A DNA stretch of 64,000 nt from an uncultured Pseudanabaenaceae cyanobacterium (GTDB lineage Bacteria > Cyanobacteriota > Cyanobacteriia > Pseudanabaenales > Pseudanabaenaceae). Shown here in pieces: positions 1 to 64,000 of this stretch. The notes below the pieces were generated by a model. The model was not told where the DNA came from, did no database searches, and saw only the letters and a program-made list of their open reading frames with translations. How positions within the stretch are numbered: the first letter of the stretch is position 1; every line of letters starts with the position of its first letter. The position numbers were made by a program, and so were the translations under genes. The DNA lies in contig CALGKB010000007.1 in assembly GCA_937927915.1 (NCBI GenBank), positions 62,001 through 126,000 of the forward strand, given 5' to 3'.

Positions 1-635
1 AAACTGAAAAAGTGGGGAGTAGGATAAGCCGTAAAATGGCGATTTTGCTGTAACCAGTGCAGGCTTGCCACCCCATCTAAAATCATGCCATCTACCTTGC
101 GGGTCGTGAGGGCAAGGAATCCCTCGGCGTAGGAGCTGACAGCGATCGGTTGTGCCTGGGGCAAAGTCATTTGTAATACACTGATATTGCCAGAATGGTG
201 CAATACTGCAACGCGGGGGTGGGGGAGAGTCGCTAAATTGGTCTGGAGAGCATGGAGAATGACCGTCCTATCAGTGTAGTAGCTGGGGGAAAACACCACC
301 AACCTTTGCCGATTGCCAGTCACTGTCATCTGGGCAATGACCATATCCACTCTGTTCTGCCAGAGGGCGGGCAACCGCTCGCTATTTTTGAGGGGCAACA
401 GCTGCACCTTCTCCTTACTGCCTAGTAATCGCAGCGCTAGTTCCTCGGCGATGTCAATTTCGTAGCCCACCAACTTCCCCTGGTGATCGCGGTAGGCAAG
501 GGGGGGATTGTTATCTTTGACCCCCACAATGAGAAAGCCCCGCTTTTGTACCTCTGACCATTCTGCCGCCCCGAGATGGGGGATATAGGCGCACAGCACA
601 AGCCCTAAAAGGAGGTGAGCACGGGGCAATGCCAT
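1..635 (-). CDS. Family 3 extracellular solute-binding protein (3' end outside window)
   Basis: This gene is read leftward from an ATG at 635 and stays open to the window edge, giving 211 codons without a stop. The first ~24 residues are hydrophobic and look like a signal peptide. The mature part carries the opening typical of family 3 solute-binding proteins (VGVKDNNPPLAY, then GYEIDIAEELA), followed by the lobe-crossover region near WQNRVDMVIAQMTVT. Such proteins bind amino acids or similar small solutes in the periplasm for an ABC importer, or form the sensing domain of a receptor. The start overlaps the infC stop (TGATG), so translation is probably coupled. The ligand cannot be told from sequence, and any transporter partner lies outside the window. 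Confidence 0.8.
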   Translation of the reverse strand, partial: MALPRAHLLLGLVLCAYIPHLGAAEWSEVQKRGFLIVGVKDNNPPLAYRDHQGKLVGYEIDIAEELALRLLGSKEKVQLLPLKNSERLPALWQNRVDMVIAQMTVTGNRQRLVVFSPSYYTDRTVILHALQTNLATLPHPRVAVLHHSGNISVLQMTLPQAQPIAVSSYAEGFLALTTRKVDGMILDGVASLHWLQQNRHFTAYPTPHFFS

Positions 636-1159
636 CAGCGCTTGGGAGCCATAATCATGGTCATATTGCGCCCTTCCTGCTTGGGAGCCTGCTGTACTTC
701 CGCTATATCCTTGAGGTCGTTTGCCATGCGGTTGAGCAATTCCCGTGCTAAATCGGCGTGTTGAATTTCCCGCCCCCGAAACATGACCGTTGCCTTGACC
801 TTGTCCCCCTCTTTCAGGAAACGTTGGGCACTGTTAATGCGCACTTGGTAATCATGTTCCTCAATTTTGTAGCGCATCTTCACTTCCTTGACTTCCGAGG
901 TATGTTGCTTTTTCTTTGCCTCTTTTGCCCGTTTTTCCTTCTCAAATTTGAACTTGCCATAGTCCATGATCCGACACACCGGCGGGTCTGCCTTTTCCCC
1001 CACCAAGACCAAATCTAGTTCCTTTTCATCGGCGATTGCCATAGCTTCCTTGGGGGTCATAATCCCCAACTGGGTGCCATCCTCATCAATCACTCGAATC
1101 TGGGGAAAGCGGATGCGCTCATTGATCATGGGAACATCTTTGGCGGTGTTTTTTTCCAT
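635..1159 (-). CDS. infC: Translation initiation factor IF-3
   Basis: IF-3 binds the 30S subunit, keeps it free of 50S and checks start-codon and initiator-tRNA pairing. The 174-residue product has the expected N-domain ([21 protein letters not shown], then a Met-rich helix), a charged Lys/Glu linker around residues 65-90 ([16 protein letters not shown]) and the C-domain ending in MIMAPKR. The ATG at 1159 is followed by about ten residues before the conserved INERIR, as in other cyanobacterial IF-3 proteins. Unlike the enterobacterial gene, it uses ATG and not AUU, so self-repression through a rare start codon is not indicated. rpmI and rplT are not next to it. It sits 22 nt downstream of aroB. 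Confidence 0.97.
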
Positions 1160-1181
1160 GCGCTGTTATGGCGAGACTCCT

Positions 1182-2288
1182 TTAATTGCTAGTGTAACCG
1201 ATCGCTAAAATTTCCTCGACTAGATCAACAGAAATTGTGTCAGTAATTGTGGCAGCACCAATGGTTGTGGGGAGGACAAAGCGCAGTTTTCCCCCTTCTA
1301 CCTTTTTGTCACTGCGAAGAGCTGTGAGAATTTCCGCCCTCGAGATAGAGTCAGGTAAAGTGCAGGGGAGCTTAGCCTTGCTAATGAGATTAACGAGGCG
1401 TTGGTGACAATCTGCTGACCAAAACTGCATTTTTACAGCAATTAGACTCGCAAAAACCATCCCTATTGCTACCGCTTCCCCGTGATTGATTTTATAATGG
1501 CTGGCAATTTCAATACCATGCCCGATCGTGTGCCCAAAATTGAGCAATGCCCGTAGCCCACTTTCTCTTTCATCCTGCATCACAATCTCTGCTTTCGCCT
1601 GGGCACAGCGAGTGAGAATTTCTGTCAATACAGGGGTAGAAAAATAGCGCCGTTGGTCTAAATGGGGCAGCCTTTCCAACAGGGCAAACAACTGGGCATC
1701 CCAGATCACCCCATATTTAATGACCTCTGCCATCGCCGCGCGGAACTCCCTGGGGGGCAAAGTCTGCAGTACCTGGGGGTCAATCCACACTAAGCGGGGT
1801 TGATGGAACGCACCAATTAAGTTTTTTCCCTGGGCATGATTGATACCAGTCTTGCCCCCGATGGCGGCATCCACCATTGCTAACAGGGAAGTGGGGACTT
1901 GCACAAAGTTGATGCCCCGCAGCCAGGTCGCCGCCGCAAATCCCGTCATATCCCCAATCACCCCCCCCCCGAGGGCGAGCATACAGGAGGAGCGTTCCAG
2001 GTAGCAGCTCTGGGCGCGGTCATAGATTTTGTGGAGAGTAGTAGCCGTCTTATAGCGTTCTCCTGGGGGTAGGAGCAACTCGTAGGGTTCAAAGGACACC
2101 GATCGAAGAGCCGTCATCACCTGTGCCCCATAGTGGCGGAAAATCCTGGGGTGGGATACTACCAACACCTTAGGACTCTTAGTCCCCAGCCCCCGCTGCC
2201 GTAGCGCTGCCCCCACCTGAGAGAGACTGCCCGCTTCAATCACAATGTCATAGCTATACTGGGGCAAGGTTAAGGGTATGACAGGCAT
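1182..2288 (-). CDS. aroB: 3-dehydroquinate synthase
   Basis: This is the second step of the shikimate pathway: it converts DAHP to 3-dehydroquinate using NAD+ and a divalent metal in the cytoplasm. The 368-residue length fits the family. Visible motifs are the NAD-binding [15 protein letters not shown] near residue 105, the [16 protein letters not shown] segment near 145, and the metal-ligand region [11 protein letters not shown] followed by [11 protein letters not shown]. The ATG at 2288 overlaps the psbN stop (TAATG), implying coupled translation. The codons for the GGG motif form an uninterrupted run of ten G on the coding strand (1961-1970 on the plus strand), a possible slippage point. 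Confidence 0.97.
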
Positions 2289-2419
2289 TAGTCCTCGTGG
2301 TCTTCAAAGGGGTCGCTGAGATTTTTGCTGGGGGGACCAAAGGCAGTGTAGATTGCCAAACCTGTCAAACAGATGACGAAGGCGGCTAAAGTAAAAGCAA
2401 TAGAAGTGGCACTTCCCAT
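2288..2419 (-). CDS. psbN: PsbN protein, photosystem II assembly factor
   Basis: This 43-residue ORF reads [20 protein letters not shown] and ends in the diagnostic PsbN tail [17 protein letters not shown]. It has one membrane span at residues ~5-27. PsbN was first listed as a photosystem II subunit but is now regarded as an assembly factor for the reaction centre, based on work in plant chloroplasts. As in other cyanobacteria and plastids it lies opposite psbH, with divergent starts 68 nt apart. Its stop overlaps the aroB start by one base, so psbN and aroB are probably co-transcribed and coupled, a link between photosynthesis assembly and the shikimate pathway. Confidence 0.95.
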
Positions 2420-2487
2420 GATGGAGTTGTATTTCTTAGTGTAACTGCTACGATTATAGTATCAATAACTTTGGTGGAAAAGGTTAT

Positions 2488-2682
2488 ATGTCGCAACGTA
2501 CATGGCTAGGGGACATTCTCCGCCCCCTGAACTCGGAATACGGCAAAGTCTCCCGTGGCTGGGGCACTACCCCCCTCATGGGAGTGTTTATGGCATTATT
2601 TTTGGTGTTTTTGCTGATTATTCTGCAGATTTACAACTCTTCCCTCATCCTGGAAGGGGTAGAACTGAACTGGGGCGGCTAA
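2488..2682 (+). CDS. psbH: Photosystem II reaction centre protein H
   Basis: PsbH is a single-span thylakoid subunit of photosystem II that stabilises the CP47 region and the acceptor side. The 64-residue product contains the family core [15 protein letters not shown], the short loop [18 protein letters not shown], and the C-terminal span ending [14 protein letters not shown]. It lacks the N-terminal phosphorylated extension found in plants, as is normal for cyanobacteria. The ATG at 2488 is the only sensible start. It diverges from psbN and is followed 57 nt later by tatA. Confidence 0.97.
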
Positions 2683-2739
2683 CATAAGCAGGGGGCAGGG
2701 GCTTCCTTGCCCTGTACATTTCTAATTGAGAGGAAAACC

Positions 2740-2973
2740 ATGAACATCTTTGGCTTGGGTTTGCCAGAAATTGCCGTAATTTTGGTGGTGGCTCTGTTGG
2801 TCTTTGGTCCCAAAAAGTTACCGGAAATCGGTAGGAGCATGGGTAAGGCCATCAAGAGCTTTAAGGAGGCTTCCCGTGAGTTTGAAACGGAATTGCGCAA
2901 GGAGGTAGAGGCCTTAGAGCAACAGAGCACTCCTGCAGTAGAAAACAAGGAAACAGCCACTCCCGATGCCTGA
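2740..2973 (+). CDS. tatA: Twin-arginine translocase subunit TatA/E family
   Basis: TatA subunits oligomerise with TatC to move folded proteins carrying twin-arginine signals across the thylakoid or plasma membrane. The ORF can be extended upstream to 2707, but the ATG at 2740 is preferred because a GAGAGGA ribosome-binding site lies 5 nt upstream and because the family begins MNIFGLGLPEI. The 77-residue protein has one short membrane span (residues ~5-22), the hinge FGPKKLPEIGRSMGKAIKSF, an amphipathic helix, and a polar tail. Its last 8 nt overlap pth. TatC is not in the window. Confidence 0.93.
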   Translation: MNIFGLGLPEIAVILVVALLVFGPKKLPEIGRSMGKAIKSFKEASREFETELRKEVEALEQQSTPAVENKETATPDA

Positions 2974-3547
2974 TCATTTCCTGATCGTCGGTCTCGGTAA
3001 TCCGGGACAGAAGTACGATCGGACAAGGCACAATGTTGGTTTTATGGCGGTGGACTATCTGGCGCAACGCTGGGGTATCTCCCTCAAGGCGGACAAGAAA
3101 TTTCAGGGAGAGGTGGGGGCAGGAGACACCTGGTACTTACTCAAACCCGCTACCTACATGAATCGATCGGGGGAGGCGGTAGGGGCAATAGTGCACTGGT
3201 ACAAGCTCACCCCTCCCCAGGTACTAGTAATTTACGATGACCTGGACCTACCCCTTGGCAAAATTCGTCTGCGCAGGACTGGCTCAGCAGGGGGGCACAA
3301 CGGTATGCGATCGATTATCAGCCATCTCCACACCCAGGATTTCCCACGCTTGCGTATTGGCATTGGCACGGCGGCAAGGGCACAACAGGAAACCGTCGAC
3401 TATGTGTTGGGAAAATTTACCCCTCCAGAGCTAGCAGTTTTACCGTCCGTCTTTCGCCTAGTGGCGGAATGTGTGGAGATGATGCAAAGGGAGGGCATAG
3501 ACAAAGCCATGAGTATCTACAATTCCCAGAATGTGTATGTGCAGTGA
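2966..3547 (+). CDS. pth: Peptidyl-tRNA hydrolase
   Basis: Pth cleaves peptidyl-tRNA released from stalled ribosomes, recycling tRNA. The 193-residue protein shows all family signatures: GLGNPGQKYDRTRHNVGF with the catalytic His of TRHNVG, the KPATYMNRSG segment with the substrate-positioning Asn, the YDDLDLPLG catalytic Asp region, and GSAGGHNGMRSI. It overlaps tatA by 8 nt and hisE by 17 nt, so the three are likely one transcript with coupled translation. Confidence 0.97.
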   Translation: MPDHFLIVGLGNPGQKYDRTRHNVGFMAVDYLAQRWGISLKADKKFQGEVGAGDTWYLLKPATYMNRSGEAVGAIVHWYKLTPPQVLVIYDDLDLPLGKIRLRRTGSAGGHNGMRSIISHLHTQDFPRLRIGIGTAARAQQETVDYVLGKFTPPELAVLPSVFRLVAECVEMMQREGIDKAMSIYNSQNVYVQ

Positions 3548-3821
3548 CCCTTTGGCGGAGTTATTTACTGTCATTAAAACCAGGCAACAACAGCCTCAGG
3601 AGGATTCCTACACCTGCAAATTGCTGGCGAAGGGAGAAAATACTATCCTCAAAAAATTAGGGGAAGAAATTGTAGAGTTAGTCATGGCTTGCAAGGATCG
3701 CGATAGGGACACGATCGCTCAGGAAACTGTCGATGTGCTCTATCACATTCTAGTCGCCCTTGCCTACTACGAAGTAGACTTAACAGCGGTTTACCAGGTG
3801 ATGGCATCCCGCCGCAAATGA
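3531..3821 (+). CDS. hisE: Phosphoribosyl-ATP pyrophosphatase (stand-alone HisE)
   Basis: HisE hydrolyses phosphoribosyl-ATP to phosphoribosyl-AMP in histidine synthesis. The 96-residue product is the MazG-like HisE domain alone: PLAELFTVIKTRQ, the metal-binding KKLGEEIVELVMACK, and ETVDVLYHILVALAY. There is no fused HisI (PR-AMP cyclohydrolase) domain, although many cyanobacteria carry a HisIE fusion; a separate hisI would be needed elsewhere. Two close in-frame starts (ATG 3531 and ATG 3537) cannot be separated. The 17-nt overlap with pth suggests coupling. Confidence 0.9.
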   Translation: MCMCSDPLAELFTVIKTRQQQPQEDSYTCKLLAKGENTILKKLGEEIVELVMACKDRDRDTIAQETVDVLYHILVALAYYEVDLTAVYQVMASRRK

Positions 3822-3877
3822 CTACTCCTGGGGTACGGGGCGCAGCAGTGCTCTAAACAGCCACAGAGAGAGCATCA

Positions 3878-4624
3878 CTAAAAAACCAACTGGCAAAGGG
3901 TGGTAGCCAGCCCAAGGAGGGTTCCAGGAAAGAAATGAAATTGGCATGCCCTGCTAGGGGAGAAAAACTCTACAGCAGTCGCTGCGAAAGCCAGTCTATC
4001 TATTACCAAGCCTAGGGCGTAGCCCAAAGCAGCAGAGATTCCCAAAAACACAGGAATTACCTGCCCATACACATAAAAACCAGGCTGGCAGAGGGTAGCC
4101 AAAAGAAGTCCACAATCCGTAATACAGTAATTTTTCCCCTGGTTGCAGAATAGTCTGCCAGTAATCCCCATCAATACAGAGCTTTTGACATTGCACACAG
4201 GTACTTTTTGCTACCCCTCCCCCATCTACAGTTTGGCACATGCTCCCATATAGATATCTCAACTCCCAGCAGGATCGGGCAGAAATATTGACACCAAACC
4301 CTGCCGCTAAAACAGGGAAAAGATCACCAGCGCAATCCCCAAACCGATCGGATTTTGCATCAGCCAACTCTAGGCAGCTAAGAGGTCCAAGCCAAGGGAC
4401 AGACTGACACCAAAACTGATGCCCAAACAGTAATAGGGAAATTGCTGTAGGCATTCTCCTTGCAACCGCAAACAGGTCGCCATCGTCTTAATATGAAAGG
4501 GGCTGAGGGTGATGGGATCAACAAACAAAAAGACAATAATTCCTAGCCAGACAAGTGTAGAAACAACACCATAAATTGCTATTAGCCCTAATCTTTGGTG
4601 TTTATTCCGATCCAGAACGATCGC
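3878..4624 (-). pseudogene. Decayed gene for a multi-span membrane protein
   Basis: One leftward frame from 4624 to 3878 reads as a hydrophobic, membrane-like polypeptide of about 249 codons, but it is interrupted by five in-frame stops at 4370-4372, 4307-4309, 4259-4261, 4226-4228 and 4211-4213. Convincing pieces are a span followed by FLFVDPITLSPFHIKTMATC (about 4510), NPIGLGIALVIFSLF (about 4340), and PVFLGISAALGYALGLVIDR (about 4030). No start codon remains at the beginning of the frame. Another frame over 3996-4454 is also open for 152 codons but reads less like a natural protein. I do not recognise the family. The region separates hisE from the arsR-type gene. It could alternatively be non-coding DNA that happens to be hydrophobic when translated. 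Confidence 0.45.
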
Positions 4625-4667
4625 TTAAACTTTAATATTATGATTGACCCCAGGGAGGAGGGTGCAG

Positions 4668-4994
4668 ATGACGGTCTTGAGTGAACCCCAAATAGCGAAG
4701 GGCTTAGTAATGGCGGGTTTTCACGCCCTGTCTGACCCCCTGCGTTTGCAAGTTATCGCGCTGCTGCAACAACAGGAACTGTGTGTCTGCGATCTCTGCG
4801 ATCGTTTGTCCGTCAGTCAATCCAAACTCTCCTTCCATTTGAAAGTGCTGCGGGATGCCCACCTCCTCCGATCGCGGCAACAGGGACGGTGGATATACTA
4901 CAGTCTCAATCCTGCCCAGCTAGCAGAGCTGGAAAATTTTATCAGCAGTTTACGCCATAACTGCAGCCAGAAAGCCGCTTCTCCCTGCCCATAG
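4668..4994 (+). CDS. ArsR/SmtB-family transcriptional repressor
   Basis: This 108-residue winged-helix protein has the ArsR-family core: HALSDPLRLQVIALLQQQ, the α3 metal-site sequence ELCVCDLCDRL, recognition helix SVSQSKLSFHLKVLRDA, and the wing RQQGRWIYYSLN. The Cys pair in ELCVCDLC, plus Cys near the C-terminus (HNCSQKAASPCP), fits thiol sensing of arsenite or a soft metal. The frame opens at a TTG at 4644, but the ATG at 4668 is preferred because GGAGGAG lies 7 nt upstream. No arsenic or metal-transport gene is adjacent: a decayed gene lies behind it and ycf35 converges from the other side. The target is unknown. Confidence 0.88.
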   Translation: MTVLSEPQIAKGLVMAGFHALSDPLRLQVIALLQQQELCVCDLCDRLSVSQSKLSFHLKVLRDAHLLRSRQQGRWIYYSLNPAQLAELENFISSLRHNCSQKAASPCP

Positions 4995-5053
4995 ACAAAA
5001 AATGGGGCAGCCTCCCTGGAGAGACTACCCTCAGACACGCGATTGGAGGAAGT

Positions 5054-5407
5054 TTACTTTTGTACTACCATCTGTACCTTAGCGCCGCTCAAGCCAGCTT
5101 GCTTCACTTCCGCCAAGGTCTTGTTGATAGCATACTTCTGGTTGATAGCGTTGATCAGCTCCGTTTGGTTGTGCTTCTTCGCTACACCCCAGAGGTCAGC
5201 AATCAGGTCGAAGGTACCATCGCTGTTACGGGTCCAGCCCAGGTCATAGTCGCCTTCCAGAACCGCTACAATGTCAGCGCGGAGGCGTTGCCCGTTGTAA
5301 CCACGCACGTCAGCGTCGGTCTTCACAGTAAGACCCAGGTCACGCAGAGACTGCTTGAGGATTTCGGCGTCAGAAACTTTTGTACGCAAAGTGCTGAAAT
5401 GAGACAT
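5054..5407 (-). CDS. ycf35: Ycf35 family protein (DUF1257)
   Basis: The 117-residue product is the conserved Ycf35/DUF1257 protein of cyanobacteria and red-algal plastids: it begins MSHFSTLRTKVSDAEILKQ, continues with VRGYNGQRLRADIVAVLEG and GWTRNSDGTFDLIADLWG, and ends with a region near YAINKTLAEVKQAG. It is predicted to be small and soluble. No biochemical role is established. It lies 100 nt downstream of ycf46 on the same strand, so the two may be expressed together. The 59-nt gap to the convergent ArsR-type gene holds no clear terminator. Confidence 0.93.
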   Translation of the reverse strand: MSHFSTLRTKVSDAEILKQSLRDLGLTVKTDADVRGYNGQRLRADIVAVLEGDYDLGWTRNSDGTFDLIADLWGVAKKHNQTELINAINQKYAINKTLAEVKQAGLSGAKVQMVVQK

Positions 5408-5507
5408 AATAGATTTACTCCTTGTAAAGTTGTGTAACGGTGAATGAACTGCTAGTCATCATGGGTGGTGGTGACTAGCCTTACCCGGTATTGCTACCAG
5501 GAAAGCC

Positions 5508-7025
5508 TTAGAACTCCAATCGCTGGTACTCCGCGATCGGGGCTGCCGCTGGTCTGGCGCGCGTCCTTGCCCAGTCCCGTAGGGCAGACATTTGCTCCGT
5601 CATCGTACGGGAGAGGGGGGTGGTCGACTTAATCGCTGCTAGGACATCCAACTGCCCAAACTCCCGCTCTTGAGCAAAAGCTTCATACATGGCGGCAATT
5701 ACTGCCTGCTCTATCTCCGCACCGGAGTAGCCCTCCGTGTTTGCTGCTAACTCTGCCACATCAAACCGCGATATATCCTGCCGCCGCTTCTTGAGGTGAA
5801 TTCTAAAGATTTCTTCCCGTTCCCTAAAGCTGGGTAAATCCACAAAGAACAACTCATCAAACCGCCCCTTGCGCAGGAACTCCGCCGGCAATTTGTCAAT
5901 GCGGTTAGCGGTTGCCATGACAAACACAGGGGACTTTTTGTCCTGCATCCAGGTCAGGAAGGTGCCAAAGATACGGGAAGACGTTCCCCCATCGGAATCC
6001 ACAGAACTGCCGCCCCCCGCAAATGCCTTGTCAATCTCATCAATGAAGAGAATCACTGGGGCAAGGGATTCCGCCACCTTCAATGCCCCCCGCAGGTTTG
6101 CCTCCGATCGCCCTACCATGGAGCCATCGTAGACCCTACCTATATCCAAACGGATCAAGGGCAGCGACCACAGCTGCGCCGTCGTACGGGCAATCAGGGA
6201 CTTACCGCAACCCGGTACCCCCAGGAGCAGGATGCCCTTAGGCTGGGGTAAACCATAGGCACGCGCCTTCTGGGAAAAGGCATTTGCTCGCTTTTGCAGC
6301 CAATCCTTCAGTTCCTCTAACCCCCCCACTGCCTCCATCCCTTCCTCTGGGGGCAGATACTCCAAAATGCCGTTGCGGCGAATAATCTGTTGCTTTTCCG
6401 ATAGGACAATCTCTACTTCCTGCTCCGTCAGCCTGCCGTTGGAGACGTAAGCCTTGCGATAGACCTTCTCTGCCTCATCGTGGGTTAGCCCCAACACTGC
6501 CCGCACTAGTTTCTCCTTTGCCTCCCCCGTCAACCGCCGACATTTGTAAGCTGCCAACTGCCGATCGAGGACCGCCTCCAGTTCTTCCACCGAGGGGAGG
6601 GGCAAATCCAAGACTACTATGTCCTTCTCTATTTCCGGCGGGATAGTCATTTGGAAGGGGGACAGGAGAATGATTGCTTTGTCGCTGTTTTTGAACTCCC
6701 GAACCGTGTCCCGTAAAAGCCTAGTCACCTCCGGATTGGCTATGTAAGGATGGAAATCCTTGAGGACATAGATACCAGGGTTCTTTTGTGCCATGATCCA
6801 GTGCAGAGCAGGGTCGATCGCTTTCGTACTGGAATGCACAGGGTTCTGATTTTCCTTTTGCTGTAAATCCACTAAGCCCCTGGTAATCGTCCACACATAG
6901 ACATTACGACCTAATTCCTTTTGTGCCAGGTCAGCGATTACTTTTTCCGCCCGCTCCTCCTCCGGAGTCACCAGGTGGATCAAGGGATATTGCGCTTTTA
7001 GCAGAATCAGCAGTTCGTCTTTCAT
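5508..7025 (-). CDS. ycf46: Ycf46, AAA+ ATPase
   Basis: This 505-residue AAA+ protein matches Ycf46, conserved in cyanobacteria and some algal plastids and linked to photosynthesis and carbon-uptake regulation, with no defined substrate. The N-terminal ~220 residues form the Ycf46-specific domain (MKDELLILLKAQYPLIHLVT). The AAA+ module follows, with Walker A GVPGCGKS near residue 270, Walker B LFIDEID near 330, sensor 1 VMATANRIDKLP, the arginine-finger region FLRKGRFDELFFVDLP, and the lid GYSGAEIEQAV. It resembles FtsH-type AAA domains but has no protease domain. It is preceded by a ribbon-helix-helix gene 35 nt upstream and followed by ycf35. Confidence 0.95.
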   Translation of the reverse strand: MKDELLILLKAQYPLIHLVTPEEERAEKVIADLAQKELGRNVYVWTITRGLVDLQQKENQNPVHSSTKAIDPALHWIMAQKNPGIYVLKDFHPYIANPEVTRLLRDTVREFKNSDKAIILLSPFQMTIPPEIEKDIVVLDLPLPSVEELEAVLDRQLAAYKCRRLTGEAKEKLVRAVLGLTHDEAEKVYRKAYVSNGRLTEQEVEIVLSEKQQIIRRNGILEYLPPEEGMEAVGGLEELKDWLQKRANAFSQKARAYGLPQPKGILLLGVPGCGKSLIARTTAQLWSLPLIRLDIGRVYDGSMVGRSEANLRGALKVAESLAPVILFIDEIDKAFAGGGSSVDSDGGTSSRIFGTFLTWMQDKKSPVFVMATANRIDKLPAEFLRKGRFDELFFVDLPSFREREEIFRIHLKKRRQDISRFDVAELAANTEGYSGAEIEQAVIAAMYEAFAQEREFGQLDVLAAIKSTTPLSRTMTEQMSALRDWARTRARPAAAPIAEYQRLEF

Positions 7026-7060
7026 AATTTCACCCCTTGCGTAATCGCTATAACCCTACT

Positions 7061-7363
7061 TCAGCAGTGCACTAATTGCGTGTCGTTGTCCTCTAACACC
7101 CCTAGGGCAGATGCAGTGTCACTAATTTTCACTAGCTCCCCTTGCCGTAGCACTACGGGCTGAGTACAGGCGGGACAGTGATATACCCGATGAATGTGCC
7201 CCGCTCCCATCGCTTCCACTACCTCAGGGTGCTGTAGGTAAAAGGCGATCGCCTGCTCTGCCATCTCTGACATCGTGGTCTCCGCCAGTACCGACCGCAC
7301 CTTTAACTGGTGGTGGAGTTCCTTGGACAAATGTAACGTTACTTTGTGCCTATCCTGTTGCAT
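7061..7363 (-). CDS. Small ribbon-helix-helix protein with Cys-containing C-terminal part
   Basis: The first half of this 100-residue protein (VTLHLSKELHHQLKVRSVLAETTMSEMAEQAIAFYL) has the strand-helix-helix pattern of ribbon-helix-helix DNA-binding or antitoxin proteins. The second half carries YHCPACTQP, with a CxxC pair that could bind metal, and ends in a single Cys (LVHC). I do not recognise a named family. It lies 35 nt upstream of ycf46 on the same strand, with ycf35 beyond, so it may regulate or take part in whatever Ycf46 and Ycf35 do. No toxin-like gene sits beside it. Confidence 0.72.
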   Translation of the reverse strand: MQQDRHKVTLHLSKELHHQLKVRSVLAETTMSEMAEQAIAFYLQHPEVVEAMGAGHIHRVYHCPACTQPVVLRQGELVKISDTASALGVLEDNDTQLVHC

Positions 7364-7522
7364 ATATGGTTTCTCGAAGTACCCGAGTTCAGAATACTCT
7401 AATTTGCTCCCCTTTTTCTGTCAAGCTGTCATGGCAGAAAACCAGCTAAATTGTAATATTTCTTTACGTTGGAACAGGGGAGATGTGGGGGTAGTCTGAA
7501 GAGGGGGAGTGGGAGGTTGTTT

Positions 7523-7969
7523 ATGGGGAGCAAGATGGTGATGGCGTTAGGTCTCCTGTTTGCCATGGGGGTGGGGGCGCAGCCTTTGACTTTGGCGCGT
7601 AATTTTCGTCCTGACCCCCTGCAGATGAGTGGACGGGCGGGGGGAGAAGTGAGTTTAGCGGTTTTGGCGGGGAGTGCCTCTGGCTGTCGTGGATTTGCCC
7701 AGAGTGAGCCAAATCATGTCTTGACGGTGACGGAGTCCTTTCCCCTTCTGGACATGGTGGCGATGACGCGGGATGTGAATCAGGATTTAACTATGTTGGT
7801 GAAGGGACCGGGGGGGGCGATTTGGTGTGGCGACGATGAGTATCGGGGGCGCAGTCCCAGGGTATCTGCCCGCTTGGTCAAGGGGACTTACCAGGTGTGG
7901 GTAGGGACGGGGGAGCCGGGGCGCGCGGTGGACTACACCCTGTCTATCAGTGAAACACCCCACAAATAG
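7523..7969 (+). CDS. Secreted protein, paralogue of the next gene
   Basis: Starting at the ATG at 7523 (GGGAGG upstream), the 148-residue product opens with a typical signal peptide (KMVMALGLLFAMGVGAQPL). The mature part has the segments NFRPDPLQMSG, LTMLVKGPGGAIWCGDD and GTYQVWVGT, and two Cys that may form a disulfide. Matching positions in the next gene (KFKPDP, LLVQGPDGVFC, GTYQIWVGT) show they are diverged tandem duplicates. The layout of β-strand-like blocks ending in a pre-peptidase-type motif suggests a small periplasmic or outer-envelope β-sandwich; that is inference. The frame extends upstream to 7469, but those residues precede the signal sequence. Confidence 0.75.
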   Translation: MGSKMVMALGLLFAMGVGAQPLTLARNFRPDPLQMSGRAGGEVSLAVLAGSASGCRGFAQSEPNHVLTVTESFPLLDMVAMTRDVNQDLTMLVKGPGGAIWCGDDEYRGRSPRVSARLVKGTYQVWVGTGEPGRAVDYTLSISETPHK

Positions 7970-7975
7970 TGGTCT

Positions 7976-8410
7976 ATGCGCATAGGGGCGAGTTGTCTTA
8001 CTCTCTTGGCGATGGTGGCTTTGGCTCCCTGGGGGGGCTGTCAGGAGCTGCTCAAGCCTATCTTCCCCAAATTCAAGCCGGACCCGATCGTGATTGAGGG
8101 CGAGGTGGAGGGCACTGTACCGCTGGGGGAAATTCTCAAGGGGAAGGGGGTGCGGGGAAAATGTGAGGGCTATAGCACTGTGCACCCTACCTATCTCCTG
8201 CCTTTGCCCCAAAATTTTGCCTACCTCAATCTCAAGGTGCAGGGGGAAGGGCTAGTTTTGTTGGTGCAGGGTCCCGACGGGGTATTCTGTCGCCAGGAAA
8301 ACCCCGAACTGTTAGGGATGTGGAGGGCGGGTACCTATCAAATTTGGGTAGGCACTAGGCAGAAGACTAAAACTAAATTTCGCCTCAGTTTCAGTGAAAT
8401 GAATCAGTAG
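7976..8410 (+). CDS. Secreted protein, tandem paralogue of the preceding gene
   Basis: This 144-residue product begins with a hydrophobic export signal (IGASCLTLLAMVALAPWGG) followed by a Cys, but the residues before that Cys do not make a standard lipobox, so lipidation is doubtful. The body contains FKPDPIVIEGEVEGTVPLG, LVLLVQGPDGVFC and GTYQIWVGT, matching the gene 6 nt upstream. The two are surely co-transcribed and arose by duplication, then diverged strongly outside the shared motifs. Its 3' end overlaps by 7 nt the convergent deacetylase-fusion gene. Function unknown. Confidence 0.75.
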   Translation: MRIGASCLTLLAMVALAPWGGCQELLKPIFPKFKPDPIVIEGEVEGTVPLGEILKGKGVRGKCEGYSTVHPTYLLPLPQNFAYLNLKVQGEGLVLLVQGPDGVFCRQENPELLGMWRAGTYQIWVGTRQKTKTKFRLSFSEMNQ

Positions 8411-10260
8411 GAGCGGCTTACTTGACACCGATCGCTACTGTCTTTCCCCTGGGGAGTGGGGGGGGCGGGTTGGGGGGGGAGTAGAGCCACCACATGGGGT
8501 ACGGGGCGCGGTTCGTATTCCATGACCGATTTGCCTTGGTAGGAGAGGGCAGCACTGGCACCCGAATCTAACATCACTGCCTCGTAAAGACCCACCTTTG
8601 CCAAAATTTCCCCTAGCCGCACAGAGTCCACCATGTCCATCGTCACCCCCAGTACGGGACGCCCTGCCCGATCGATGCCCCAAAAGGCTCTATCCCGCTC
8701 TGCATCAAAGCCATACAACTTGCCGAAACTGGCTGCATCCCTGGGTTTGCCGTTTTTAACTAGCCAAGCCGCCGCTACAAAGGCATCCTTTACCCCTGGT
8801 AGCTCCCTTTCCACTGCCTCCAGGGAGATATGGCGATCGGGGTCGTAGGGGACAAATCTGACGGTGCGATCGGAGATTAACACCAGGGGTCGCCCCCGCA
8901 GGAGGGGATTTTCCCCCTTCTTACCAGGATTGAAGACCCCCGCCTCCTTAGAATAGCGACTGAGGACAGGACCGATCATCTGGTTACTGTCTAAAAATTC
9001 CAGGGAGAAGAAGCCCCCGTCTACGGCTGCTACGGCGTTGGGGATAGTTTTTTGTATCTCCTCCACTTGATAGCGACTGTCGGCATGGGCGGTAACCGGC
9101 TGTCCCCCCAAGACCAACGTTAACCGTAACCCATCCACCGTCACTTGATGTTTCTCGATCGGGCTATGGAATTGGACAGGGGCAAACCCATCCTTAATTG
9201 GTACCACAGCGGCAAAATTACTCTCCCCTCCCCGGCGCTGCGCTTCCCTAATGACATCGTTAAAGCGGGACTGCCCATAGCGGCGCAGACTAAACACATC
9301 CTCTGACTCCGTCGCCGAGGTTTCATAGTAGGGATCAAGACTCATGGAAAGAGCCGCTCGGTAACCCGCCCGTGCCACCTGTTCCTTAATTGCCTCTGTG
9401 TAGGTGCCCTCCGGGTAGGTGAAATACTTGATCGGTCGCCCCAACTTTGCCTCTAGGATTTTTTTTGACTCTACCAATTCCCGATCGATCTCCGCTGCTG
9501 GCAGGTCAGCAAGATTGCGGTGAGTGACCGTGTGGGAGGCAACGGTGACTAATCCACTGTCTGCCATTTCCTTTAGTTCTGCCCAGGTGGCTTTGGGTTT
9601 GCCCTGGGGACTGCCCACAAAACCTGTGTGCACTGACCACACAGCCGGGAATTTGTATTGTTTCAACAGGGGAAAAGCGTAGAGGTACTGTCCGCGATAG
9701 TTGTCATCAAAGGTGAGCAGGATGGGCTTGGGAGGCAAGCTGGCACCCGTTTCCAAATGGCGCAGTAGTTGATCGAGACTAATGGGGTTCATACCCTCTG
9801 CCTTCAGAGTAGCAAAATGCTCTGCCAGTTCCTGGGGCGTGACATCGTAGTCCACCTCTTTAACAGGGGTAATGTCGTGGTACATGAGGATGGGGACATA
9901 GGTATTGCGCGCCCGCTCGTGGATATAGGGATAGCTGGTGGGCAGAATAGCTGTAAGCAATGATTCCTGCTGCAGAAGGGGGACTAACCCCAGGGGACTG
10001 AGAGCAGTGGTCCGCACTTGCCCCAGGCTATCTGCTAAACTGGCGAGGGCAGGCGGTTCGCACAGGGGTATTTCGACGCCGTTGAGAGCTATGGTGTTGC
10101 TGGGCAAACTTCTCTGTAGGGGACGAAAGGCTTGCAGCACAGAAAAAGTCACCACGGCGCCCAAACCAATAGCTCCCCCCATCAAGAGGGCGAATAGGAG
10201 CGTGCCCGTTGCTGTGGATTTCCCCTTCGGGCTGCGCAGGTTAGTCTTGGTCTTCTGCAT
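8404..10260 (-). CDS. Polysaccharide deacetylase fused to a phosphodiester-glycosidase domain
   Basis: This 618-residue envelope protein starts with a cytoplasmic tail and one membrane span (residues ~20-45), then an exported region. Residues ~120-310 form a NodB-type carbohydrate esterase 4 domain: VPILMYHDI, LLTFDDNYRGQYLYAFPLL (the Asp pair and start of the metal site) and SHTVTHRNLADL (HxxxH metal ligands), typical of enzymes removing N-acetyl groups from peptidoglycan or exopolysaccharide. The C-terminal part, from about residue 370, carries AVDGGFFS, RPVLGVTMDMVDSVRLGEIL and EAVMLDSGASAALSYQG, matching the phosphodiester-glycosidase (NAGPA/DUF2233) family. The single chain could trim a phosphorylated or amino-sugar polymer at the cell surface. 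A small exported protein lies 3 nt upstream. Confidence 0.88.
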   Translation of the reverse strand: MQKTKTNLRSPKGKSTATGTLLFALLMGGAIGLGAVVTFSVLQAFRPLQRSLPSNTIALNGVEIPLCEPPALASLADSLGQVRTTALSPLGLVPLLQQESLLTAILPTSYPYIHERARNTYVPILMYHDITPVKEVDYDVTPQELAEHFATLKAEGMNPISLDQLLRHLETGASLPPKPILLTFDDNYRGQYLYAFPLLKQYKFPAVWSVHTGFVGSPQGKPKATWAELKEMADSGLVTVASHTVTHRNLADLPAAEIDRELVESKKILEAKLGRPIKYFTYPEGTYTEAIKEQVARAGYRAALSMSLDPYYETSATESEDVFSLRRYGQSRFNDVIREAQRRGGESNFAAVVPIKDGFAPVQFHSPIEKHQVTVDGLRLTLVLGGQPVTAHADSRYQVEEIQKTIPNAVAAVDGGFFSLEFLDSNQMIGPVLSRYSKEAGVFNPGKKGENPLLRGRPLVLISDRTVRFVPYDPDRHISLEAVERELPGVKDAFVAAAWLVKNGKPRDAASFGKLYGFDAERDRAFWGIDRAGRPVLGVTMDMVDSVRLGEILAKVGLYEAVMLDSGASAALSYQGKSVMEYEPRPVPHVVALLPPQPAPPTPQGKDSSDRCQVSRSY

Positions 10261-10263
10261 AAA

Positions 10264-10647
10264 TTATTTGCGTGGTAGACAGGCGTAGCCCCCTGGCATA
10301 GGTGTGGGGACAGTACCGGGATAAGCCTGACAGGATTCCACTGCCTCTTGTACCAGTTGCTTGGCATCCGGTAGCTTAGCCACCGCTGGAGAAACAGGCA
10401 CAGCTATTGTGGTAGCAGGGACATCCAAAGCTTCTTCCCGCAATAAACTTCTGCCTTCCCGTGTCGGTAGACAGCGTCCCAAACGAGGGTTGAGGGCAGT
10501 GCCGTCAGGACAGGTTTTATCCCGACCCCGGGGAAATACACTAGAAGGAGTAGTGGAGGGAATAACAGGGGCAGGAGTTAGGGGCGTCAGGAGTTGAGCC
10601 TGTAGAGGTAGGACAATCACGATCGGTGCCAGCATCGAAGGGCGCAT
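10264..10647 (-). CDS. Small exported protein with four cysteines
   Basis: The 127-residue product begins with a weak export signal (MRPSMLAPIVIVLPLQAQL), followed by a Pro/Thr-rich stretch and two short Cys pairs, CPDGTALNPRLGRC and SCQAYPGTVPTPMPGGYAC. The pairs could form two disulfide loops. I do not recognise the family. Its stop lies only 3 nt before the ATG of the deacetylase/glycosidase fusion, so the two are an operon and probably translationally coupled; a role with that surface enzyme is likely but not shown. GGGAGA upstream of the ATG at 10647 supports the start. Confidence 0.68.
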   Translation of the reverse strand: MRPSMLAPIVIVLPLQAQLLTPLTPAPVIPSTTPSSVFPRGRDKTCPDGTALNPRLGRCLPTREGRSLLREEALDVPATTIAVPVSPAVAKLPDAKQLVQEAVESCQAYPGTVPTPMPGGYACLPRK

Positions 10648-10740
10648 GACAGTTTCTCCCGCAGGTATGAGGGCATTCTACAATCTCATGCACAAATGAT
10701 CAACACAAAGAGCGGTCGGCAGACAGAGAAAGTTATTTTC

Positions 10741-10753
10741 TGTTACGATAACA
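10741..10753. promoter_or_regulatory. Short inverted repeat upstream of the HerA-type gene
   Basis: TGTTA-CGA-TAACA is a perfect 5-bp inverted repeat with a 3-nt centre, ending 20 nt before the ATG at 10774. It lies in the 126-nt divergent interval and could be an operator, but such short repeats arise by chance. Confidence 0.2.
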
Positions 10754-10773
10754 AAAACTGGATGAATTGACAG

Positions 10774-12471
10774 ATGGATGGTAGCAGACCATTAGGGGTA
10801 GTCGTACAGGGTTCTCTCAGTCAGGGGTTGGAGGTGCGGCTGTACGGCGATGTGTCGGTGGAAGAAATGCGAGTGGGAAAGTTTTTAGTTGTCCAAGGCA
10901 GACGGGCGCGTTTTTTTTGTATTTTGACGGATGTAGCATTGGGAACCGCTAGCCCCCGTATTTTGGTCAACCCCCCTGACCCCCACAATCTCTTTTTGAC
11001 GGAAGTCCTGGCAGGTACTGGTACCTTTGGCACCATTAGTTTGGCACCGATGTTGATGTTTGACAGTCCTATTGAGCTGCTCCCTGTAGAAAAAAAAGGC
11101 AAACGGCAGCGCAAAACGATGGAGGTAGAACCAGAGGTCAATCTTTTACCTGTGAAGACCGTGCCGACCCACTTTTCCCAAGTGTTTGAGGCAGTAGAAC
11201 GGGATTTCCGCATTGTGTTTGGTTGGGAAGACGACCCCCATAAGCGCAACTTTGCCATTGGTCATCCTGTGGATATGAATGTGCCGGTCTGTATTGACCT
11301 CGATCGGTTTGTGGAACGCAGTAATGGCATTTTTGGTAAATCGGGGACAGGCAAGTCTTTTTTGACCAGGTTATTACTGTCAGGCATTATTCGCAAACGG
11401 GCAGCAGTCAATCTCATCTTTGATATGCACTCCGAGTATGGTTGGGAGGCGGCAGCGGAAGGCAAGAAGACCCAGACGGTGAAAGGGCTGCGGCAACTGT
11501 TCCCCAGTCAAGTGCAGATTTACACCCTTGACCCTGATTCCACGAAAAGACGGGGTGTGCGGGATGCCCAGGAACTCTACATCGGTCTCGATCAGATTGA
11601 AGTGGAAGACTTGCTGTTAGTCAAAGAAGAATTGAATCTTTCGGAGGCTAGCATTGAAAATGCCATCATCCTGCGCAATGAATTTGGCAAACAGTGGATC
11701 GATCGGTTGTTGGGCATGAGTAACAGTGAGATTCAGGAGTTTTGTGAAACGCGCATGGGCAGTAAGTCTTCTATCATGGCACTACAGCGCAAGTTGCTGC
11801 GGTTAGAAGAACTAAAGTATCTAAAACGCACCTGTCCTGACAATCACATCAAGCAGATATTGGATGCCCTCAGTGCCCACAAACATATTGTCATTGAATT
11901 TGGTTCCCAGTCTAACCTGCTCTCCTATATGCTGGCGACCAATATCATTACACGGCGCATCCACCAGGCTTATGTCCGCCAGGCGGAGAAATTCCTGCAG
12001 ACGAAAAACCCCAGCGATCGTCCTATTCAGTTGATGATCACCATTGAAGAAGCCCATCGCTTTTTGAATCCCATGACTGCTAAGCAGACGATCTTTGGTA
12101 CTATTGCCAGGGAAATGCGCAAGTATTTTGTCACCCTTTTGGTAGTAGACCAACGACCGTCGGGGATTGACAACGAGGTGATGTCCCAAATTGGTACCAG
12201 AATTACTGCCCTCTTGAATGACGAAAAGGACATTGAGGCGATTTTTACTGGGGTAGCAGGCAGCGCCAATCTCCGATCGGTGTTGGCAAAACTGGACTCC
12301 AAACAGCAGGCATTGGTGTTGGGTCATGCCGTACCGATGCCCGTTGTCATCCAGACCAGACGCTACGATGAACAGTTCTACAAGGAGATAGGGGAGATGA
12401 ATTGGGAAACAGTTCCGACACCTCAGGTGTTGGAGGCAGCGGAAGTAGCACGGGCAGATTTGGGATTTTAG
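10774..12471 (+). CDS. HerA-type ATPase with HAS-barrel domain
   Basis: HerA/FtsK-superfamily ATPases are hexameric DNA translocases that act in end resection or chromosome handling. The 565-residue protein begins with a β-rich HAS-barrel (residues ~1-60, VVVQGSLSQGLEVRLYGDVS), then the RecA-like core: Walker A GKSGTGKSFLTR near residue 190, Walker B LMITIEEAHRF near 420, and the arginine-finger segment VVDQRPSGID. The partner nuclease NurA usually found with archaeal HerA is not adjacent, so a defence or repair role cannot be concluded. It stands alone between divergent and convergent neighbours, and conserved cyanobacterial relatives make a housekeeping role plausible. Confidence 0.85.
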   Translation: MDGSRPLGVVVQGSLSQGLEVRLYGDVSVEEMRVGKFLVVQGRRARFFCILTDVALGTASPRILVNPPDPHNLFLTEVLAGTGTFGTISLAPMLMFDSPIELLPVEKKGKRQRKTMEVEPEVNLLPVKTVPTHFSQVFEAVERDFRIVFGWEDDPHKRNFAIGHPVDMNVPVCIDLDRFVERSNGIFGKSGTGKSFLTRLLLSGIIRKRAAVNLIFDMHSEYGWEAAAEGKKTQTVKGLRQLFPSQVQIYTLDPDSTKRRGVRDAQELYIGLDQIEVEDLLLVKEELNLSEASIENAIILRNEFGKQWIDRLLGMSNSEIQEFCETRMGSKSSIMALQRKLLRLEELKYLKRTCPDNHIKQILDALSAHKHIVIEFGSQSNLLSYMLATNIITRRIHQAYVRQAEKFLQTKNPSDRPIQLMITIEEAHRFLNPMTAKQTIFGTIAREMRKYFVTLLVVDQRPSGIDNEVMSQIGTRITALLNDEKDIEAIFTGVAGSANLRSVLAKLDSKQQALVLGHAVPMPVVIQTRRYDEQFYKEIGEMNWETVPTPQVLEAAEVARADLGF

Positions 12472-12472
12472 C

Positions 12473-12967
12473 CTACAACCCCAGTAGAATTTTGGGGGGG
12501 AGAAGGAGGAAGAGGGTGCAAGTCCCCCGCAGGGGCTGATCGGGATAGGTGACTAAGCCAATTAACCCTGCCTTCTTTAGCAAAATGTTGCCGCTCACCT
12601 GCCCCCAAGTCATCACCTCCGCCCAACTGGATAAATCTGGTTCATGCCCCACCAGGAAAACTGCCTCTACCCCTCTGTGGGAGTCATGCCAAGCTTCCCA
12701 GGCAGCAAAGTCTCCCTCTGGGGCTAACCACTCCACTACTTCCAGCGGTGGCTCCTGCAGGCAATCTGCCAAAATCTGGGCTGTTTGGTGGGCGCGGACA
12801 AGGGGACTGGTGAGAATTAGCGATGCCCGCAACCCCAACTGGTAGAGCTTTTCCCCGATCGTACGGGTTTTTTTGCGCCCCTCTGCCGTCAGTTCCCTGT
12901 CCCGATCGTGGGGGCATAACTCCCGATCGATGGCGATGCCATGGCGGAACAAGTAGACATAGGTCAT
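12473..12967 (-). CDS. sixA: Phosphohistidine phosphatase SixA-like
   Basis: The 164-residue protein belongs to the histidine phosphatase superfamily: the catalytic RHG is at residues 8-10 (YLFRHGIAID), the second Arg is in LTSPLVRAHQTAQIL, and the second catalytic His is in FLVGHEPDLSSW. The short length fits the SixA group, which removes phosphate from phosphohistidine in phosphorelay or PTS-type proteins. Its ATG overlaps the stop of the ferredoxin gene (ATGA), so the two are coupled. The substrate in this organism is unknown; the nearest phosphorelay protein in the window is the CheA-type kinase 36 kb away. Confidence 0.85.
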   Translation of the reverse strand: MTYVYLFRHGIAIDRELCPHDRDRELTAEGRKKTRTIGEKLYQLGLRASLILTSPLVRAHQTAQILADCLQEPPLEVVEWLAPEGDFAAWEAWHDSHRGVEAVFLVGHEPDLSSWAEVMTWGQVSGNILLKKAGLIGLVTYPDQPLRGTCTLFLLLPPKILLGL

Positions 12968-13296
12968 GCTTCCATACGTCCAAAACGGATGGTGTACACT
13001 TCCTGCTCTTTTTCGGTGACAATTTCCACGTCAGACTGGGGATAGGACACGCAGAGGAGAATATAGCCCTGGGCATCCAGTTCTGCTCCCATGCCCCCCA
13101 TGCCCATACCCTGACTTTGATCCACCTCTCCCTGCAGCAATTGCGCGGCACAGGTAGTGCAGACCCCGGCATAGCAAGAACAGGGCAGGTTCAACCCCTG
13201 GGCGTTGGCAGCATCCAAAATTGTCTGGTCGGCGGGCACAGGGACTATGTAGGTCTTCCCCTGGTGGTGAATAGTGGCTTGGAATACCTGAGTCAT
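12964..13296 (-). CDS. [2Fe-2S] plant-type ferredoxin with a Gly/Met-rich insert
   Basis: Starting at the ATG at 13296, the 110-residue product is a β-grasp ferredoxin with cluster ligands Cys41, Cys46 and Cys49 (CSCYAGVCTTC) and the fourth Cys in ILLCVSYP. It is about a dozen residues longer than photosynthetic PetF because of an insert, QSQGMGMGGMGAELDAQG, between the third and fourth ligands. An extra Cys at 39 takes the place of the usual Tyr. These differences suggest a specialised electron carrier and not the main photosynthetic ferredoxin. It overlaps sixA by 4 nt. Confidence 0.9.
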   Translation of the reverse strand: MTQVFQATIHHQGKTYIVPVPADQTILDAANAQGLNLPCSCYAGVCTTCAAQLLQGEVDQSQGMGMGGMGAELDAQGYILLCVSYPQSDVEIVTEKEQEVYTIRFGRMEA

Positions 13297-13345
13297 AAGG
13301 GCAAAATAATTTGGTAGGATATGCGAGTTTACCATCAACAATTGT

Positions 13346-13984
13346 ATGCAAGCGCGCCGTCTTTCCCGCGAATTAGCTCTTTTAAGTATGAGCCAGCTCC
13401 CCTCCCAGCCCCAAAACCTGGAGACAAAGACGATCGAGGATATGGTACTAGCAGCAGTCCGAGCCTTGCAGGAGGAGGTCAAGGAAATGCTCACTACGGC
13501 GGGGGCAGAGTTGACCAGAGGGCAGGAAAAACTCTTGGCTAGTGAACTGCGCACCCCTGACCTGGAATCAGCGCGGGCATTGGTACAAGCGGCTATTGAC
13601 CTCACAGCTACTGCCATCAATCGGGTGGGGGTTGCCCTGGATTTCCCGGAGTTGATTCAAGTCTCGCGGCAGGCGGATACGCGGGAATATGCTGTCTTAC
13701 TTTTGCAGACCGTTCACCAACACCGGTCGGAACTGGATGACATTCTCAACGCCTGCCTAGAGGGCTGGCAGATGCACCGCCTTGCCCAGATTGACCAGGC
13801 ATTACTGCGCATTGCCACTGCGGAGATGCGTTACCTAGATATTCCTCCCCAGGTTGCCATTAACGAAGCAGTAGAATTGGCAAAACGTTACAGCACAGAG
13901 GATGGCTTCCGCTTTATCAATGGCGTGCTTAGGGGGGTTGCCAACCTGATCAAAAAACAACAGGAGATGAATATGTCCTTCTAG
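13346..13984 (+). CDS. nusB: Transcription antitermination factor NusB
   Basis: NusB binds boxA RNA with NusE (S10) to promote antitermination on rRNA operons. The 212-residue protein begins MQARRLSRELALLSMSQL and has a C-terminal core AQIDQALLRIATAEMRYLDI followed by INEAVELAKRYSTEDGFRFINGVL, the NusB signature. It is longer than the ~140-residue E. coli protein because of an N-terminal linker (residues ~20-110), a feature seen in other cyanobacterial NusB. It diverges from the ferredoxin gene and overlaps the convergent TPR gene by 4 nt. Confidence 0.95.
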   Translation: MQARRLSRELALLSMSQLPSQPQNLETKTIEDMVLAAVRALQEEVKEMLTTAGAELTRGQEKLLASELRTPDLESARALVQAAIDLTATAINRVGVALDFPELIQVSRQADTREYAVLLLQTVHQHRSELDDILNACLEGWQMHRLAQIDQALLRIATAEMRYLDIPPQVAINEAVELAKRYSTEDGFRFINGVLRGVANLIKKQQEMNMSF

Positions 13985-14634
13985 GGGAAGAGCTGTCGCC
14001 GCATTGTCTCCGCTATGTCAATCTGTGCCTGGCTAAAACCCGCTTCCCCTAAGTGATTGAGATAGTCGGCATTGCCATACTCCCCATCAAGGGCAACAGC
14101 AGAGTGGTATAACTGCAACGCCCGTTCTCTCTCCCCCTGCGCCCAATAGACCACAGCTACCGCCACGATCGGGTGAGGGTTATAGGGTTCCAATTCCATT
14201 GCCCTCTCCCCATGGGCGATCGCCCAATCCGCTAAATCCAATCTCTGATAGGCAAGACACAGGTTGTAGTGGGCAATCTCATTGGCGGGTTTGATGACTG
14301 CTGCCCAACTATGGACCAACACTGCAGGCTGGAGTTGTCCCCCTGTCAAGTAGACAATCCCCAAAGCATTTGCCGCCTCCACTGCCCACATATCTAGTCT
14401 CAATGCCCGCCAGAGAGTAGCGGCTGCCCCCGATCGTTTTGCCAGATGCTGCGTCCAGCCCAACATCACATAACCTGTGACATCCTGGGGAGCCAATGCC
14501 ACCGATCGTTGCAATACTGCCAGTGCCTCTGCCCACCGCCCCTGCCGCCGATACTCCAATCCCTGCTGCCGCAACTCCGCTACAGAAGCAAAACTGGGCA
14601 AAGACAACAGCAAAAAAAGGCAGATAGCAAGCAT
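13981..14634 (-). CDS. TPR-repeat protein with signal peptide
   Basis: The 217-residue protein has a short signal peptide (MLAICLFLLLSLPSFASVA) followed by tetratricopeptide helices, seen as periodic W/L/A/Y positions in YRRQGRWAEALAVLQRSVALAP, AALGIVYLTGGQLQPA-like segments, and YWAQGERERALQLYHSAVAL. About four to five repeats fit the length. TPR domains hold protein partners, and the export signal places it in the periplasm or thylakoid lumen. The partner is unknown. It converges on nusB with a 4-nt overlap. Confidence 0.82.
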   Translation of the reverse strand: MLAICLFLLLSLPSFASVAELRQQGLEYRRQGRWAEALAVLQRSVALAPQDVTGYVMLGWTQHLAKRSGAAATLWRALRLDMWAVEAANALGIVYLTGGQLQPAVLVHSWAAVIKPANEIAHYNLCLAYQRLDLADWAIAHGERAMELEPYNPHPIVAVAVVYWAQGERERALQLYHSAVALDGEYGNADYLNHLGEAGFSQAQIDIAETMRRQLFP

Positions 14635-14956
14635 CGAGACAATCTTTCTCTCAGAAATATCCTAACTTCTTGGCTACCTCAATTGACAACGGCGGCTCAA
14701 TAGCTCCCTGAGGACTTGTTTGAAGGGGGGACTTCTCCTCTCCTTTAGCAGTCCTAGCTAGAAACTGCTACCTAGGTCCGATCGGGGGGGCTTCTCCCAG
14801 GTGTTGACTGGCAGAGAAAAACAGAGACCAGCCTTGCTTAGCCGTGTAGCAAATTGGTTGAACTCAGCGGTAAAAACAGGAGCCATACAAACTGCAGGCT
14901 GTATAGCCCCCCCTTAATTTCTGTAGCTGCCCCCAGTAGTAAGTTGACCACTACCT
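14635..14956. other. 322-nt intergenic region with one hairpin
   Basis: No convincing gene lies here. TAGCAGT at 14746-14752 and ACTGCTA at 14764-14770 form a perfect 7-bp stem with an 11-nt loop, which is not followed by a T-run. A 42-codon leftward frame (14886-14758) has no ribosome-binding site. The stretch may contain the promoter of the TPR gene and the tail of the tldD transcript. Confidence 0.4.
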
Positions 14957-16354
14957 TTAGGCTGCCGTGCCCCCGATGACGACATTGCGAATACGCAGGC
15001 TAGGAGCACCGCACCCCACTGCCAGTCCATTTTGTCCTCCTTTACCACAGCCGCCAGACTCGTCCCAGTGAAAGTCGTCCCCGATCGCTTCAATATCGGC
15101 TAGGGTTTGAAAGACGTTGCCGGAGAGGGTGACATCCCGCACTGGTTCTGCCAGCTTGCCGTTGCGGATCATCCACGCCTCCCCTGCGGTGAAGGTAAAC
15201 ATCTCGCCGTTGGTCATTCCCCCTTTCCAGTTGGCAGCATAGACTCCCAGGGGAATATCGTTGAGCAGGTCAGCTACGGGGGTTTTGCCCCTGCCGATCC
15301 AGGTGTTGGTCATGCGCACAATGGGGGGGTAGTGGTAATCTAAACAGCGGGCATTGCCTGTGGGTTGTTCCCCCAATTTGCCAGCGGTTTCCCGGGAATG
15401 TAATCTGCCCACCAAAACGCCATCTTGGATCAGTTGGGTGACGGTAGCGGGTACTCCCTCGTCGTCGTAGGCGTAGCTCCCCCTATGTATCTTGCCATCC
15501 CCCAAGGGCGCTGCGCCGTCAAATATCTGCAGTTCATCACAGCCAAACTTGCGCCCGATGGTCATCACTTCCAACATCTCTGGGTTTTCGTAGACCATAT
15601 CTGCTTCGGAGAGATGCCCAAACGCCTCGTGCACAAATAGCCCTGCTAAAATTGGGTCAATTACGACGGTGTAGGTCCCCCCCTGAATCATGGGCAATTG
15701 CAAAGCCTCCCGCGCCCGTTGGGCACAGCGCACTACCGCTGCATCATAATTAACAAGGTCGCTGAAGGAGTGACGGGAGCCGATCGTTTCCCTGGCAGTT
15801 TGTACTTGTTCTCCATCACGGGCAGTAGCAGCAAAGCGCATCTCCCAATCGCACCAGGACTGCTTGATGCTGGTACCCTCTGAGGTAAGGATTAAAACTG
15901 TTTGCCTACTATCGCCATAGCGGACGGTGGTGCTACTGATTTGGGGTTGCAATAACAAAGAGTCGTAGTGCTGACAGAGTTCCAGTTTGCGCGCCAGGGT
16001 AATGTTGCCGTTGGGGGGGGTAAGTTGCACTTCTGCTTGGACTGGCTCTAGGGGGGCGAGGTGGGTTTCTCCCTGTCCTAACCAGCGGGCTGCCTCGATC
16101 GTCTGTGCCAGTTTTTGGGGGAGGGTCTCCAGGTCGTTGAAGCTGGCAAAGCCCCAACCGCCTTTATAGCAGGCGCGAATCTGGCCGCCAATGCTGGTGC
16201 CTGTGCTGAGGGTCTCTACCTTACCACTGCGCAGCACAATATTAGTGCCCTCGGATTGCTCTAACCGCACTGCTAAAAAATCTACTTTGTGTTGCTGTTG
16301 CTGCAGGAGTTCCCTGACCCGTGCTTCTAGTGCCGCCAATTTGCTAGTAGTCAT
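14957..16354 (-). CDS. tldD: TldD metalloprotease
   Basis: TldD with its partner TldE (PmbA) forms a heterodimeric zinc protease that unfolds and degrades peptides, including modified-peptide leaders and CcdA-like antitoxins. The 465-residue product carries the HExxxH site in FVHEAFGHLSEADMVYENPEML, the downstream metal ligand region LDYHYPPIVRMTNTWIGRG, and the C-terminal IGDDFHWDESGGCGKGGQ. tldE is not adjacent. The N-terminal half has the expected substrate-channel region. It is 58 nt downstream of the dev-type ATPase gene and may be separately transcribed. Confidence 0.95.
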   Translation of the reverse strand: MTTSKLAALEARVRELLQQQQHKVDFLAVRLEQSEGTNIVLRSGKVETLSTGTSIGGQIRACYKGGWGFASFNDLETLPQKLAQTIEAARWLGQGETHLAPLEPVQAEVQLTPPNGNITLARKLELCQHYDSLLLQPQISSTTVRYGDSRQTVLILTSEGTSIKQSWCDWEMRFAATARDGEQVQTARETIGSRHSFSDLVNYDAAVVRCAQRAREALQLPMIQGGTYTVVIDPILAGLFVHEAFGHLSEADMVYENPEMLEVMTIGRKFGCDELQIFDGAAPLGDGKIHRGSYAYDDEGVPATVTQLIQDGVLVGRLHSRETAGKLGEQPTGNARCLDYHYPPIVRMTNTWIGRGKTPVADLLNDIPLGVYAANWKGGMTNGEMFTFTAGEAWMIRNGKLAEPVRDVTLSGNVFQTLADIEAIGDDFHWDESGGCGKGGQNGLAVGCGAPSLRIRNVVIGGTAA

Positions 16355-16412
16355 GGTTCTATTGTTGGTGTTACTGATTTTGCCTTCTATCCTAAGCTAT
16401 TTGGCATTTAGA

Positions 16413-17120
16413 TCATCCTGCGACAGCGGGCATAGGTGCGGCACTGATTTTGCCGTCTTCCATGGCAATGATGCGATCGGCTATGTCCAAAATGCGATTG
16501 TCGTGGGTAACTAACAGGATGGCTGTCCCCCGTTCTTTTGCTAGCTTGTGCATAATGGTCACCACATCCCGCCCCGCTTTTTTATCTAAAGCTGCTGTTG
16601 GTTCGTCCGCTAAAACGATCGGTGGTTCCGCAACTAAAGCTCTGGCAATAGCCACCCGCTGACGCTGTCCCCCTGATAGTTGTTCTACATAGTAATCAAC
16701 CCGCTGTGCCAAGCCCACCTGCCCCAACATTGCCACTGCCTTGGCATCCATATCTCCACAGAATTCCCGATCGTGCAACTCCAATGCCATGCGGACATTT
16801 TGTTTGGCAGAGAGAAAAGTAAGGAGATTGTGACCCTGAAAAATATAGCCAATCTTGCGTCTAGTTTCTATTAGTTTCCGTGGTGAGGCTCCCCGCATTT
16901 CTTCCCCTAGAATTTGCAGACTGCCCTCCTGTACCGATCGCAGTGCTCCTACTAAAGTTAAAAGGGTAGTTTTGCCGGAGCCAGAGGGACCAGTCAGAAT
17001 GACAATTTCGCCAGGATAAATGGTGAGGGAAATATCGTAGAGCACCTGTTTTCTTAGTGCCCCCGTGCCAAAGTAGTGATTCAAGTTCCTTACAGCAATT
17101 ACAGGTGGCGGTGTGAGCAT
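16413..17120 (-). CDS. devA: DevA-type ABC exporter ATPase
   Basis: This 235-residue ATPase powers a MacB/DevBCA-type exporter. It has Walker A GPSGSGKTTLLTLVGALR, a Q-loop region IGYIFQGHNLL, signature LSGGQRQRVAIARALV, Walker B IVLADEPTAALD, and a switch His in LLVTHDNRIL. In heterocyst-forming cyanobacteria DevBCA with TolC exports glycolipids; homologues in unicellular strains export other lipids, pigments or peptides, so the cargo is unclear. It lies 11 nt after devC and ends the operon devB-orf70-devC-devA. Confidence 0.93.
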   Translation of the reverse strand: MLTPPPVIAVRNLNHYFGTGALRKQVLYDISLTIYPGEIVILTGPSGSGKTTLLTLVGALRSVQEGSLQILGEEMRGASPRKLIETRRKIGYIFQGHNLLTFLSAKQNVRMALELHDREFCGDMDAKAVAMLGQVGLAQRVDYYVEQLSGGQRQRVAIARALVAEPPIVLADEPTAALDKKAGRDVVTIMHKLAKERGTAILLVTHDNRILDIADRIIAMEDGKISAAPMPAVAG

Positions 17121-17131
17121 GGTTTTTTCTC

Positions 17132-18337
17132 CTAAAAAATATCAGCGGGGTCAGCAGATAGCAGTTTTTGTGCCGAAATGGCGGCGGAAACCAGACACAT
17201 TAACACCGTTAAACTAAATACCAAGCCTGCTTTGTATAGGCTCATCCCCATCGGTAAAAATGTGGCAATCCTGGTGAGTTGGTAAAACCCAATGGAGATA
17301 AATAAACTGGGCAGATAACCGAAAACTGCTAGTAGTAATGCCTCCTGGAAAAGAATAGCCAGCAAACTACCATCGGAGTAGCCCATTGCCTTGAGGGTGG
17401 CATATTCTGACAGGTGGTCGACAACGTCAGAGTAGAGAATTTGATAGACAATTGCTACCCCTACTACAAAACCAATCCCTACCCCCAAACCAAAAATAAA
17501 CCCGATCGGTGTTGATTCTGACCAGTAATTCACTTCTACTTCTGCCATTTCTGCCTTGGTTAAAACGAGGACATCCTTGGGTAAAAATGCCCGTAATTGT
17601 GCCTGTACTTTTTTGACATCTGCTCCTGGGGCTAGGCGAATTAGTCCCAAATCTATGCGATCGGGGTTGCGGTTAGGGAATATGTTGTGAAAAGTGGTGT
17701 CACTGACAATGACATTGCCGTCAAATGCAAAGGAAGCCCCCAAAGAAAATAAACCCTGCACATTAATTAAACGCCCGCCTAATTCTGTTTGGACAACTTT
17801 TTGTTGCTGCAACATCTGGGGAATAGGACCAAATTCTGACCGACTGGAGCGATCGAATAACAAAGCATTGAGGGGGCGAATTTTAGGAAGATTGCTTCTA
17901 ATTTCGGGGTCAACAAAGGGGGCATGGTCAGGATTGACTCCAAACACTAAAATTGTGCGGGGTACTCTGGTGATGGGATGGCGCCATTTCGTCACATCTA
18001 AGTAGACGGGAGTGACGGATTTTACCCCTGGTATGGCTTGGGCTTGATAGAGCCTAGCACGCAAAATACTTTCCGGACGAGCGATGGTTTTGTAGTCGGG
18101 ACTAGCTAGGACAATATCGGTAGCGAGGGCGCGATAGGGAGTGCGACAACTGTTGTAGAGGGCATCCTGAAATCCCAGCTGCATAAACATCAAGAAATCA
18201 GCAAAGGTAATACCAGCTATCGCTACTAGTAAGCGATTTTTTTCCCGCATCAATTGCAGCCAGGCTACAGGGGTACGCTTTAACCATTTGCTGATAAAAT
18301 TTGGGCGGCATTCCTGGTCTTGCTTTAGTAAAACCAT
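17132..18337 (-). CDS. devC: DevC-type ABC exporter permease
   Basis: The 401-residue permease starts at the ATG at 18337 (MVLLKQDQECRPNFISKWLKR); the frame extends upstream but only into sequence already used by the neighbouring genes. It has a first span after REKNRLLVAIAGITFADFLMFMQLG, a large extracytoplasmic domain (residues ~60-270), then three C-terminal spans (FIFGLGVGIGFVVGVAIVYQILY, LLAVFGYLPSLFISIGF, LVFSLTVLMCLVSAAIS). This is the FtsX/MacB fold expected of DevC. Its first 13 nt overlap the end of a 70-residue ORF. It works with DevB and DevA across the inner membrane. Confidence 0.93.
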   Translation of the reverse strand: MVLLKQDQECRPNFISKWLKRTPVAWLQLMREKNRLLVAIAGITFADFLMFMQLGFQDALYNSCRTPYRALATDIVLASPDYKTIARPESILRARLYQAQAIPGVKSVTPVYLDVTKWRHPITRVPRTILVFGVNPDHAPFVDPEIRSNLPKIRPLNALLFDRSSRSEFGPIPQMLQQQKVVQTELGGRLINVQGLFSLGASFAFDGNVIVSDTTFHNIFPNRNPDRIDLGLIRLAPGADVKKVQAQLRAFLPKDVLVLTKAEMAEVEVNYWSESTPIGFIFGLGVGIGFVVGVAIVYQILYSDVVDHLSEYATLKAMGYSDGSLLAILFQEALLLAVFGYLPSLFISIGFYQLTRIATFLPMGMSLYKAGLVFSLTVLMCLVSAAISAQKLLSADPADIF

Positions 18338-18537
18338 AAAGGTAAATCTCCTAGAAAATCTGTCACTGCTTCCACGATCGGTAAAATATCCAGGCGGGCA
18401 AGGGTAGCGGCAAATTTCTCCCGCGTCAGGGGGCGATGGGGATTGATAATTAACTCCCCTGTCACTCCCAGGAACTGCCACCACTCCTTTAGCTGCTGTC
18501 TGCCCCGCTGGTACAGGCTGACTAACCACTCCCTCAT
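18325..18537 (-). CDS. Unknown 70-residue protein between devB and devC
   Basis: This small ORF starts with ATG overlapping the devB stop (ATGA at 18534-18537) and ends 13 nt inside devC, an arrangement typical of co-translated operon members. The predicted protein (MREWLVSLYQRGRQQLKEWW to the end, 70 residues) has no signal peptide or clear membrane span. Its first third is basic and Trp-rich, the second half (REKFAATLARLDILPIVEAV) looks helical, and it ends in an aromatic segment DLPLWFY. I know of no named family. It might be a small regulator or adaptor of the exporter, or of its missing repressor. It could also be a chance open frame; the tight overlaps on both sides argue against that. 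Confidence 0.6.
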   Translation of the reverse strand: MREWLVSLYQRGRQQLKEWWQFLGVTGELIINPHRPLTREKFAATLARLDILPIVEAVTDFLGDLPLWFY

Positions 18538-19673
18538 GGCTCGATCGCCACTACCACCTGCAAATTGTTCAAATGCCGCACCCTTTTACTGCCGTCTGGG
18601 TCAAGGGCAACTTTTACTTCAATCACGCGGCGGTCTAGTTTTTCCCCTGGTTGCCCACTGAGGATAGTCTGCCGCTCGACCTGTAAGCCAATGGCTGTCA
18701 CTTTCCCCTGCACTGCCCCCGGGAAGGCTTCCCCCGTCACGGTTGCGGTCTGTCCCACTGCCACCCTGCCAATGTCTGACTGATAAACCTCTGCCACTGC
18801 CACCATCCGATCGGTGCTCCCCACCTCCACAATGCCTTGACTACTCACCACTTCCCCTGGATAGCTGTGAATTTTCAGCACTTCCCCCGCCACCGGTGAC
18901 CGCACTATGCTTAACCCCAGGTCAGTTGTAATCTGTCGCAGGTTTGCCTCCGCCTCCCGCAATTCTGCCTCCGCTACCGCCACATCCACAGGACGTACTT
19001 CCACTAAGCGCCGTTTGGTTGCCTCTGCCTCCGCTATCTGTGCCTGGAGGGTCGCAATCACCCGTTGCCGCCCTGACTTTGCCTGCTCTAGGTTTGCCCT
19101 GGCGGTCTGGAGGGTCAACAGTTTGCTGTCTGCTAGGGACTGGGAGACCACATCATCCCGTACCAGTGCCTGATAGCGCTCGTATTCCCTTTGGGCATTC
19201 TGCACCTCTGCCGTCAAACGGGCTAGGGTCGCCTCCTGTTCTGCCAATTCCCCTGCCAATTGCGCCCGTAATCGCTGAATTTCCGCTGTTTGTGCCTCAA
19301 TTTCTGCCTGTTTTGCCCCTGCCTGCACCTGCCGTAGTTTAGCTCTGGCTACCTCCACCTGCTGTTTTGCCCGCTCCTGCAAAGCTTGCAAGCGCCAATG
19401 ACTCTCCAACAGGGCAATCACATCCCCCTTTTCTACCCTGTCCCCCTCCTTTACCCGCAACACCGCTACCCGATCGTTGGCTAAAAAACTGGGCACCGAC
19501 ACATTCACTACCCCCGAGGCTGGCTCTAACCGCCCCAATGCCACTACTTTGATGGGTTCCTCTGGCACACTGGCGACCACTGTCTGTTGCTTAGGTGCAA
19601 GATGAAAGAAGGCAAAACCGATCGTGGTCAGCATAGCAAAACTGGTCGTGCCCGTCCACCACCATTTTTTCAT
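18534..19673 (-). CDS. devB: DevB-type membrane-fusion protein (HlyD family)
   Basis: The 379-residue adaptor links the DevCA pump to an outer-membrane TolC-like channel. The ATG at 19673 is chosen because GGAGG stands 6 nt before it and the frame upstream overlaps the TetR remnant. After MKKWWWTGTTSFAMLTTIGF, a membrane anchor, come a lipoyl half (VKEGDRVEKGDVIALLESHW), a long α-hairpin (residues ~85-210, rich in Ala, Glu and Gln), a second lipoyl half (SIVRSPVAGEVLKIHSYPGE) and the β-barrel. It is the first functional gene of the exporter operon and overlaps the TetR remnant by 4 nt. Confidence 0.93.
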   Translation of the reverse strand: MKKWWWTGTTSFAMLTTIGFAFFHLAPKQQTVVASVPEEPIKVVALGRLEPASGVVNVSVPSFLANDRVAVLRVKEGDRVEKGDVIALLESHWRLQALQERAKQQVEVARAKLRQVQAGAKQAEIEAQTAEIQRLRAQLAGELAEQEATLARLTAEVQNAQREYERYQALVRDDVVSQSLADSKLLTLQTARANLEQAKSGRQRVIATLQAQIAEAEATKRRLVEVRPVDVAVAEAELREAEANLRQITTDLGLSIVRSPVAGEVLKIHSYPGEVVSSQGIVEVGSTDRMVAVAEVYQSDIGRVAVGQTATVTGEAFPGAVQGKVTAIGLQVERQTILSGQPGEKLDRRVIEVKVALDPDGSKRVRHLNNLQVVVAIEP

Positions 19674-20138
19674 GTCTGTACCTCCCCCTGTCTCTGCTTG
19701 TGTTGCCAATAAACCGCTAACATCTCCCCCAAAATAGCGCCGATCCTGGCATCGTAGATGCTGTTGATCACTAAACCATCAATTAAACAGGACAACAAAT
19801 TAGCTAGGTCGGCATCGGCAAGGGGGAAGATTTCCATCGCTGCCTGGGCATAGAGTTTCTTCACCTCCTCAGAGTCAGAAGTAAACAAATAATTGAGAAA
19901 GATCAATGCCTCCTGCTGGCATTCCTCTTCATAGCGACTGATATAGGCAAATAGACCCGCAATCCGTTGCCAAAAGCGCAGGCATAGCCCTTTGAATGTG
20001 CTCCCCTGTTACAAAATCCCACAACTGTTCAAATAAAGCCTCCTTGCTAGGAAAGTAGTGGTACAACCTGCCCGTAGAAATACCTAAATTCTCCGCAATC
20101 TGCCACCGATAAGCCCCGTGCTCCACTACCTTAGGCAT
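19670..20138 (-). pseudogene. TetR-family regulator with a broken reading frame and damaged HTH
   Basis: Read leftward from the ATG at 20138, the sequence starts MPKVVEHGAYRWQIAENLGI, continues STGRLYHYFPSKEALFEQLW, then loses frame. The remaining TetR C-terminal half continues in another frame (RFWQRIAGLFAYISRYEEEC onward) to the stop at 19670. The 469-nt span is not a multiple of three, confirming one frameshift, which I place between about 19,965 and 20,010. In addition, about 20 residues of helix 1 and the turn are missing between GAYR and QIAENL, since TetR proteins of this type normally have a full helix there. Both lesions should abolish DNA binding. It overlaps devB by 4 nt (ATGA), so it was presumably the local repressor of the dev-type operon. 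Confidence 0.75.
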
Positions 20139-20248
20139 ATTTTTGTTATAGGTAAAGTTATAGGAGTGGGCAGTACGGGTTTCCCGAAACCAGTGCCCTT
20201 TTGGCATTAAGCTAAGATTTAGATAGTCGCTAGGTCCAGACAGGCGCA

Positions 20249-21175
20249 ATGCAGAACTTCCGCAACTACTACGACATCCTTGGTGTTCCCCGCACGGCAA
20301 CGACTGAAGAAATCAAACGTGCCTACCGGCGGCTAGCGCGCAAATATCACCCAGACGTCAATCCCGGTGACAAAGCCGCAGAGGAAAAGTTCAAAGATGT
20401 GAGCGAAGCTTACGAAGTTCTCTCTGACCCTGTCAAACGGCAACAATACGATCGGTTTGGGCAATACTGGCGGCAGGGTGGCTTCCAGGGGGCGCCTACT
20501 GGTCGTGGTCCTAGCGGCATGGGGGTCGATCCCTTTGAGGAGATTGACTTTAGCCAGTACAGCGATTTCCAAGAGTTTGTCGATCAGTTACTAGGGCGGT
20601 TCCGCACGGCGGGCACCTCTTCCCGCTATACCGAATATCGTCCCCCCACCAATCTGCGGCGCGATGAAGAAGCTATTTTGAATCTCCCCCTCGAGCGGGC
20701 TTACCAGGGGGGTAGGGAGCGCATTCGCCTGGCAGATGGGCGCTCTTTGGAGGTGAACATGCCTGCGGGGGTGATGTCGGGGCAACGCATTCGCCTAAAA
20801 GGGCAGGGGGCAAACGGGGGTGACCTCTATCTCAAAATTGTCCTGCAACCCCACCCCTTCTTCACCCTCGATGGCTACGATGTCTACTGCAAGCTCAAAC
20901 TCTCCCCCAGCGAGGCAGTCTTGGGGGCACAGGTGGAAGTACCTACCCTCAGTGGTCCTGTGAAGTTGACTGTTCCCCCCGGTGTACAATCGGGGCAGCA
21001 ACTGCGCCTGGCTAACAAGGGGTTCCCTAAGGGAGACGGCACCTACGGTGACCAATACGCTGAAATTGCCATAGTCGTACCCAAACACCCCACCCCCAGG
21101 GAAAGGGAACTCTACGAGCAGTTACAGCGGGTGCAATCCTTTAACCCCAGGGAAAATCTGGTGAAGTCCCGCTAA
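20249..21175 (+). CDS. DnaJ/CbpA-type J-domain co-chaperone
   Basis: The 308-residue protein stimulates Hsp70 (DnaK). Residues ~5-68 form the J-domain with the HPD motif in [19 protein letters not shown] and the closing [18 protein letters not shown] Gly-rich linker follows, then two β-sandwich C-terminal domains ([43 protein letters not shown]). There is no CxxCxGxG zinc finger, so it is a type II/CbpA-like protein. It precedes the ribosomal protein operon but has its own start 110 nt downstream of the TetR remnant. I cannot say which of the several cyanobacterial dnaJ paralogues it is. Confidence 0.92.
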
Positions 21176-21182
21176 AAAATAT

Positions 21183-21212
21183 TTGACAGCCCTACATATT
21201 TCAGGTTAGACT
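21183..21212 (+). promoter_or_regulatory. Likely sigma-70 promoter of the ribosomal protein operon
   Basis: TTGACA at 21183-21188 is followed 18 nt later by TAGACT (21207-21212), a usable -35/-10 pair. It lies just after the dnaJ-type gene and ~120 nt upstream of rplC, leaving a leader that could carry regulatory structure. No autogenous ribosomal-protein binding site was identified in it. Confidence 0.5.
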
Positions 21213-21333
21213 AGGAAAGTGTCGCAAATTGATACTGGACTGGTGGGGACTGCCGTTTGTCCACTGTCTAAGTCAAGGACACAGGTTATAGCTTAGGTAT
21301 TCCTAGTCTTAACATAGCAAAAAGGTGAACACA

Positions 21334-21984
21334 ATGGCTGTCGGGATTCTCGGCACGAAGCTGGGCATGACCAGAATTTTTGACAGTGAGGGCAACGCCG
21401 TCCCTGTGACTGTGGTGCGCGCTGGTCCATGTCCCATTACCCAGATAAAAACGATCGAGAAGGAAGGTTACAACTCCATCCAGCTGGGCTACGGGGAAAT
21501 CAAGGAAAAGAATCTCAATCGTCCAGAGAAGGGGCATCTGCAAAAAGCGGGGGTAGGAGCAGTGCGCCACCTGCGGGAATTTCGCGTGGCAGATGTGAGC
21601 CAGTACAAGTTGGGGCAGACCCTGGATGTCAGTCAGTTTCAGGTGGGACAACTGATTGATGTGATTGGCACTAGTATTGGGCGGGGTTTTGCTGGTTATC
21701 AAAAACGCCACCACTTTGGGCGCGGTCCTATGTCCCACGGTTCCAAGAACCACAGATTGCCTGGTTCTGTAGGGGCTGGTACTACCCCAGGGCGGGTTTT
21801 CCCAGGCATGCGCATGGCAGGTCGTATGGGCGGTAAGCGGGTGACGGTAAAAAAGCTTACCCTCTTTGATATTGATGTGGAGAACCATCTGCTGATTATC
21901 AAGGGGGCAGTGCCTGGTAAGCCCGGCAGCCTAGTCAGTGTTGTGCCCGCCAAGTTGGTCGGTCGTCCTAAGCAGGGGCAGTAG
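21334..21984 (+). CDS. rplC: 50S ribosomal protein L3
   Basis: L3 folds early onto 23S rRNA and its loop reaches the peptidyl-transferase centre. The 216-residue protein begins [17 protein letters not shown] and contains the central [35 protein letters not shown] segment, whose loop touches the catalytic site. The ATG at 21334 (AAGGTG upstream) is preferred over the GTG at 21325. It is the first gene of the ribosomal operon; rpsJ is not upstream, as in other cyanobacteria where S10 is elsewhere. Confidence 0.97.
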
Positions 21985-21993
21985 GAGGTGTGC

Positions 21994-22641
21994 ATGTTAG
22001 CAATTAAGAATTGGCAAGGGGAGACGATCGGGGAAGTGGCTTTTTCCCTAACGGTGGCTAAGCCCCACACAGCAAAGGATTTAGTCTATCGCGCCCTGGT
22101 ACGGCAGTTGGCAAATGCGCGGCAGGGAACGGCTTCTACCAAGACCAGGGCAGAGGTGCGGGGCGGTGGACGCAAACCCTGGCGGCAAAAGGGCACGGGT
22201 CGGGCAAGGGCAGGTTCTACCCGTTCTCCTCTGTGGCGAGGGGGCGGTGTCATCTTTGGTCCCAAGCCTAGGGACTACTCCATCAATATGAATAAGAAGG
22301 AGCGCCGTTTAGCCCTGCGCACTGCCTTGATGAGTCGGGTGGCGGATTTTGTGGTGGTGACGGATTTCAGTGAGCATCTGCCCCAACCCAAAACAAGGGA
22401 GTTAGCGGCGGCTTTACAGCGGTGGGGGTTAGCGCCGAAGCAAAAGGCTCTGATGATTCTGCATGACACCCCAGAACCTGTGATCCTTTCAGCCCGCAAC
22501 ATTGCCAATTTGGTGTCTCTGCGGGCAAATCAGCTCAATATTTTTGACATCCTCAACGCCGACAAGATTGTGATCACTGTGCCCTCCCTGGAGGTGATCA
22601 AGCAGACCTACGAACCACGCAAGGAGGTAGCCAATGGGTAG
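21994..22641 (+). CDS. rplD: 50S ribosomal protein L4
   Basis: L4 lines the peptide exit tunnel and is an operon repressor in enterobacteria. The 215-residue product carries [23 protein letters not shown], the extended loop that reaches the tunnel, and the globular region after [19 protein letters not shown]. The ATG at 21994 follows AGGAGG by five bases and is preferred over the GTG at 21988. It lies 9 nt after rplC and overlaps rplW by 8 nt. No leader structure for L4 repression was recognised. Confidence 0.97.
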
Positions 22642-22951
22642 AAAGGTACAGACGGAGTTTGACCAACGGCGTTTGGCAGATATTATCCATCGTCCCCTGG
22701 TCAATGAAAAGGCAACTCTGCTCCTGGAAAACAATAAATACACCTTTGAAGTAGACCGCACCGCTAATAAGTACGAAATCAAGGCAGCGATCGAGTTCCT
22801 CTTCAATGTCAAAGTCACCAAGGTCAACACCCACAATCTTCCGCCCAGGGCAAAACGGGTGGGCAGATTTGCTGGGTATCGTCCCCAGTACAAACGGGCG
22901 ATCGTGACCCTTGCCAGTGGCAGCAGTATCAACCTATTTCCTGAGGTGTAA
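22634..22951 (+). CDS. rplW: 50S ribosomal protein L23
   Basis: L23 sits at the tunnel exit and docks trigger factor and SRP. The 105-residue protein has the hallmark stretch [24 protein letters not shown] and ends with the basic loop [23 protein letters not shown]. It starts inside the end of rplD (8-nt overlap) and is followed by rplB after 2 nt, so translation is coupled along the operon. Confidence 0.97.
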
Positions 22952-22953
22952 TT

Positions 22954-23817
22954 ATGGCAGTCCGTCCTTTGAAGCCCTACACGCCCAGTACCCGCCAGGT
23001 ACAGTTGGCATCCTTTGAGGAGATCACCAAGTCGAAGCCGGAAAAATCCCTGGTCATCCGTCTCCATCGCAAGAAGGGACGCAACAATCGGGGGGTAATC
23101 ACCTGTCGCCACCGTGGCGGTGGGCATAAGCGGCTCTATCGCATCATTGACTTCAAGCGCAACAAGCGCAATATGCCGGCAAAGGTCATCGCCATTGAGT
23201 ATGACCCCAACCGCAACGCCCGCATTGCTCTGGTGCAGTACGAAGATGGGGAAAAACGCTATATCCTACACCCCAAGGGCTTGGCAGTGGGAGCAACGAT
23301 TATGGCGGGGGAAAACGCCCCCTTTGAAGTGGGCAATGCCTTACCCCTCTATGCCATTCCCCTAGGCACGATCGTCCACAATGTGGAACTCTACCCTGGT
23401 AGGGGGGGGCAACTAGCGCGAGCGGCGGGGGCGGGAGTGCAAATTGCCGCTAAGGAGGGAGATTACGTTACTCTGAAGTTGCCTTCGACGGAAGTGCGCA
23501 TGGTACGGCGGGAGTGCTACGCCACGATCGGGCAGGTGGGGAACACCGACCACAGCAACGAGAGCCTAGGGAAGGCAGGGCGGACGCGCTGGCGGGGTAG
23601 AAGACCAGTGGTACGGGGGTCAGCCATGAACCCGGTAGACCACCCCCACGGTGGTGGAGAAGGCTGTTGTCCCATTGGACGTCCATCGCCGGTGACTCCC
23701 TGGGGTAAACCCACCCTGGGTTATAAGACCCGCAAGAAGGGCAAGCCCAGTGATGCTTTGATTGTCCGTCGTCGCCGCAAAGCCTCGAAGCGTGGTAAAG
23801 GTGGACGCAGTGCCTAG
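22954..23817 (+). CDS. rplB: 50S ribosomal protein L2
   Basis: L2 is required for subunit joining and peptidyl-transferase activity. The 287-residue protein has the N-terminal RNA-binding part ([31 protein letters not shown]) and the conserved C-terminal [22 protein letters not shown], where the His of DHPHGGGEG is the functionally important residue. It ends in a basic tail ([16 protein letters not shown]). A run of eight G is present at about 23402-23409 in a Gly-rich segment. Confidence 0.98.
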
Positions 23818-23836
23818 AGTTGGGAGGTAGGAGAGA

Positions 23837-24115
23837 ATGTCGAGATCACTAAAGAAAGGACCATTTGTGGCAGACCACTTGCTGAGCAAGATTGAAAAGC
23901 TCAACGCCAAGGGGGAAAAACAAGTCATCAAAACCTGGTCGCGGGCTTCCACGATCGTGCCAGAGATGATCGGGCACACGATCGCTGTACACAATGGCAA
24001 GCAGCACGTACCGGTTTATATCACCGACCAGATGGTAGGGCACAAGTTGGGGGAATTTGCTCCCACCCGCACCTATCGCGGTCACGTCAAGGCTGACAAA
24101 AAAGCAAAGAGGTAA
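23837..24115 (+). CDS. rpsS: 30S ribosomal protein S19
   Basis: S19 binds the 3' domain of 16S rRNA in the subunit head and contacts tRNA bridges. The 92-residue length is standard. The sequence begins [20 protein letters not shown] and carries [22 protein letters not shown] and the C-terminal [29 protein letters not shown] element precedes the ATG. It is followed by rplV after 3 nt. Confidence 0.97.
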
Positions 24116-24118
24116 CCC

Positions 24119-24493
24119 ATGATCCTGGCAGAAAACGAAGTGCCCGCTGTGGCGAAATATATAAGAATGTCCCCCAACAAGGTCAGGCGGGTGTTAGACC
24201 AAATTCGGGGCAAGAGCTATCGGGAAGCCTTAATTATCCTGGAGTTCATGCCCTACCGTGCCTGCGATGTGGTGACCAAAGTACTGCGATCGGCAGTAGC
24301 TAACGCCGAGCACAACAACGGCATGGACAAGACCAAGTTAATGATCAGTCAGGCTTACGCCGATATGGGACCAAGTCTGCGGCGCTTCCGTGCCCGTGCC
24401 CAGGGGCGTGCCTACCCCATCCGCAAACCCACCTGTCACATCACGATCGTGGTCAAACCAATGGAGGAGGAGAAGAATGGGACAGAAGGTTAA
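24119..24493 (+). CDS. rplV: 50S ribosomal protein L22
   Basis: L22 contributes the extended β-hairpin that lines the exit tunnel near the constriction. The 124-residue protein includes [25 protein letters not shown] and the hairpin [25 protein letters not shown]. The start ATG at 24119 is 3 nt after the S19 stop; [12 protein letters not shown] matches other cyanobacterial L22 N-termini. Its last 17 nt overlap rpsC. Confidence 0.97.
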
Positions 24494-25238
24494 TCCCAAC
24501 GGCTTACGCTTAGGCATTATTCGCCCCCACCTCTCCCAGTGGTTTGCCCAAGGGGAGCGCTACGCCACCCTGGTAGAAGAGGACTTCTACATCCGCAGTT
24601 ATATCACCAAGACCCTCAGTGCCGCCGGCATTGCCCAAATCTACATTGAGCGCAAAGCGGACCAGGCAGACATTGAAATTCGCACCGCCCGCCCTGGTGT
24701 CGTAGTAGGGAGGGGGGGAGCCGGCATCGACCAACTGCGCCAGGGTTTGATGAAATTCCTCGCCAGCAAGAAGGCGGAATACTGCCTAGCGCGATCGGGG
24801 ACAAGTCAAATCCGCATCAATGTAGTGGAGGTCACCCGTGTTGACGCCGAGGCACCCCTGATTGCCGAGTACATCGTGCAGCAGATTGAACGGCGGGTAG
24901 CCTTTCGCAAAGTGGTGCGCCAGGCAATCCAAAGGGCACAGCGGGCAGGCGTGCAGGGGATCAAGATTCAAATCAGCGGGCGCTTAAACGGCGCTGAAAT
25001 TGCCCGATCGGAGTGGGTACGGGAAGGGCGGGTCCCCCTGCATACCCTACGGGCAGACATCGACTACGACTACAAAACTGCCCGCACCATCTACGGCATC
25101 ATCGGCATCAAGGTGTGGATATTCAAAGGGGAGGTCATGCTTGGTCGGGAAGAGCTGCCACCCCCTAGCCAACAGCCCCGCCGATCGAAGCGCAAAAATC
25201 GACCCCAATTTGAAGACCGTTCTGGAGCAGAAGGATAG
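24477..25238 (+). CDS. rpsC: 30S ribosomal protein S3
   Basis: S3 forms part of the mRNA entry site and has helicase activity with S4. The frame opens upstream, but [20 protein letters not shown] at 24477 is the true start, as GAGGAGGAGAAG sits just before it. The 253-residue protein has the KH domain near [20 protein letters not shown] and the C-terminal domain [32 protein letters not shown]. The C-terminus is extended by a basic segment [21 protein letters not shown]. Confidence 0.97.
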
Positions 25239-25243
25239 TTACT

Positions 25244-25654
25244 ATGCTGAGTCCCAAGCGCACGAAATTTAGAAAGCAACAGCGGGGCAGGATGTGTGGC
25301 GCCGCCACCAGGGGCAACGAGGTAGACTTTGGCGAATACGCCATGCAAGCCCTAGAGCCTTCCTGGATCACCTCCCGTCAGATTGAGTCCGCTCGCCGTG
25401 CCATGAGCCGCTACATCAAGCGGGGGGGCAAAATCTGGATTCGCATCTTCCCCGACAAACCAGTAACCAAACGTCCCGCCGAAACCCGTATGGGTTCAGG
25501 GAAAGGGGCACCGGAATTTTGGGTCGCCGTTGTCAAGCCCGGCCGGGTGATGTTTGAAATTGCTGGTGTGAGCGAAGAAGTGGCAAAGGAAGCCATCCGT
25601 CTGGCAGCAGCCAAAATGCCCATGAAAACTCGTTTCATCAAACGGGAGGAGTAG
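25244..25654 (+). CDS. rplP: 50S ribosomal protein L16
   Basis: L16 organises the A-site tRNA region of the 50S subunit. The 136-residue product is typical: [20 protein letters not shown], the Arg-rich [21 protein letters not shown], and the Gly-rich [21 protein letters not shown]. It lies 5 nt after rpsC and 2 nt before rpmC, with GGGAGGAG at its end serving as the next ribosome-binding site. Confidence 0.97.
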
Positions 25655-25656
25655 AA

Positions 25657-25977
25657 ATGGCACTACCGAAGATGGAAGAGGTGCGGCAGCTGGAAGGGGA
25701 AGCACTGGAAGCAGAAATCCTCAAGGTGAAGCGGGAGCTATTTAACCTCCGTCTGCGCCAAGCCACCAGGCAACCTGTCAAGCCCCACGAATTTACCCAC
25801 CTCAAACACCGCCTTGCCCAGTTACTCACCCTAGAGCGGGAACGCCAATCTCCGGCGGAGGTAAAAGCAACATCCCGCCGTGCTCGCCGCCGCCAGCGGG
25901 CTAGACGCTCCCCTTCCCCAGCCGTCGTAGAGACAGAATCCCAGACTAGGACAGAAGGAGGAGACCATGGCAGTTAA
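25657..25977 (+). CDS. rpmC: 50S ribosomal protein L29 with long C-terminal extension
   Basis: L29 binds near L23 at the tunnel exit. Residues 1-66 are a normal L29 ([53 protein letters not shown]). The remaining ~40 residues are an unusual extension, first Arg-rich ([13 protein letters not shown]) and then Ser/Thr/Glu/Gly-rich. Most bacterial L29 proteins are 60-75 residues, so the 106-residue length is notable. It overlaps rpsQ by 11 nt. The extension could bind rRNA or the neighbouring S17 tail. Confidence 0.95.
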
Positions 25978-26314
25978 GGAACGTGTGGGTATCGTCGTTA
26001 GCAACAAGATGGACAAGACTGTGGTGGTAGCGGTAGAGAGCCGTGCTGCTCACCCCAAGTATGGCAAGATTGTCGTCCGCACCAAGCGCTACAAGGCCCA
26101 TGACGAAGAAAACAAATGCCAGGAAGGCGATCGGGTGCGCATCCAGGAAACCCGTCCCCTCAGCCGTACCAAGCGCTGGCGGGTGATTGAAATCCTTGGC
26201 TCATCGAGGGCGGAGGTAGTCGATCGCCATCACGCAGACACCGCCCCCCCACTCCCACAACAGACTGACACAGCTACAACCCAGGAGGTAAGCCATGATT
26301 CAACAGGAGACTAG
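25967..26314 (+). CDS. rpsQ: 30S ribosomal protein S17 with C-terminal extension
   Basis: S17 is an OB-fold protein that binds 16S rRNA early. Residues 1-82 match the family ([67 protein letters not shown]). The last ~33 residues are an acidic, His- and Thr-containing tail not found in most S17 proteins. It overlaps rpmC by 11 nt and rplN by 20 nt, so the unusual tail partly reflects overlapping reading. Confidence 0.95.
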
Positions 26315-26663
26315 ACTGACTGTGGCGGATAATAGCGGGGCAAAGGAACTCCTCTGCATTCGTGTCCTGGGGGGAAGTAACCGCCGCTACGCTACGGTGG
26401 GGGATGTAATTATCGCCACTGTCAAAAGCGCTGCCCCCAATATGCCCGTGAAAAAATCCGACGTTGTGAGGGCAGTAGTTGTGCGCACCCGCAACACCAT
26501 TCGCCGCGAGAGTGGAATGTGCATTCGCTTCGACGACAACGCTGCCGTGATTATCAACCAGGACGGCAACCCCAAAGGCACACGGGTATTTGGTCCTGTG
26601 GCACGGGAACTGCGGGATAAAAACTTCACCAAGATCATTTCCCTAGCGCCGGAGGTTCTATGA
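26295..26663 (+). CDS. rplN: 50S ribosomal protein L14
   Basis: L14 forms a bridge to the 30S subunit and binds ribosome-silencing factor. The 122-residue length is standard. Key segments are [53 protein letters not shown] and [29 protein letters not shown]-like C-terminus. The start lies 20 nt inside rpsQ, the end overlaps rplX by 4 nt, which couples three genes. Confidence 0.97.
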
Positions 26664-27022
26664 AATTCAAACCCAAGCCCAAGTATCGCGGCAATCGCAC
26701 CAGCTTCAAGATGCACGTCAAAAAAGACGACCTGGTGCAGGTCATTTCTGGCAGTTACAAGGGGAAGGTGGGCAAAGTCCTCAAGGTCTTCCCGGAAACT
26801 AGCCAGGTGATTGTGGAGGGGGTAAACAAAAAGACCAAACACCTCAAGCCCCAGCGGGAAGGGGAACAGGGACAAATCATTGTCAAGGAATTTCCCATCC
26901 ACAGTTCTAAGGTCATGCTTTATTCCGAAAAGGAAAAAACCGCTAGTCGCGTCTGCCACACCTACACCCCCGACGGGAAAAAGGTGCGGATGTTGAAAAA
27001 AACGGGCGAAATTCTCAACTAA
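26660..27022 (+). CDS. rplX: 50S ribosomal protein L24
   Basis: L24 initiates 50S assembly. The 120-residue protein carries the KOW motif in [39 protein letters not shown], and the C-terminal [20 protein letters not shown]. The ATG at 26660 overlaps the rplN stop. The first ~17 residues, rich in Lys ([10 protein letters not shown]), are a short extension compared with many bacterial L24 proteins. The next gene follows after 12 nt. Confidence 0.96.
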
Positions 27023-27034
27023 CTACTAGGGACT

Positions 27035-27580
27035 ATGGCTACTCGTTTCCAGCAATTCTACGAAAAGCATGCTGTTCCCAAATTGATGGAGCAGTTCAAG
27101 TACAAAAACATCCACCAGGTGCCCAAGTTTGAAAAGGTGGTGGTCAACCGCGGTCTGGGGGAAGCAGCGACCAATGCCAAGGCACTGGAATCCTCTATTG
27201 CCGAAATTGCCGCCATCACCGGGCAGCGCCCCGTCGTCACCAGGGCAAAGAAAGCGATCGCGGGGTTCAAAATCCGTGCTGGCATGCCTGTGGGCATGAT
27301 GGTCACCCTCAGGCGGGACAGGATGTACGCCTTTCTCGATCGTCTCATTAACTTTGCCCTCCCTCGCATTCGGGACTTTCGCGGTGTCAATCCCAAAGCC
27401 TTTGACGGCAGAGGTAACTACACCCTCGGGATCAAGGAGCAGTTGATCTTCCCGGAGATTGACTACGACAGCATCGACCAGATTCGGGGGTTAGATATTT
27501 CCATCGTCACCACCGCCCGGACCGATGAGGAGGGACGCGCCCTGCTCAAAGCTATGGGAATGCCCTTTCGTGAGTCATAG
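27035..27580 (+). CDS. rplE: 50S ribosomal protein L5
   Basis: L5 binds 5S rRNA with L18 and L25 and contacts the P-site tRNA. The 181-residue length is normal. Conserved pieces are [46 protein letters not shown] and [28 protein letters not shown]. rpsN (S14), which follows L5 in many bacteria, is absent here; rpsH comes next after 9 nt, as in other cyanobacteria. Confidence 0.97.
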
Positions 27581-27589
27581 GAGCTGAAG

Positions 27590-27991
27590 ATGGCAGTAAA
27601 CGATACCATCGCTGATATGCTGACCCGCATTCGCAACGCCAGCCTTGCCCGCCAGCAGGCAACGGAAGTCCCCTGTACCAAGATGACCCAAAACATTGCC
27701 AGGGTGCTGAAACAGGAGGGCTTTATCGAAGACTACGAGGAGGTAGGAGAAGGCATCGATCGCCATTTAGTCCTCTCCCTCAAGTATTATGGCAAGCACC
27801 GCAAGCCCGTGATCACCAAACTGCAGCGGGTGAGTCGCCCTGGTATGCGGGTTTATTCCAACCACAAGGATTTACCCCGGGTGTTGGGGGGTGTAGGCAT
27901 CGCCATCATCTCCACTTCCAAGGGCATTATGACCGATCGGGAAGCGCGCACCAAGCGAGTGGGTGGGGAAGTACTCTGTTACGTCTGGTAA
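27590..27991 (+). CDS. rpsH: 30S ribosomal protein S8
   Basis: S8 binds helix 21 of 16S rRNA and in E. coli represses the spc operon. The 133-residue product begins [20 protein letters not shown] and ends with the conserved [43 protein letters not shown] element precedes the ATG. I did not find an S8-binding mimic in the L5 leader. It is followed by rplF after 12 nt. Confidence 0.97.
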
Positions 27992-28003
27992 GGAGCAAAG
28001 AGA

Positions 28004-28576
28004 ATGTCACGGATTGGTAAGCGTCCTGTGCCCATTCCGCCCAAGGTGACGGTGGAGGTGGCAGGGCAAGAAGTAAAAGTAAAGGGACCAAAGGGGGAGC
28101 TAAAGCGGGTCTTCCATCCCCTCATTGAAATTGTAAAGGGGGAAAAAGAAGTACAGGTCAATCGTCGCGACGATTCTCGTCCTGCTCGGCAGTTGCATGG
28201 ACTGAGCCGCACTCTCCTCCACAACATGGTCATGGGGGTCTCCCAAGGCTTTGAAAAGCGCTTGGAGATTCAGGGGGTAGGTTACCGTGCTTCTATTACG
28301 GGCAAAGTCATGACCCTAAACATGGGCTATAGCCACCCCGTCGAAATCCATCCCCCTGAGGGCATCACCCTGGAAATTGAAGACAACACGGGGAAAAAGG
28401 TCAATCAAGGTACATTGATTGTTGTCAACGGCATCGACAAGGAAGTGGTGGGGAGTGTAGCAGCAAAGATTCGTGCTGTGCGTCCCCCTGAGGTCTACAA
28501 GGGCAAGGGGATTCGCTACAAAGGCGAGTTTGTCCGCCGCAAAGCTGGTAAGACAGGTAAGGGAGGTAAGAAATGA
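28004..28576 (+). CDS. rplF: 50S ribosomal protein L6
   Basis: L6 lies near the sarcin-ricin loop and the factor-binding site. The 190-residue protein has the two related domains of the family: [21 protein letters not shown] and the C-terminal KINQG-like segment leading to [29 protein letters not shown]. It is about 8-10 residues longer than average because of a basic tail [11 protein letters not shown]. Its end overlaps rplR by 4 nt. Confidence 0.97.
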
Positions 28577-28935
28577 AGCTCACCCACAAAGCCGCTACCC
28601 AAAGACGGCATAAGCGCATTCGCCGCCGTGTCAGTGGTACACCCGATCGTCCCCGCCTGGCGGTTTTCCGTTCCCATCGCCATATTGTCGCCCAGATCAT
28701 TGACGATGTGGCACAGCACACCCTAGTGGCTGCTTCCACCCTGGAAAAGGAACTGCGCAGTAGTCTGGAGTCCACTGCCACCTGTGCCGCTTCCAGCGCG
28801 GTGGGCAAACTGATTGCCGAGCGGGCACTTGCCAAGGGGATCACTAAGGTTGTCTTCGATCGGGGGGGGAACTTGTATCACGGTCGGGTAAAGGCACTGG
28901 CAGAGGCGGCTAGAGCCGCAGGTTTAGAATTCTAG
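28573..28935 (+). CDS. rplR: 50S ribosomal protein L18
   Basis: L18 carries 5S rRNA into the 50S subunit. The 120-residue product has the basic N-terminal part [25 protein letters not shown], the central [20 protein letters not shown], and the C-terminal [27 protein letters not shown], all family hallmarks. Start overlaps rplF (ATGA). Followed by rpsE after 9 nt. Confidence 0.97.
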
Positions 28936-28944
28936 GAGAGAGGC

Positions 28945-29571
28945 ATGGCAGAACGCAAACGCAATAACAACGTGGATACCGACCTCAGCAATCTGGAAGC
29001 GGAGGGCAGGGAAGAGCGTCGTAGCAAGAGACGGAGCGAAAGGAAAACCGATCGGGCTAAGGTAGAAAAAGAGTCGGAATGGCAAGAGCGGGTCGTGCAG
29101 ATTCGCCGCGTGACCAAGGTAGTGAAGGGGGGTAAAAAGCTAAGCTTCCGCGCCATCGTCATTGTGGGGAACGAAAAGGGTCTCGTGGGTGTGGGAGTGG
29201 GCAAAGCTGCCGATGTGATCAATGCGGTGAAGAAGGGGGTAGTGGACGGCAAGAAAAACCTCGTCAAGGTACCCCTCACCAAGAGCTTTTCCATTCCCCA
29301 TCCCACCAGTGGCGATGCGGGAGGTGCCAAGGTGATTATGCGTCCGGCTGCCCCTGGTACGGGGGTAATTGCGGGGGGGTCAGTGCGCACTGTCCTGGAG
29401 CTGGCAGGGGTAAAGAATGTCTTGGCAAAGCAACTGGGTTCCAGCAACCCTCTGGGTAATGCGCGGGCGGCAGCCAGTGCCCTTGCCTCTCTGCGTACCT
29501 TTTCCGAAGTAGCTCGGATGCGGGACATTCCCATTCAAAAATTGTTTGCCAAAGATAAGGAGCAGCCATGA
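28945..29571 (+). CDS. rpsE: 30S ribosomal protein S5 with N-terminal extension
   Basis: S5 secures decoding accuracy with S4. The core starts at [25 protein letters not shown] and includes [17 protein letters not shown] and the C-terminal [23 protein letters not shown]. About 48 residues come before the core, Arg/Glu/Lys-rich ([12 protein letters not shown]), roughly 35 more than usual in cyanobacterial S5 of about 173 residues. The ATG at 28945 has a GGAGAG site, so the extension seems real. Confidence 0.95.
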
Positions 29572-30023
29572 GAATCGGTGAACTAAAACCCCAGAAGGGG
29601 TCGCGTCGCCCCAAAAAACGCAAGGGTAGGGGTATTGCCGCAGGGCAGGGAGCTAGTTGTGGCTTTGGGATGCGGGGGCAAAATTCCCGATCGGGTCGTC
29701 CGACGCGCCCTGGCTTTGAAGGTGGTCAGAATCCCCTCTATCGCCGCTTGCCCAAGTTGAAATACTTTACCGTCGTCAACCGCAAGGAATACACGATCGT
29801 CAATGTAGACCGCCTCAATCAACTTCCCCCCGGTACGGAGGTGAGTTTGGAATCCCTAATGGCACGGGGCATTGTGACGCAAAACGACGGTCCCCTAAAA
29901 ATCCTAGGTAGAGGGGAAATTACTGTCCCTCTGAAAGTGACAGCAGCAGCTTTCTCCGCCAGTGCTAGGGCAAAAATTGAAGGAGCGGGCGGCACCTGTA
30001 CCCTCCTGTCTGCAGTAGGATAG
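29568..30023 (+). CDS. rplO: 50S ribosomal protein L15
   Basis: L15 is a late-assembly protein that binds 23S rRNA through an extended N-terminal arm. The 151-residue protein has [23 protein letters not shown], the Gly-rich [27 protein letters not shown] and the C-terminal [25 protein letters not shown]. Start overlaps rpsE by 4 nt. rpmD (L30), absent from cyanobacteria, is also not here. secY follows after 25 nt. Confidence 0.97.
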
Positions 30024-30048
30024 AGAGATAGGTAACGGGAGCGGATGG

Positions 30049-31386
30049 ATGACAATAAATCGCAGTAAGAACCCCACATCCCAGGAGATTTTTATGCAGA
30101 TGGCGCAAGCCTCCGGTCTGCGGGACCGTCTCCTGGTCACTATTGGTATTTTAATTCTGGTGCGCCTCGGTAACTTTATCCCCGTGCCGGGTATTGATCG
30201 GTCAGTGCTGAGGAACATCATCCAGGGCAGTCCCCTGGCAAATTTTATTGATGTCTTCTCCGGTGGCGGTCTGTCCCTTTTAGGGGTCTTTGCCCTCGGT
30301 ATTCTCCCCTTCATCAATGCCTCTATCTTCATGCAGATATTTATCACCCTCTCCCCCACCCTGGAAAATCTGCAAAAGAACGAAGGGGAAGCTGGTAGAC
30401 GGACGATCGCGCAGTATACCCGCTATTGGGCACTGATTATCTCTATCATTCAGAGTTTGGGTATTGCTCTCTTTCTGCAGGGCAGCAATGCTGTAACGGA
30501 TATGGGAGTGCCCTTCTTCCGCCTAGGGGATGTGACTATCTCCAGCTTTACCCTCAGTTGCGTGGTGTCACTGACGGCGGGGGCGATGTTTGTCATGTGG
30601 CTAGGGGAATTGATTACAGAACGGGGTGTGGGGAATGGTGCTTCTTTGCTGATTTTTGTCGGTATTGCCGCTGGTCTACCCCGCTCCTTTGGCTCTACCC
30701 TAGAGGCTGTCAGTCAAGACCCCAGTCTCACGGGGGGTTTTATCCTCCTGCTGGTCACCTTCCTGGCGATGATTGTAGCGATCGTGTTTGTGCAAGAGGG
30801 TACCAGGCGGATTCCCATTGTCTACGCCAAGCGGCAAGTGGGGCGCAAGCTCTACCGCGAGATGTCTAGTTACCTGCCCCTCAGGTTGAACCAAGGGGGA
30901 GTGATGCCCATCATCTTTGCTTCCTCCTTCTTCTTGATTCCCGCTCTCTTGGCAGAGTCTGTCAATAATCCTGCTTTTACTGCCTTTGTCAACAACTTCC
31001 TGCGGCAGGATTCCATCGGGTATGTCATCCTCTACCCCTTGCTAATTCTAGCTTTTAGCTACTTCTACTCCTCTATCATCATCAACCCCGTCGAACTCTC
31101 CCAGAACCTCAAGAAGATGGGAGCTAGTGTGCCCGGCAAACGCCCAGGGGCAGCGACGACGGAATATTTGGAAGGCGTACTCAACCGTCTTACTTTCCTA
31201 GGGGCAATCTTCCTCAGTGTAGTTGTCCTCGTACCCCTGATGGTACAAAAACTATCGGGCAATCTGGCGCAGAGTAGCTTTGGCGCTACCTCCCTCCTTA
31301 TTTTGGTGGGTGTTGCCATTGAGACCGCCAACCAGATTCGCACCTATGTAATTTCCCAACGTTACGAAGGAATGGTCAAACAATAA
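30049..31386 (+). CDS. secY: Preprotein translocase subunit SecY
   Basis: SecY is the channel for Sec export and insertion into plasma and thylakoid membranes. The 445-residue protein has ten predicted spans; the plug and second span follow NFIPVPGIDRSVLRNII, and conserved loop residues are in VYAKRQVGRKLYREMSSYLPLRLNQGGVMPIIFASS and PVELSQNLKKMGASVPGKRPG. Its stop shares one base with the adk start. It lies 25 nt downstream of rplO in the classic spc-operon order. Confidence 0.97.
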   Translation: MTINRSKNPTSQEIFMQMAQASGLRDRLLVTIGILILVRLGNFIPVPGIDRSVLRNIIQGSPLANFIDVFSGGGLSLLGVFALGILPFINASIFMQIFITLSPTLENLQKNEGEAGRRTIAQYTRYWALIISIIQSLGIALFLQGSNAVTDMGVPFFRLGDVTISSFTLSCVVSLTAGAMFVMWLGELITERGVGNGASLLIFVGIAAGLPRSFGSTLEAVSQDPSLTGGFILLLVTFLAMIVAIVFVQEGTRRIPIVYAKRQVGRKLYREMSSYLPLRLNQGGVMPIIFASSFFLIPALLAESVNNPAFTAFVNNFLRQDSIGYVILYPLLILAFSYFYSSIIINPVELSQNLKKMGASVPGKRPGAATTEYLEGVLNRLTFLGAIFLSVVVLVPLMVQKLSGNLAQSSFGATSLLILVGVAIETANQIRTYVISQRYEGMVKQ

Positions 31387-31973
31387 TGCCGAGAATAATT
31401 ATGATGGGTCCCCCTGGCGCAGGGAAAGGGACACAGGGGGAAGCTCTAGCGCGTCTATGGTCAATTCCCCGCATTGCTCCTGGGGATATTTTTCGGGCAG
31501 CGATCAAGAATGGCACGGAACTGGGCAAACAGGTCAAAGCCTACAACGATGCCGGCAAGCTAGTGCCTGATGATCTAGTGATTGAAGTCATTACCAAGCG
31601 TTTGCAGGAACCCGATGCCCAAGGGGGTTGGATTTTAGATGGTTTCCCCCGCACTGTGCCCCAAGCGATCGCTCTCAACGAATTTCTCCACTCCATCCAT
31701 CAGAAATATGACCTGGTGATCAACTTGGAGGTGCCCGAAGAAATTTTGTTACAGCGCCTGCAGAAGCGAGCACAGGAGCAGGGTCGGGCAGATGATACTA
31801 TCGAAGTGATCAGGCAGAGGCTACAGGAATACCACGAAAAAACTAAACCTTTGCTAGAATTTTATGCAGAGGGTGTGGCACCTGTGGATGGTACGCCATC
31901 TATGGAAGTGGTCACCCAAAATATCCAGGCGCTAGTGAAAGGAGTTTGCCCTTGTCTAAACAAGACGCAATAG
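31386..31973 (+). CDS. adk: Adenylate kinase (short-LID form)
   Basis: Adk interconverts AMP + ATP and 2 ADP. The 195-residue protein has the P-loop [11 protein letters not shown], the AMP-binding region [21 protein letters not shown], and [15 protein letters not shown]. The LID is short ([17 protein letters not shown]), without the zinc-binding loop. It overlaps secY by one base, and infA begins inside its 3' end. Confidence 0.96.
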
Positions 31974-32173
31974 AAATGGAAGGTACGGTGACGGAGTCTC
32001 TCCCCAACGCCATGTTCCGGGTGGATTTGGACAACGGCTTCAATGTCCTTGCCCACATCTCCGGCAAAATTCGCAAAAACTACATCAAGATTCTGCCGGG
32101 AGACAGGGTAAAGGTGGAGTTGACTCCCTACGACCTTACGAAGGGGAGAATTACCTTCCGCATGAAAAACTAA
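31952..32173 (+). CDS. infA: Translation initiation factor IF-1, TTG start
   Basis: IF-1 occupies the 30S A site during initiation. The product, (M)[20 protein letters not shown] onward, is a standard 73-residue OB-fold IF-1 ([32 protein letters not shown]). No ATG fits; TTG at 31952 gives the exact length of other cyanobacterial IF-1 and stands 7 nt after AAAGGAG. The TTG at 31946 is a second possibility but would add Met-Pro. The start is 22 nt inside adk. Downstream, the expected rpmJ is missing. Confidence 0.95.
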
Positions 32174-32180
32174 ACCAGCT

Positions 32181-32405
32181 ATGGCAGACTGGCGAGATAA
32201 ACTACAAGATCACATCGCCGCCCTCGACCTCTGGGCAGTCAAACGGGTCAACGCAGGCCTCGATCACCTGACTGCCAAGACGGGGGAGTTGATCGATCGT
32301 GTAAAAAACAATACCAAGTCTAAGGCAGTAGAAATTAGCAAGGAGACCAAGGCAAAACTAGAGGACATCAAACGATCGGTCTGGCAGAAGCTGCCCAAAA
32401 TTTGA
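32181..32405 (+). CDS. Unknown 74-residue protein downstream of infA
   Basis: This ORF starts 7 nt after infA, in the position normally held by rpmJ (L36), but the protein MADWRDKLQDHIAALDLWAV bears no resemblance to L36: no Cys and no zinc pattern. It is highly charged, with a helical, Lys- and Asp-rich middle (LDHLTAKTGELIDRVKNNTK) and a tail LEDIKRSVWQKLPKI. Its first part could form an amphipathic helix. I do not recognise the family. Its place at the end of the translation operon implies co-expression with ribosomal genes. Confidence 0.7.
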   Translation: MADWRDKLQDHIAALDLWAVKRVNAGLDHLTAKTGELIDRVKNNTKSKAVEISKETKAKLEDIKRSVWQKLPKI

Positions 32406-32759
32406 TTTATGCAGTTTTGCAGTAGCTATTCCAGGGCGTAAACTTGGCTTCAAGTTAAAGGGACTATGCATGACAGGGGGTTTGTTACAAAACAATGGAA
32501 GTAAACTTTTTGTTTTTTTAATTTATTTGACATGAGTTCGGGATAGGGGTGTGGTTAAAAAGGGAGAAACTTTAAAAATGTCTACAGAACAGGTCTTACA
32601 GAGGTTTTGCGTAACTGTAACTGGCGTTAACTAAGTAATTTAGCTGAATTTGCCAAAATTTAGATAACTATAGGCAGTAAATCGCAGTTTTGTTAGCTCC
32701 CTCGAGCTGACCTTACTTTTTCGCTAAAATAGAGGCAATTTCACCTATACACGATCGTT
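32406..32759. other. 354-nt AT-rich intergenic region between infA-linked ORF and def
   Basis: No supported gene is seen. TTGACA at 32527-32532 could be a -35 box, though no good -10 follows. TAAAAT at 32725-32730 is a possible -10 box for def, 30 nt before its ATG. A tiny frame at 32578-32634 (18 codons, MSTEQVLQRFCVTVTGVN) has only a weak site upstream. Direct repetition GTAACT/GTAACT at about 32609-32620 is short. Confidence 0.4.
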
Positions 32760-33329
32760 ATGATTGCAAGTACTACCGCCGTTCCCAAGACAAAGTTAAA
32801 GCATCCTCCCCTCAAAGTCCATACCCTGGGGGACAAGGTACTGCGCCAGCCTGCCAAACGTATTAGCAAAATCACGGAGGACATTCGCGACTTAGCAGTG
32901 AAGATGCTGCAAACGATGTACAGCTATGACGGCATTGGCTTGGCAGCCCCCCAAGTGGGCGTACACAAACAGCTGATTGTCATTGACATTAATTTTGACC
33001 AGCCTAGTGCACCCCCCTTGATTCTAGTCAACCCCGAAATCGTAGAGCGCAGTGAAGAACTCTGCAGTGGGGAAGAGGGCTGCCTCAGTGTGCCTGATGT
33101 ATTTATGGATGTGATGCGCCCCGATCGTATTAGCGTGGTCTTTCGCGATTTAGATGGTCGTCCCCAGAAGCTAACTGCTGACGGTCTATTGGCAAGAGTC
33201 ATTCAGCATGAGATGGACCACCTCAACGGTATTATGTTTGTCGATCGGGTGCAGAACGCCATTGCCCTCAGTCAGAATTTGACCAAGAAGGGCTTTTCCC
33301 TCAAAGACGTGCGACCAATTAGGAACTAA
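32760..33329 (+). CDS. def: Peptide deformylase
   Basis: Def removes the formyl group from new polypeptides. The 189-residue protein has all three motifs: GIGLAAPQVGV, EEGCLSVPDVF with the Cys metal ligand, and QHEMDHLNGIMFVDRV with the HExxH pair. It has its own promoter region. The 3' end overlaps by 4 nt the convergent coiled-coil gene. Confidence 0.97.
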   Translation: MIASTTAVPKTKLKHPPLKVHTLGDKVLRQPAKRISKITEDIRDLAVKMLQTMYSYDGIGLAAPQVGVHKQLIVIDINFDQPSAPPLILVNPEIVERSEELCSGEEGCLSVPDVFMDVMRPDRISVVFRDLDGRPQKLTADGLLARVIQHEMDHLNGIMFVDRVQNAIALSQNLTKKGFSLKDVRPIRN

Positions 33330-33601
33330 CGCTGGCGGCGCAGCATCAATTCATCTTCCAGGGCAGCAATGCGATTGTAAGCAACAGTTAGTTGGTTAGT
33401 GAGGCGGCGAATCTGCCATTCCAAAGCCACGTTAGACCGATCGGAGCTAAGGACTGGACTAGATCGCTGCTCATCGGGCAAAATATCCTTGTGCACCTCT
33501 ACAGGACGGGGATTGACCCTTTGCAATAGCAGCTCCACCATGTGGCGTAGATGCCTCACCTCTTCCTGCAACAACGTGATTTGAGCCTTCAACTCTTCCA
33601 T
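33326..33601 (-). CDS. Small coiled-coil protein, unknown
   Basis: The 91-residue product has two helical parts with heptad-like Leu/Val spacing: MEELKAQITLLQEEVRHLRH followed by VELLL, and VALEWQIRRLTNQLTVAYNRIAALEDELMLRRQR, joined by a polar linker rich in Pro and Ser. No signal peptide is seen. A small soluble coiled-coil dimer or adaptor is likely; no specific family was recognised. It converges on def with a 4-nt overlap. Confidence 0.62.
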   Translation of the reverse strand: MEELKAQITLLQEEVRHLRHMVELLLQRVNPRPVEVHKDILPDEQRSSPVLSSDRSNVALEWQIRRLTNQLTVAYNRIAALEDELMLRRQR

Positions 33602-33803
33602 AGCACAATTTCCCCAACCTAGATTCTAATTTTTATCCCCAGTGAGGAATCACTTGCATTTAGTGCAGAAAAATTTAATTTTTCACGGGCTTTTTAGAAA
33701 CGAGGTAAAGGGGTATGGACGTACTGGTGCTATGGCATCGATCGGTTAGAGAAATGGGGGAAGCCATAGCGGAGGAGGTGTTGGTAATTAAGCAAATTGA
33801 GAG

Positions 33804-34430
33804 TCAAAAATTAGTGCGCGTACCGCCATCAGAGGGAGATAGAAAGGGCTTCAATTTAATTGCTTGTGTTCTGGGGCGCCATAAATCCCCTAGGCGAAAA
33901 CTGCGATTAGCAAATGTATTCACCGGTGCAGTCCATTGTCCCTGTTCGGCAGAGACTAAATTGGCAAACACTCTATCCCTGGTGAGGAGGGGGTCTTGTC
34001 CAGGGGGGACGGTAAAGACAATGCGGCAGGTGGGCACCCGATCGGTAGTGACACAAACTGTGTTATAGCCATTTTCCCGTCCAATGCGCAGTTCATCTAA
34101 ACCATCGGGGCGATAGGACTCCAATCTGCGAGCAATCTCCTGACAGCGGCGTTCTGCCGACCAACCTCCCCCCAAAGTGCGGGGTGCTGCCCAAGCAAAG
34201 GAGCGATCGGGTTCGCTCTCGGGACGGTAGGACACCACATGTTGTCCATTGCGGAATTCACAGACAAATCGCTCCCCTGGGGTTGTAGTAGTGGTGCTCG
34301 GTTCTGGGGGTGGAGCAGGAATTGTAACCGGTGGTAAAGAAGTAGTAGGCAGAGGCTCGATGGGGATCACCTCCTGGGCGATAACAGGAGCACTCATTAC
34401 TGCCAGAGCTAGAATCAAAGCGTACCGCAT
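33804..34430 (-). CDS. COP23-domain secreted protein
   Basis: From the ATG at 34430, the 208-residue protein has a signal peptide (MRYALILALAVMSAPVIAQ), a Pro/Thr-rich linker (residues ~25-55), then the COP23 domain: RFVCEFRNGQHVVSYRP, FAWAAPRTLGGGWSAERRCQEIARRLESYRPDGLDELR, GYNTVCVTTDRVPTCRIVFTVPPGQDPLLTRDRV. Four Cys fit two disulfides. COP23 was described as a circadian-oscillating, membrane-associated protein of cyanobacteria; no function is known. The frame is open further upstream, but the signal peptide marks the start. Confidence 0.82.
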   Translation of the reverse strand: MRYALILALAVMSAPVIAQEVIPIEPLPTTSLPPVTIPAPPPEPSTTTTTPGERFVCEFRNGQHVVSYRPESEPDRSFAWAAPRTLGGGWSAERRCQEIARRLESYRPDGLDELRIGRENGYNTVCVTTDRVPTCRIVFTVPPGQDPLLTRDRVFANLVSAEQGQWTAPVNTFANRSFRLGDLWRPRTQAIKLKPFLSPSDGGTRTNF

Positions 34431-34548
34431 AGCGCCAATTTTCCCTAAAGCTAAACTTGCAGACGGAGGCGGAGAAAAATTGTTGCGTGCCCCACCTTGA
34501 GCTATCATGGAATTTACATTTATTGATAAAAATTTTTAGGATAACTCT

Positions 34549-35559
34549 ATGGCAGGTAAACTAGGTGTATTACTACTGAATCTGGGAGGACCAGAAAGAC
34601 TGGAAGATGTCTATCGCTTTTTGTTTAACCTATTTTCTGACCCTGACCTAATTCGCCTGCCGTTTCCTTGGCTGCAAAAACCGATCGCGGCTTTAATTGC
34701 GGCTAGCCGTACTCCCTTTTCCCAGGAAAACTACCGTGCCATTGGGGGCGGTTCTCCCCTGCGGCAGATCACAGAACAACAGGCACAAGCCCTGCAGGCT
34801 ATCCTCCAGGAGAAAGGCATAGAGGCAAAAACCTATATAGCGATGCGCTACTGGCACCCCTTTGCCAAAGACACCCTCACCGAGATCAAACAGGATGGCA
34901 TCAGCAAGTTAGTTGTTTTACCCCTCTATCCCCAGTTTTCCATCAGTACGACGGGTTCTAGTTTGAAAGAGATTGACCAAATGTGGGCGCAGGACCCAGA
35001 ACTGCAAAAGATAGAGAGAATAACAATCAAGTCTTGGTACGATCGTCCTGGCTATATCCGGGCAATGGCGGAACTAATTGACAGAGAACTGGCGAAAGCG
35101 CCTGACCCTGACAGTGCCTACATCTTTTTCAGTGCCCATGGCGTACCGGTCAAGTATGTAGAGAAGTTCGGTGACCCCTATCAAACAGAAATGGAAAACT
35201 GCGTGGATTTGATCATGCAGTGTTTGCGCCGAGAGTTCCAGCGCTACAATTGTCATATTTTGGCATATCAAAGTCGTGTGGGTCCGGTGGAGTGGTTGCA
35301 GCCCTACACGGAAGAAGCCATCAAACGTCTGGCGCGGCGGGGGGTGCAGCGTTTAGTGGTTGTGCCCATCAGTTTTGTCTCCGAACACATCGAAACCCTG
35401 GAAGAGATTGATATAGAGTATCGGGAGGTGGCAGAGGCAGCGGGAATTCATCACTTCCAGCGGGTGCCTGCCCTCAATATCCACCCCACCTTCATCCAAG
35501 ACCTCGCCTGTCTGGTGATGGAAGCAGCGCAGATGGTGCCACTGCCCTCCTGGGCATGA
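34549..35559 (+). CDS. hemH: Ferrochelatase without the C-terminal CAB/LHC tail
   Basis: Ferrochelatase inserts Fe2+ into protoporphyrin IX, the last step of haem synthesis. The 336-residue protein covers the full catalytic domain: [38 protein letters not shown] with the active-site region, [21 protein letters not shown] with the catalytic His, and [19 protein letters not shown]. It stops shortly after that domain at PLPSWA. Most cyanobacterial enzymes continue ~50 residues with a light-harvesting-like CAB helix, so its absence is notable. The 73-nt gap to the next gene has no CAB-like sequence. Confidence 0.95.
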
Positions 35560-35632
35560 GTTTATTTCTGGAGGTACAAATATACGGGGAAGCAAATTGT
35601 TAAAATTATCTTAAATCTATGCTAGGAACCCC

Positions 35633-37444
35633 GTGAAAATTACCGAGCTGCTGCGCTACGATGCTGAGGTTATTGCCCAACATTATCGTTCCCGCTGGGT
35701 AGAGGTGGGGGTGAGGTATCTGACAATTTTTATTCCCATCTTGGGGTTTATTTGCAAGCTGTGGTGTCTGCATAAGCTGGGCAGGGACATCAAAAATGAC
35801 AAAGAGTTAGCCATAGAGTTGCGGGAATTACTGACGCGCCTGGGTCCCGCCTTTATTAAAATTGGGCAGGCATTGTCCACTCGCCCTGATATTGTTCCCC
35901 CTGTATATTTAGAGGAATTAGCGCAGTTGCAGGACCGGCTGCCCTCTTTCCCCAACGAGATTGCTTTTCAATTTATTCGGGAAGAATTAGGCGCTGATCC
36001 CCACACAATCTATGGAGAAATTTCATCAGAACCGATCGCCGCTGCTTCTTTAGGGCAGGTGTATAGAGGCAGATTGCAGACAGGGGAACTAGTAGCCATC
36101 AAAGTACAGCGTCCAGGTATTGTGGAACAGATTGCCCTCGATGTCTTTATTTTGCGGGGGTTGGCAGGCTGGATGATGCGCACTTTCTGGTTTATTCGCA
36201 GTGATTTGCGGGCAATTTTGGATGAGTTTGCCAGCCGCATTTTTGAGGAGATGGATTACACCTGTGAAGCAGCGAATGCGGAAAAGTTTGCGGCATACTA
36301 CGGCAGTTTACCTGGTATCTATGTCCCCAAAATCTATTGGCAATATACTGCCAAGCGGGTGCTAACTATGGAGTGGATCGAGGGGACGAAACTAACAGAA
36401 ATCCAGCGCCTGCAGGAACAGGGATTTGACGGCAGAAAAATAATAGAAGTGGGTGTGCAGTGTTCCCTCAGGCAATTGTTAGACCAGGGTTTCTTCCATG
36501 CTGACCCCCATCCCGGCAATTTGTTGGTGATGGCAGACGGCAGATTAGCCTACCTCGATTTCGGTATGATGAGCCAGGTTTCTAGGGAACAGCGCTATGG
36601 TCTGATTGAAGCGATCGTGCATTTAGTCAACCGTGATTATGAGGCTTTATCCCGCGACTATGTACGGTTGGGCTTTCTGAAACCGGAAACAAATTTAGAG
36701 AAAATTACCCCCGCCCTAGAACGTGTATTTAGCACTTCTTTGCAGGGGAGTGTGACGGAATTGGACTTCAAAGGATTGACGGACCAACTGTCGGCGATTA
36801 TGTATGACTATCCCTTCCGTGTGCCGGCTTACTATGCTCTCATTATCCGATCGTTAGTAACTTTAGAAGGGATTGCTCTAGGGGTTGATCCTAACTTTAA
36901 GGTCATGAGTGTGGCTTATCCCTATGTGGCTAATCGTTTACTGACGGAACCGACCCCCGAATTGCGGCAAGCCCTTAGGGATGTCCTCATTAAAGATGGT
37001 TCTTTTCGCTGGAATCGACTACACAATCTCTTGAAGAGTGCCCAAGCTAACCAAGACTATGATTTCCAAAGGGCTGTTCATCACATTGCTGATTTCCTGT
37101 TTTCAGAGGAGGGATTTTATCTACGGGAAAAATTGGTGGAAGAGCTGGCTAATTCCCTCGACTATTTGCTGCAGCAAAATGGACAGGCGCCTGCTAAGTT
37201 GTTAGAGTTGTGGGAAATTATCCGATCGGAAAATCTCCTGCCGCCCCAAAAGTTAATTCCCATTGCGGGGCAAATTCTCACCCGTCCGGAACTCTACCAG
37301 TTGGGAGGACAGGTGGTGTCTCAAGTCTCCCAGAGGGCGATTGCCCGTTGGATTCAGGAATGGGTCTTGCAGGAAGAGGAAAATTCCCCTAAGCTAACAG
37401 CCACTCCCTCTCTCTATCGCACGGTCAATGGTAAAACTTGGTAG
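35633..37444 (+). CDS. ABC1/UbiB-family atypical kinase
   Basis: ABC1K/UbiB proteins regulate prenylquinone and tocopherol metabolism or lipid transport in membranes. The 603-residue protein starts with GTG at 35633 (no in-frame ATG nearby). It has the family KxGQ motif in GPAFIKIGQALSTRPDIVP, the Ala-rich loop PIAAASLGQVYRG, the catalytic and metal-binding HADPHPGNLLV, and the LDFGM equivalent of the DFG motif. The C-terminal third has hydrophobic helices. It overlaps pgsA by 17 nt. The exact quinone or lipid partner is unknown. Confidence 0.92.
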   Translation: MKITELLRYDAEVIAQHYRSRWVEVGVRYLTIFIPILGFICKLWCLHKLGRDIKNDKELAIELRELLTRLGPAFIKIGQALSTRPDIVPPVYLEELAQLQDRLPSFPNEIAFQFIREELGADPHTIYGEISSEPIAAASLGQVYRGRLQTGELVAIKVQRPGIVEQIALDVFILRGLAGWMMRTFWFIRSDLRAILDEFASRIFEEMDYTCEAANAEKFAAYYGSLPGIYVPKIYWQYTAKRVLTMEWIEGTKLTEIQRLQEQGFDGRKIIEVGVQCSLRQLLDQGFFHADPHPGNLLVMADGRLAYLDFGMMSQVSREQRYGLIEAIVHLVNRDYEALSRDYVRLGFLKPETNLEKITPALERVFSTSLQGSVTELDFKGLTDQLSAIMYDYPFRVPAYYALIIRSLVTLEGIALGVDPNFKVMSVAYPYVANRLLTEPTPELRQALRDVLIKDGSFRWNRLHNLLKSAQANQDYDFQRAVHHIADFLFSEEGFYLREKLVEELANSLDYLLQQNGQAPAKLLELWEIIRSENLLPPQKLIPIAGQILTRPELYQLGGQVVSQVSQRAIARWIQEWVLQEEENSPKLTATPSLYRTVNGKTW

Positions 37445-37937
37445 CACTGCCCTCACTTTAGCCAACGCAATCACATTGTCGCGACTGTTAGTGGTGCCTG
37501 TGATTTTGGCACTCTTGACCTGGGAAAACAGTGGGACTACGCGCTGGTGGGGTGCCGCATTGTTGGGGCTAGCAGCGATTACAGACTGGTTGGATGGCTA
37601 TGTGGCGAGGCAGTGGCAGCAGGAGACAGAATTGGGCAAAATTCTGGACCCCCTAGTGGATAAGTTAGTGGTATTCGCACCACTGTTAATCTTAGTAGAA
37701 TGGGGGGAAATTCCTGCTTGGGCAGTGTATGTAATTCTGACGAGGGAATTTTTAATTACGCTGTGGCGGGCACCTAAGGGAACGGGGGCAAATATCTGGG
37801 GTAAGGTGAAAACGACAAGCCAAATTGTGGCTATCCTCCTGCTTTTGTTAAATTTTCCCTACGCAATAGCGGTGTTTTGGTTAGCGGTGATTCTCACAGT
37901 CATTTCGGGCATTACCTATGTCTTCCCTGTTCATTAG
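37428..37937 (+). CDS. pgsA: CDP-diacylglycerol-glycerol-3-phosphate 3-phosphatidyltransferase
   Basis: PgsA makes phosphatidylglycerol phosphate, the only route to phosphatidylglycerol, the main phospholipid of thylakoids. The 169-residue integral membrane protein has the full CDP-alcohol signature from TDWLDGYVARQ through TELGKILDPLVDK. Hydrophobic spans precede and follow it. It starts inside the ABC1-kinase gene (17 nt) and overlaps tmk by 20 nt, forming a tightly coupled trio. Confidence 0.95.
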   Translation: MVKLGSTALTLANAITLSRLLVVPVILALLTWENSGTTRWWGAALLGLAAITDWLDGYVARQWQQETELGKILDPLVDKLVVFAPLLILVEWGEIPAWAVYVILTREFLITLWRAPKGTGANIWGKVKTTSQIVAILLLLLNFPYAIAVFWLAVILTVISGITYVFPVH

Positions 37938-38577
37938 TTTTGAAGGGGGAGAGGGGGCGGGGAAATCCACCCAGGCAAAATTCTTGGCGGCATTTTTGCG
38001 CTCCCAGGGCTATACAGTTGTCCTCACACGGGAGCCAGGGGGTACAGATTTAGGCGTAACAATTCGTCAATTGTTTTTGGACTTGGACAGGGCTATTACC
38101 CCCGTCACTGAACTGTATTTGTTGTTAGCCGATCGTTCCCACCACGTCAGTCATTTGATTCGCCCTGCCTTGGCAGAGGGTATGATTGTCATTACCGATC
38201 GGTTTTGCGATTCTACGGTTGCCTATCAGGGTTTTGGGCATGGCTTAGACTGCAATTTAATTTATAGTCTGAATAAAATTGCCACGGGCGGCTTATTGCC
38301 AGATATAACTTTTTGGTTGGATGTTGACCCCCAGGTGGGCTTGGAGCGGGCAAAAGCTAAAAAATTACATAGGGACCGCCTGGAAAATTTGGACCTAACA
38401 TTCCATCACAGAGTGCGATCGGGCTTTCAATATATCTGGCAAAGAGAGGGCGATCGGGTCAAACGCATTGATGGCAATTTGGCAGCAGAGACAGTTAGCC
38501 AGACAATTGTTGAGCTATTAAAAGAATATCCCCTGCCCGCCCTGGAGCAGAGGAAAAAAGCAAAACCAGAACACTAA
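37918..38577 (+). CDS. tmk: Thymidylate kinase
   Basis: Tmk phosphorylates dTMP to dTDP for DNA synthesis. The 219-residue product shows the P-loop FEGGEGAGKSTQAKFL, the substrate segment TREPGGTDLGVTIRQL, the DR motif VITDRFCDSTVAYQGFG, and a LID region with DRLENLDLTFHHRVRSGF. It starts 20 nt inside pgsA. A short basic tail (KKAKPEH) ends it; petD converges 2 nt further on. Confidence 0.96.
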   Translation: MSSLFISFEGGEGAGKSTQAKFLAAFLRSQGYTVVLTREPGGTDLGVTIRQLFLDLDRAITPVTELYLLLADRSHHVSHLIRPALAEGMIVITDRFCDSTVAYQGFGHGLDCNLIYSLNKIATGGLLPDITFWLDVDPQVGLERAKAKKLHRDRLENLDLTFHHRVRSGFQYIWQREGDRVKRIDGNLAAETVSQTIVELLKEYPLPALEQRKKAKPEH

Positions 38578-38579
38578 AA

Positions 38580-39065
38580 CTAGAAGAGACCGAGGGTCAG
38601 AGACTTATCGATCGGTAAAGTTGCGCCGTAGCCGAGATAGAGGGTAAACAGAGTCCCAAAGAGGAAGACAGCCGTTGCCAGGGGACGGCGGAAGGGGTTT
38701 TGGAACTTGTTGACGTTCTCAATGAAGGGCACCAGCATCAGACCGAGGGGAATAGAACCCATGAGAGCAATCCCCAGCAGTTTGTTGGGCACCACCCGTA
38801 GAATCTGGAACACGGGATAGAGGAACCACTCAGGTAGAATTTCTAAAGGTGTAGCAAAGGGGTCAGCGGGTTCACCGATGGGCGTGGGGTCAAGGACAGC
38901 TAAACCCACACAGAGAGCGATCGTGCCCAGGATGCACACAGGGAAAATGTAGAGGAGGTCGTTTGGCCAAGCGGGTTCACCGTAGTAGTTGTGCCCCATG
39001 CCCTTTTCTAATTTCGCCCGCAGGATGGGGTTGTTGAGGTCAGGTAGTTTTTGAATCTTAGACAT
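38580..39065 (-). CDS. petD: Cytochrome b6f complex subunit IV
   Basis: Subunit IV forms, with cytochrome b6, the quinol-oxidising core of the b6f complex in thylakoids. The 161-residue protein has three spans and the Qo-site PEWF motif ([25 protein letters not shown]). The N-terminal [33 protein letters not shown] is diagnostic. It lies 14 nt after petB and is co-transcribed with it. Confidence 0.98.
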
Positions 39066-39079
39066 GACTTTCTCTCACC

Positions 39080-39727
39080 TTACAATGGACCAGAAATACC
39101 TTGTTTGCGAATCATCAGGAAGTGTAACAGCATGAAGACCGCCATTAACCAGGGCAACACAAAAGTATGCAGACTGTAGAAGCGAGTCAAGGTGCCCTGT
39201 CCTACACTGACACCGCCGCGAATCAGCTCTACCAAAGCAGGACCAACTACGGGGATAGCCTCTGGTACACCAGATACGATCTTCACCGCCCAGTAACCCA
39301 CCTGATCCCAGGGCAAGGAGTAACCAGTTACCCCAAAGGAAACCGTAATGACCGCCATCACTACGCCTGTCACCCAGGTCAACTCCCGGGGTTTCTTGAA
39401 CCCACCTGTCAGGTAAACGCGGAAAATGTGCAAAATCATCATCAAAACCATCATGCTTGCCGACCAGCGGTGTAGCGATCGGATGAGCCAGCCAAAGTTT
39501 ACCTCCGTCATAATGTAGCGGACAGAGTCAAAAGCCTCCGTTACCGTCGGGCGGTAGTAGAAGGTCATGGCAAAGCCCGTCGCAAATTGAATTAAAAAGC
39601 AGGTGAGGGTAATTCCCCCTAAACAGTAAAAAATATTGACATGGGGGGGGACGTACTTACTGGTGACATCCTCTACCATGGCGTCTAGTTCCAGACGCTC
39701 ATTAAACCATTCGTAGACCTTACTCAT
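39080..39727 (-). CDS. petB: Cytochrome b6
   Basis: Cytochrome b6 carries hemes bp and bn and the covalently bound heme cn. The 215-residue protein has the Cys35 that attaches heme cn ([14 protein letters not shown]), the His-rich second and fourth spans ([22 protein letters not shown] and [24 protein letters not shown]), and four membrane spans. It heads the petBD operon; possible -10 element TATGAT is found at 39786-39791 on the leftward strand. Confidence 0.98.
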
Positions 39728-39785
39728 GTATTTGTAACCAATGATTGCAGTGGGGTAAACCGTAAAGTTATTTTAACCTTGACCC

Positions 39786-39791
39786 ATCATA
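39786..39791 (-). promoter_or_regulatory. Candidate -10 element upstream of petBD
   Basis: TATGAT on the leftward strand, about 60 nt before the petB ATG, in the 130-nt gap between petB and the FHA-penicillin-binding protein gene. No strong -35 box is evident at the standard distance. Confidence 0.25.
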
Positions 39792-39857
39792 CATCAGATT
39801 CCTTTCCCCAATGCTTAACAAAACTTAGAATTTATAGGAGCAGGGCAACGGTTGCAC

Positions 39858-42029
39858 TTAAAGGACTTTAGCCATGTATTCCCCCCACAGTTGGGCAGCC
39901 AGACTGCTACTACCACTGGTGACACCCTCATCATTCCCTAGCCAGACAGCGGTGAGGATATGGCGATCGGGGGCAATGCCAATAAACCACAAATCACGAC
40001 TGTCATCGGTGGTGCCTGTTTTGCCAATGACCTGGGTTTGGGGGATGGCGGCGGCTCTCCCTGTGCCCTGACTGACCACTAATGCCATCATCTGGGTCAA
40101 AATATCAGCAGTAGTCGGGGAAAGGACACTGGTACCTTTGCTATCCGCTTCGTAGATAAGACGACAGGTGTTAATCTGCTGGCGGTCTTGGCAGTCCGCA
40201 CTGTCCCAAATTTTCACAATCCCGTGCACTGGTAGATAGTTTCCTCCCCGATCGACGGTAGCATAGGCAGCTGCCATTTCGGGCATCGTCACTTCGTAGC
40301 CCCCCAGGACCATATTGCCATCGGGTTGCAGGGGACTCGTAATTCCCATCTGGCGTGCCAGTTTCACCACCCTATCTAAGCCCACGCTTTCCCCCACTCT
40401 AATTGCCACTACGTTTTCCGACAGGGCAAAGGCAGTATACATATCCAATGCCCCTGCACCACTGCGACAGCCACTCACTCCTCCGAGGGGACTACAGTCA
40501 AAGGCTTGGCTGGGGCTAACTCCCCCCTCCAGGGCGGCGGCATAGGCAAAGAGTTTGAAGGTGGAACCGGGTTGCCGCTGCGCATGGCTGGCGCGGTTAA
40601 ACTGACTTTTTTGGAAATCCACCCCCCCCGTCATCGTGAGGATTGCCCCTGTGGTAGTATCGATCGTTAAAATTGCTCCCTGGGAGAAGTTATAGGCAGG
40701 ACCCGCCAGCGCCACAAATTCCTGCAATGACCGATCGGCGGCCTGCTGCCAGGCTAAATTGAGGTTGGTTGCCACAATCAAGTTCCCCTCCCTGGCGAAA
40801 TTCTCCCCCAGCAGTGCCGTCAATTCCTCCATGATGTAGCCGTAGAAATAGGGGGCTAGAGTGCCCTGGGAGTTTTTTAGGGAGTTGGGGTTTAGTTTTA
40901 GCACCGATCGCCGTGCTCGTTCTGCCTCCGCTGCCGTAACAATTTTGGCATTGGCTAACCGCTGCAAAACCCGATCGCGGTATTCTAAAGCTAGCTGCTT
41001 GTTGCGAAAAGGGTTGATTCTTTCGGGGGCAGGCAGAATCCCTGCCAGGGTAGCAGCTTCACTGAGGTTGAGTTGACTGGGTTCCTTACCAAAATAAAAC
41101 AGGGCAGCATCGCGGAAGCCGTAGACCCCATAGCCCAGATAGACACGGTTGAGATAGAAAGTTAAAATCTGCCGTTTGGAATAGGTCGCTGTGATTTTGA
41201 GGGCTGCCACCATCTCCCGCCATTTCCGCCCTGGGCTATCCCCCGTCCCCACATAGCTGCGCAGAGTGTTCCGGGCTAGTTGTTGCGTAATGGTACTAGC
41301 TCCCTCCCGCAGTTGCCCCGTCCGCACATTAGTCACCAGGGCACGGACAATTCCCACGGGGTCAATGCCGATATTCCAATAGAAAGTGCGGTCTTCGGAA
41401 ACAATTACTGCCTTGGGCAACAGCTCCCCAAATTCCTCCAGGTGCTGCAGTTCCGTGTGGGGAATCCGATCGGCGGGGCTGATAGAAGTGCCGTCAGCGG
41501 CTAAAACTTCAATGGGACCCTGTTCCACGGGGGGCAAAGGTGTGACCGAGAATTTCTGCCACTCCCAGGCAATTGCCAAAACAAGCATTAAAAACACCGC
41601 CACTATCCCCTTGCCTAGCCACCCCAACAGCTGTATGTACCAGGGGGGAGGGTCAATAAAGCGCAGGGTGATTGCTTCTTTCAGTTCCGGCGGACCGAGA
41701 CTGATGCGGGTGTTATGCCTGAGGGGGGCAGATTTGATCCTTTGCTTTGCCCACCCCTTCTGCCGATAGATGCCATTGGTAGAATCCTGGTCCCGAATAT
41801 AAAACCGATCGGACTGGCGGCGGTCCCTGACCAGCTCGGCGTGCACCTGGCTAATGAGGGGGGTGACCACGACAATATCACATTCCTTGGGATTGCGCCC
41901 AATCACGTAGCGGTCTGCTACCAGGGCATAGATGTCCCGCTTCCCTGCTCGCCATACCTCTAACTTCGGCACCCGCGCCCGCCGCTTTACCTGGAAATAG
42001 CCAATTACTTGTGTCAATACTTTGGTCAT
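39858..42029 (-). CDS. FHA-domain class A penicillin-binding protein
   Basis: This 723-residue bifunctional cell-wall synthase builds peptidoglycan. The cytoplasmic N-terminus holds a forkhead-associated domain (about residues 25-110, YVIGRNPKECDIVV, STNGIYRQKG) that binds phosphothreonine. One span follows near 137-150 (GKGIVAVFLMLVLAIAWEW). The glycosyltransferase domain has VIVSEDRTFYWNIGIDPVGI and ASTITQQLARNTLRSY. The transpeptidase has GSTFKLFAYAAAL (SxxK), SENVVAIRV (SxN) and KTGTTDDSRD (KTG). The FHA domain suggests control by a Ser/Thr kinase. It is transcribed leftward from a gap shared with the DUF4327 gene. Confidence 0.94.
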   Translation of the reverse strand: MTKVLTQVIGYFQVKRRARVPKLEVWRAGKRDIYALVADRYVIGRNPKECDIVVVTPLISQVHAELVRDRRQSDRFYIRDQDSTNGIYRQKGWAKQRIKSAPLRHNTRISLGPPELKEAITLRFIDPPPWYIQLLGWLGKGIVAVFLMLVLAIAWEWQKFSVTPLPPVEQGPIEVLAADGTSISPADRIPHTELQHLEEFGELLPKAVIVSEDRTFYWNIGIDPVGIVRALVTNVRTGQLREGASTITQQLARNTLRSYVGTGDSPGRKWREMVAALKITATYSKRQILTFYLNRVYLGYGVYGFRDAALFYFGKEPSQLNLSEAATLAGILPAPERINPFRNKQLALEYRDRVLQRLANAKIVTAAEAERARRSVLKLNPNSLKNSQGTLAPYFYGYIMEELTALLGENFAREGNLIVATNLNLAWQQAADRSLQEFVALAGPAYNFSQGAILTIDTTTGAILTMTGGVDFQKSQFNRASHAQRQPGSTFKLFAYAAALEGGVSPSQAFDCSPLGGVSGCRSGAGALDMYTAFALSENVVAIRVGESVGLDRVVKLARQMGITSPLQPDGNMVLGGYEVTMPEMAAAYATVDRGGNYLPVHGIVKIWDSADCQDRQQINTCRLIYEADSKGTSVLSPTTADILTQMMALVVSQGTGRAAAIPQTQVIGKTGTTDDSRDLWFIGIAPDRHILTAVWLGNDEGVTSGSSSLAAQLWGEYMAKVL

Positions 42030-42080
42030 ACTCCCCCGCTTAGATATTGTGACTACTGTGGCTAAAGGTGCCGACCGAGT

Positions 42081-42094
42081 GTATAATTTTATAC
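42081..42094. promoter_or_regulatory. Inverted repeat containing a -10 box
   Basis: GTATAA-TT-TTATAC is a perfect 6-bp inverted repeat with a 2-nt centre in the 109-nt gap between the divergent PBP and DUF4327 genes. It contains TATAAT (42082-42087), a consensus -10 box for the rightward gene, so it may combine a promoter with a repressor site. Confidence 0.35.
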
Positions 42095-42138
42095 AGCATA
42101 GTACCTAGACGGGTTCTACCCAAAAACGGTAAATTTTT

Positions 42139-42357
42139 ATGGCTACCAAAATTTTAACTATCGATGCCATTCGCGAGGACGCTCTCCAGCTGATGGCAAA
42201 AGGTCTAATCAGGCGCAACCAGCCCATCCATGTCCTCAGTAAATTTTACCCCGATCGGGAATGGCTAATGATTGAAAAAGAACTGGAAATCAACCAATAC
42301 TTACTACGCGATCGGGTAGCCGACCTAGTTGGTAGAGAGGAATGGAGTTGGGACTAA
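42139..42357 (+). CDS. DUF4327 family protein
   Basis: The 72-residue product matches the cyanobacterial DUF4327 family: AIREDALQLMAKGLIRRNQPIHVLSKFYPDREWLMIEKELE and the ending LLRDRVADLVGREEWSWD. It is a small soluble protein of unknown role. It is divergent from the FHA-PBP gene and lies upstream of cyanophycinase with 131 nt between them. A possible partner is not evident. Confidence 0.83.
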   Translation: MATKILTIDAIREDALQLMAKGLIRRNQPIHVLSKFYPDREWLMIEKELEINQYLLRDRVADLVGREEWSWD

Positions 42358-42488
42358 GCCTCTGGCGGTGCCCTATGAACCAAAGCTCCCCCCAAAATCT
42401 GCTACTATGTCGGTCGACAAGGCTTGGCGTGAGCTTACCGGACATTGAACGGCTGCCAAGTCGCACAACATAAGTTATCCTAGAGAGC

Positions 42489-43301
42489 ATGACCGAACCT
42501 AGCAAGCCCGCCGTCATCGTCATTGGGGGTGGCGAAGACAAAATTAACGAACGCAAAGTGCTGCGATTGTTTGTATCCTACGCCGGTGCCAGCAGTGCAC
42601 GCATTGCTATTATCCCTTCTGCCTCCCGTGAACCCCACATCATCGGCAAAATCTACACAGACATCTTCCAAGAATTAGGGGCAGAGTATGTAGAAGTCCT
42701 GGACATTCGCGATCGTGACCACGCCCAAGACCCCACTGTCCTGGACAGATTTAGCAGTGTCTTCCTCACGGGGGGCGACCAAGTCCGCCTTTGTAACCTG
42801 ATTGGCGATACCCCCCTGGCATACCAAATTCGCGATCGGGTACACAAGGGCAGACTTACCCTAGCTGGCACCAGCGCCGGGGCAGCGGTCATGGGGCATC
42901 ACATGATTGCCAGTGGTATCAGTGGCGAACCCCCCCACAAGGAAATGGTGAGCATGGGCATTGGTCTTGGTATCCTGCCTGGCATTGTCATTGACCAGCA
43001 CTTCCAAAACCGCAACCGTATGGCAAGACTGATCACCGCCATCGCTGCCCACCCCGATCGGTTAGGCATTGGCATCGACGAGGATACAGCAGCAATTTTT
43101 GCCTACGAAAACAGTGAAATTGTTGACGTGCAGGGGAGCGGTACAGTAACAATTATTGACCCCCAGGAAGTGACCTACACCAACCAACACTTCATCAGTG
43201 GCACAGCCCCCCTCGCCATCCACAACCTACGGGTACATATCTTGTGCAGTGGGGGGAAATACCATCTGACAAAGCGTATCCCCCTCACCCCCCGCATTTA
43301 G
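42489..43301 (+). CDS. cphB: Cyanophycinase
   Basis: CphB degrades the nitrogen store cyanophycin to β-Asp-Arg dipeptides. The 270-residue serine peptidase (family S51) has the nucleophile motif [14 protein letters not shown], the oxyanion-hole segment [15 protein letters not shown], and the catalytic-His region [17 protein letters not shown]. The cyanophycin synthetase gene cphA, often adjacent, is not in the window. It converges on psbJ with a 4-nt overlap or less. Confidence 0.95.
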
Positions 43302-43420
43302 GTGCTGGAGCCTAGACCCACGTAGGAGCCATAGAAAAACAGCCCTACTACGGCAATCACCGACAGACCAGCTACTGTGGCGACGATCCAGAGGGGAATG
43401 CGTCCATTTTGTAACATCAT
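43298..43420 (-). CDS. psbJ: Photosystem II reaction centre protein J
   Basis: PsbJ is a one-span subunit near cytochrome b559, needed for forward electron flow from QA. The 40-codon product, [19 protein letters not shown] and on to [13 protein letters not shown], matches the family. The first of two adjacent ATGs (43420) is chosen because AGGAGGA stands about 6 nt upstream; the second at 43417 would give 39 residues. Last gene of the psbE-F-L-J operon. Confidence 0.96.
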
Positions 43421-43431
43421 GGGTCTTCCTC

Positions 43432-43548
43432 CTAGTTAAAGAAATAGCTAGAGAACAGCAACACTGTTACCAAAATTAGCAACAAGCCCAAAAACAGGGA
43501 AGTGCGATTTAATTCCACCGGTTGGGTATTGGGATTTTTTTGTGCCAT
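43432..43548 (-). CDS. psbL: Photosystem II reaction centre protein L
   Basis: PsbL, 38 residues, lies at the monomer interface of photosystem II and is required for QA function. The sequence has [20 protein letters not shown] followed by a single span ending LLFSSYFFN, diagnostic for PsbL. It is 8 nt downstream of psbF and 11 nt upstream of psbJ. Confidence 0.97.
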
Positions 43549-43556
43549 AGGGGTAC

Positions 43557-43691
43557 CTACCTAGAGATAAACTGCATAGCAGAAATAGCCCCGATAAAGA
43601 AAACAGTGGGGATAGCCAGGGCATGGACAGCCAGCCAGCGCACCGTGAAAACGGGGTATTGAATGGGTTGATTGGGATTTTGCGTTGCCAT
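43557..43691 (-). CDS. psbF: Cytochrome b559 subunit beta
   Basis: PsbF pairs with PsbE to bind the b559 haem. The 44-residue product has the haem ligand His23 in [20 protein letters not shown], and the end SAMQFISR is typical. It starts with [17 protein letters not shown]. It is 9 nt downstream of psbE within the psbEFLJ operon. Confidence 0.97.
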
Positions 43692-43700
43692 AGGTCCTCC

Positions 43701-43946
43701 TTACTTTTGCAGATTCTGTAACTCCTTGGCCACATCAAACCGCTCCTGAATCACAGGGGCAGTCTGGCGTGTATCCGTGTAGTATTCGTTGGGACGGGGC
43801 GTGCCAAACACATCGTAAGCCAAACCCGTGCTCACAAACAGCCACCCCGCTAAAAATAAAGCTGGGATGGTAAAAGCATGAATGACCCAGTACCGCACAC
43901 TGGTAATAATGTCGGCAAAGGGGCGTTCACCCGTAGTTCCAGCCAT
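43701..43946 (-). CDS. psbE: Cytochrome b559 subunit alpha
   Basis: PsbE (81 residues) binds the b559 haem through the His in [23 protein letters not shown] and anchors the reaction centre. The N-terminal [17 protein letters not shown] and lumenal [22 protein letters not shown] are conserved. It is the first gene of psbEFLJ. The promoter must lie in the 143-nt gap shared with the divergent ilvH gene. Confidence 0.98.
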
Positions 43947-44089
43947 AAAATTCCTCTCTTAAGTTTGGTTTATCAACAATAATTATGTTAACGCAAGTGG
44001 TACTAAACCTGCAGAGCGGAAAATTTAACCACAACTGGAAGTTTAGCCTTAAAATCAACTAGTCTATTTTGCAGAGCGATAGTCCGTAA

Positions 44090-44596
44090 ATGAAGCACAC
44101 GATTTCCGTGGTCGTAGAAGATGAGGCGGGGGTATTGATGCGCATTGCCAACCTCTTTGCTCGCCGGGGGTTTAATATCGAGAGTCTGGCGGTGGGGGCA
44201 GCGGAGCAAAATGGCTGTTCCCGTATTACAATGGTGGTGCCAGGGGATGACCGTGTGATTGAGCAGATTATCAAACAACTCAACAAGTTGGTGAATGTCA
44301 TCACAGTGCGGGATTTGACCAACATTCCCTGTGTGGAACGGGAGTTGATGTTGATTAAAATTAACGCCGGTCCCGGCGCCCGCTCGGAAGCCTTGGAGAT
44401 TGCCCAGATTTTCCGCGCCCGCGTTGTCGATGTCTCCGATGATGCTTTAATGCTGGAAGTGGTGGGAGACCCCGGCAAAATAGCTGCCATCGTGAAGATG
44501 TTGCAAAAATTTGGTATCCGTGAAATTGCGCGTACGGGCAAGATTTCCCTGGTGCGGGAGTCGGGGGTAAATACAGAGCTGCTCAAGGCTTCTTGA
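44090..44596 (+). CDS. ilvH: Acetolactate synthase small (regulatory) subunit
   Basis: IlvH binds valine and controls acetolactate synthase in branched-chain amino acid synthesis. The 168-residue protein has an N-terminal ACT domain ([34 protein letters not shown]), then [21 protein letters not shown] and a C-terminal domain ending [15 protein letters not shown]. The catalytic large subunit ilvB is not in the window. It is divergent from psbE, and its 3' end overlaps a convergent unknown gene by 14 nt. Confidence 0.96.
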
Positions 44597-45017
44597 TCAC
44601 CAGGTCAAAAAGGGGTTCCCTGTTCAGACATAGCCAGTGACAGGTAAAGAGGTCGGGTTCCTGCACCCCCCTGGAGGCAGTAGCTGGCTCCCCCGGATAG
44701 GGTATCACCCGATCGAAGTAAATTTCCTCTCCTGCCAAGTCAAATTGCACCAGGTAGACAGCGGGGGTAGCGGCTAGGTAACTGAGTAAGCGCCAGCCGA
44801 GGCGAAAGAGGGGCTGCTTTAGGCGATCAGGGAGGGGATAGGGCTGGTGGTAGGTGCCGTCAGGCAGCTGGGCTATGACTTCGGCATAGAGGGGTCCTCT
44901 AGCGGTAAGGACAATGGGCAGCCAGAATTTCCCCCCCTCACAGCTCTCTAATTGACATTCCTGCTTTACCCAAGTGCGGATACTCTCGACCTCTTGACAT
45001 CTGGTGGCAACATCCAT
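44583..45017 (-). CDS. Unknown cyanobacterial-type protein
   Basis: This 144-residue protein has no signal peptide. Notable parts are [42 protein letters not shown] and [35 protein letters not shown]; the alternation of hydrophobic and charged residues implies a compact β-rich fold. Three Cys are present without a metal-site pattern. I do not recognise it. It follows a coiled-coil gene after 6 nt on the same strand, so the two form an operon. The start at 45017 is followed by a conserved-looking region. Confidence 0.65.
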
Positions 45018-45023
45018 AGAGCG

Positions 45024-45512
45024 TTAGAAGCTGGGCAAGTCCACAAGGGGCAGTTCTAGGCGTTTGGGGCGGATGTTTTTGGTGAGATGGTAGTTAAGGG
45101 TTTGCAGTTCCATGTGCAGTTCGCGGTTTTCCCGTTGCAGCATTTCTACCTTTGCCTTGATGGGCAGCATCCGTTCCGTGAATTTCTGCTTGTAGATGGC
45201 GGGCATTTCCTGCACGATTTTTTCTAAACGGCGAATGCGTTCACTCATTTCCTGTATTTGCACCTTGAGTTGGGCAATTTCCTGGTCTTTTGCCTCAATT
45301 AACCGCTGGGCATCAGCCAGTTCTGCCTCTAGGGTTTGTATCTGATCCTGGGCAAGGTCGAGTTCCTGCTTTTCCCTGCTGGTCTGGGGCACAAAGGCGA
45401 CATTTCCCTTCAAGAGACGGAATAATTCCTCCGACAACTGTTCGATCAAAACATCCCGCTGCGCTAGTTCCTGTTGTAATCGCTCTACTTCCTGTTGCAG
45501 GTTGGTTTCCAT
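45024..45512 (-). CDS. Long coiled-coil protein
   Basis: Almost all of the 162 residues are predicted coiled coil: heptads of Leu/Ile run through LQQEVERLQQELAQRDVLIEQLSEEL, AEIAQLKVQIQEMSERIRRLEKIVQEM-like segments and VEMLQRENRELHMELQTLNYHL. The polar break around residues 38-50 (NVAFVPQTS) and the tail RPKRLELPLVDLPSF are the only non-helical parts. It probably dimerises and organises partners, for example in division or envelope. No known family is certain. It forms an operon with the next gene, 6 nt downstream. Confidence 0.72.
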   Translation of the reverse strand: METNLQQEVERLQQELAQRDVLIEQLSEELFRLLKGNVAFVPQTSREKQELDLAQDQIQTLEAELADAQRLIEAKDQEIAQLKVQIQEMSERIRRLEKIVQEMPAIYKQKFTERMLPIKAKVEMLQRENRELHMELQTLNYHLTKNIRPKRLELPLVDLPSF

Positions 45513-45576
45513 AGGTTGTCGCTAACTTGCCGTCTGGGCTAGATATTATCACATTTGGCGCGCTCAAACGTCTTCC

Positions 45577-46695
45577 ATGCAGGTATTGGGCTTAATCAGT
45601 GGTACTTCCCTCGATGGCATTGACAGTGCTCTGGTGGCAATCACAGAAGCAGAGGGTAAATTGGTATGGCAGCTGCAGGCGGCGCGGACTTTCCCCTATC
45701 CCCCTGACCTACGGGCACTCTTGCTGGCGGTGGCGGACGGTCAACCTCTCTCCCTGGCGGAGTTAGCGGCTGTGGACGATCGGGTGGCTATGGCTTTTAG
45801 TCAGGTAGTCCATACCTATTTGCAGGCGGGGGCAACGATCGATGTCATTGCTTCCCATGGTCAAACGGTGTTCCATCGTCCTCCTAAGGGGGATTTGGGT
45901 TATTCCCTGCAGTTGGGGCGGGGGGCGGTGATGGCCCAGCAGACGGGGATCGTGACGGTGGCGAATTTTCGGCGGGCGGACATAGAGGCGGGGGGAGAAG
46001 GTGCTCCTCTAGTGCCTCTGGTGGATTGGCTTTTGCTCACGGACGCGCGGCAGGATAGGGTGGTGCAGAATATCGGTGGCATCAGCAATCTGACGTTTTT
46101 ACCAGCTGGGGCTAGGGCGGAGGAGGTGATCGGTTTTGACAACGCCCCTGGCAATGTCTTACTCGATCGGGCAGCCCAACTGCTCCTGGGTACTTCCTAC
46201 GACAGGGAGGGGGCAACGGCACGGCAGGGGAGAGTCGATCTGGATTTATGTCAGGCTTGGCTGGCGCACCCTTTCTTTGCTCTGTCACCCCCCAAATCCA
46301 CAGGACGGGAGTTGTTTGATCAGGCGTTTTTTGCCAACTGTTGGCAGCAGGCGCAGGAACGGGGGCTAGGGGTAGCAGACTTTTTAGCCACTGTCACGGA
46401 ATTAACTGCCAGGGGTATTGCCATGAGTTATCAACGGTTTTTACCCCGCTTGCCCCAGGAGGTGTTGGTCTGTGGGGGGGGGAGTCGCAACCTCTATCTC
46501 CTCCATCGTCTCGCCCAGCTGCTTTACCCCGCTGTGGTCACCACTACGGATGCCTACGGTCTGCCGGCGGATTATAAAGAAGCAATTGCCTTTGCTGTCT
46601 TGGGCTATTGGCGGCTGCAGGGTAGGGAGGGCAATTTACCCCAGGTAACAGGGGCAAAACGATCGGTGCTCCTCGGGGAAATTCACTTGCCCTAA
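45577..46695 (+). CDS. anmK: Anhydro-N-acetylmuramic acid kinase
   Basis: AnmK cleaves the anhydro bond of recycled anhydro-MurNAc and phosphorylates it to MurNAc-6-P, returning cell-wall sugars to metabolism. The 372-residue product carries the phosphate-binding LGLISGTSLDGIDSALVAI at the N-terminus, ASHGQTVFHRPP, VVQNIGGISNLTFLP, GFDNAPGNVLLDRA, and the C-terminal CGGGSRNLYLLHRLAQ. It is divergent from the coiled-coil gene. Confidence 0.95.
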   Translation: MQVLGLISGTSLDGIDSALVAITEAEGKLVWQLQAARTFPYPPDLRALLLAVADGQPLSLAELAAVDDRVAMAFSQVVHTYLQAGATIDVIASHGQTVFHRPPKGDLGYSLQLGRGAVMAQQTGIVTVANFRRADIEAGGEGAPLVPLVDWLLLTDARQDRVVQNIGGISNLTFLPAGARAEEVIGFDNAPGNVLLDRAAQLLLGTSYDREGATARQGRVDLDLCQAWLAHPFFALSPPKSTGRELFDQAFFANCWQQAQERGLGVADFLATVTELTARGIAMSYQRFLPRLPQEVLVCGGGSRNLYLLHRLAQLLYPAVVTTTDAYGLPADYKEAIAFAVLGYWRLQGREGNLPQVTGAKRSVLLGEIHLP

Positions 46696-46723
46696 AATAG
46701 AGGGCGGCACTATTGAGGCAACA

Positions 46724-47548
46724 ATGGCAAACCCCCTGTGGTGGGAGTTGGATTTCTATTCCCGTCCTGTTTTGGATGCAAATGGCAAGAAGATTTGGGA
46801 ACTGCTGATCTGCAATTGCGATCGCTCTTTTACCTACGTGCAGCGCTGTCCCCCCGATATGGTCAACTCCGCCTGGCTGGCGCAGGAACTGACTCAACTG
46901 CTGCAGGACACGGGTGCAACCCCCCGCAAAGTGCGGTTTTTTCGTGCTAGTATGACCAACATTATTACGAGGGGTTGTCAACAGGCAGGGCTATCTGCTA
47001 AAGCGTCGCGGCGGTTGTTTGCCATGGCAGACTGGCTGCAGGAACGAATGGTGACGGTCTACCCCCAAGAACCTGGTTTCCAAGCCCCTGACCCCCAGCC
47101 CCTCCCCTTATCTCCCCCTGGACAAATTGTGCCCCAGCCCCTCCCTGCCGCTTTGGTCGCCGATCGGTGGCAGGTAGTTTCCCTATCGGGGGAGGAATTG
47201 CAAAGTGCGGCGGAGTGGGATATGGATTTTGGCGAGTTGTTTCCTGTCCAGGTAGACCCAAGCCAAACCATTCCCGGCATTTTGCTGGAGTCTGCCCGAG
47301 CTACTGCCATTGCTGCCTGGATGTCGGGGGTTGACCCTGTGTTCCTGCGCTTCTATCCCCGTAACGGGCGGGTGCAGTTGCGTTTGGATGCCGCTGCCGA
47401 TAGTAGTTGGATCGTGGCGGATATACCTGACCAGGAGGTGGCTACCCAGTTTGAAGGGGCTAAAACTGCCGCAGGGGGGGTACATTTTCTCTGTCTGCAG
47501 AGGGAACCCGACAAATTGGCGGGCTTCTGGCTGTTAAAACAGATTTAG
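46724..47548 (+). CDS. Tab2/Atab2-like protein (DUF1092)
   Basis: Tab2 in Chlamydomonas and ATAB2 in Arabidopsis promote translation of photosystem I (and II) mRNAs; cyanobacterial homologues are of less certain role. The 274-residue protein has the conserved WWELDFYSRPVLDANGKKIWELLICN, PRKVRFFRASMTNIITRGCQQ, and FRNGRVQLRLDAAADSSWIV-like C-terminal regions. It probably binds RNA. It lies 28 nt after anmK, likely co-transcribed, and 14 nt before the LivG-type gene. Confidence 0.88.
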   Translation: MANPLWWELDFYSRPVLDANGKKIWELLICNCDRSFTYVQRCPPDMVNSAWLAQELTQLLQDTGATPRKVRFFRASMTNIITRGCQQAGLSAKASRRLFAMADWLQERMVTVYPQEPGFQAPDPQPLPLSPPGQIVPQPLPAALVADRWQVVSLSGEELQSAAEWDMDFGELFPVQVDPSQTIPGILLESARATAIAAWMSGVDPVFLRFYPRNGRVQLRLDAAADSSWIVADIPDQEVATQFEGAKTAAGGVHFLCLQREPDKLAGFWLLKQI

Positions 47549-47562
47549 ATACATAGATTCCC

Positions 47563-48330
47563 ATGACAGAAACACCTATTCTGAAAGCAGAAAACCTCTG
47601 CAAGCGGTTCGGCGGGGTACAGGCGGTGTACGAAGCGGGCATCGAGGTGGCCAGGGGCAGTATTACGGGTTTGATCGGTCCCAACGGGGCGGGCAAGACA
47701 ACGTTTTTTAATCTCCTCTGCCATTTCATTCCCCCCGATCGGGGACGCGTCTACTTTGATGGCTATCCCATTGAGAAAAAGCCCCCCCATGCGATTGCCA
47801 GGCTGGGTATGGTGCGGACATTTCAGGTGCCTAGGGTGCTCTCCCGCTTGACGGTGTTGGAAAATATGCTCCTGGGTGCGCCCCATCAAACGGGGGAAAA
47901 ATTTTGGAATGTCTGGTTGCAAGGTCGCCGCATTGCCCGGGAGGAACGCCAACTAAAAGAACAGGCGCGGGAGTTTTTAGCCTCCGTCGGGTTGGAAGGT
48001 ATGAAAGACCAGTATGCCGGCAGTCTGTCTGGTGGTCAACGCAAACTCCTGGAATTAGCCAGAACCCTGATGACACAACCCAAGTTGATTCTCCTGGACG
48101 AACCCGCCGCTGGGGTCAATCCCGCTTTGATGGAAAATATTTGCAACTACATTCAAACCTGGAACAAAGACGGCATTAGTTTTCTCATCATTGAACACAA
48201 TATGGATGTCATTATGTCCCTGTGCAGTCATATTTGGGTCCTGGCGGAAGGAAGAAACCTCGCTGATGGTACCCCCCATGAAATCATGCACAACGATCGG
48301 GTTTTGGAAGCGTATCTAGGTCGTGACTAG
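47563..48330 (+). CDS. Branched-chain/neutral amino acid ABC transporter ATPase (LivG/NatA type)
   Basis: The 255-residue ATPase has Walker A LIGPNGAGKTTFFNLL, the Q-loop segment MVRTFQVPRVLSRLTVLENML (typical of LivG/NatA), signature LSGGQRKLLELARTLM, Walker B LILLDEPAAGVNPALM and the His of LIIEHNMDVIMSL. Permeases and binding protein are not adjacent, so this is a detached member of a transporter as often seen in cyanobacteria. The end overlaps by 15 nt the convergent CheA-type gene. Confidence 0.9.
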   Translation: MTETPILKAENLCKRFGGVQAVYEAGIEVARGSITGLIGPNGAGKTTFFNLLCHFIPPDRGRVYFDGYPIEKKPPHAIARLGMVRTFQVPRVLSRLTVLENMLLGAPHQTGEKFWNVWLQGRRIAREERQLKEQAREFLASVGLEGMKDQYAGSLSGGQRKLLELARTLMTQPKLILLDEPAAGVNPALMENICNYIQTWNKDGISFLIIEHNMDVIMSLCSHIWVLAEGRNLADGTPHEIMHNDRVLEAYLGRD

Positions 48331-51300
48331 ATTGAACTGGGCAAGACAATTTTGCAGGGTCTGTAATAAATCTCCTTCTAGGAAGGGTTTGGTGAGGTAG
48401 TCATTTGCCCCCAACAACTTGGCAATGCCCCGATGGCGCTCTCCCCCCCTCGAGGTGAGCATGATCACAGGTAGACGATCGGGGGGATAGTCTTTACGAC
48501 AGTTGGTTAAAAACTCAAAGCCATTCATCACAGGCATCTCCACATCGCAGAAGACCGCTTTGACGTTGTGTTCTTTCAACTTCTCCAGGGCTTCCTGACC
48601 GTCCCCTGCCTGGATGACTTCATAACCTGCCCGCTGCAGGGTTAAAGCGAGGGTCTGTCTGGCAGTGAGCGAATCATCAATCACTAAGATGGTCGGGACA
48701 TCAAAGGTAGCTACAGCAGAGGGCATGGGGGAGACAGGTGATATAGCCTGGGTTTCTGACCACTGACTGATGAGGGCAGCAGTATCCAACACTGGTACCA
48801 GGGAACCATCCCCCAGAATCGTACAACCATAAAAATAATTGGGATGGGGAATGACGGGACTAAAGGGTTTGATCACCAGTTCCTGCTCCGTAATAATCTG
48901 TTCTGCCCGTAGAGCGATCCTGCGATTCCCTAGGGCAATTAGCAACAGCGGTATGGTCTCCTCCGGTAAGTCTAAACCCATCTGCACTTTGCCTGTAGCA
49001 CTCGGCAAGGGATAGTGATTGGCAAACCGATGACTGGGATAGATAGGTACCAAGAGTTTGTCGTAGCGATAGAACTCCTTACCCCAAATTGTTTCAATTG
49101 CCGAGGTATGGGTGGAAACCACAGATAGCAAAGAATCCACTGGTACTGCCAAGGGACGACCCTGCACTCGTGCAATCAACAACTTGCTGATCGTCAAAGT
49201 TAAAGGGAAACACAGCGTAAATACTGTTCCCTTGCCCACTTCTGACTCGATCGTAATACTGCCTTTCAAAGCCTGCACTTGGGCAAGAACAGCATCCATA
49301 CCCATCCCCCGCCCTGAGAGGTCTGTCACTTTTTCAGCTGTAGAAAAACCAGGGGTAAAGATCAATTCATAAATCTGTTGTGTAGTCAAAGACTGTGCCT
49401 GGGCTGGGGTGATAATCTGTTTCTCGATCGCCTTGCTGACTACCTTTTGGGGGTCAATTCCCCGCCCGTCATCTTCCACTACAATAAATGTCTGGTTACC
49501 TTGGTGATAGGCGCGAATCTCGATCGTGCCCTCGGGGGGTTTACCTAGGGCTTCTCGTTCCCTAGGGGAGTTTTCGATGCCGTGGTCAAAGGCATTGCGC
49601 ACTAGATGGACGAGGGGGTCATAGAGTTTTTCCAACATCTGTTTGTCTACGAGGGTATTTGCCCCTAGGACGCGACAGTTGACTGCCTTTTGGTATTTCA
49701 AAGACAAATCTCGTACCATGCGGGGAAAACGATTGAGGATGTCCCCTAGGGGAATCATGCGTGCCCACAGAAGGTCATTGCGCAGTTGTCGTAGGGTCTG
49801 TTGTTTTTTGCGTTGAATGTTTTTTGCTTCCTGTGCCACTAGGGTAATATCCTGCACCTTTTCCCCCATCTGGGCAATCTCTTCCATAGATTCCTGAATC
49901 ATGGTGTACAGGGGGCTGTAGTAGTCCATCTGTAGGGGGTCAAATTCGTGGTCGGCAAGCTCACTCAACCTGCGGGCACTGCGCACCTGGAGCTTTTGGC
50001 TTTGGTCTAACCAGGTCTGTAAATTGCGATTCAGTCTTTCAAAGATGCTAAACCGTTCCTGGAGTTGTTTGATGGAGTTCTGTAACTGTTGTAGCTGCAG
50101 TTCTGTGCCGTTTTCCGCTGTTACTAATTCCCCCACTAGGTTGTTCAACCGCTCTAGGCGCTGGAGGTCTACCCGAACTACCTCTGTCATCTGCACAGGA
50201 ACACGATCGGGGGTAGTTTTTTCTACCTTCTCTACCTTCTGTACTGTTTGTAGTGCAGCAAGGGCAGGGGGTGCTGGCTCAGTTTCTACCTGCGGTGGGG
50301 TTGCTTCTGCTTCTTCTGTCAGCCAATCCCCTAGGTCACTGGTAATGTCTGTTAAGTCTTGCACAGTTGTTGTTTGTTCGTTCTCTTCTTCTGCCAGCCA
50401 ATCCCCTAGGTCGCTGGTAATGTCTACCAAGTCCTCCCTCTCTTCTTCTATCATCCATTCCCCTGTATCTGCTGTCAGATTTGCTTCTAGGGGGCTGATA
50501 GGCAGGGGCAGGGTGAAATCCTCCTCTAACCAATTCTCTGCTGCCTCCTGCCCAGGGGTCACGATCGCTACTTCTTGCTGCGGTAGAGTGGTCACTGACT
50601 CAGGAGCCATTTCTGTCCACTGCAGTAGCTCGGGGCTGGGTTTACCTCCCTCCTGGCGGTCTCCTGCTAGGACTTGGGCTTGAGCAGCGCGGAAGTTGGC
50701 AATGGCAAGGGGGGCGATCTCCTTGATATGTTCCGGATGTTGATTGATGGCAGCTAAGACTGCGCGGGCAATAGCAGTAAATCCTGGTAAATTCAACAGT
50801 TCGCCAATGCCGGCAAATACCTCCGCTTCGGCGCGAAATTCTCCCACTACTTCTGCTTGGGGGTCCTGGAGAACGGTTTCTAGGCGCTCAATGCCCTGTT
50901 GCACATCGCCACTAAACACCACGGCCGCAATATCTACTCCCAATTCCGCCGACGTTGGCAGAGCATTGTCCACGTTGTGTAAACTTTCCCCCAGGAGCGC
51001 CTCCAGGGTCTCAAAAATGGGTTGGGCATGGGCAAGGGCACTGGCTTCGTCGTAGCTGCCAGTTTGAATTTGCGCTAACAGGGGAGTCCGCAGGGCATCA
51101 AAGGCATGGAGCAGTAGCTCTTCCATATCCCGATCGATTTCCCCTTCCCAGTTGTAGAGGGCACGGAAGACATCTTCTAGTTTGTGGGCAATTTTTTTAA
51201 TCCCCTCTAGTTCCACGCTGGCGGCGCCCCCCTTGATGGAATGGGCTGCTCGCATAATCCTGTGTACATTGGCGGTACTGCGATCGCTGCGCAGGGTCAG

Positions 51301-51390
51301 CAAGCCCTCCTCTATGGTGTGGAGAAACTCCGTTGCCTCTTGACAGAAAAACTGGTAAGCCTGGTCGCGGATGTCGGGGTTGATAGCCAT
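48316..51390 (-). CDS. CheA-type hybrid histidine kinase with response-regulator domain
   Basis: This 1024-residue signalling kinase starts at the ATG at 51390. The HPt domain has His50 in AAHSIKGGAASVELEG. After an acidic linker comes the dimerisation helix (VDLQRLERLNNLVGELVTAENG), the HATPase (LVHLVRNAFDHGIENSPRERE; DDGRGIDPQKV; GRGMGMDAVLAQV), a CheW-like domain (about residues 740-890) and a C-terminal receiver (TILVIDDSLTARQT; VFCDVEMPVMNGFEF with the phospho-Asp). Such proteins (PilL/TaxAY type) drive phototaxis or pilus motility in cyanobacteria. The linker contains a 25-residue near-repeat, VDITSDLGDWL...LTDITSDLGDWL. No MCP or CheW gene is beside it. Confidence 0.93.
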   Translation of the reverse strand: MAINPDIRDQAYQFFCQEATEFLHTIEEGLLTLRSDRSTANVHRIMRAAHSIKGGAASVELEGIKKIAHKLEDVFRALYNWEGEIDRDMEELLLHAFDALRTPLLAQIQTGSYDEASALAHAQPIFETLEALLGESLHNVDNALPTSAELGVDIAAVVFSGDVQQGIERLETVLQDPQAEVVGEFRAEAEVFAGIGELLNLPGFTAIARAVLAAINQHPEHIKEIAPLAIANFRAAQAQVLAGDRQEGGKPSPELLQWTEMAPESVTTLPQQEVAIVTPGQEAAENWLEEDFTLPLPISPLEANLTADTGEWMIEEEREDLVDITSDLGDWLAEEENEQTTTVQDLTDITSDLGDWLTEEAEATPPQVETEPAPPALAALQTVQKVEKVEKTTPDRVPVQMTEVVRVDLQRLERLNNLVGELVTAENGTELQLQQLQNSIKQLQERFSIFERLNRNLQTWLDQSQKLQVRSARRLSELADHEFDPLQMDYYSPLYTMIQESMEEIAQMGEKVQDITLVAQEAKNIQRKKQQTLRQLRNDLLWARMIPLGDILNRFPRMVRDLSLKYQKAVNCRVLGANTLVDKQMLEKLYDPLVHLVRNAFDHGIENSPREREALGKPPEGTIEIRAYHQGNQTFIVVEDDGRGIDPQKVVSKAIEKQIITPAQAQSLTTQQIYELIFTPGFSTAEKVTDLSGRGMGMDAVLAQVQALKGSITIESEVGKGTVFTLCFPLTLTISKLLIARVQGRPLAVPVDSLLSVVSTHTSAIETIWGKEFYRYDKLLVPIYPSHRFANHYPLPSATGKVQMGLDLPEETIPLLLIALGNRRIALRAEQIITEQELVIKPFSPVIPHPNYFYGCTILGDGSLVPVLDTAALISQWSETQAISPVSPMPSAVATFDVPTILVIDDSLTARQTLALTLQRAGYEVIQAGDGQEALEKLKEHNVKAVFCDVEMPVMNGFEFLTNCRKDYPPDRLPVIMLTSRGGERHRGIAKLLGANDYLTKPFLEGDLLQTLQNCLAQFNLVTT
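50318..50432 (-). repeat. In-frame 75-nt-spaced repeat inside the CheA-type gene
   Basis: About 40 nt beginning at 50318 and again at 50393 are nearly identical, 75 nt (25 codons) apart. They encode two copies of DITSDLGDWL followed by acidic residues, in the linker between HPt and kinase core. The period is in frame, indicating a recent tandem duplication. Confidence 0.75.
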
Positions 51391-51425
51391 CGATCGTTGC
51401 CTGCACGCATTGCCCCCATTGTACC

Positions 51426-52472
51426 CTAGCTGCCCAAGTCCCACAATTTAACGGTGGTATCGGCGGAACTGGAGGCAAGGTAACGCCCATCGGGACTAAA
51501 GCTCAGCCCCAGCACCCAATCTTTGTGGCTGTTCAGTTTGCTAATTTCATTGCCCCTGCGGTCCCACAGGCGCACGGTGCCGTCCTGCCCTGCGGAGGCT
51601 AAAAAGCGACCATCAGGGGAAAAGCGCAGCCGTCGTACCACACTGCCATGCCCCCGTAACACTGTTGCCCTGCCACTCAAACTCCACAGTCTAATCGTGC
51701 CATCGTTACCAGCAGAAGCGATCGTCTTGCCGTCGGGACTAAATACCACCTCCCGCACCCATTGGCTATGTCCCCGCCATTGGTTGACCAATCTGCCCTG
51801 TCCGTCCCACAGTCGTACGGTGTTGTCACTACTGGCAGTGGCGATAAACCTGCCGTTGGGGCTAAAACTAGCACTCCACACTGCCCCCTGGTGTCCTGTC
51901 AAAGTGGTAATTAACTGCCCCTGTAGATTCCACAGGCGCGCCGTACCGTCGGAACTAGCGGTCAAAATTCGATCGCCCTGGGGACTAAACTGCGCTTGGT
52001 TAACCCAATCCTTGTGTCCGCGCAATACCGTCACCAGTTGTCCCTCTTGATTCCACACCTCCGCTGTGCCGTCCTGTTTGCCCACCACTATTAACTTGCC
52101 ATCGGGACTAAATGCCCCTGACCACAGAATGCTGTCGTCCTTGTGTACCGATCGGGTCATGGTGCCTTGGCTGTCCCACCAGCGGATTTGCCCATTGGAA
52201 GCGGTTGTGAGCAGGCTATGGCCAGCGGGACTAAAGGTAACACTGGTAACACTGCTAGGATGGGCAGTAAAACTCCTGATCTCCTTGACGTTAAGCCGTA
52301 GAGGTTGCACATCCACCAAGGTTTCTGCCGCCACCCAGCGGGGCTGATGATAAGCGCCAACGACCGCAGCAAACCCCATCCCTAACAACAAACAGAGGAC
52401 AAATAACATAACAGGTACCACAGGAATAGAAGAACGGCGGAGGTAATAAACCGTGTTGTCTGTGATTTGCAT
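51426..52472 (-). CDS. Membrane-anchored WD40-repeat protein
   Basis: The 348-residue protein has one N-terminal span (residues ~13-38, SIPVVPVMLFVLCLLLGMGF) and about seven WD40 repeats with the pattern FSPDGK...ASSDNTVRLWD, for example GRFIATASSDNTVRLWDGQG and the last KLWDLGS. The β-propeller faces outside or into the cytoplasm and gives a protein-binding platform. It stands 35 nt upstream of the CheA-type kinase on the same strand, so the two may belong together. No enzymatic domain is present. Confidence 0.88.
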   Translation of the reverse strand: MQITDNTVYYLRRSSIPVVPVMLFVLCLLLGMGFAAVVGAYHQPRWVAAETLVDVQPLRLNVKEIRSFTAHPSSVTSVTFSPAGHSLLTTASNGQIRWWDSQGTMTRSVHKDDSILWSGAFSPDGKLIVVGKQDGTAEVWNQEGQLVTVLRGHKDWVNQAQFSPQGDRILTASSDGTARLWNLQGQLITTLTGHQGAVWSASFSPNGRFIATASSDNTVRLWDGQGRLVNQWRGHSQWVREVVFSPDGKTIASAGNDGTIRLWSLSGRATVLRGHGSVVRRLRFSPDGRFLASAGQDGTVRLWDRRGNEISKLNSHKDWVLGLSFSPDGRYLASSSADTTVKLWDLGS

Positions 52473-52594
52473 GACCGATGGGAACTCTCTGGGCTTAAAT
52501 TAACTCACAGCCCCAAGGGAGAGCAGCAAATTTAATGAACCTTAGCTTTTACTCTCGTTTTTATGAACTTTCTTGTATTTCTATGACAAAGCCC

Positions 52595-53140
52595 TTACAA
52601 ACCCTCCAGGGGGACGCCTAAAAATTTTGCCAACTCAGCGGCGCGCTCTTCTAGGACGGAGAGGGGGAGGGGGTCTCGCACTTCCGTGAGGGGAATATCC
52701 CGTTTACCTTTCACTTTGAGGTAGAGTTCGCGGCGGGGATTGATGCCGCCCCTGATTTCTACCCGCACAGCCAGGACATCCTGCAGGGGATATTCCAGGT
52801 GAATGATGCGATTTTTCCCCCAAAAACCCTGGCGATGGATAGTGACAATGCCCCTTGTCCGATCGAATTCGTTATAGCCGCTGCCAACGTCGAGCAAAAT
52901 AACTAGCCACAGGTAGATGTCCAGCAAAATCCCTGCTATGCCGTAGAAAGTAAGAGCTAACCCCTGGGGAATAAACTGCAAATCCTTGAGGTCGGCGGTA
53001 GGTAGGAGATCAACATGGAAAAGACTAGACAGTCCCCCCAAGGTAAAACCAATGCCCCCGATCGCTACCATCAGGGCAAAAAAATAGTTGCTAAAACGGC
53101 GGGAACCCAAAATGTTATAGCGTAGAACTTCAGCAGTCAT
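52595..53140 (-). CDS. ycf4: Photosystem I assembly protein Ycf4
   Basis: Ycf4 acts as a scaffold for photosystem I assembly in the thylakoid. The ATG at 53140 starts the 181-residue protein with VLRYNILGSRRFSNYFFALMVAIGGIGFTLGGLSS, containing the first span, and a second span follows after FIPQGLALTFYGIAGILLDIYLWLVI. The soluble C-terminal part has the conserved IVTIHRQGFWGKNRIIHLEYPL, NPRRELYLKVKGKRDIPLT. It is divergent from phoU with 57 nt between. Confidence 0.96.
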   Translation of the reverse strand: MTAEVLRYNILGSRRFSNYFFALMVAIGGIGFTLGGLSSLFHVDLLPTADLKDLQFIPQGLALTFYGIAGILLDIYLWLVILLDVGSGYNEFDRTRGIVTIHRQGFWGKNRIIHLEYPLQDVLAVRVEIRGGINPRRELYLKVKGKRDIPLTEVRDPLPLSVLEERAAELAKFLGVPLEGL

Positions 53141-53197
53141 AATAGTTATAAAACCTATGTAGGATTTTATTTTGCCAGCCCTTGGCGTCAAGCAACT

Positions 53198-53848
53198 ATG
53201 TTGGATTTTACTGCCAAGAAACAGGAATATGAACGCCGGGTGCGGCTGGTGCAGCAGGATGTCCTACGCATGGGGGCGTTGGTGGAAAACTCTTTTTGGT
53301 TAGCCCAATCTGCTCTGCTAGAACGGAATTTAGCCGCTGCCGAGCAAATACCTCCCCAGGACAAACACATCGATCGCTATTATCGCACAATTGAACAGGA
53401 ATGCCTACATTTAATTGCCATTGGGGGAAGCAATGCTAGCAATTTGCGTCTTTTAGCAGCGATTATGCATCTCGTGCGGGATTTAGAGCGCATTGGCGAC
53501 TATGCCAAAAATTTAGGGGAAATTGCCATCAAGTTGTTGCCCTATCCCGTTCCTGAGTTTATGCCCCAAATTGGTTTGATGTGTCAGCGCTGTCGATCGA
53601 TGTTGGCAATGAGTTTATGTGCCCTGGCAAACTTGGATAAGGAGCAGGCAGAGCAGGTAAAAGTGCGGGATGATGCCGTCGATGCTGACTTTGCCCAGCT
53701 ATTTCAGCTCTTGGTGACAGTGGAACGGGGGGAAAAAGAAGCTTTACTATTGTTGGTTTTAGTCATTCACCATTTGGAACGGATGGCAGACCATGCTACA
53801 AATATTGGACAGCGAGTGGCGTACATCATTACGGGAGTAAGACAATGA
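53198..53848 (+). CDS. phoU: Phosphate-signalling protein PhoU
   Basis: PhoU links the Pst phosphate transporter to the PhoR/SphS sensor. The 216-residue protein has the two three-helix bundles, each with a metal-binding motif seen around HLVRDLERIGDYAKNLGEIA and HHLERMADHATNIGQRVAYI. pst genes and sphS are not in the window. A secreted SH3-like gene follows with an ATGA overlap. Confidence 0.94.
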   Translation: MLDFTAKKQEYERRVRLVQQDVLRMGALVENSFWLAQSALLERNLAAAEQIPPQDKHIDRYYRTIEQECLHLIAIGGSNASNLRLLAAIMHLVRDLERIGDYAKNLGEIAIKLLPYPVPEFMPQIGLMCQRCRSMLAMSLCALANLDKEQAEQVKVRDDAVDADFAQLFQLLVTVERGEKEALLLLVLVIHHLERMADHATNIGQRVAYIITGVRQ

Positions 53849-54423
53849 GGCTATGGTGGCTGTTGTTACTGCCCATTGGCAGCGTTGGTATGGCGCAAGG
53901 GGAATGTCTCCTGCAAATTGGGGGGAAAAAGGCTGTCCCCCTCCGCAGTGCCCCCAGCAGCGAAAGCCCTGTCCTGCGTTCCCTAGCACCGAAAACGATC
54001 GTGCAACCTGTGCGCGCCCAAACGATCGGTAAAGCCCACTGGCTGCAAGTCAATCAACCTGCCCTGGGTTGGCTGTCTTTTTCCTCTGTCACCAGTTTTT
54101 GCGGCGAGACCACCGACAGTCAAATCAACAATGTCAACAATCTGAAAGTGCGGGGTATGGCGGGCGATATACGAGCGATCGAGAAGCTGGCTTATTTTCT
54201 CTATAGCGGTGCCAAGGGAGAGATAAAGGAGACCACGATCGAGGCAATAGGAGCCATCACCAATGTCAATGCTGTGGCAGTAATCACCGTTTTGGACAAT
54301 CAGGTAGAACCAGTGCGGCGGGCAGTATTAAAGGCATTGCAGAAGACCGCCCAACCCCAACAAACCCTCAAACGCTACCGATCGGATAGCCCCACCGTCA
54401 AGACCTGGCAATCTCTGCTATGA
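53845..54423 (+). CDS. Exported protein with SH3-like domain
   Basis: The 192-residue protein has a signal peptide (MRLWWLLLLPIGSVGMAQG), then an SH3b-like stretch (residues ~25-85: VPLRSAPSSESPVLRSLAPKTIVQPVRA through HWLQVNQPALGWLSFSSV) common in envelope proteins that bind cell-wall peptides. The C-terminal half (GDIRAIEKLAYFLYSGAKGEIKETTIEAIGAIT, VVEPVRRAVLKALQKTA-like) resembles two HEAT-type repeats. Its start overlaps the phoU stop by 4 nt, so co-expression with phosphate control is likely. The precise role is unknown. Confidence 0.75.
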   Translation: MRLWWLLLLPIGSVGMAQGECLLQIGGKKAVPLRSAPSSESPVLRSLAPKTIVQPVRAQTIGKAHWLQVNQPALGWLSFSSVTSFCGETTDSQINNVNNLKVRGMAGDIRAIEKLAYFLYSGAKGEIKETTIEAIGAITNVNAVAVITVLDNQVEPVRRAVLKALQKTAQPQQTLKRYRSDSPTVKTWQSLL

Positions 54424-54881
54424 CTATTCCTCATAACAAACCCACGTCTGCTATGGTGAACAGGGGAGAATTCATTTATTAAAATAGCGCCGATCACCTG
54501 GGTAGGCTCATTTGCCCCTAAATCCTGGGAAAAAAGACTGAGGGAACGGGTGATGAAAGTTACTGCTGTCTATAAGTTCCTGGAATTGCAGAATTCGCAT
54601 ACCTACTGCGGGATTGAGATAGGGCAAAAAGCGCTAAAGAAACTAGCAATAAATCTCCCCTCCCCTTATCACTAAACTCTTGCCCAATGTGTTTGATGTC
54701 CGCCCCTATTCTGCCAAATATCTTTTACTTTGAACTTCAGGTCCTCCCCCTAGGCAAAATTTTGCCTACCAATAACTCTTAAACTTAGTGACTATTGTCT
54801 GACTTAACTCTTTTCCAGAGTCCTGAACTTTTAGGGAGACAAGCTACGGTAAAATTCTAGTGCTGAGTGACACAGGCAGGC
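54424..54881. other. Intergenic region with a candidate small ORF and a palindrome
   Basis: This 458-nt stretch lies before the phytase-like gene. A rightward frame is open from 54438 to 54675; its only ATG is at 54553, giving a 40-residue product MKVTAVYKFLELQNSHTYCG and on, with GAGGGAACGG before it. It might be a real small gene or a remnant. An 18-nt perfect palindrome sits at 54751-54768. No tRNA or other RNA gene was recognised. Confidence 0.35.
54751..54768. promoter_or_regulatory. 18-nt perfect palindrome upstream of the phytase-like gene
   Basis: TAGGCAAAATTTTGCCTA reads the same on both strands over all 18 bases. It is 113 nt upstream of the phytase-like ATG at 54882. A dimeric regulator site is the simplest reading; it lacks the loop expected of a terminator hairpin. 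Confidence 0.4.
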
Positions 54882-56801
54882 ATGGCAACTCTCTCAAATT
54901 ATGAATGGCGTAATCGCCCCGTTTTGGGCAGAACGGCAGCTACCAATCCCACCAATCCTAGTCAAACTACTACCCCCCAGGAAATTCTTTTGGGGGGTTT
55001 TTCAGGCTTATTTTTTGAAGGGCGTACTCCCCAGGGGAATCTCCGCTTTGTCACCCACCCCGATCGGGGCCCCAACGGCGAACCCACTGACCTCCTGCGG
55101 GATGTACCAGGCAACGAACGCCCCTTTGCTCTCCCCAATTTCCAGGCAGAAATCATCAGGTTTGAAGTGAACCCCACAACGGCAGCCATCACTATCGTTA
55201 ACCGCATTCCCCTGACGCGGCAGGATGGCAGGACACCGATTACGGGGTTGCCCAACTTACAGGCAGGTGCCCAGGGCAGTCCCTACACGGATGAAGTGCC
55301 CATTGACCTGTGGGGCAATCGTTTGAACAATGACCCCTTGGGGGCGGACTTAGAAGGAATTGTGGTCGCTTCCGATGGCACGTTCTGGTTGGTGGATGAG
55401 TATCGCCCTGCTATCTACCATTTCAGCGCTACGGGGACATTGATCGATCGGTTTGTGCCCCAGGGGACGGCAGCGGCGGTGAATGCAGCTCCTGGTACCT
55501 TTGGGACAGAGGCTCTGCCAGCGGTCTATGCCCAACGGCGGGCGAATCGGGGGTTTGAAGCAGTGGCTTTAGAGGGGAACAAGCTCTATGCCTTTATCCA
55601 AAGTGCTATTGACAATCCCAGCGCCGCCAACAACAATACTTCCCGCAATTCCCGCAATCTGCGCATCCTGGAGTTTGATACTGTCAACAAGCGGGTGACG
55701 GGGGAATACATCTACGTTTTGGACAGTATTGCCGCCTCTGGCAATGCCCGTACCGACAAGATCGGGGATGCGGTGTCTTTGGGCAATGGCAAGTTTGTGG
55801 TGGTGGAACGGGATGACCTCGATACTCCTGCTGCCAATAAGTTGATTTACCAAATTGATATTTCCCGCGCCACCAATATCAATAACCCCGCCAATTTGAC
55901 CCGTCTGCCGGCTAATACCACGATCGAGCAAGCCACCTATGGACAGTTGGAGGATGCTGGTATTCGTCCCGTGGCGAAGCGGTTGCTGTTTAACGCCGCC
56001 CCCATTGGCTATGTGGGAGTGGACAAGTTAGAGGGGCTAGCCTTGGTGGATGCTCGCACCCTGGCGCTGTTGAATGACAATGACTTTGGGCTGGAAGGGG
56101 CGCCAATTCGCGGCAATGGCACTGTCCCCCTCGACCCTACCCCTACCCCTATCATTTTGGGTTTGGTCAGACTCGATCGGGATTTGCCTTTCCCGGAGGA
56201 ATTCACGGGCACAGCGGGCAATGATGTGATTCAAGCCCTGGGGGGCGATAACTCTGTCTTTGGTCTGGGGGGCAACGACCTTCTGTTTGGCAATATGGGC
56301 AATGACACCCTAGAGGGGGGCGACGGCAACGATACTCTCTACGGCGGTCGCGATCGGGATGTGGTGCTAGGGGGAGCTGGCAATGACCTCCTCCTGGGGG
56401 ATCGGGACAATGACACTGTCAACGGCGGTGAGGGCAACGATACTCTAATAGGAGTCAGTCTCACCTCCAATAACTTTGGCACAGGGGAAGTCGATCTCCT
56501 GAGCGGGGGTACAGGCAGTGATACCTTTGTCCTGGGTAATACCGCCCGCACCTTCTACGTGGGACAGCGATCGAGTGATTACGCCATCATCCAAGACTTT
56601 GACCCCGCCACCGACTTTCTGCAACTGCGCCGCGCTGATACCTATGTCACCGGCAGCGCTCCCAGCGGCTTGCCCACTGGTACTGCTATCTTCCTGGACA
56701 ACGATGGCACCCCAGGTCTCACTGCCAATGACGACCTCATTGCCGTCCTTGTAGGGGTAGCGACCACCGTCAACCTCAGCAGCCGCTTTACTCTTGTCTA
56801 A
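54882..56801 (+). CDS. Phytase-like esterase domain protein with RTX calcium-binding repeats
   Basis: The ATG at 54882 gives a 639-residue protein; the GTG at 54867 is an alternative. Residues ~20-440 match the esterase-like phytase domain (LLGGFSGLFFE, EGIVVASDGTFWLVDEYRPAIYHF, RGFEAVALEGNKLYAFIQSAI, KLEGLALVDARTLALLNDNDFG). Residues ~450-530 hold about seven RTX nonapeptides of the GGxGxDxLx type (LEGGDGNDTLYGG, LLGDRDNDTVNGG). It has no N-terminal signal, consistent with type I secretion from the C-terminus. A secreted or surface phosphate-releasing enzyme is plausible; phoU lies 1 kb away. Confidence 0.87.
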   Translation: MATLSNYEWRNRPVLGRTAATNPTNPSQTTTPQEILLGGFSGLFFEGRTPQGNLRFVTHPDRGPNGEPTDLLRDVPGNERPFALPNFQAEIIRFEVNPTTAAITIVNRIPLTRQDGRTPITGLPNLQAGAQGSPYTDEVPIDLWGNRLNNDPLGADLEGIVVASDGTFWLVDEYRPAIYHFSATGTLIDRFVPQGTAAAVNAAPGTFGTEALPAVYAQRRANRGFEAVALEGNKLYAFIQSAIDNPSAANNNTSRNSRNLRILEFDTVNKRVTGEYIYVLDSIAASGNARTDKIGDAVSLGNGKFVVVERDDLDTPAANKLIYQIDISRATNINNPANLTRLPANTTIEQATYGQLEDAGIRPVAKRLLFNAAPIGYVGVDKLEGLALVDARTLALLNDNDFGLEGAPIRGNGTVPLDPTPTPIILGLVRLDRDLPFPEEFTGTAGNDVIQALGGDNSVFGLGGNDLLFGNMGNDTLEGGDGNDTLYGGRDRDVVLGGAGNDLLLGDRDNDTVNGGEGNDTLIGVSLTSNNFGTGEVDLLSGGTGSDTFVLGNTARTFYVGQRSSDYAIIQDFDPATDFLQLRRADTYVTGSAPSGLPTGTAIFLDNDGTPGLTANDDLIAVLVGVATTVNLSSRFTLV

Positions 56802-58258
56802 CCGAGGAGGGCTTCCCCCCGCCGATAAATTTCCTGGGCATATTCTGTCCAGGTACCCTGCCCCCAATAGCGGAAGCAACTGGTCTGCAACAGCAGGTTA
56901 TAGAGCAGGGCTTGTTTGTAGTCAGACCGATCGGTTAGATGGGGGTCTTTCTCCAGGAGGGGGTCAAACTTGGCATGGAATTTGGCACTGAGGCGGTTCA
57001 TGGGTTCCAGGACATTTTCATAGCCCCGTACCCAGCTGATGTTGTTTGTCCAGGATGCCCCTTCCATGTGGAAACGGTGGTCACTGGCTTTTAGTTCTGC
57101 GATCGCTGCTTCTACTTTCTCTGGCGTAGCGCTGTGGGGGTCAACCTTTGCCCAGATTTTGTGTTGGTAGAGGGCTTGACAGGCGGGCAAATCTCCCTCT
57201 TTTACGCCCAGACTAAACACCACCTCCAGGTACTCCGTGCCGTTGAGACCAATGACATCCGGGTTTTGTTGCACCTGCTCCCAGACGGGGAAGAAATCGC
57301 GGGGAAACTCGTTCATCATCACACCGCCGTTCTCTCCATCGGCAATTTGGGTGACACAGCTGGGAATTTCTACGCCGCCAATCTTTTGTTTCCCTCTCCC
57401 CTTTGCCTCATGGTAGGGCTGCATCTGCGCCACCAGTTTGGTGTCAGAACCCTGGGTTTTGATCAGGGCTAAAATCTCGATCGTCTCTCCCCTGGAATTG
57501 CGGGCTACTAGGCGGTTGGGCACATACTTTTGCGCCGTCGGCAGACCATGCCCCTCTAGGGTTTCTACTGAGTGTTCCTGCACCAACAGCCAGCGATAGC
57601 CACATTCCCGCAGTGCCTTGATGTACTCGTAGAGGGTGTCAGGGTGGTTAGGTAAATGCATTTCCGGCGGCGAAAAGCCCTTCACCCTTGCCAAAGCCTC
57701 CTCCCCAAATAGTGCCAGGAAATGTTGCTGCCACGCCCGTATATGCAAGATAATGTCAGGAATTGGGGTAGAGGGTACCACCGCATGACTCCACATTGTC
57801 CCCAGCCACTCCACGTAGGGGGAATAGCGCTCATCCAGGGTGATCCGGCGCAGTTTCTCTAAAATGTCTTCCCTGCCCATCTGCTGCAGTCCCCATAGCA
57901 GGTTCCCCGAATAATCCAGCATGATGCGCGGACTTAGCCCCCTGTCCACCAGTTCAGGAATAAAATCCCCCATGCGTTGATAGCACCAGGCAAAGGTAGG
58001 GGCATTGTGGTTGTCCCCCTCGTAGGGATGTTCAAACATATACTGCAGATTGGAAATCAACTCCCCCTCTTTGCCAGCGGGAATTGTGGGTTGATGCATA
58101 TGCAGAGCACAGGCAAAAGCTGATCGAATTTGCCTAGGGTCAACTTGCGTACGGGGCAGATAGATCATGCCGTCCCCCCTGTGTACTACCGATCGGACAA
58201 GGTCTTCTTTGCCACTGATAGGGGGTAGAGTGGTTAAGAGGGGAATCGTACTAGCCAT
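56798..58258 (-). CDS. Glycoside hydrolase family 57-like protein
   Basis: The 486-residue protein carries the GH57 signature ALHMHQPTIPAG near residue 52 and a second conserved block RIMLDYSGNLLWGLQQMG. GH57 members include α-amylases and branching enzymes. The later regions (GFSPPEMHLPNHPDTLYEYIKALRECGYRWLLVQEHSV) correspond to the catalytic (β/α)7 barrel. The exact glycan cannot be assigned. The 3' end overlaps the phytase-like gene by 4 nt. Confidence 0.85.
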   Translation of the reverse strand: MASTIPLLTTLPPISGKEDLVRSVVHRGDGMIYLPRTQVDPRQIRSAFACALHMHQPTIPAGKEGELISNLQYMFEHPYEGDNHNAPTFAWCYQRMGDFIPELVDRGLSPRIMLDYSGNLLWGLQQMGREDILEKLRRITLDERYSPYVEWLGTMWSHAVVPSTPIPDIILHIRAWQQHFLALFGEEALARVKGFSPPEMHLPNHPDTLYEYIKALRECGYRWLLVQEHSVETLEGHGLPTAQKYVPNRLVARNSRGETIEILALIKTQGSDTKLVAQMQPYHEAKGRGKQKIGGVEIPSCVTQIADGENGGVMMNEFPRDFFPVWEQVQQNPDVIGLNGTEYLEVVFSLGVKEGDLPACQALYQHKIWAKVDPHSATPEKVEAAIAELKASDHRFHMEGASWTNNISWVRGYENVLEPMNRLSAKFHAKFDPLLEKDPHLTDRSDYKQALLYNLLLQTSCFRYWGQGTWTEYAQEIYRRGEALLG

Positions 58259-58373
58259 AGGTTAAGTTCCATCACATTTTGCTGCTAAAGATGATAGGGG
58301 AATTGCTGGCAGAAATACTTAAACTGTGCAACTCTTAACAAAGATGGCAGTAGTGCCTATGGCAGCGTATTTT

Positions 58374-59165
58374 CTATATTTTGTGATAAATCTCTAACAG
58401 AACTTCCCGCCAAGCCTCTACCAAAGTAGCCATTATTCTCTCCCCTTTCTCCCGACTGGCGGTGGTAGGGTCACCGATCGTGCCTGTCTCTGATAAATCC
58501 TTCGTTACCCAGGGGAGGGGTAAATCTCCCTCAATGGAGAGATACTGGTAATTTAGTTGTGGGTAGGAACATTGGGCGCGATCGAGATAGACCCGATCGG
58601 GAAGGATTGCCAACATCAAACTAGTCTCCGCATCCCCTGCGTGAATCCCCACTAAATTTTCCTTCTCTGTCAACAATTCGTGGGCTAAAGCTCGCAGCGG
58701 GGGGAGGCGCCAGGTAAAAAAGGGAAATACCCAAAAATCCCGATACTTATCCCGCAAATCCCGCGCCACTAACTCCAAAATCTGCGGCTGCCCACCGTGG
58801 GAATTCCACAGGATAAGTTTGCGAAACCCCGATCGGTATACACTCTCTGCCACCTCCAGCAAGACATTGGTCAAGGTCTGGGTGGAGAGGGAAACTGTGC
58901 CAGGAAAATCCAAGTGTTCCGTTGCTTTGCCGTAGGGGAGGGGGGGCAGGCTGTAAATAGAGACATCAGGGGGAAGCGTTGCCAGTGTCCTGCCGATCAC
59001 CGCGGTACTGATCCCTATGTCCACCACCAGGGGCAGATGATAGCCGTGCTGCTCAATGGAACCTAGGGGCTGTATCAACACCGCCTTTGACCGCTGGGGC
59101 ATCTGTGCCACCTGCTCCCAGGTCAGATAAGGAAAAAACCGATCGGGGGGAATCCAGCCGTGCAC
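58374..59165 (-). CDS. Creatininase-family amidohydrolase
   Basis: The 263-residue protein belongs to the creatininase/MftE superfamily, which uses two metals: LIQPLGSIEQHGYHLPLVVDIGI (Glu, His and Asp ligands), LILWNSHGGQPQILELVARDLR (second His), and a Glu-rich region IHAGDAETSLMLAI. The substrate in cyanobacteria is unknown; family members process creatinine or peptide-type cofactors. The gene starts 11 nt after the atpA stop on the same strand, thus probably co-transcribed with ATP synthase in the place normally held by atpC. Confidence 0.87.
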   Translation of the reverse strand: MHGWIPPDRFFPYLTWEQVAQMPQRSKAVLIQPLGSIEQHGYHLPLVVDIGISTAVIGRTLATLPPDVSIYSLPPLPYGKATEHLDFPGTVSLSTQTLTNVLLEVAESVYRSGFRKLILWNSHGGQPQILELVARDLRDKYRDFWVFPFFTWRLPPLRALAHELLTEKENLVGIHAGDAETSLMLAILPDRVYLDRAQCSYPQLNYQYLSIEGDLPLPWVTKDLSETGTIGDPTTASREKGERIMATLVEAWREVLLEIYHKI

Positions 59166-59176
59166 CCCTTGTGCCC

Positions 59177-60691
<1,515 letters not shown>

Positions 60692-60713
60692 TTATCTCCT
60701 CTCCTAAAACTTT

Positions 60714-61271
60714 CTAAACGCTGGCAAGTAAACGGTTGGTTAAGCGGCGCAGTTCTCCTCGCACGCTGCTATCGATGACCTGGGAGCCAATTTTAATCAC
60801 TAGCCCCCCAATGAGGTCTGGGTTGACAGACAGGGCTAGTTCCACGCGACTGGCTTGGGTCATTGCTTGAATTTTCTGCCGCAGTTGCTCCTGCTGTGCC
60901 TCTGTAAGGGGTACCGCCGATGTCACTTCAGCCAAAGCCACTTGGTATTTCTGGCGCAGGAGTTTTTCAAAGGCGCGACAAATCTGGGTCAAATAGGCAA
61001 TGCGCTTGCGATCGACTAATAGCAACAAAAAGTTCAAGGTTAAGTTATGTACTTTCCCCCCCAGCACCTGCCGCACCACATTCTTCTTTGCCTCTGCCTT
61101 GATTAGCGGTATGCCCAAAAATTTTCGCCACTCCTCCACGCTAGACAGGGTAGCCAGGATCAACTTGACATCGTTTTCCAGCACATCCAAAATATTGTGC
61201 TCTTCCCCCAGGGCAAGGAGGGCTTCCGCGTAGGGTTCCGCCAGGGCTTCCCCAAAAGTAGTCATTCTCAT
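60714..61271 (-). CDS. atpH: F1F0 ATP synthase delta subunit
   Basis: Delta (OSCP-like) joins the peripheral stalk to the F1 head. The 185-residue protein has the six-helix N-domain (AEPYAEALLALGEEHN) and the C-terminal LALSVNPDLIGGLVIKIGSQVIDSSVRGEL, diagnostic for the family. The start at 61271 overlaps the atpF stop (ATGA); the ATG two codons later is equally possible. Confidence 0.95.
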   Translation of the reverse strand: MRMTTFGEALAEPYAEALLALGEEHNILDVLENDVKLILATLSSVEEWRKFLGIPLIKAEAKKNVVRQVLGGKVHNLTLNFLLLLVDRKRIAYLTQICRAFEKLLRQKYQVALAEVTSAVPLTEAQQEQLRQKIQAMTQASRVELALSVNPDLIGGLVIKIGSQVIDSSVRGELRRLTNRLLASV

Positions 61272-61783
61272 AGCTTAGCAATGCTCCGATCGATGAGTTG
61301 CTGATGTTGCTGTTCCGATAAACCCCGATCGAGGTAGGCACGCACTTCCGCCAGGGCACGCTCGACCAGTTCCTGTTGCAGTTGGAATTGCACCTTGGCC
61401 TGTTCCGCTGCAATTTCCTGTTCAGTTTGCGCCTGCAGTCGCTGCAGTTCCGCTTCTGTAGTAGCCAAGATCGCTGCCCGTGCCGCCTGGGCATCCGCCT
61501 CTGCCTTTTTCTTGATTTCCGCACAGGTAGCCTGGGCTGCCGCTAACTGCTCTTGAGCTTGCGCCAACTGAGCCATCGCCGCCGCTTGCCGCTGTTCTGC
61601 CTCCGCAATTTGGCTCTCAATACTCCGACGACGCTCAGTTAGGATATTGGCTACTATATCCCGCCCCAGGTAAATCAGCACCCCCACAAAAATCACGATA
61701 TTAAACAAGTTGGTCTCCCACAGGTTGGGATTGATACCAAAGCCCCTTGCCTCTGCGGTTGCCAGAATCACTAGGTCTGCCAT
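61268..61783 (-). CDS. atpF: F1F0 ATP synthase subunit b
   Basis: Subunit b is half of the b/b' peripheral stalk found in phototrophs. The 171-residue protein has a membrane span near residues 25-42 (LFNIVIFVGVLIYLGRDIVANIL), then a long Ala/Glu/Gln-rich helix that pairs with b'. It is 3 nt after the b' gene and overlaps atpH by 4 nt. Confidence 0.95.
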   Translation of the reverse strand: MADLVILATAEARGFGINPNLWETNLFNIVIFVGVLIYLGRDIVANILTERRRSIESQIAEAEQRQAAAMAQLAQAQEQLAAAQATCAEIKKKAEADAQAARAAILATTEAELQRLQAQTEQEIAAEQAKVQFQLQQELVERALAEVRAYLDRGLSEQQHQQLIDRSIAKL

Positions 61784-61786
61784 AGC

Positions 61787-62263
61787 CTAAACTGTCCCCA
61801 CTAAACGTTCCAAAATCTGCCGACTGAGATTACTGACTTCCCCTGCCAATTGGGCGCGGGCTTGCGCTTTTTGCTGCTCCAGCTCAGCTTTTGCTTGGGC
61901 AATGCGGGCTTCTGCCTCCGCCATAGCTTTGGCAATGGTTTCTGCCTTTAGTTTCGTTGCCTCTGCCTGGGCGGTGAGAATCATCTCCTGGGCTAGCTTA
62001 CGGGTCTCCGCCGTCTCCCGTTCATATTCCAAAGCTAGTTGCTGTGCCTTCGCCAGGCGCTCCTTTGCCTCGTTGTTGGTGGTGCGAATATAGTCATTGC
62101 GACTATCGATCGTTTGCAGGAGGGGTTGAAAGAAGGTGCTATTGAGAATTGCTACCAACAGCAGAAATTGTATAGCCATCAGGGGCAACGTGGCGTCGAA
62201 ATCAAACAGACCGCCGCTTTTTTCCGTCACCTCTGCCGCCAACAGGAATACAGGATGAATCAT
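61787..62263 (-). CDS. atpG: F1F0 ATP synthase subunit b'
   Basis: b' pairs with b in cyanobacteria and chloroplasts. The 158-residue protein has a span (MAIQFLLLVAILNSTFFQPLLQTI) and a long helix rich in Ala, Glu and Lys (AKAMAEAEARIAQAKAELEQQKA). It is similar to b in layout but differs in sequence. It lies between atpE and atpF. Confidence 0.95.
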   Translation of the reverse strand: MIHPVFLLAAEVTEKSGGLFDFDATLPLMAIQFLLLVAILNSTFFQPLLQTIDSRNDYIRTTNNEAKERLAKAQQLALEYERETAETRKLAQEMILTAQAEATKLKAETIAKAMAEAEARIAQAKAELEQQKAQARAQLAGEVSNLSRQILERLVGTV

Positions 62264-62320
62264 GCTTACCTCACTTTTAGGAAGGCTGTCAGGTAGAGGG
62301 ACAGCCCTGTGGTCAGTTAA

Positions 62321-62614
<294 letters not shown>

Positions 62615-62629
62615 TCAACATCTGGGCAA

Positions 62630-63358
62630 TTAATGCCCATGCTCTTCTTCCCCGTGCCCTTCCAGGGCTTCCCCGATGTAGGTGGCTGCCAGGGTGGCAA
62701 AAATCAATGCCTGAATTGACCCCGCAAACAAACCTAACGCCATCATGGGGAGGGGGATAAATACTGGGACTAAAAACACCAGCACTCCCACTACCAGTTC
62801 GTCCGCCAGAATGTTCCCAAACAGACGGAAACTCAGGGAGAGGGGTTTAGTAAAATCTTCCAGGATATTGATCGGCAGAAGAATAGGAGTGGGCTGCACA
62901 TATTTGGCAAAGTAACCCAGTCCCTTTTTGCTGATCCCCGCCCAGAAATAGAGGACAGATACGGTCAATGCCAGGGCTACCGTCGTGTTGATGTCACTGG
63001 TGGGAGCAGCCAATTCCCCTTCCGGCAGGGTAATTAGTTTCCAGGGAATGAGGGCGCCTAGCCAGTTGGAGACCAAGATAAACAGGAAAAAGGAGCCAAC
63101 AAAGGGCAACCAGGGGCGGTACTCCCGTTCCCCGATCCCTGTCTTGGCAATCTCTTGCACAAACTCCAGGGCATATTCCATAAAGTTTTGCAAACCCCCA
63201 GGAATCCGCTGCAGGTTGCGAGTAGCCAGGCTAGAGACAATCACCAATACCGCCATGACAATCCAGGTGACGATCATAACCTGACCGTGTACCTCTAGGT
63301 TGCCAATGTGCCAGTAAAAGTGTTTGCCCACTTCCAGGGCGGCGAGATGTATCATCAT
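62630..63358 (-). CDS. atpB: F1F0 ATP synthase subunit a
   Basis: Subunit a provides the proton half-channels next to the c-ring. The 242-residue membrane protein has the essential Arg in [19 protein letters not shown] and the final-span region with [17 protein letters not shown]. It begins [14 protein letters not shown]; the second ATG could also serve. It overlaps atpI by 4 nt. Confidence 0.97.
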
Positions 63359-63774
63359 GGACTACCTGTACGAGACGATCGGATGAGGTCGTAAATAGCG
63401 TAGAGCAAAATGGCTGCTTTGTAGGTGACAAAGCCAAAGAAAACTGGAAGAACTGCTAGTTTATCCCAGCGCAATGCCACAATCATGACAGCGATAAACA
63501 CTGCTAAACGGGGTGAGCCAAACTGCCAGCCCTTCGCTGCTGTACCAAGACGGTCAACACTACGGGCTAACATCCGCCAGTACACCACGCCACTGCAGGC
63601 GCCTACACCATAGCTCAACCCCACATCCCCGCCATAGACAAGGACTAGGGTGAGGGTGACCACACCACTGAGGACAACCATGATCCCCAGGATACGCTCC
63701 TTGAGGGCAGTGTAGCTCTCAGCGGGGGCGCCTACTTCTACAGGTCGGTAGGATTTAGCCGGAATGACGCGCAA
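63355..63774 (-). CDS. atpI: ATP synthase protein I, TTG start
   Basis: AtpI helps assemble the c-ring and is encoded first in the operon. The 139-residue membrane protein has four spans (for example [20 protein letters not shown] and [32 protein letters not shown]). A TAG stop lies 3 codons upstream of the TTG at 63774 and no in-frame ATG is found near the start, so TTG is the only sensible initiator. The operon promoter is expected in the 61-nt gap upstream. Confidence 0.9.
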
Positions 63775-63835
63775 GAATGACTAGCCTGTTCACCGTTTTT
63801 CAGGATAGCACCAAGTGATCCCCGCTACATACTTT

Positions 63836-64000
63836 TTAGACAATGCGGTAGCTAAAACCGATCGTTGCCCATTTCTGTAAAGGCAATACCCACTGGTCTT
63901 CGCTTTCTCCCTGGTGCAGGTCCTGCAGGAGAGCGAGCACTACCCCTAGGGGATTGTTGTACATAAGCATACCGTTGGTGGGTTGTCCCCCCTGTTCCAT
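63836..64000 (-). CDS. C-terminal end of an unknown gene cut by the window edge
   Basis: A leftward frame is open from the edge at 64000 to the TAA at 63836-63838. The 54 visible residues end with GVVLALLQDLHQGESEDQWVLPLQKWATIGFSYRIV. An ATG occurs right at the edge but may be internal. Too little remains to identify the protein. It lies upstream of atpI on the same strand, so the operon may begin further right. Confidence 0.45.
   Translation of the reverse strand: MEQGGQPTNGMLMYNNPLGVVLALLQDLHQGESEDQWVLPLQKWATIGFSYRIV

Follow-up and report, generated by a model that had tools for sequence, protein, structure and literature searches.

DevBCA exporters consist of an adaptor, a permease and an ATPase that work together with an outer-membrane channel. 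In another tripartite exporter system, AcrZ forms a single transmembrane helix and is encoded away from acrAB. It is a small accessory protein of the transporter in AcrAB-TolC (PMC7267776). In the window (the whole stretch of 64,000 nucleotides that was analyzed), the DevB, DevC and DevA genes are arranged in the B-C-A order that is usual for DevBCA/HgdBC-type tripartite ABC exporters, but the operon differs from these systems by a fourth gene between B and C. The three genes were assigned by curated models, and no result of the analysis links the exporter to heterocyst glycolipids. The likeness of the fourth gene product to AcrZ is one of proposed function only, i.e. of a small protein on the inner-membrane transporter of a tripartite system, and not of descent; unlike AcrZ, the window protein is encoded inside the operon and lacks a clear span. 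A third comparison is offered by WP_245602845.1 of the Gloeothece verrucosa PCC 7822 plasmid Cy782202, a member of the same wider family to which the window protein very probably belongs, annotated only as a hypothetical protein. Its gene has a TetR gene on one side and a Coq4-family gene on the other; it is linked to Coq4, whereas the window protein is linked to DevBCA.

The small gene and its operon

The small gene (18325..18537, minus strand, stop codon within the coordinates) is an ORF of 70 codons plus stop with the translation MREWLVSLYQRGRQQLKEWWQFLGVTGELIINPHRPLTREKFAATLARLDILPIVEAVTDFLGDLPLWFY. Its ATG (18537-18535) overlaps the TGA of devB (18536-18534) in the tetranucleotide ATGA (18534..18537, minus strand), and its other end overlaps the start of devC by 13 nt (18325..18337, minus strand), the devC ATG being at 18337. 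An earlier note on this DNA had described a 70-residue ORF placed between devB and devC and overlapping both in this manner. The sequence confirmed its coordinates and both overlaps and placed it on the minus strand, which the note had not given; the overlaps are identical in G003, the genome of a sister species in that genus. The flanking devB (18534..19673; membrane-fusion or adaptor subunit, 379 aa), devC (17132..18337; permease subunit, 401 aa) and devA (16413..17120; ATPase subunit, 235 aa) are adjacent on the minus strand. All three scored above the NCBIfam curated cut-offs, with 319 bits against 129 for TIGR02971 (heterocyst_DevB), 462 against 290 for TIGR01185 (devC) and 355 against 296 for TIGR02982 (heterocyst_DevA). 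Most of the DevBCA operons that were inspected lack a gene of this kind, in agreement with the statement in the note that such operons normally do without one.

The description of the protein in the note was less accurate. The window copy is not basic, as its net charge is 0 (+1 in the G003 copy and about +3 to +7 in most family members), and its Trp residues are found at positions 4, 19, 20 and 68 rather than concentrated at the start. The remark that there is no clear span held true: the best 19-residue hydropathy was 1.28 in the window copy, which has no strong transmembrane span, and 0.8-1.9 across the family. The predicted structure was helical, with three helices, at low confidence (pLDDT 70 and 62). 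A PDB fold search with the predicted model recognized no ligand-binding or other fold; the best match (E 0.8, needle-protein helices) was not regarded as meaningful for a three-helix model of low confidence.

Spurious ORFs of 50-100 aa abound in this region, so that the length of the ORF alone is not beyond chance; its conservation is. The assignment as a gene draws on the sequence, the sister copy, a profile comparison and a selection test. In G003, the ORF is found at the equal place in the same operon with equal length, the ATGA and the 13-nt overlap, and with 64% protein identity. Comparison of the two copies by NG86 gave a dN/dS of 0.24/0.69 = 0.35, the corresponding values of the flanking genes being 0.13/1.83 for devB and 0.08/1.34 for devC. 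The differences at the three codon positions were 19/12/24. When the 55 substitutions were placed at random, 33.2 amino-acid changes were expected, as compared with 25 observed (P = 0.0003), and the frame remained open in 6.7% of the placements (P = 0.067); the third-position excess taken alone is weak (P = 0.06). Frame conservation in relatives and unequal change across codon positions were the checks that the note had proposed, and both came out in favor of the ORF. Neither DevC nor the small ORF was found in G002, the third genome of the genus (90% complete). The results indicate that the ORF is a genuine gene under purifying selection. It is probably translationally coupled to devB and devC, as the view of a co-translated operon gene in the note implied.

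Before devB lies a decayed gene for a TetR-family regulator (19670..20138, minus strand), found by tblastn of the intact 206-aa G003 TetR against the window. Compared with the intact gene, it has lost 21 residues of the DNA-binding domain, carries a frameshift and has two further, smaller deletions. The frameshift by itself could be a sequencing error, but the deletions are harder to explain in this way, and it is possible that the window genome no longer has a repressor for this operon. With a full-length query, no GNAT acetyltransferase of the type that neighbors other family members was found in the window genome (G000), G002 or G003, under conditions where the positive controls G001 and G009 gave clear matches. 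As judged by neighborhood, G003 has DevBCA and an intact TetR gene, and the window has DevBCA and the decayed one. Thus, since TetR is decayed and this GNAT type absent, the exporter is the only recognized partner left for the small gene in the window genome.

A wider family of small proteins

The window copy had no match in Pfam, NCBIfam, PADLOC or PDB, in line with the note, which knew of no family for it; other members gave scattered weak matches. A literature search of titles and the beginnings of abstracts yielded no description of the small gene in those parts of the records. A single-sequence search of the genome contigs with the window copy found nothing because this copy is too divergent. 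A two-row profile (A1) and a five-row profile (A2) were both searched over 390 sampled cyanobacterial genomes. A1 gave weak matches over most of the length in G117 (E 0.008) and G238 (E 0.03), while the match in G314 was shorter. The matched places were ORFs of equal size within devB...devC operons, and the C-terminus of these relatives reads DDLPYWFY, as compared with GDLPLWFY in the window. With A2, 58 of the 390 genomes had a match at E < 0.001, and the number rose to 69 when E values up to 0.05 were allowed (seed genomes included). Named carriers are Lyngbya sp. HA4199-MV5, Tildeniella nuda, Leptolyngbya sp. FACHB-321 and Leptolyngbyaceae RU_5_1.

The aligned members are about 65-75 aa long and share the consensus W.RF.R....PW..L....LL...R.....RxM.....IDF...Y.LLNDLLW. 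Alignment A3 showed that R13, W19 and L22 are nearly invariant, the window copy included, and that the window copy ends in WFY; it has the features by which we delimited the family (about 60-80 aa, an R....W..L core and an aromatic C-terminus). The N-terminal motif W.RF.R....PW is common to the family, while the tails vary with context: DLPYWFY or RYPPY with DevC, NDLIW before GNAT, and NDLLW or QPEFWV beside Coq4. The median dN/dS in five family subgroups was 0.17-0.27.

Several further candidates were considered. An 87-aa ORF before GNAT in locus L021 scored better than all 2000 shuffles against a broad profile (A5), and 2 of 2000 shuffles reached its score against a profile of the dev-operon subgroup (A4); it is possibly a family member. 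An ORF between GNAT and devC in L033 (EYYAAYEPDVIN...FKPLE) resembles one in L021 by eye; its score against the family did not exceed that of shuffled sequences, and it was not counted as a member. Matches on Burkholderia-type plasmids (E 0.8) were judged to be due to chance. The small protein was also considered as a broken C-terminus of GNAT, both having a P-x-W-like tail; this was dismissed, as intact GNAT and small genes adjoin. Family copies beside Coq4 in L177 (G013) and L178 (G012) contain one in-frame TAG and are either recently broken genes or read errors. Two Synechocystis plasmid records contain family members at places where no gene is listed.

Genomic neighborhoods and the DevC tree

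The neighborhoods of 62 loci were compared, with neighbor families identified on representatives by Pfam. TetR was found near the small gene in 55 loci, in 45 of them at a distance of up to three genes on the upstream or four on the downstream side and in the remaining 10 just beyond that range or as a partial gene; cluster 0 TetR lay upstream of the small gene 46 times and downstream once. The other partners were GNAT acetyltransferases (24 loci), Coq4-family proteins (23), DevB/DevC (14-15) and MFS proteins (12), with P450, DUF2834, DUF5367 and a sigma-70 factor occurring in 4 loci each. Only 2 of the 62 loci lacked any neighbor of the TetR, Coq4, GNAT, MFS, DevB/DevC or P450 type. The small gene is thus not special to DevBCA; TetR is its most constant neighbor, and the partner changes. 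As most family members lie beside Coq4 or GNAT without DevBCA, the family may originally have had a partner other than an exporter. In the cyanobacterial locus L175, a Coq4-family gene adjoins TetR and the small gene; cyanobacteria produce plastoquinone and are not known to make ubiquinone.

The small gene separates devB from devC in 16 operons; it often follows devB immediately, and in some cases it ends 4-15 nt ahead of devC. These operons often also carry GNAT and DUF2834/DUF5367 genes, and in the related operons TetR is the gene that precedes devB. In the dev-type operons L143, L150, L152 and L154, where the small protein ends in RYPPY, a sigma-70-family gene is found just before the small gene, often together with a DUF5367 gene. 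A tree of 37 DevC proteins placed all 16 that are accompanied by the small gene in one clade (support 99/97). This clade comprises 22 rows, 6 of them without the small gene, and the presence or absence of the gene required 3 changes on the tree versus 12 in shuffles. The rows without the small gene were taken only from the window's own order, so that the tree is not a census of DevBCA operons.

Possible roles of the small protein

The window and G003 copies could be a genus-specific ORF unrelated to the family, their likeness to the dev-operon subgroup being due to chance and to the constraint of the devC start. It speaks for this possibility that the broad profile A5, built without the two copies, found neither of them, and that part of the signal comes from the tail. 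The last codons overlap devC in both copies, and the conservation of the tail is therefore partly forced there; when the last 8 residues were kept fixed, the real score was still reached by 38 of 5000 shuffles for the window copy. For the G003 copy, however, only 1 of 5000 such shuffles reached it. Comparison of the pair with the dev subgroup by hhalign gave a probability of 94% and a score of 40.3, whereas none of 1000 column shuffles scored above 22.1, and profile A4 ranked the G003 copy as the top match in its genome (E 7.9e-4), although the window copy was not listed. The profile comparison, the same operon slot and the position in the same DevC clade together make the link likely. We therefore consider a chance resemblance improbable; the probable connection of the pair to the wider family depends on the dev-operon subgroup. 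The window protein thus likely belongs to an unannotated cyanobacterial family found in TetR-controlled detoxification/export clusters, and it is probably an accessory subunit of such modules.

The note had proposed a small subunit, a substrate adaptor or a regulator of the exporter, and each of these roles may still apply. As to what the small protein does, we tentatively favor, at somewhat less than even chances, an accessory protein of the DevBCA exporter that is membrane-associated and binds DevC or DevB and DevC, thereby modulating the exporter. The ancestral operon would have been TetR-devB-small-devC-devA, with the small protein translated in coupling to devB and devC. The mostly helical product would associate with the membrane through its helices, and these, together with the conserved C-terminal aromatic tail DLPLWFY, may contact the permease DevC, or the site where DevB and DevC meet, at the inner membrane. 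In this way the small protein would change how active the exporter is or which substrates it accepts, much as AcrZ acts on AcrB. The persistence of the small gene and the exporter despite the decay of TetR and the absence of this GNAT type favors this accessory role at the exporter. The same decay argues against a co-regulator or anti-repressor of the neighboring TetR repressor, since the small gene is still open and constrained in the window. The strong TetR neighborhood would suit such a regulator, as would genus g87, where the frames of the TetR, small and GNAT genes touch or overlap by their coordinates; but TetR differs by context (of two representatives scanned, only the Coq4-context one had a TetR_C match), and we find this role quite unlikely. 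Still less probable is that the ORF matters only for coupling translation, and thereby for the ratio of devB to devC, with its peptide as a by-product. The ATGA and 13-nt overlaps conserved in the sister species are what this would predict, but it explains neither the amino-acid constraint in the window/G003 pair and across the family nor the homologues outside dev operons.

A broader alternative to the accessory protein of the exporter is that the small protein is a general element of TetR stress cassettes and not a transporter subunit, i.e. a protein of the membrane interface that binds the inducer or substrate, a lipophilic compound, and passes it on to the encoded partner. The frequency of TetR among the loci, combined with a variable payload (Coq4, GNAT, MFS, DevB/DevC, P450), points in this direction, as does the sharing of the N-terminal motif by proteins with different tails. 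The fold search, in which no ligand-binding fold was recognized, and the small number of P450 and MFS associations count against it, and we regard it as rather unlikely, if the most serious of the alternatives. Slightly more speculative is an extension to the whole family of about 70-aa helical proteins, which might be exchangeable membrane adaptors of TetR-induced detoxification modules, with one core and varied tails, passing a lipophilic compound on to the partner that the module happens to encode, be it DevBCA, a P450/MFS pump, an acetyltransferase or a protein of the Coq4 family.

Neither Pfam nor NCBIfam includes the small-protein family. A fourth conserved gene in one DevBCA subfamily would provide a handle on the control or substrate choice of that subfamily. 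That the same family also accompanies Coq4-family proteins, acetyltransferases, P450s and MFS pumps suggests that cyanobacteria have an inducible stress response not yet described.
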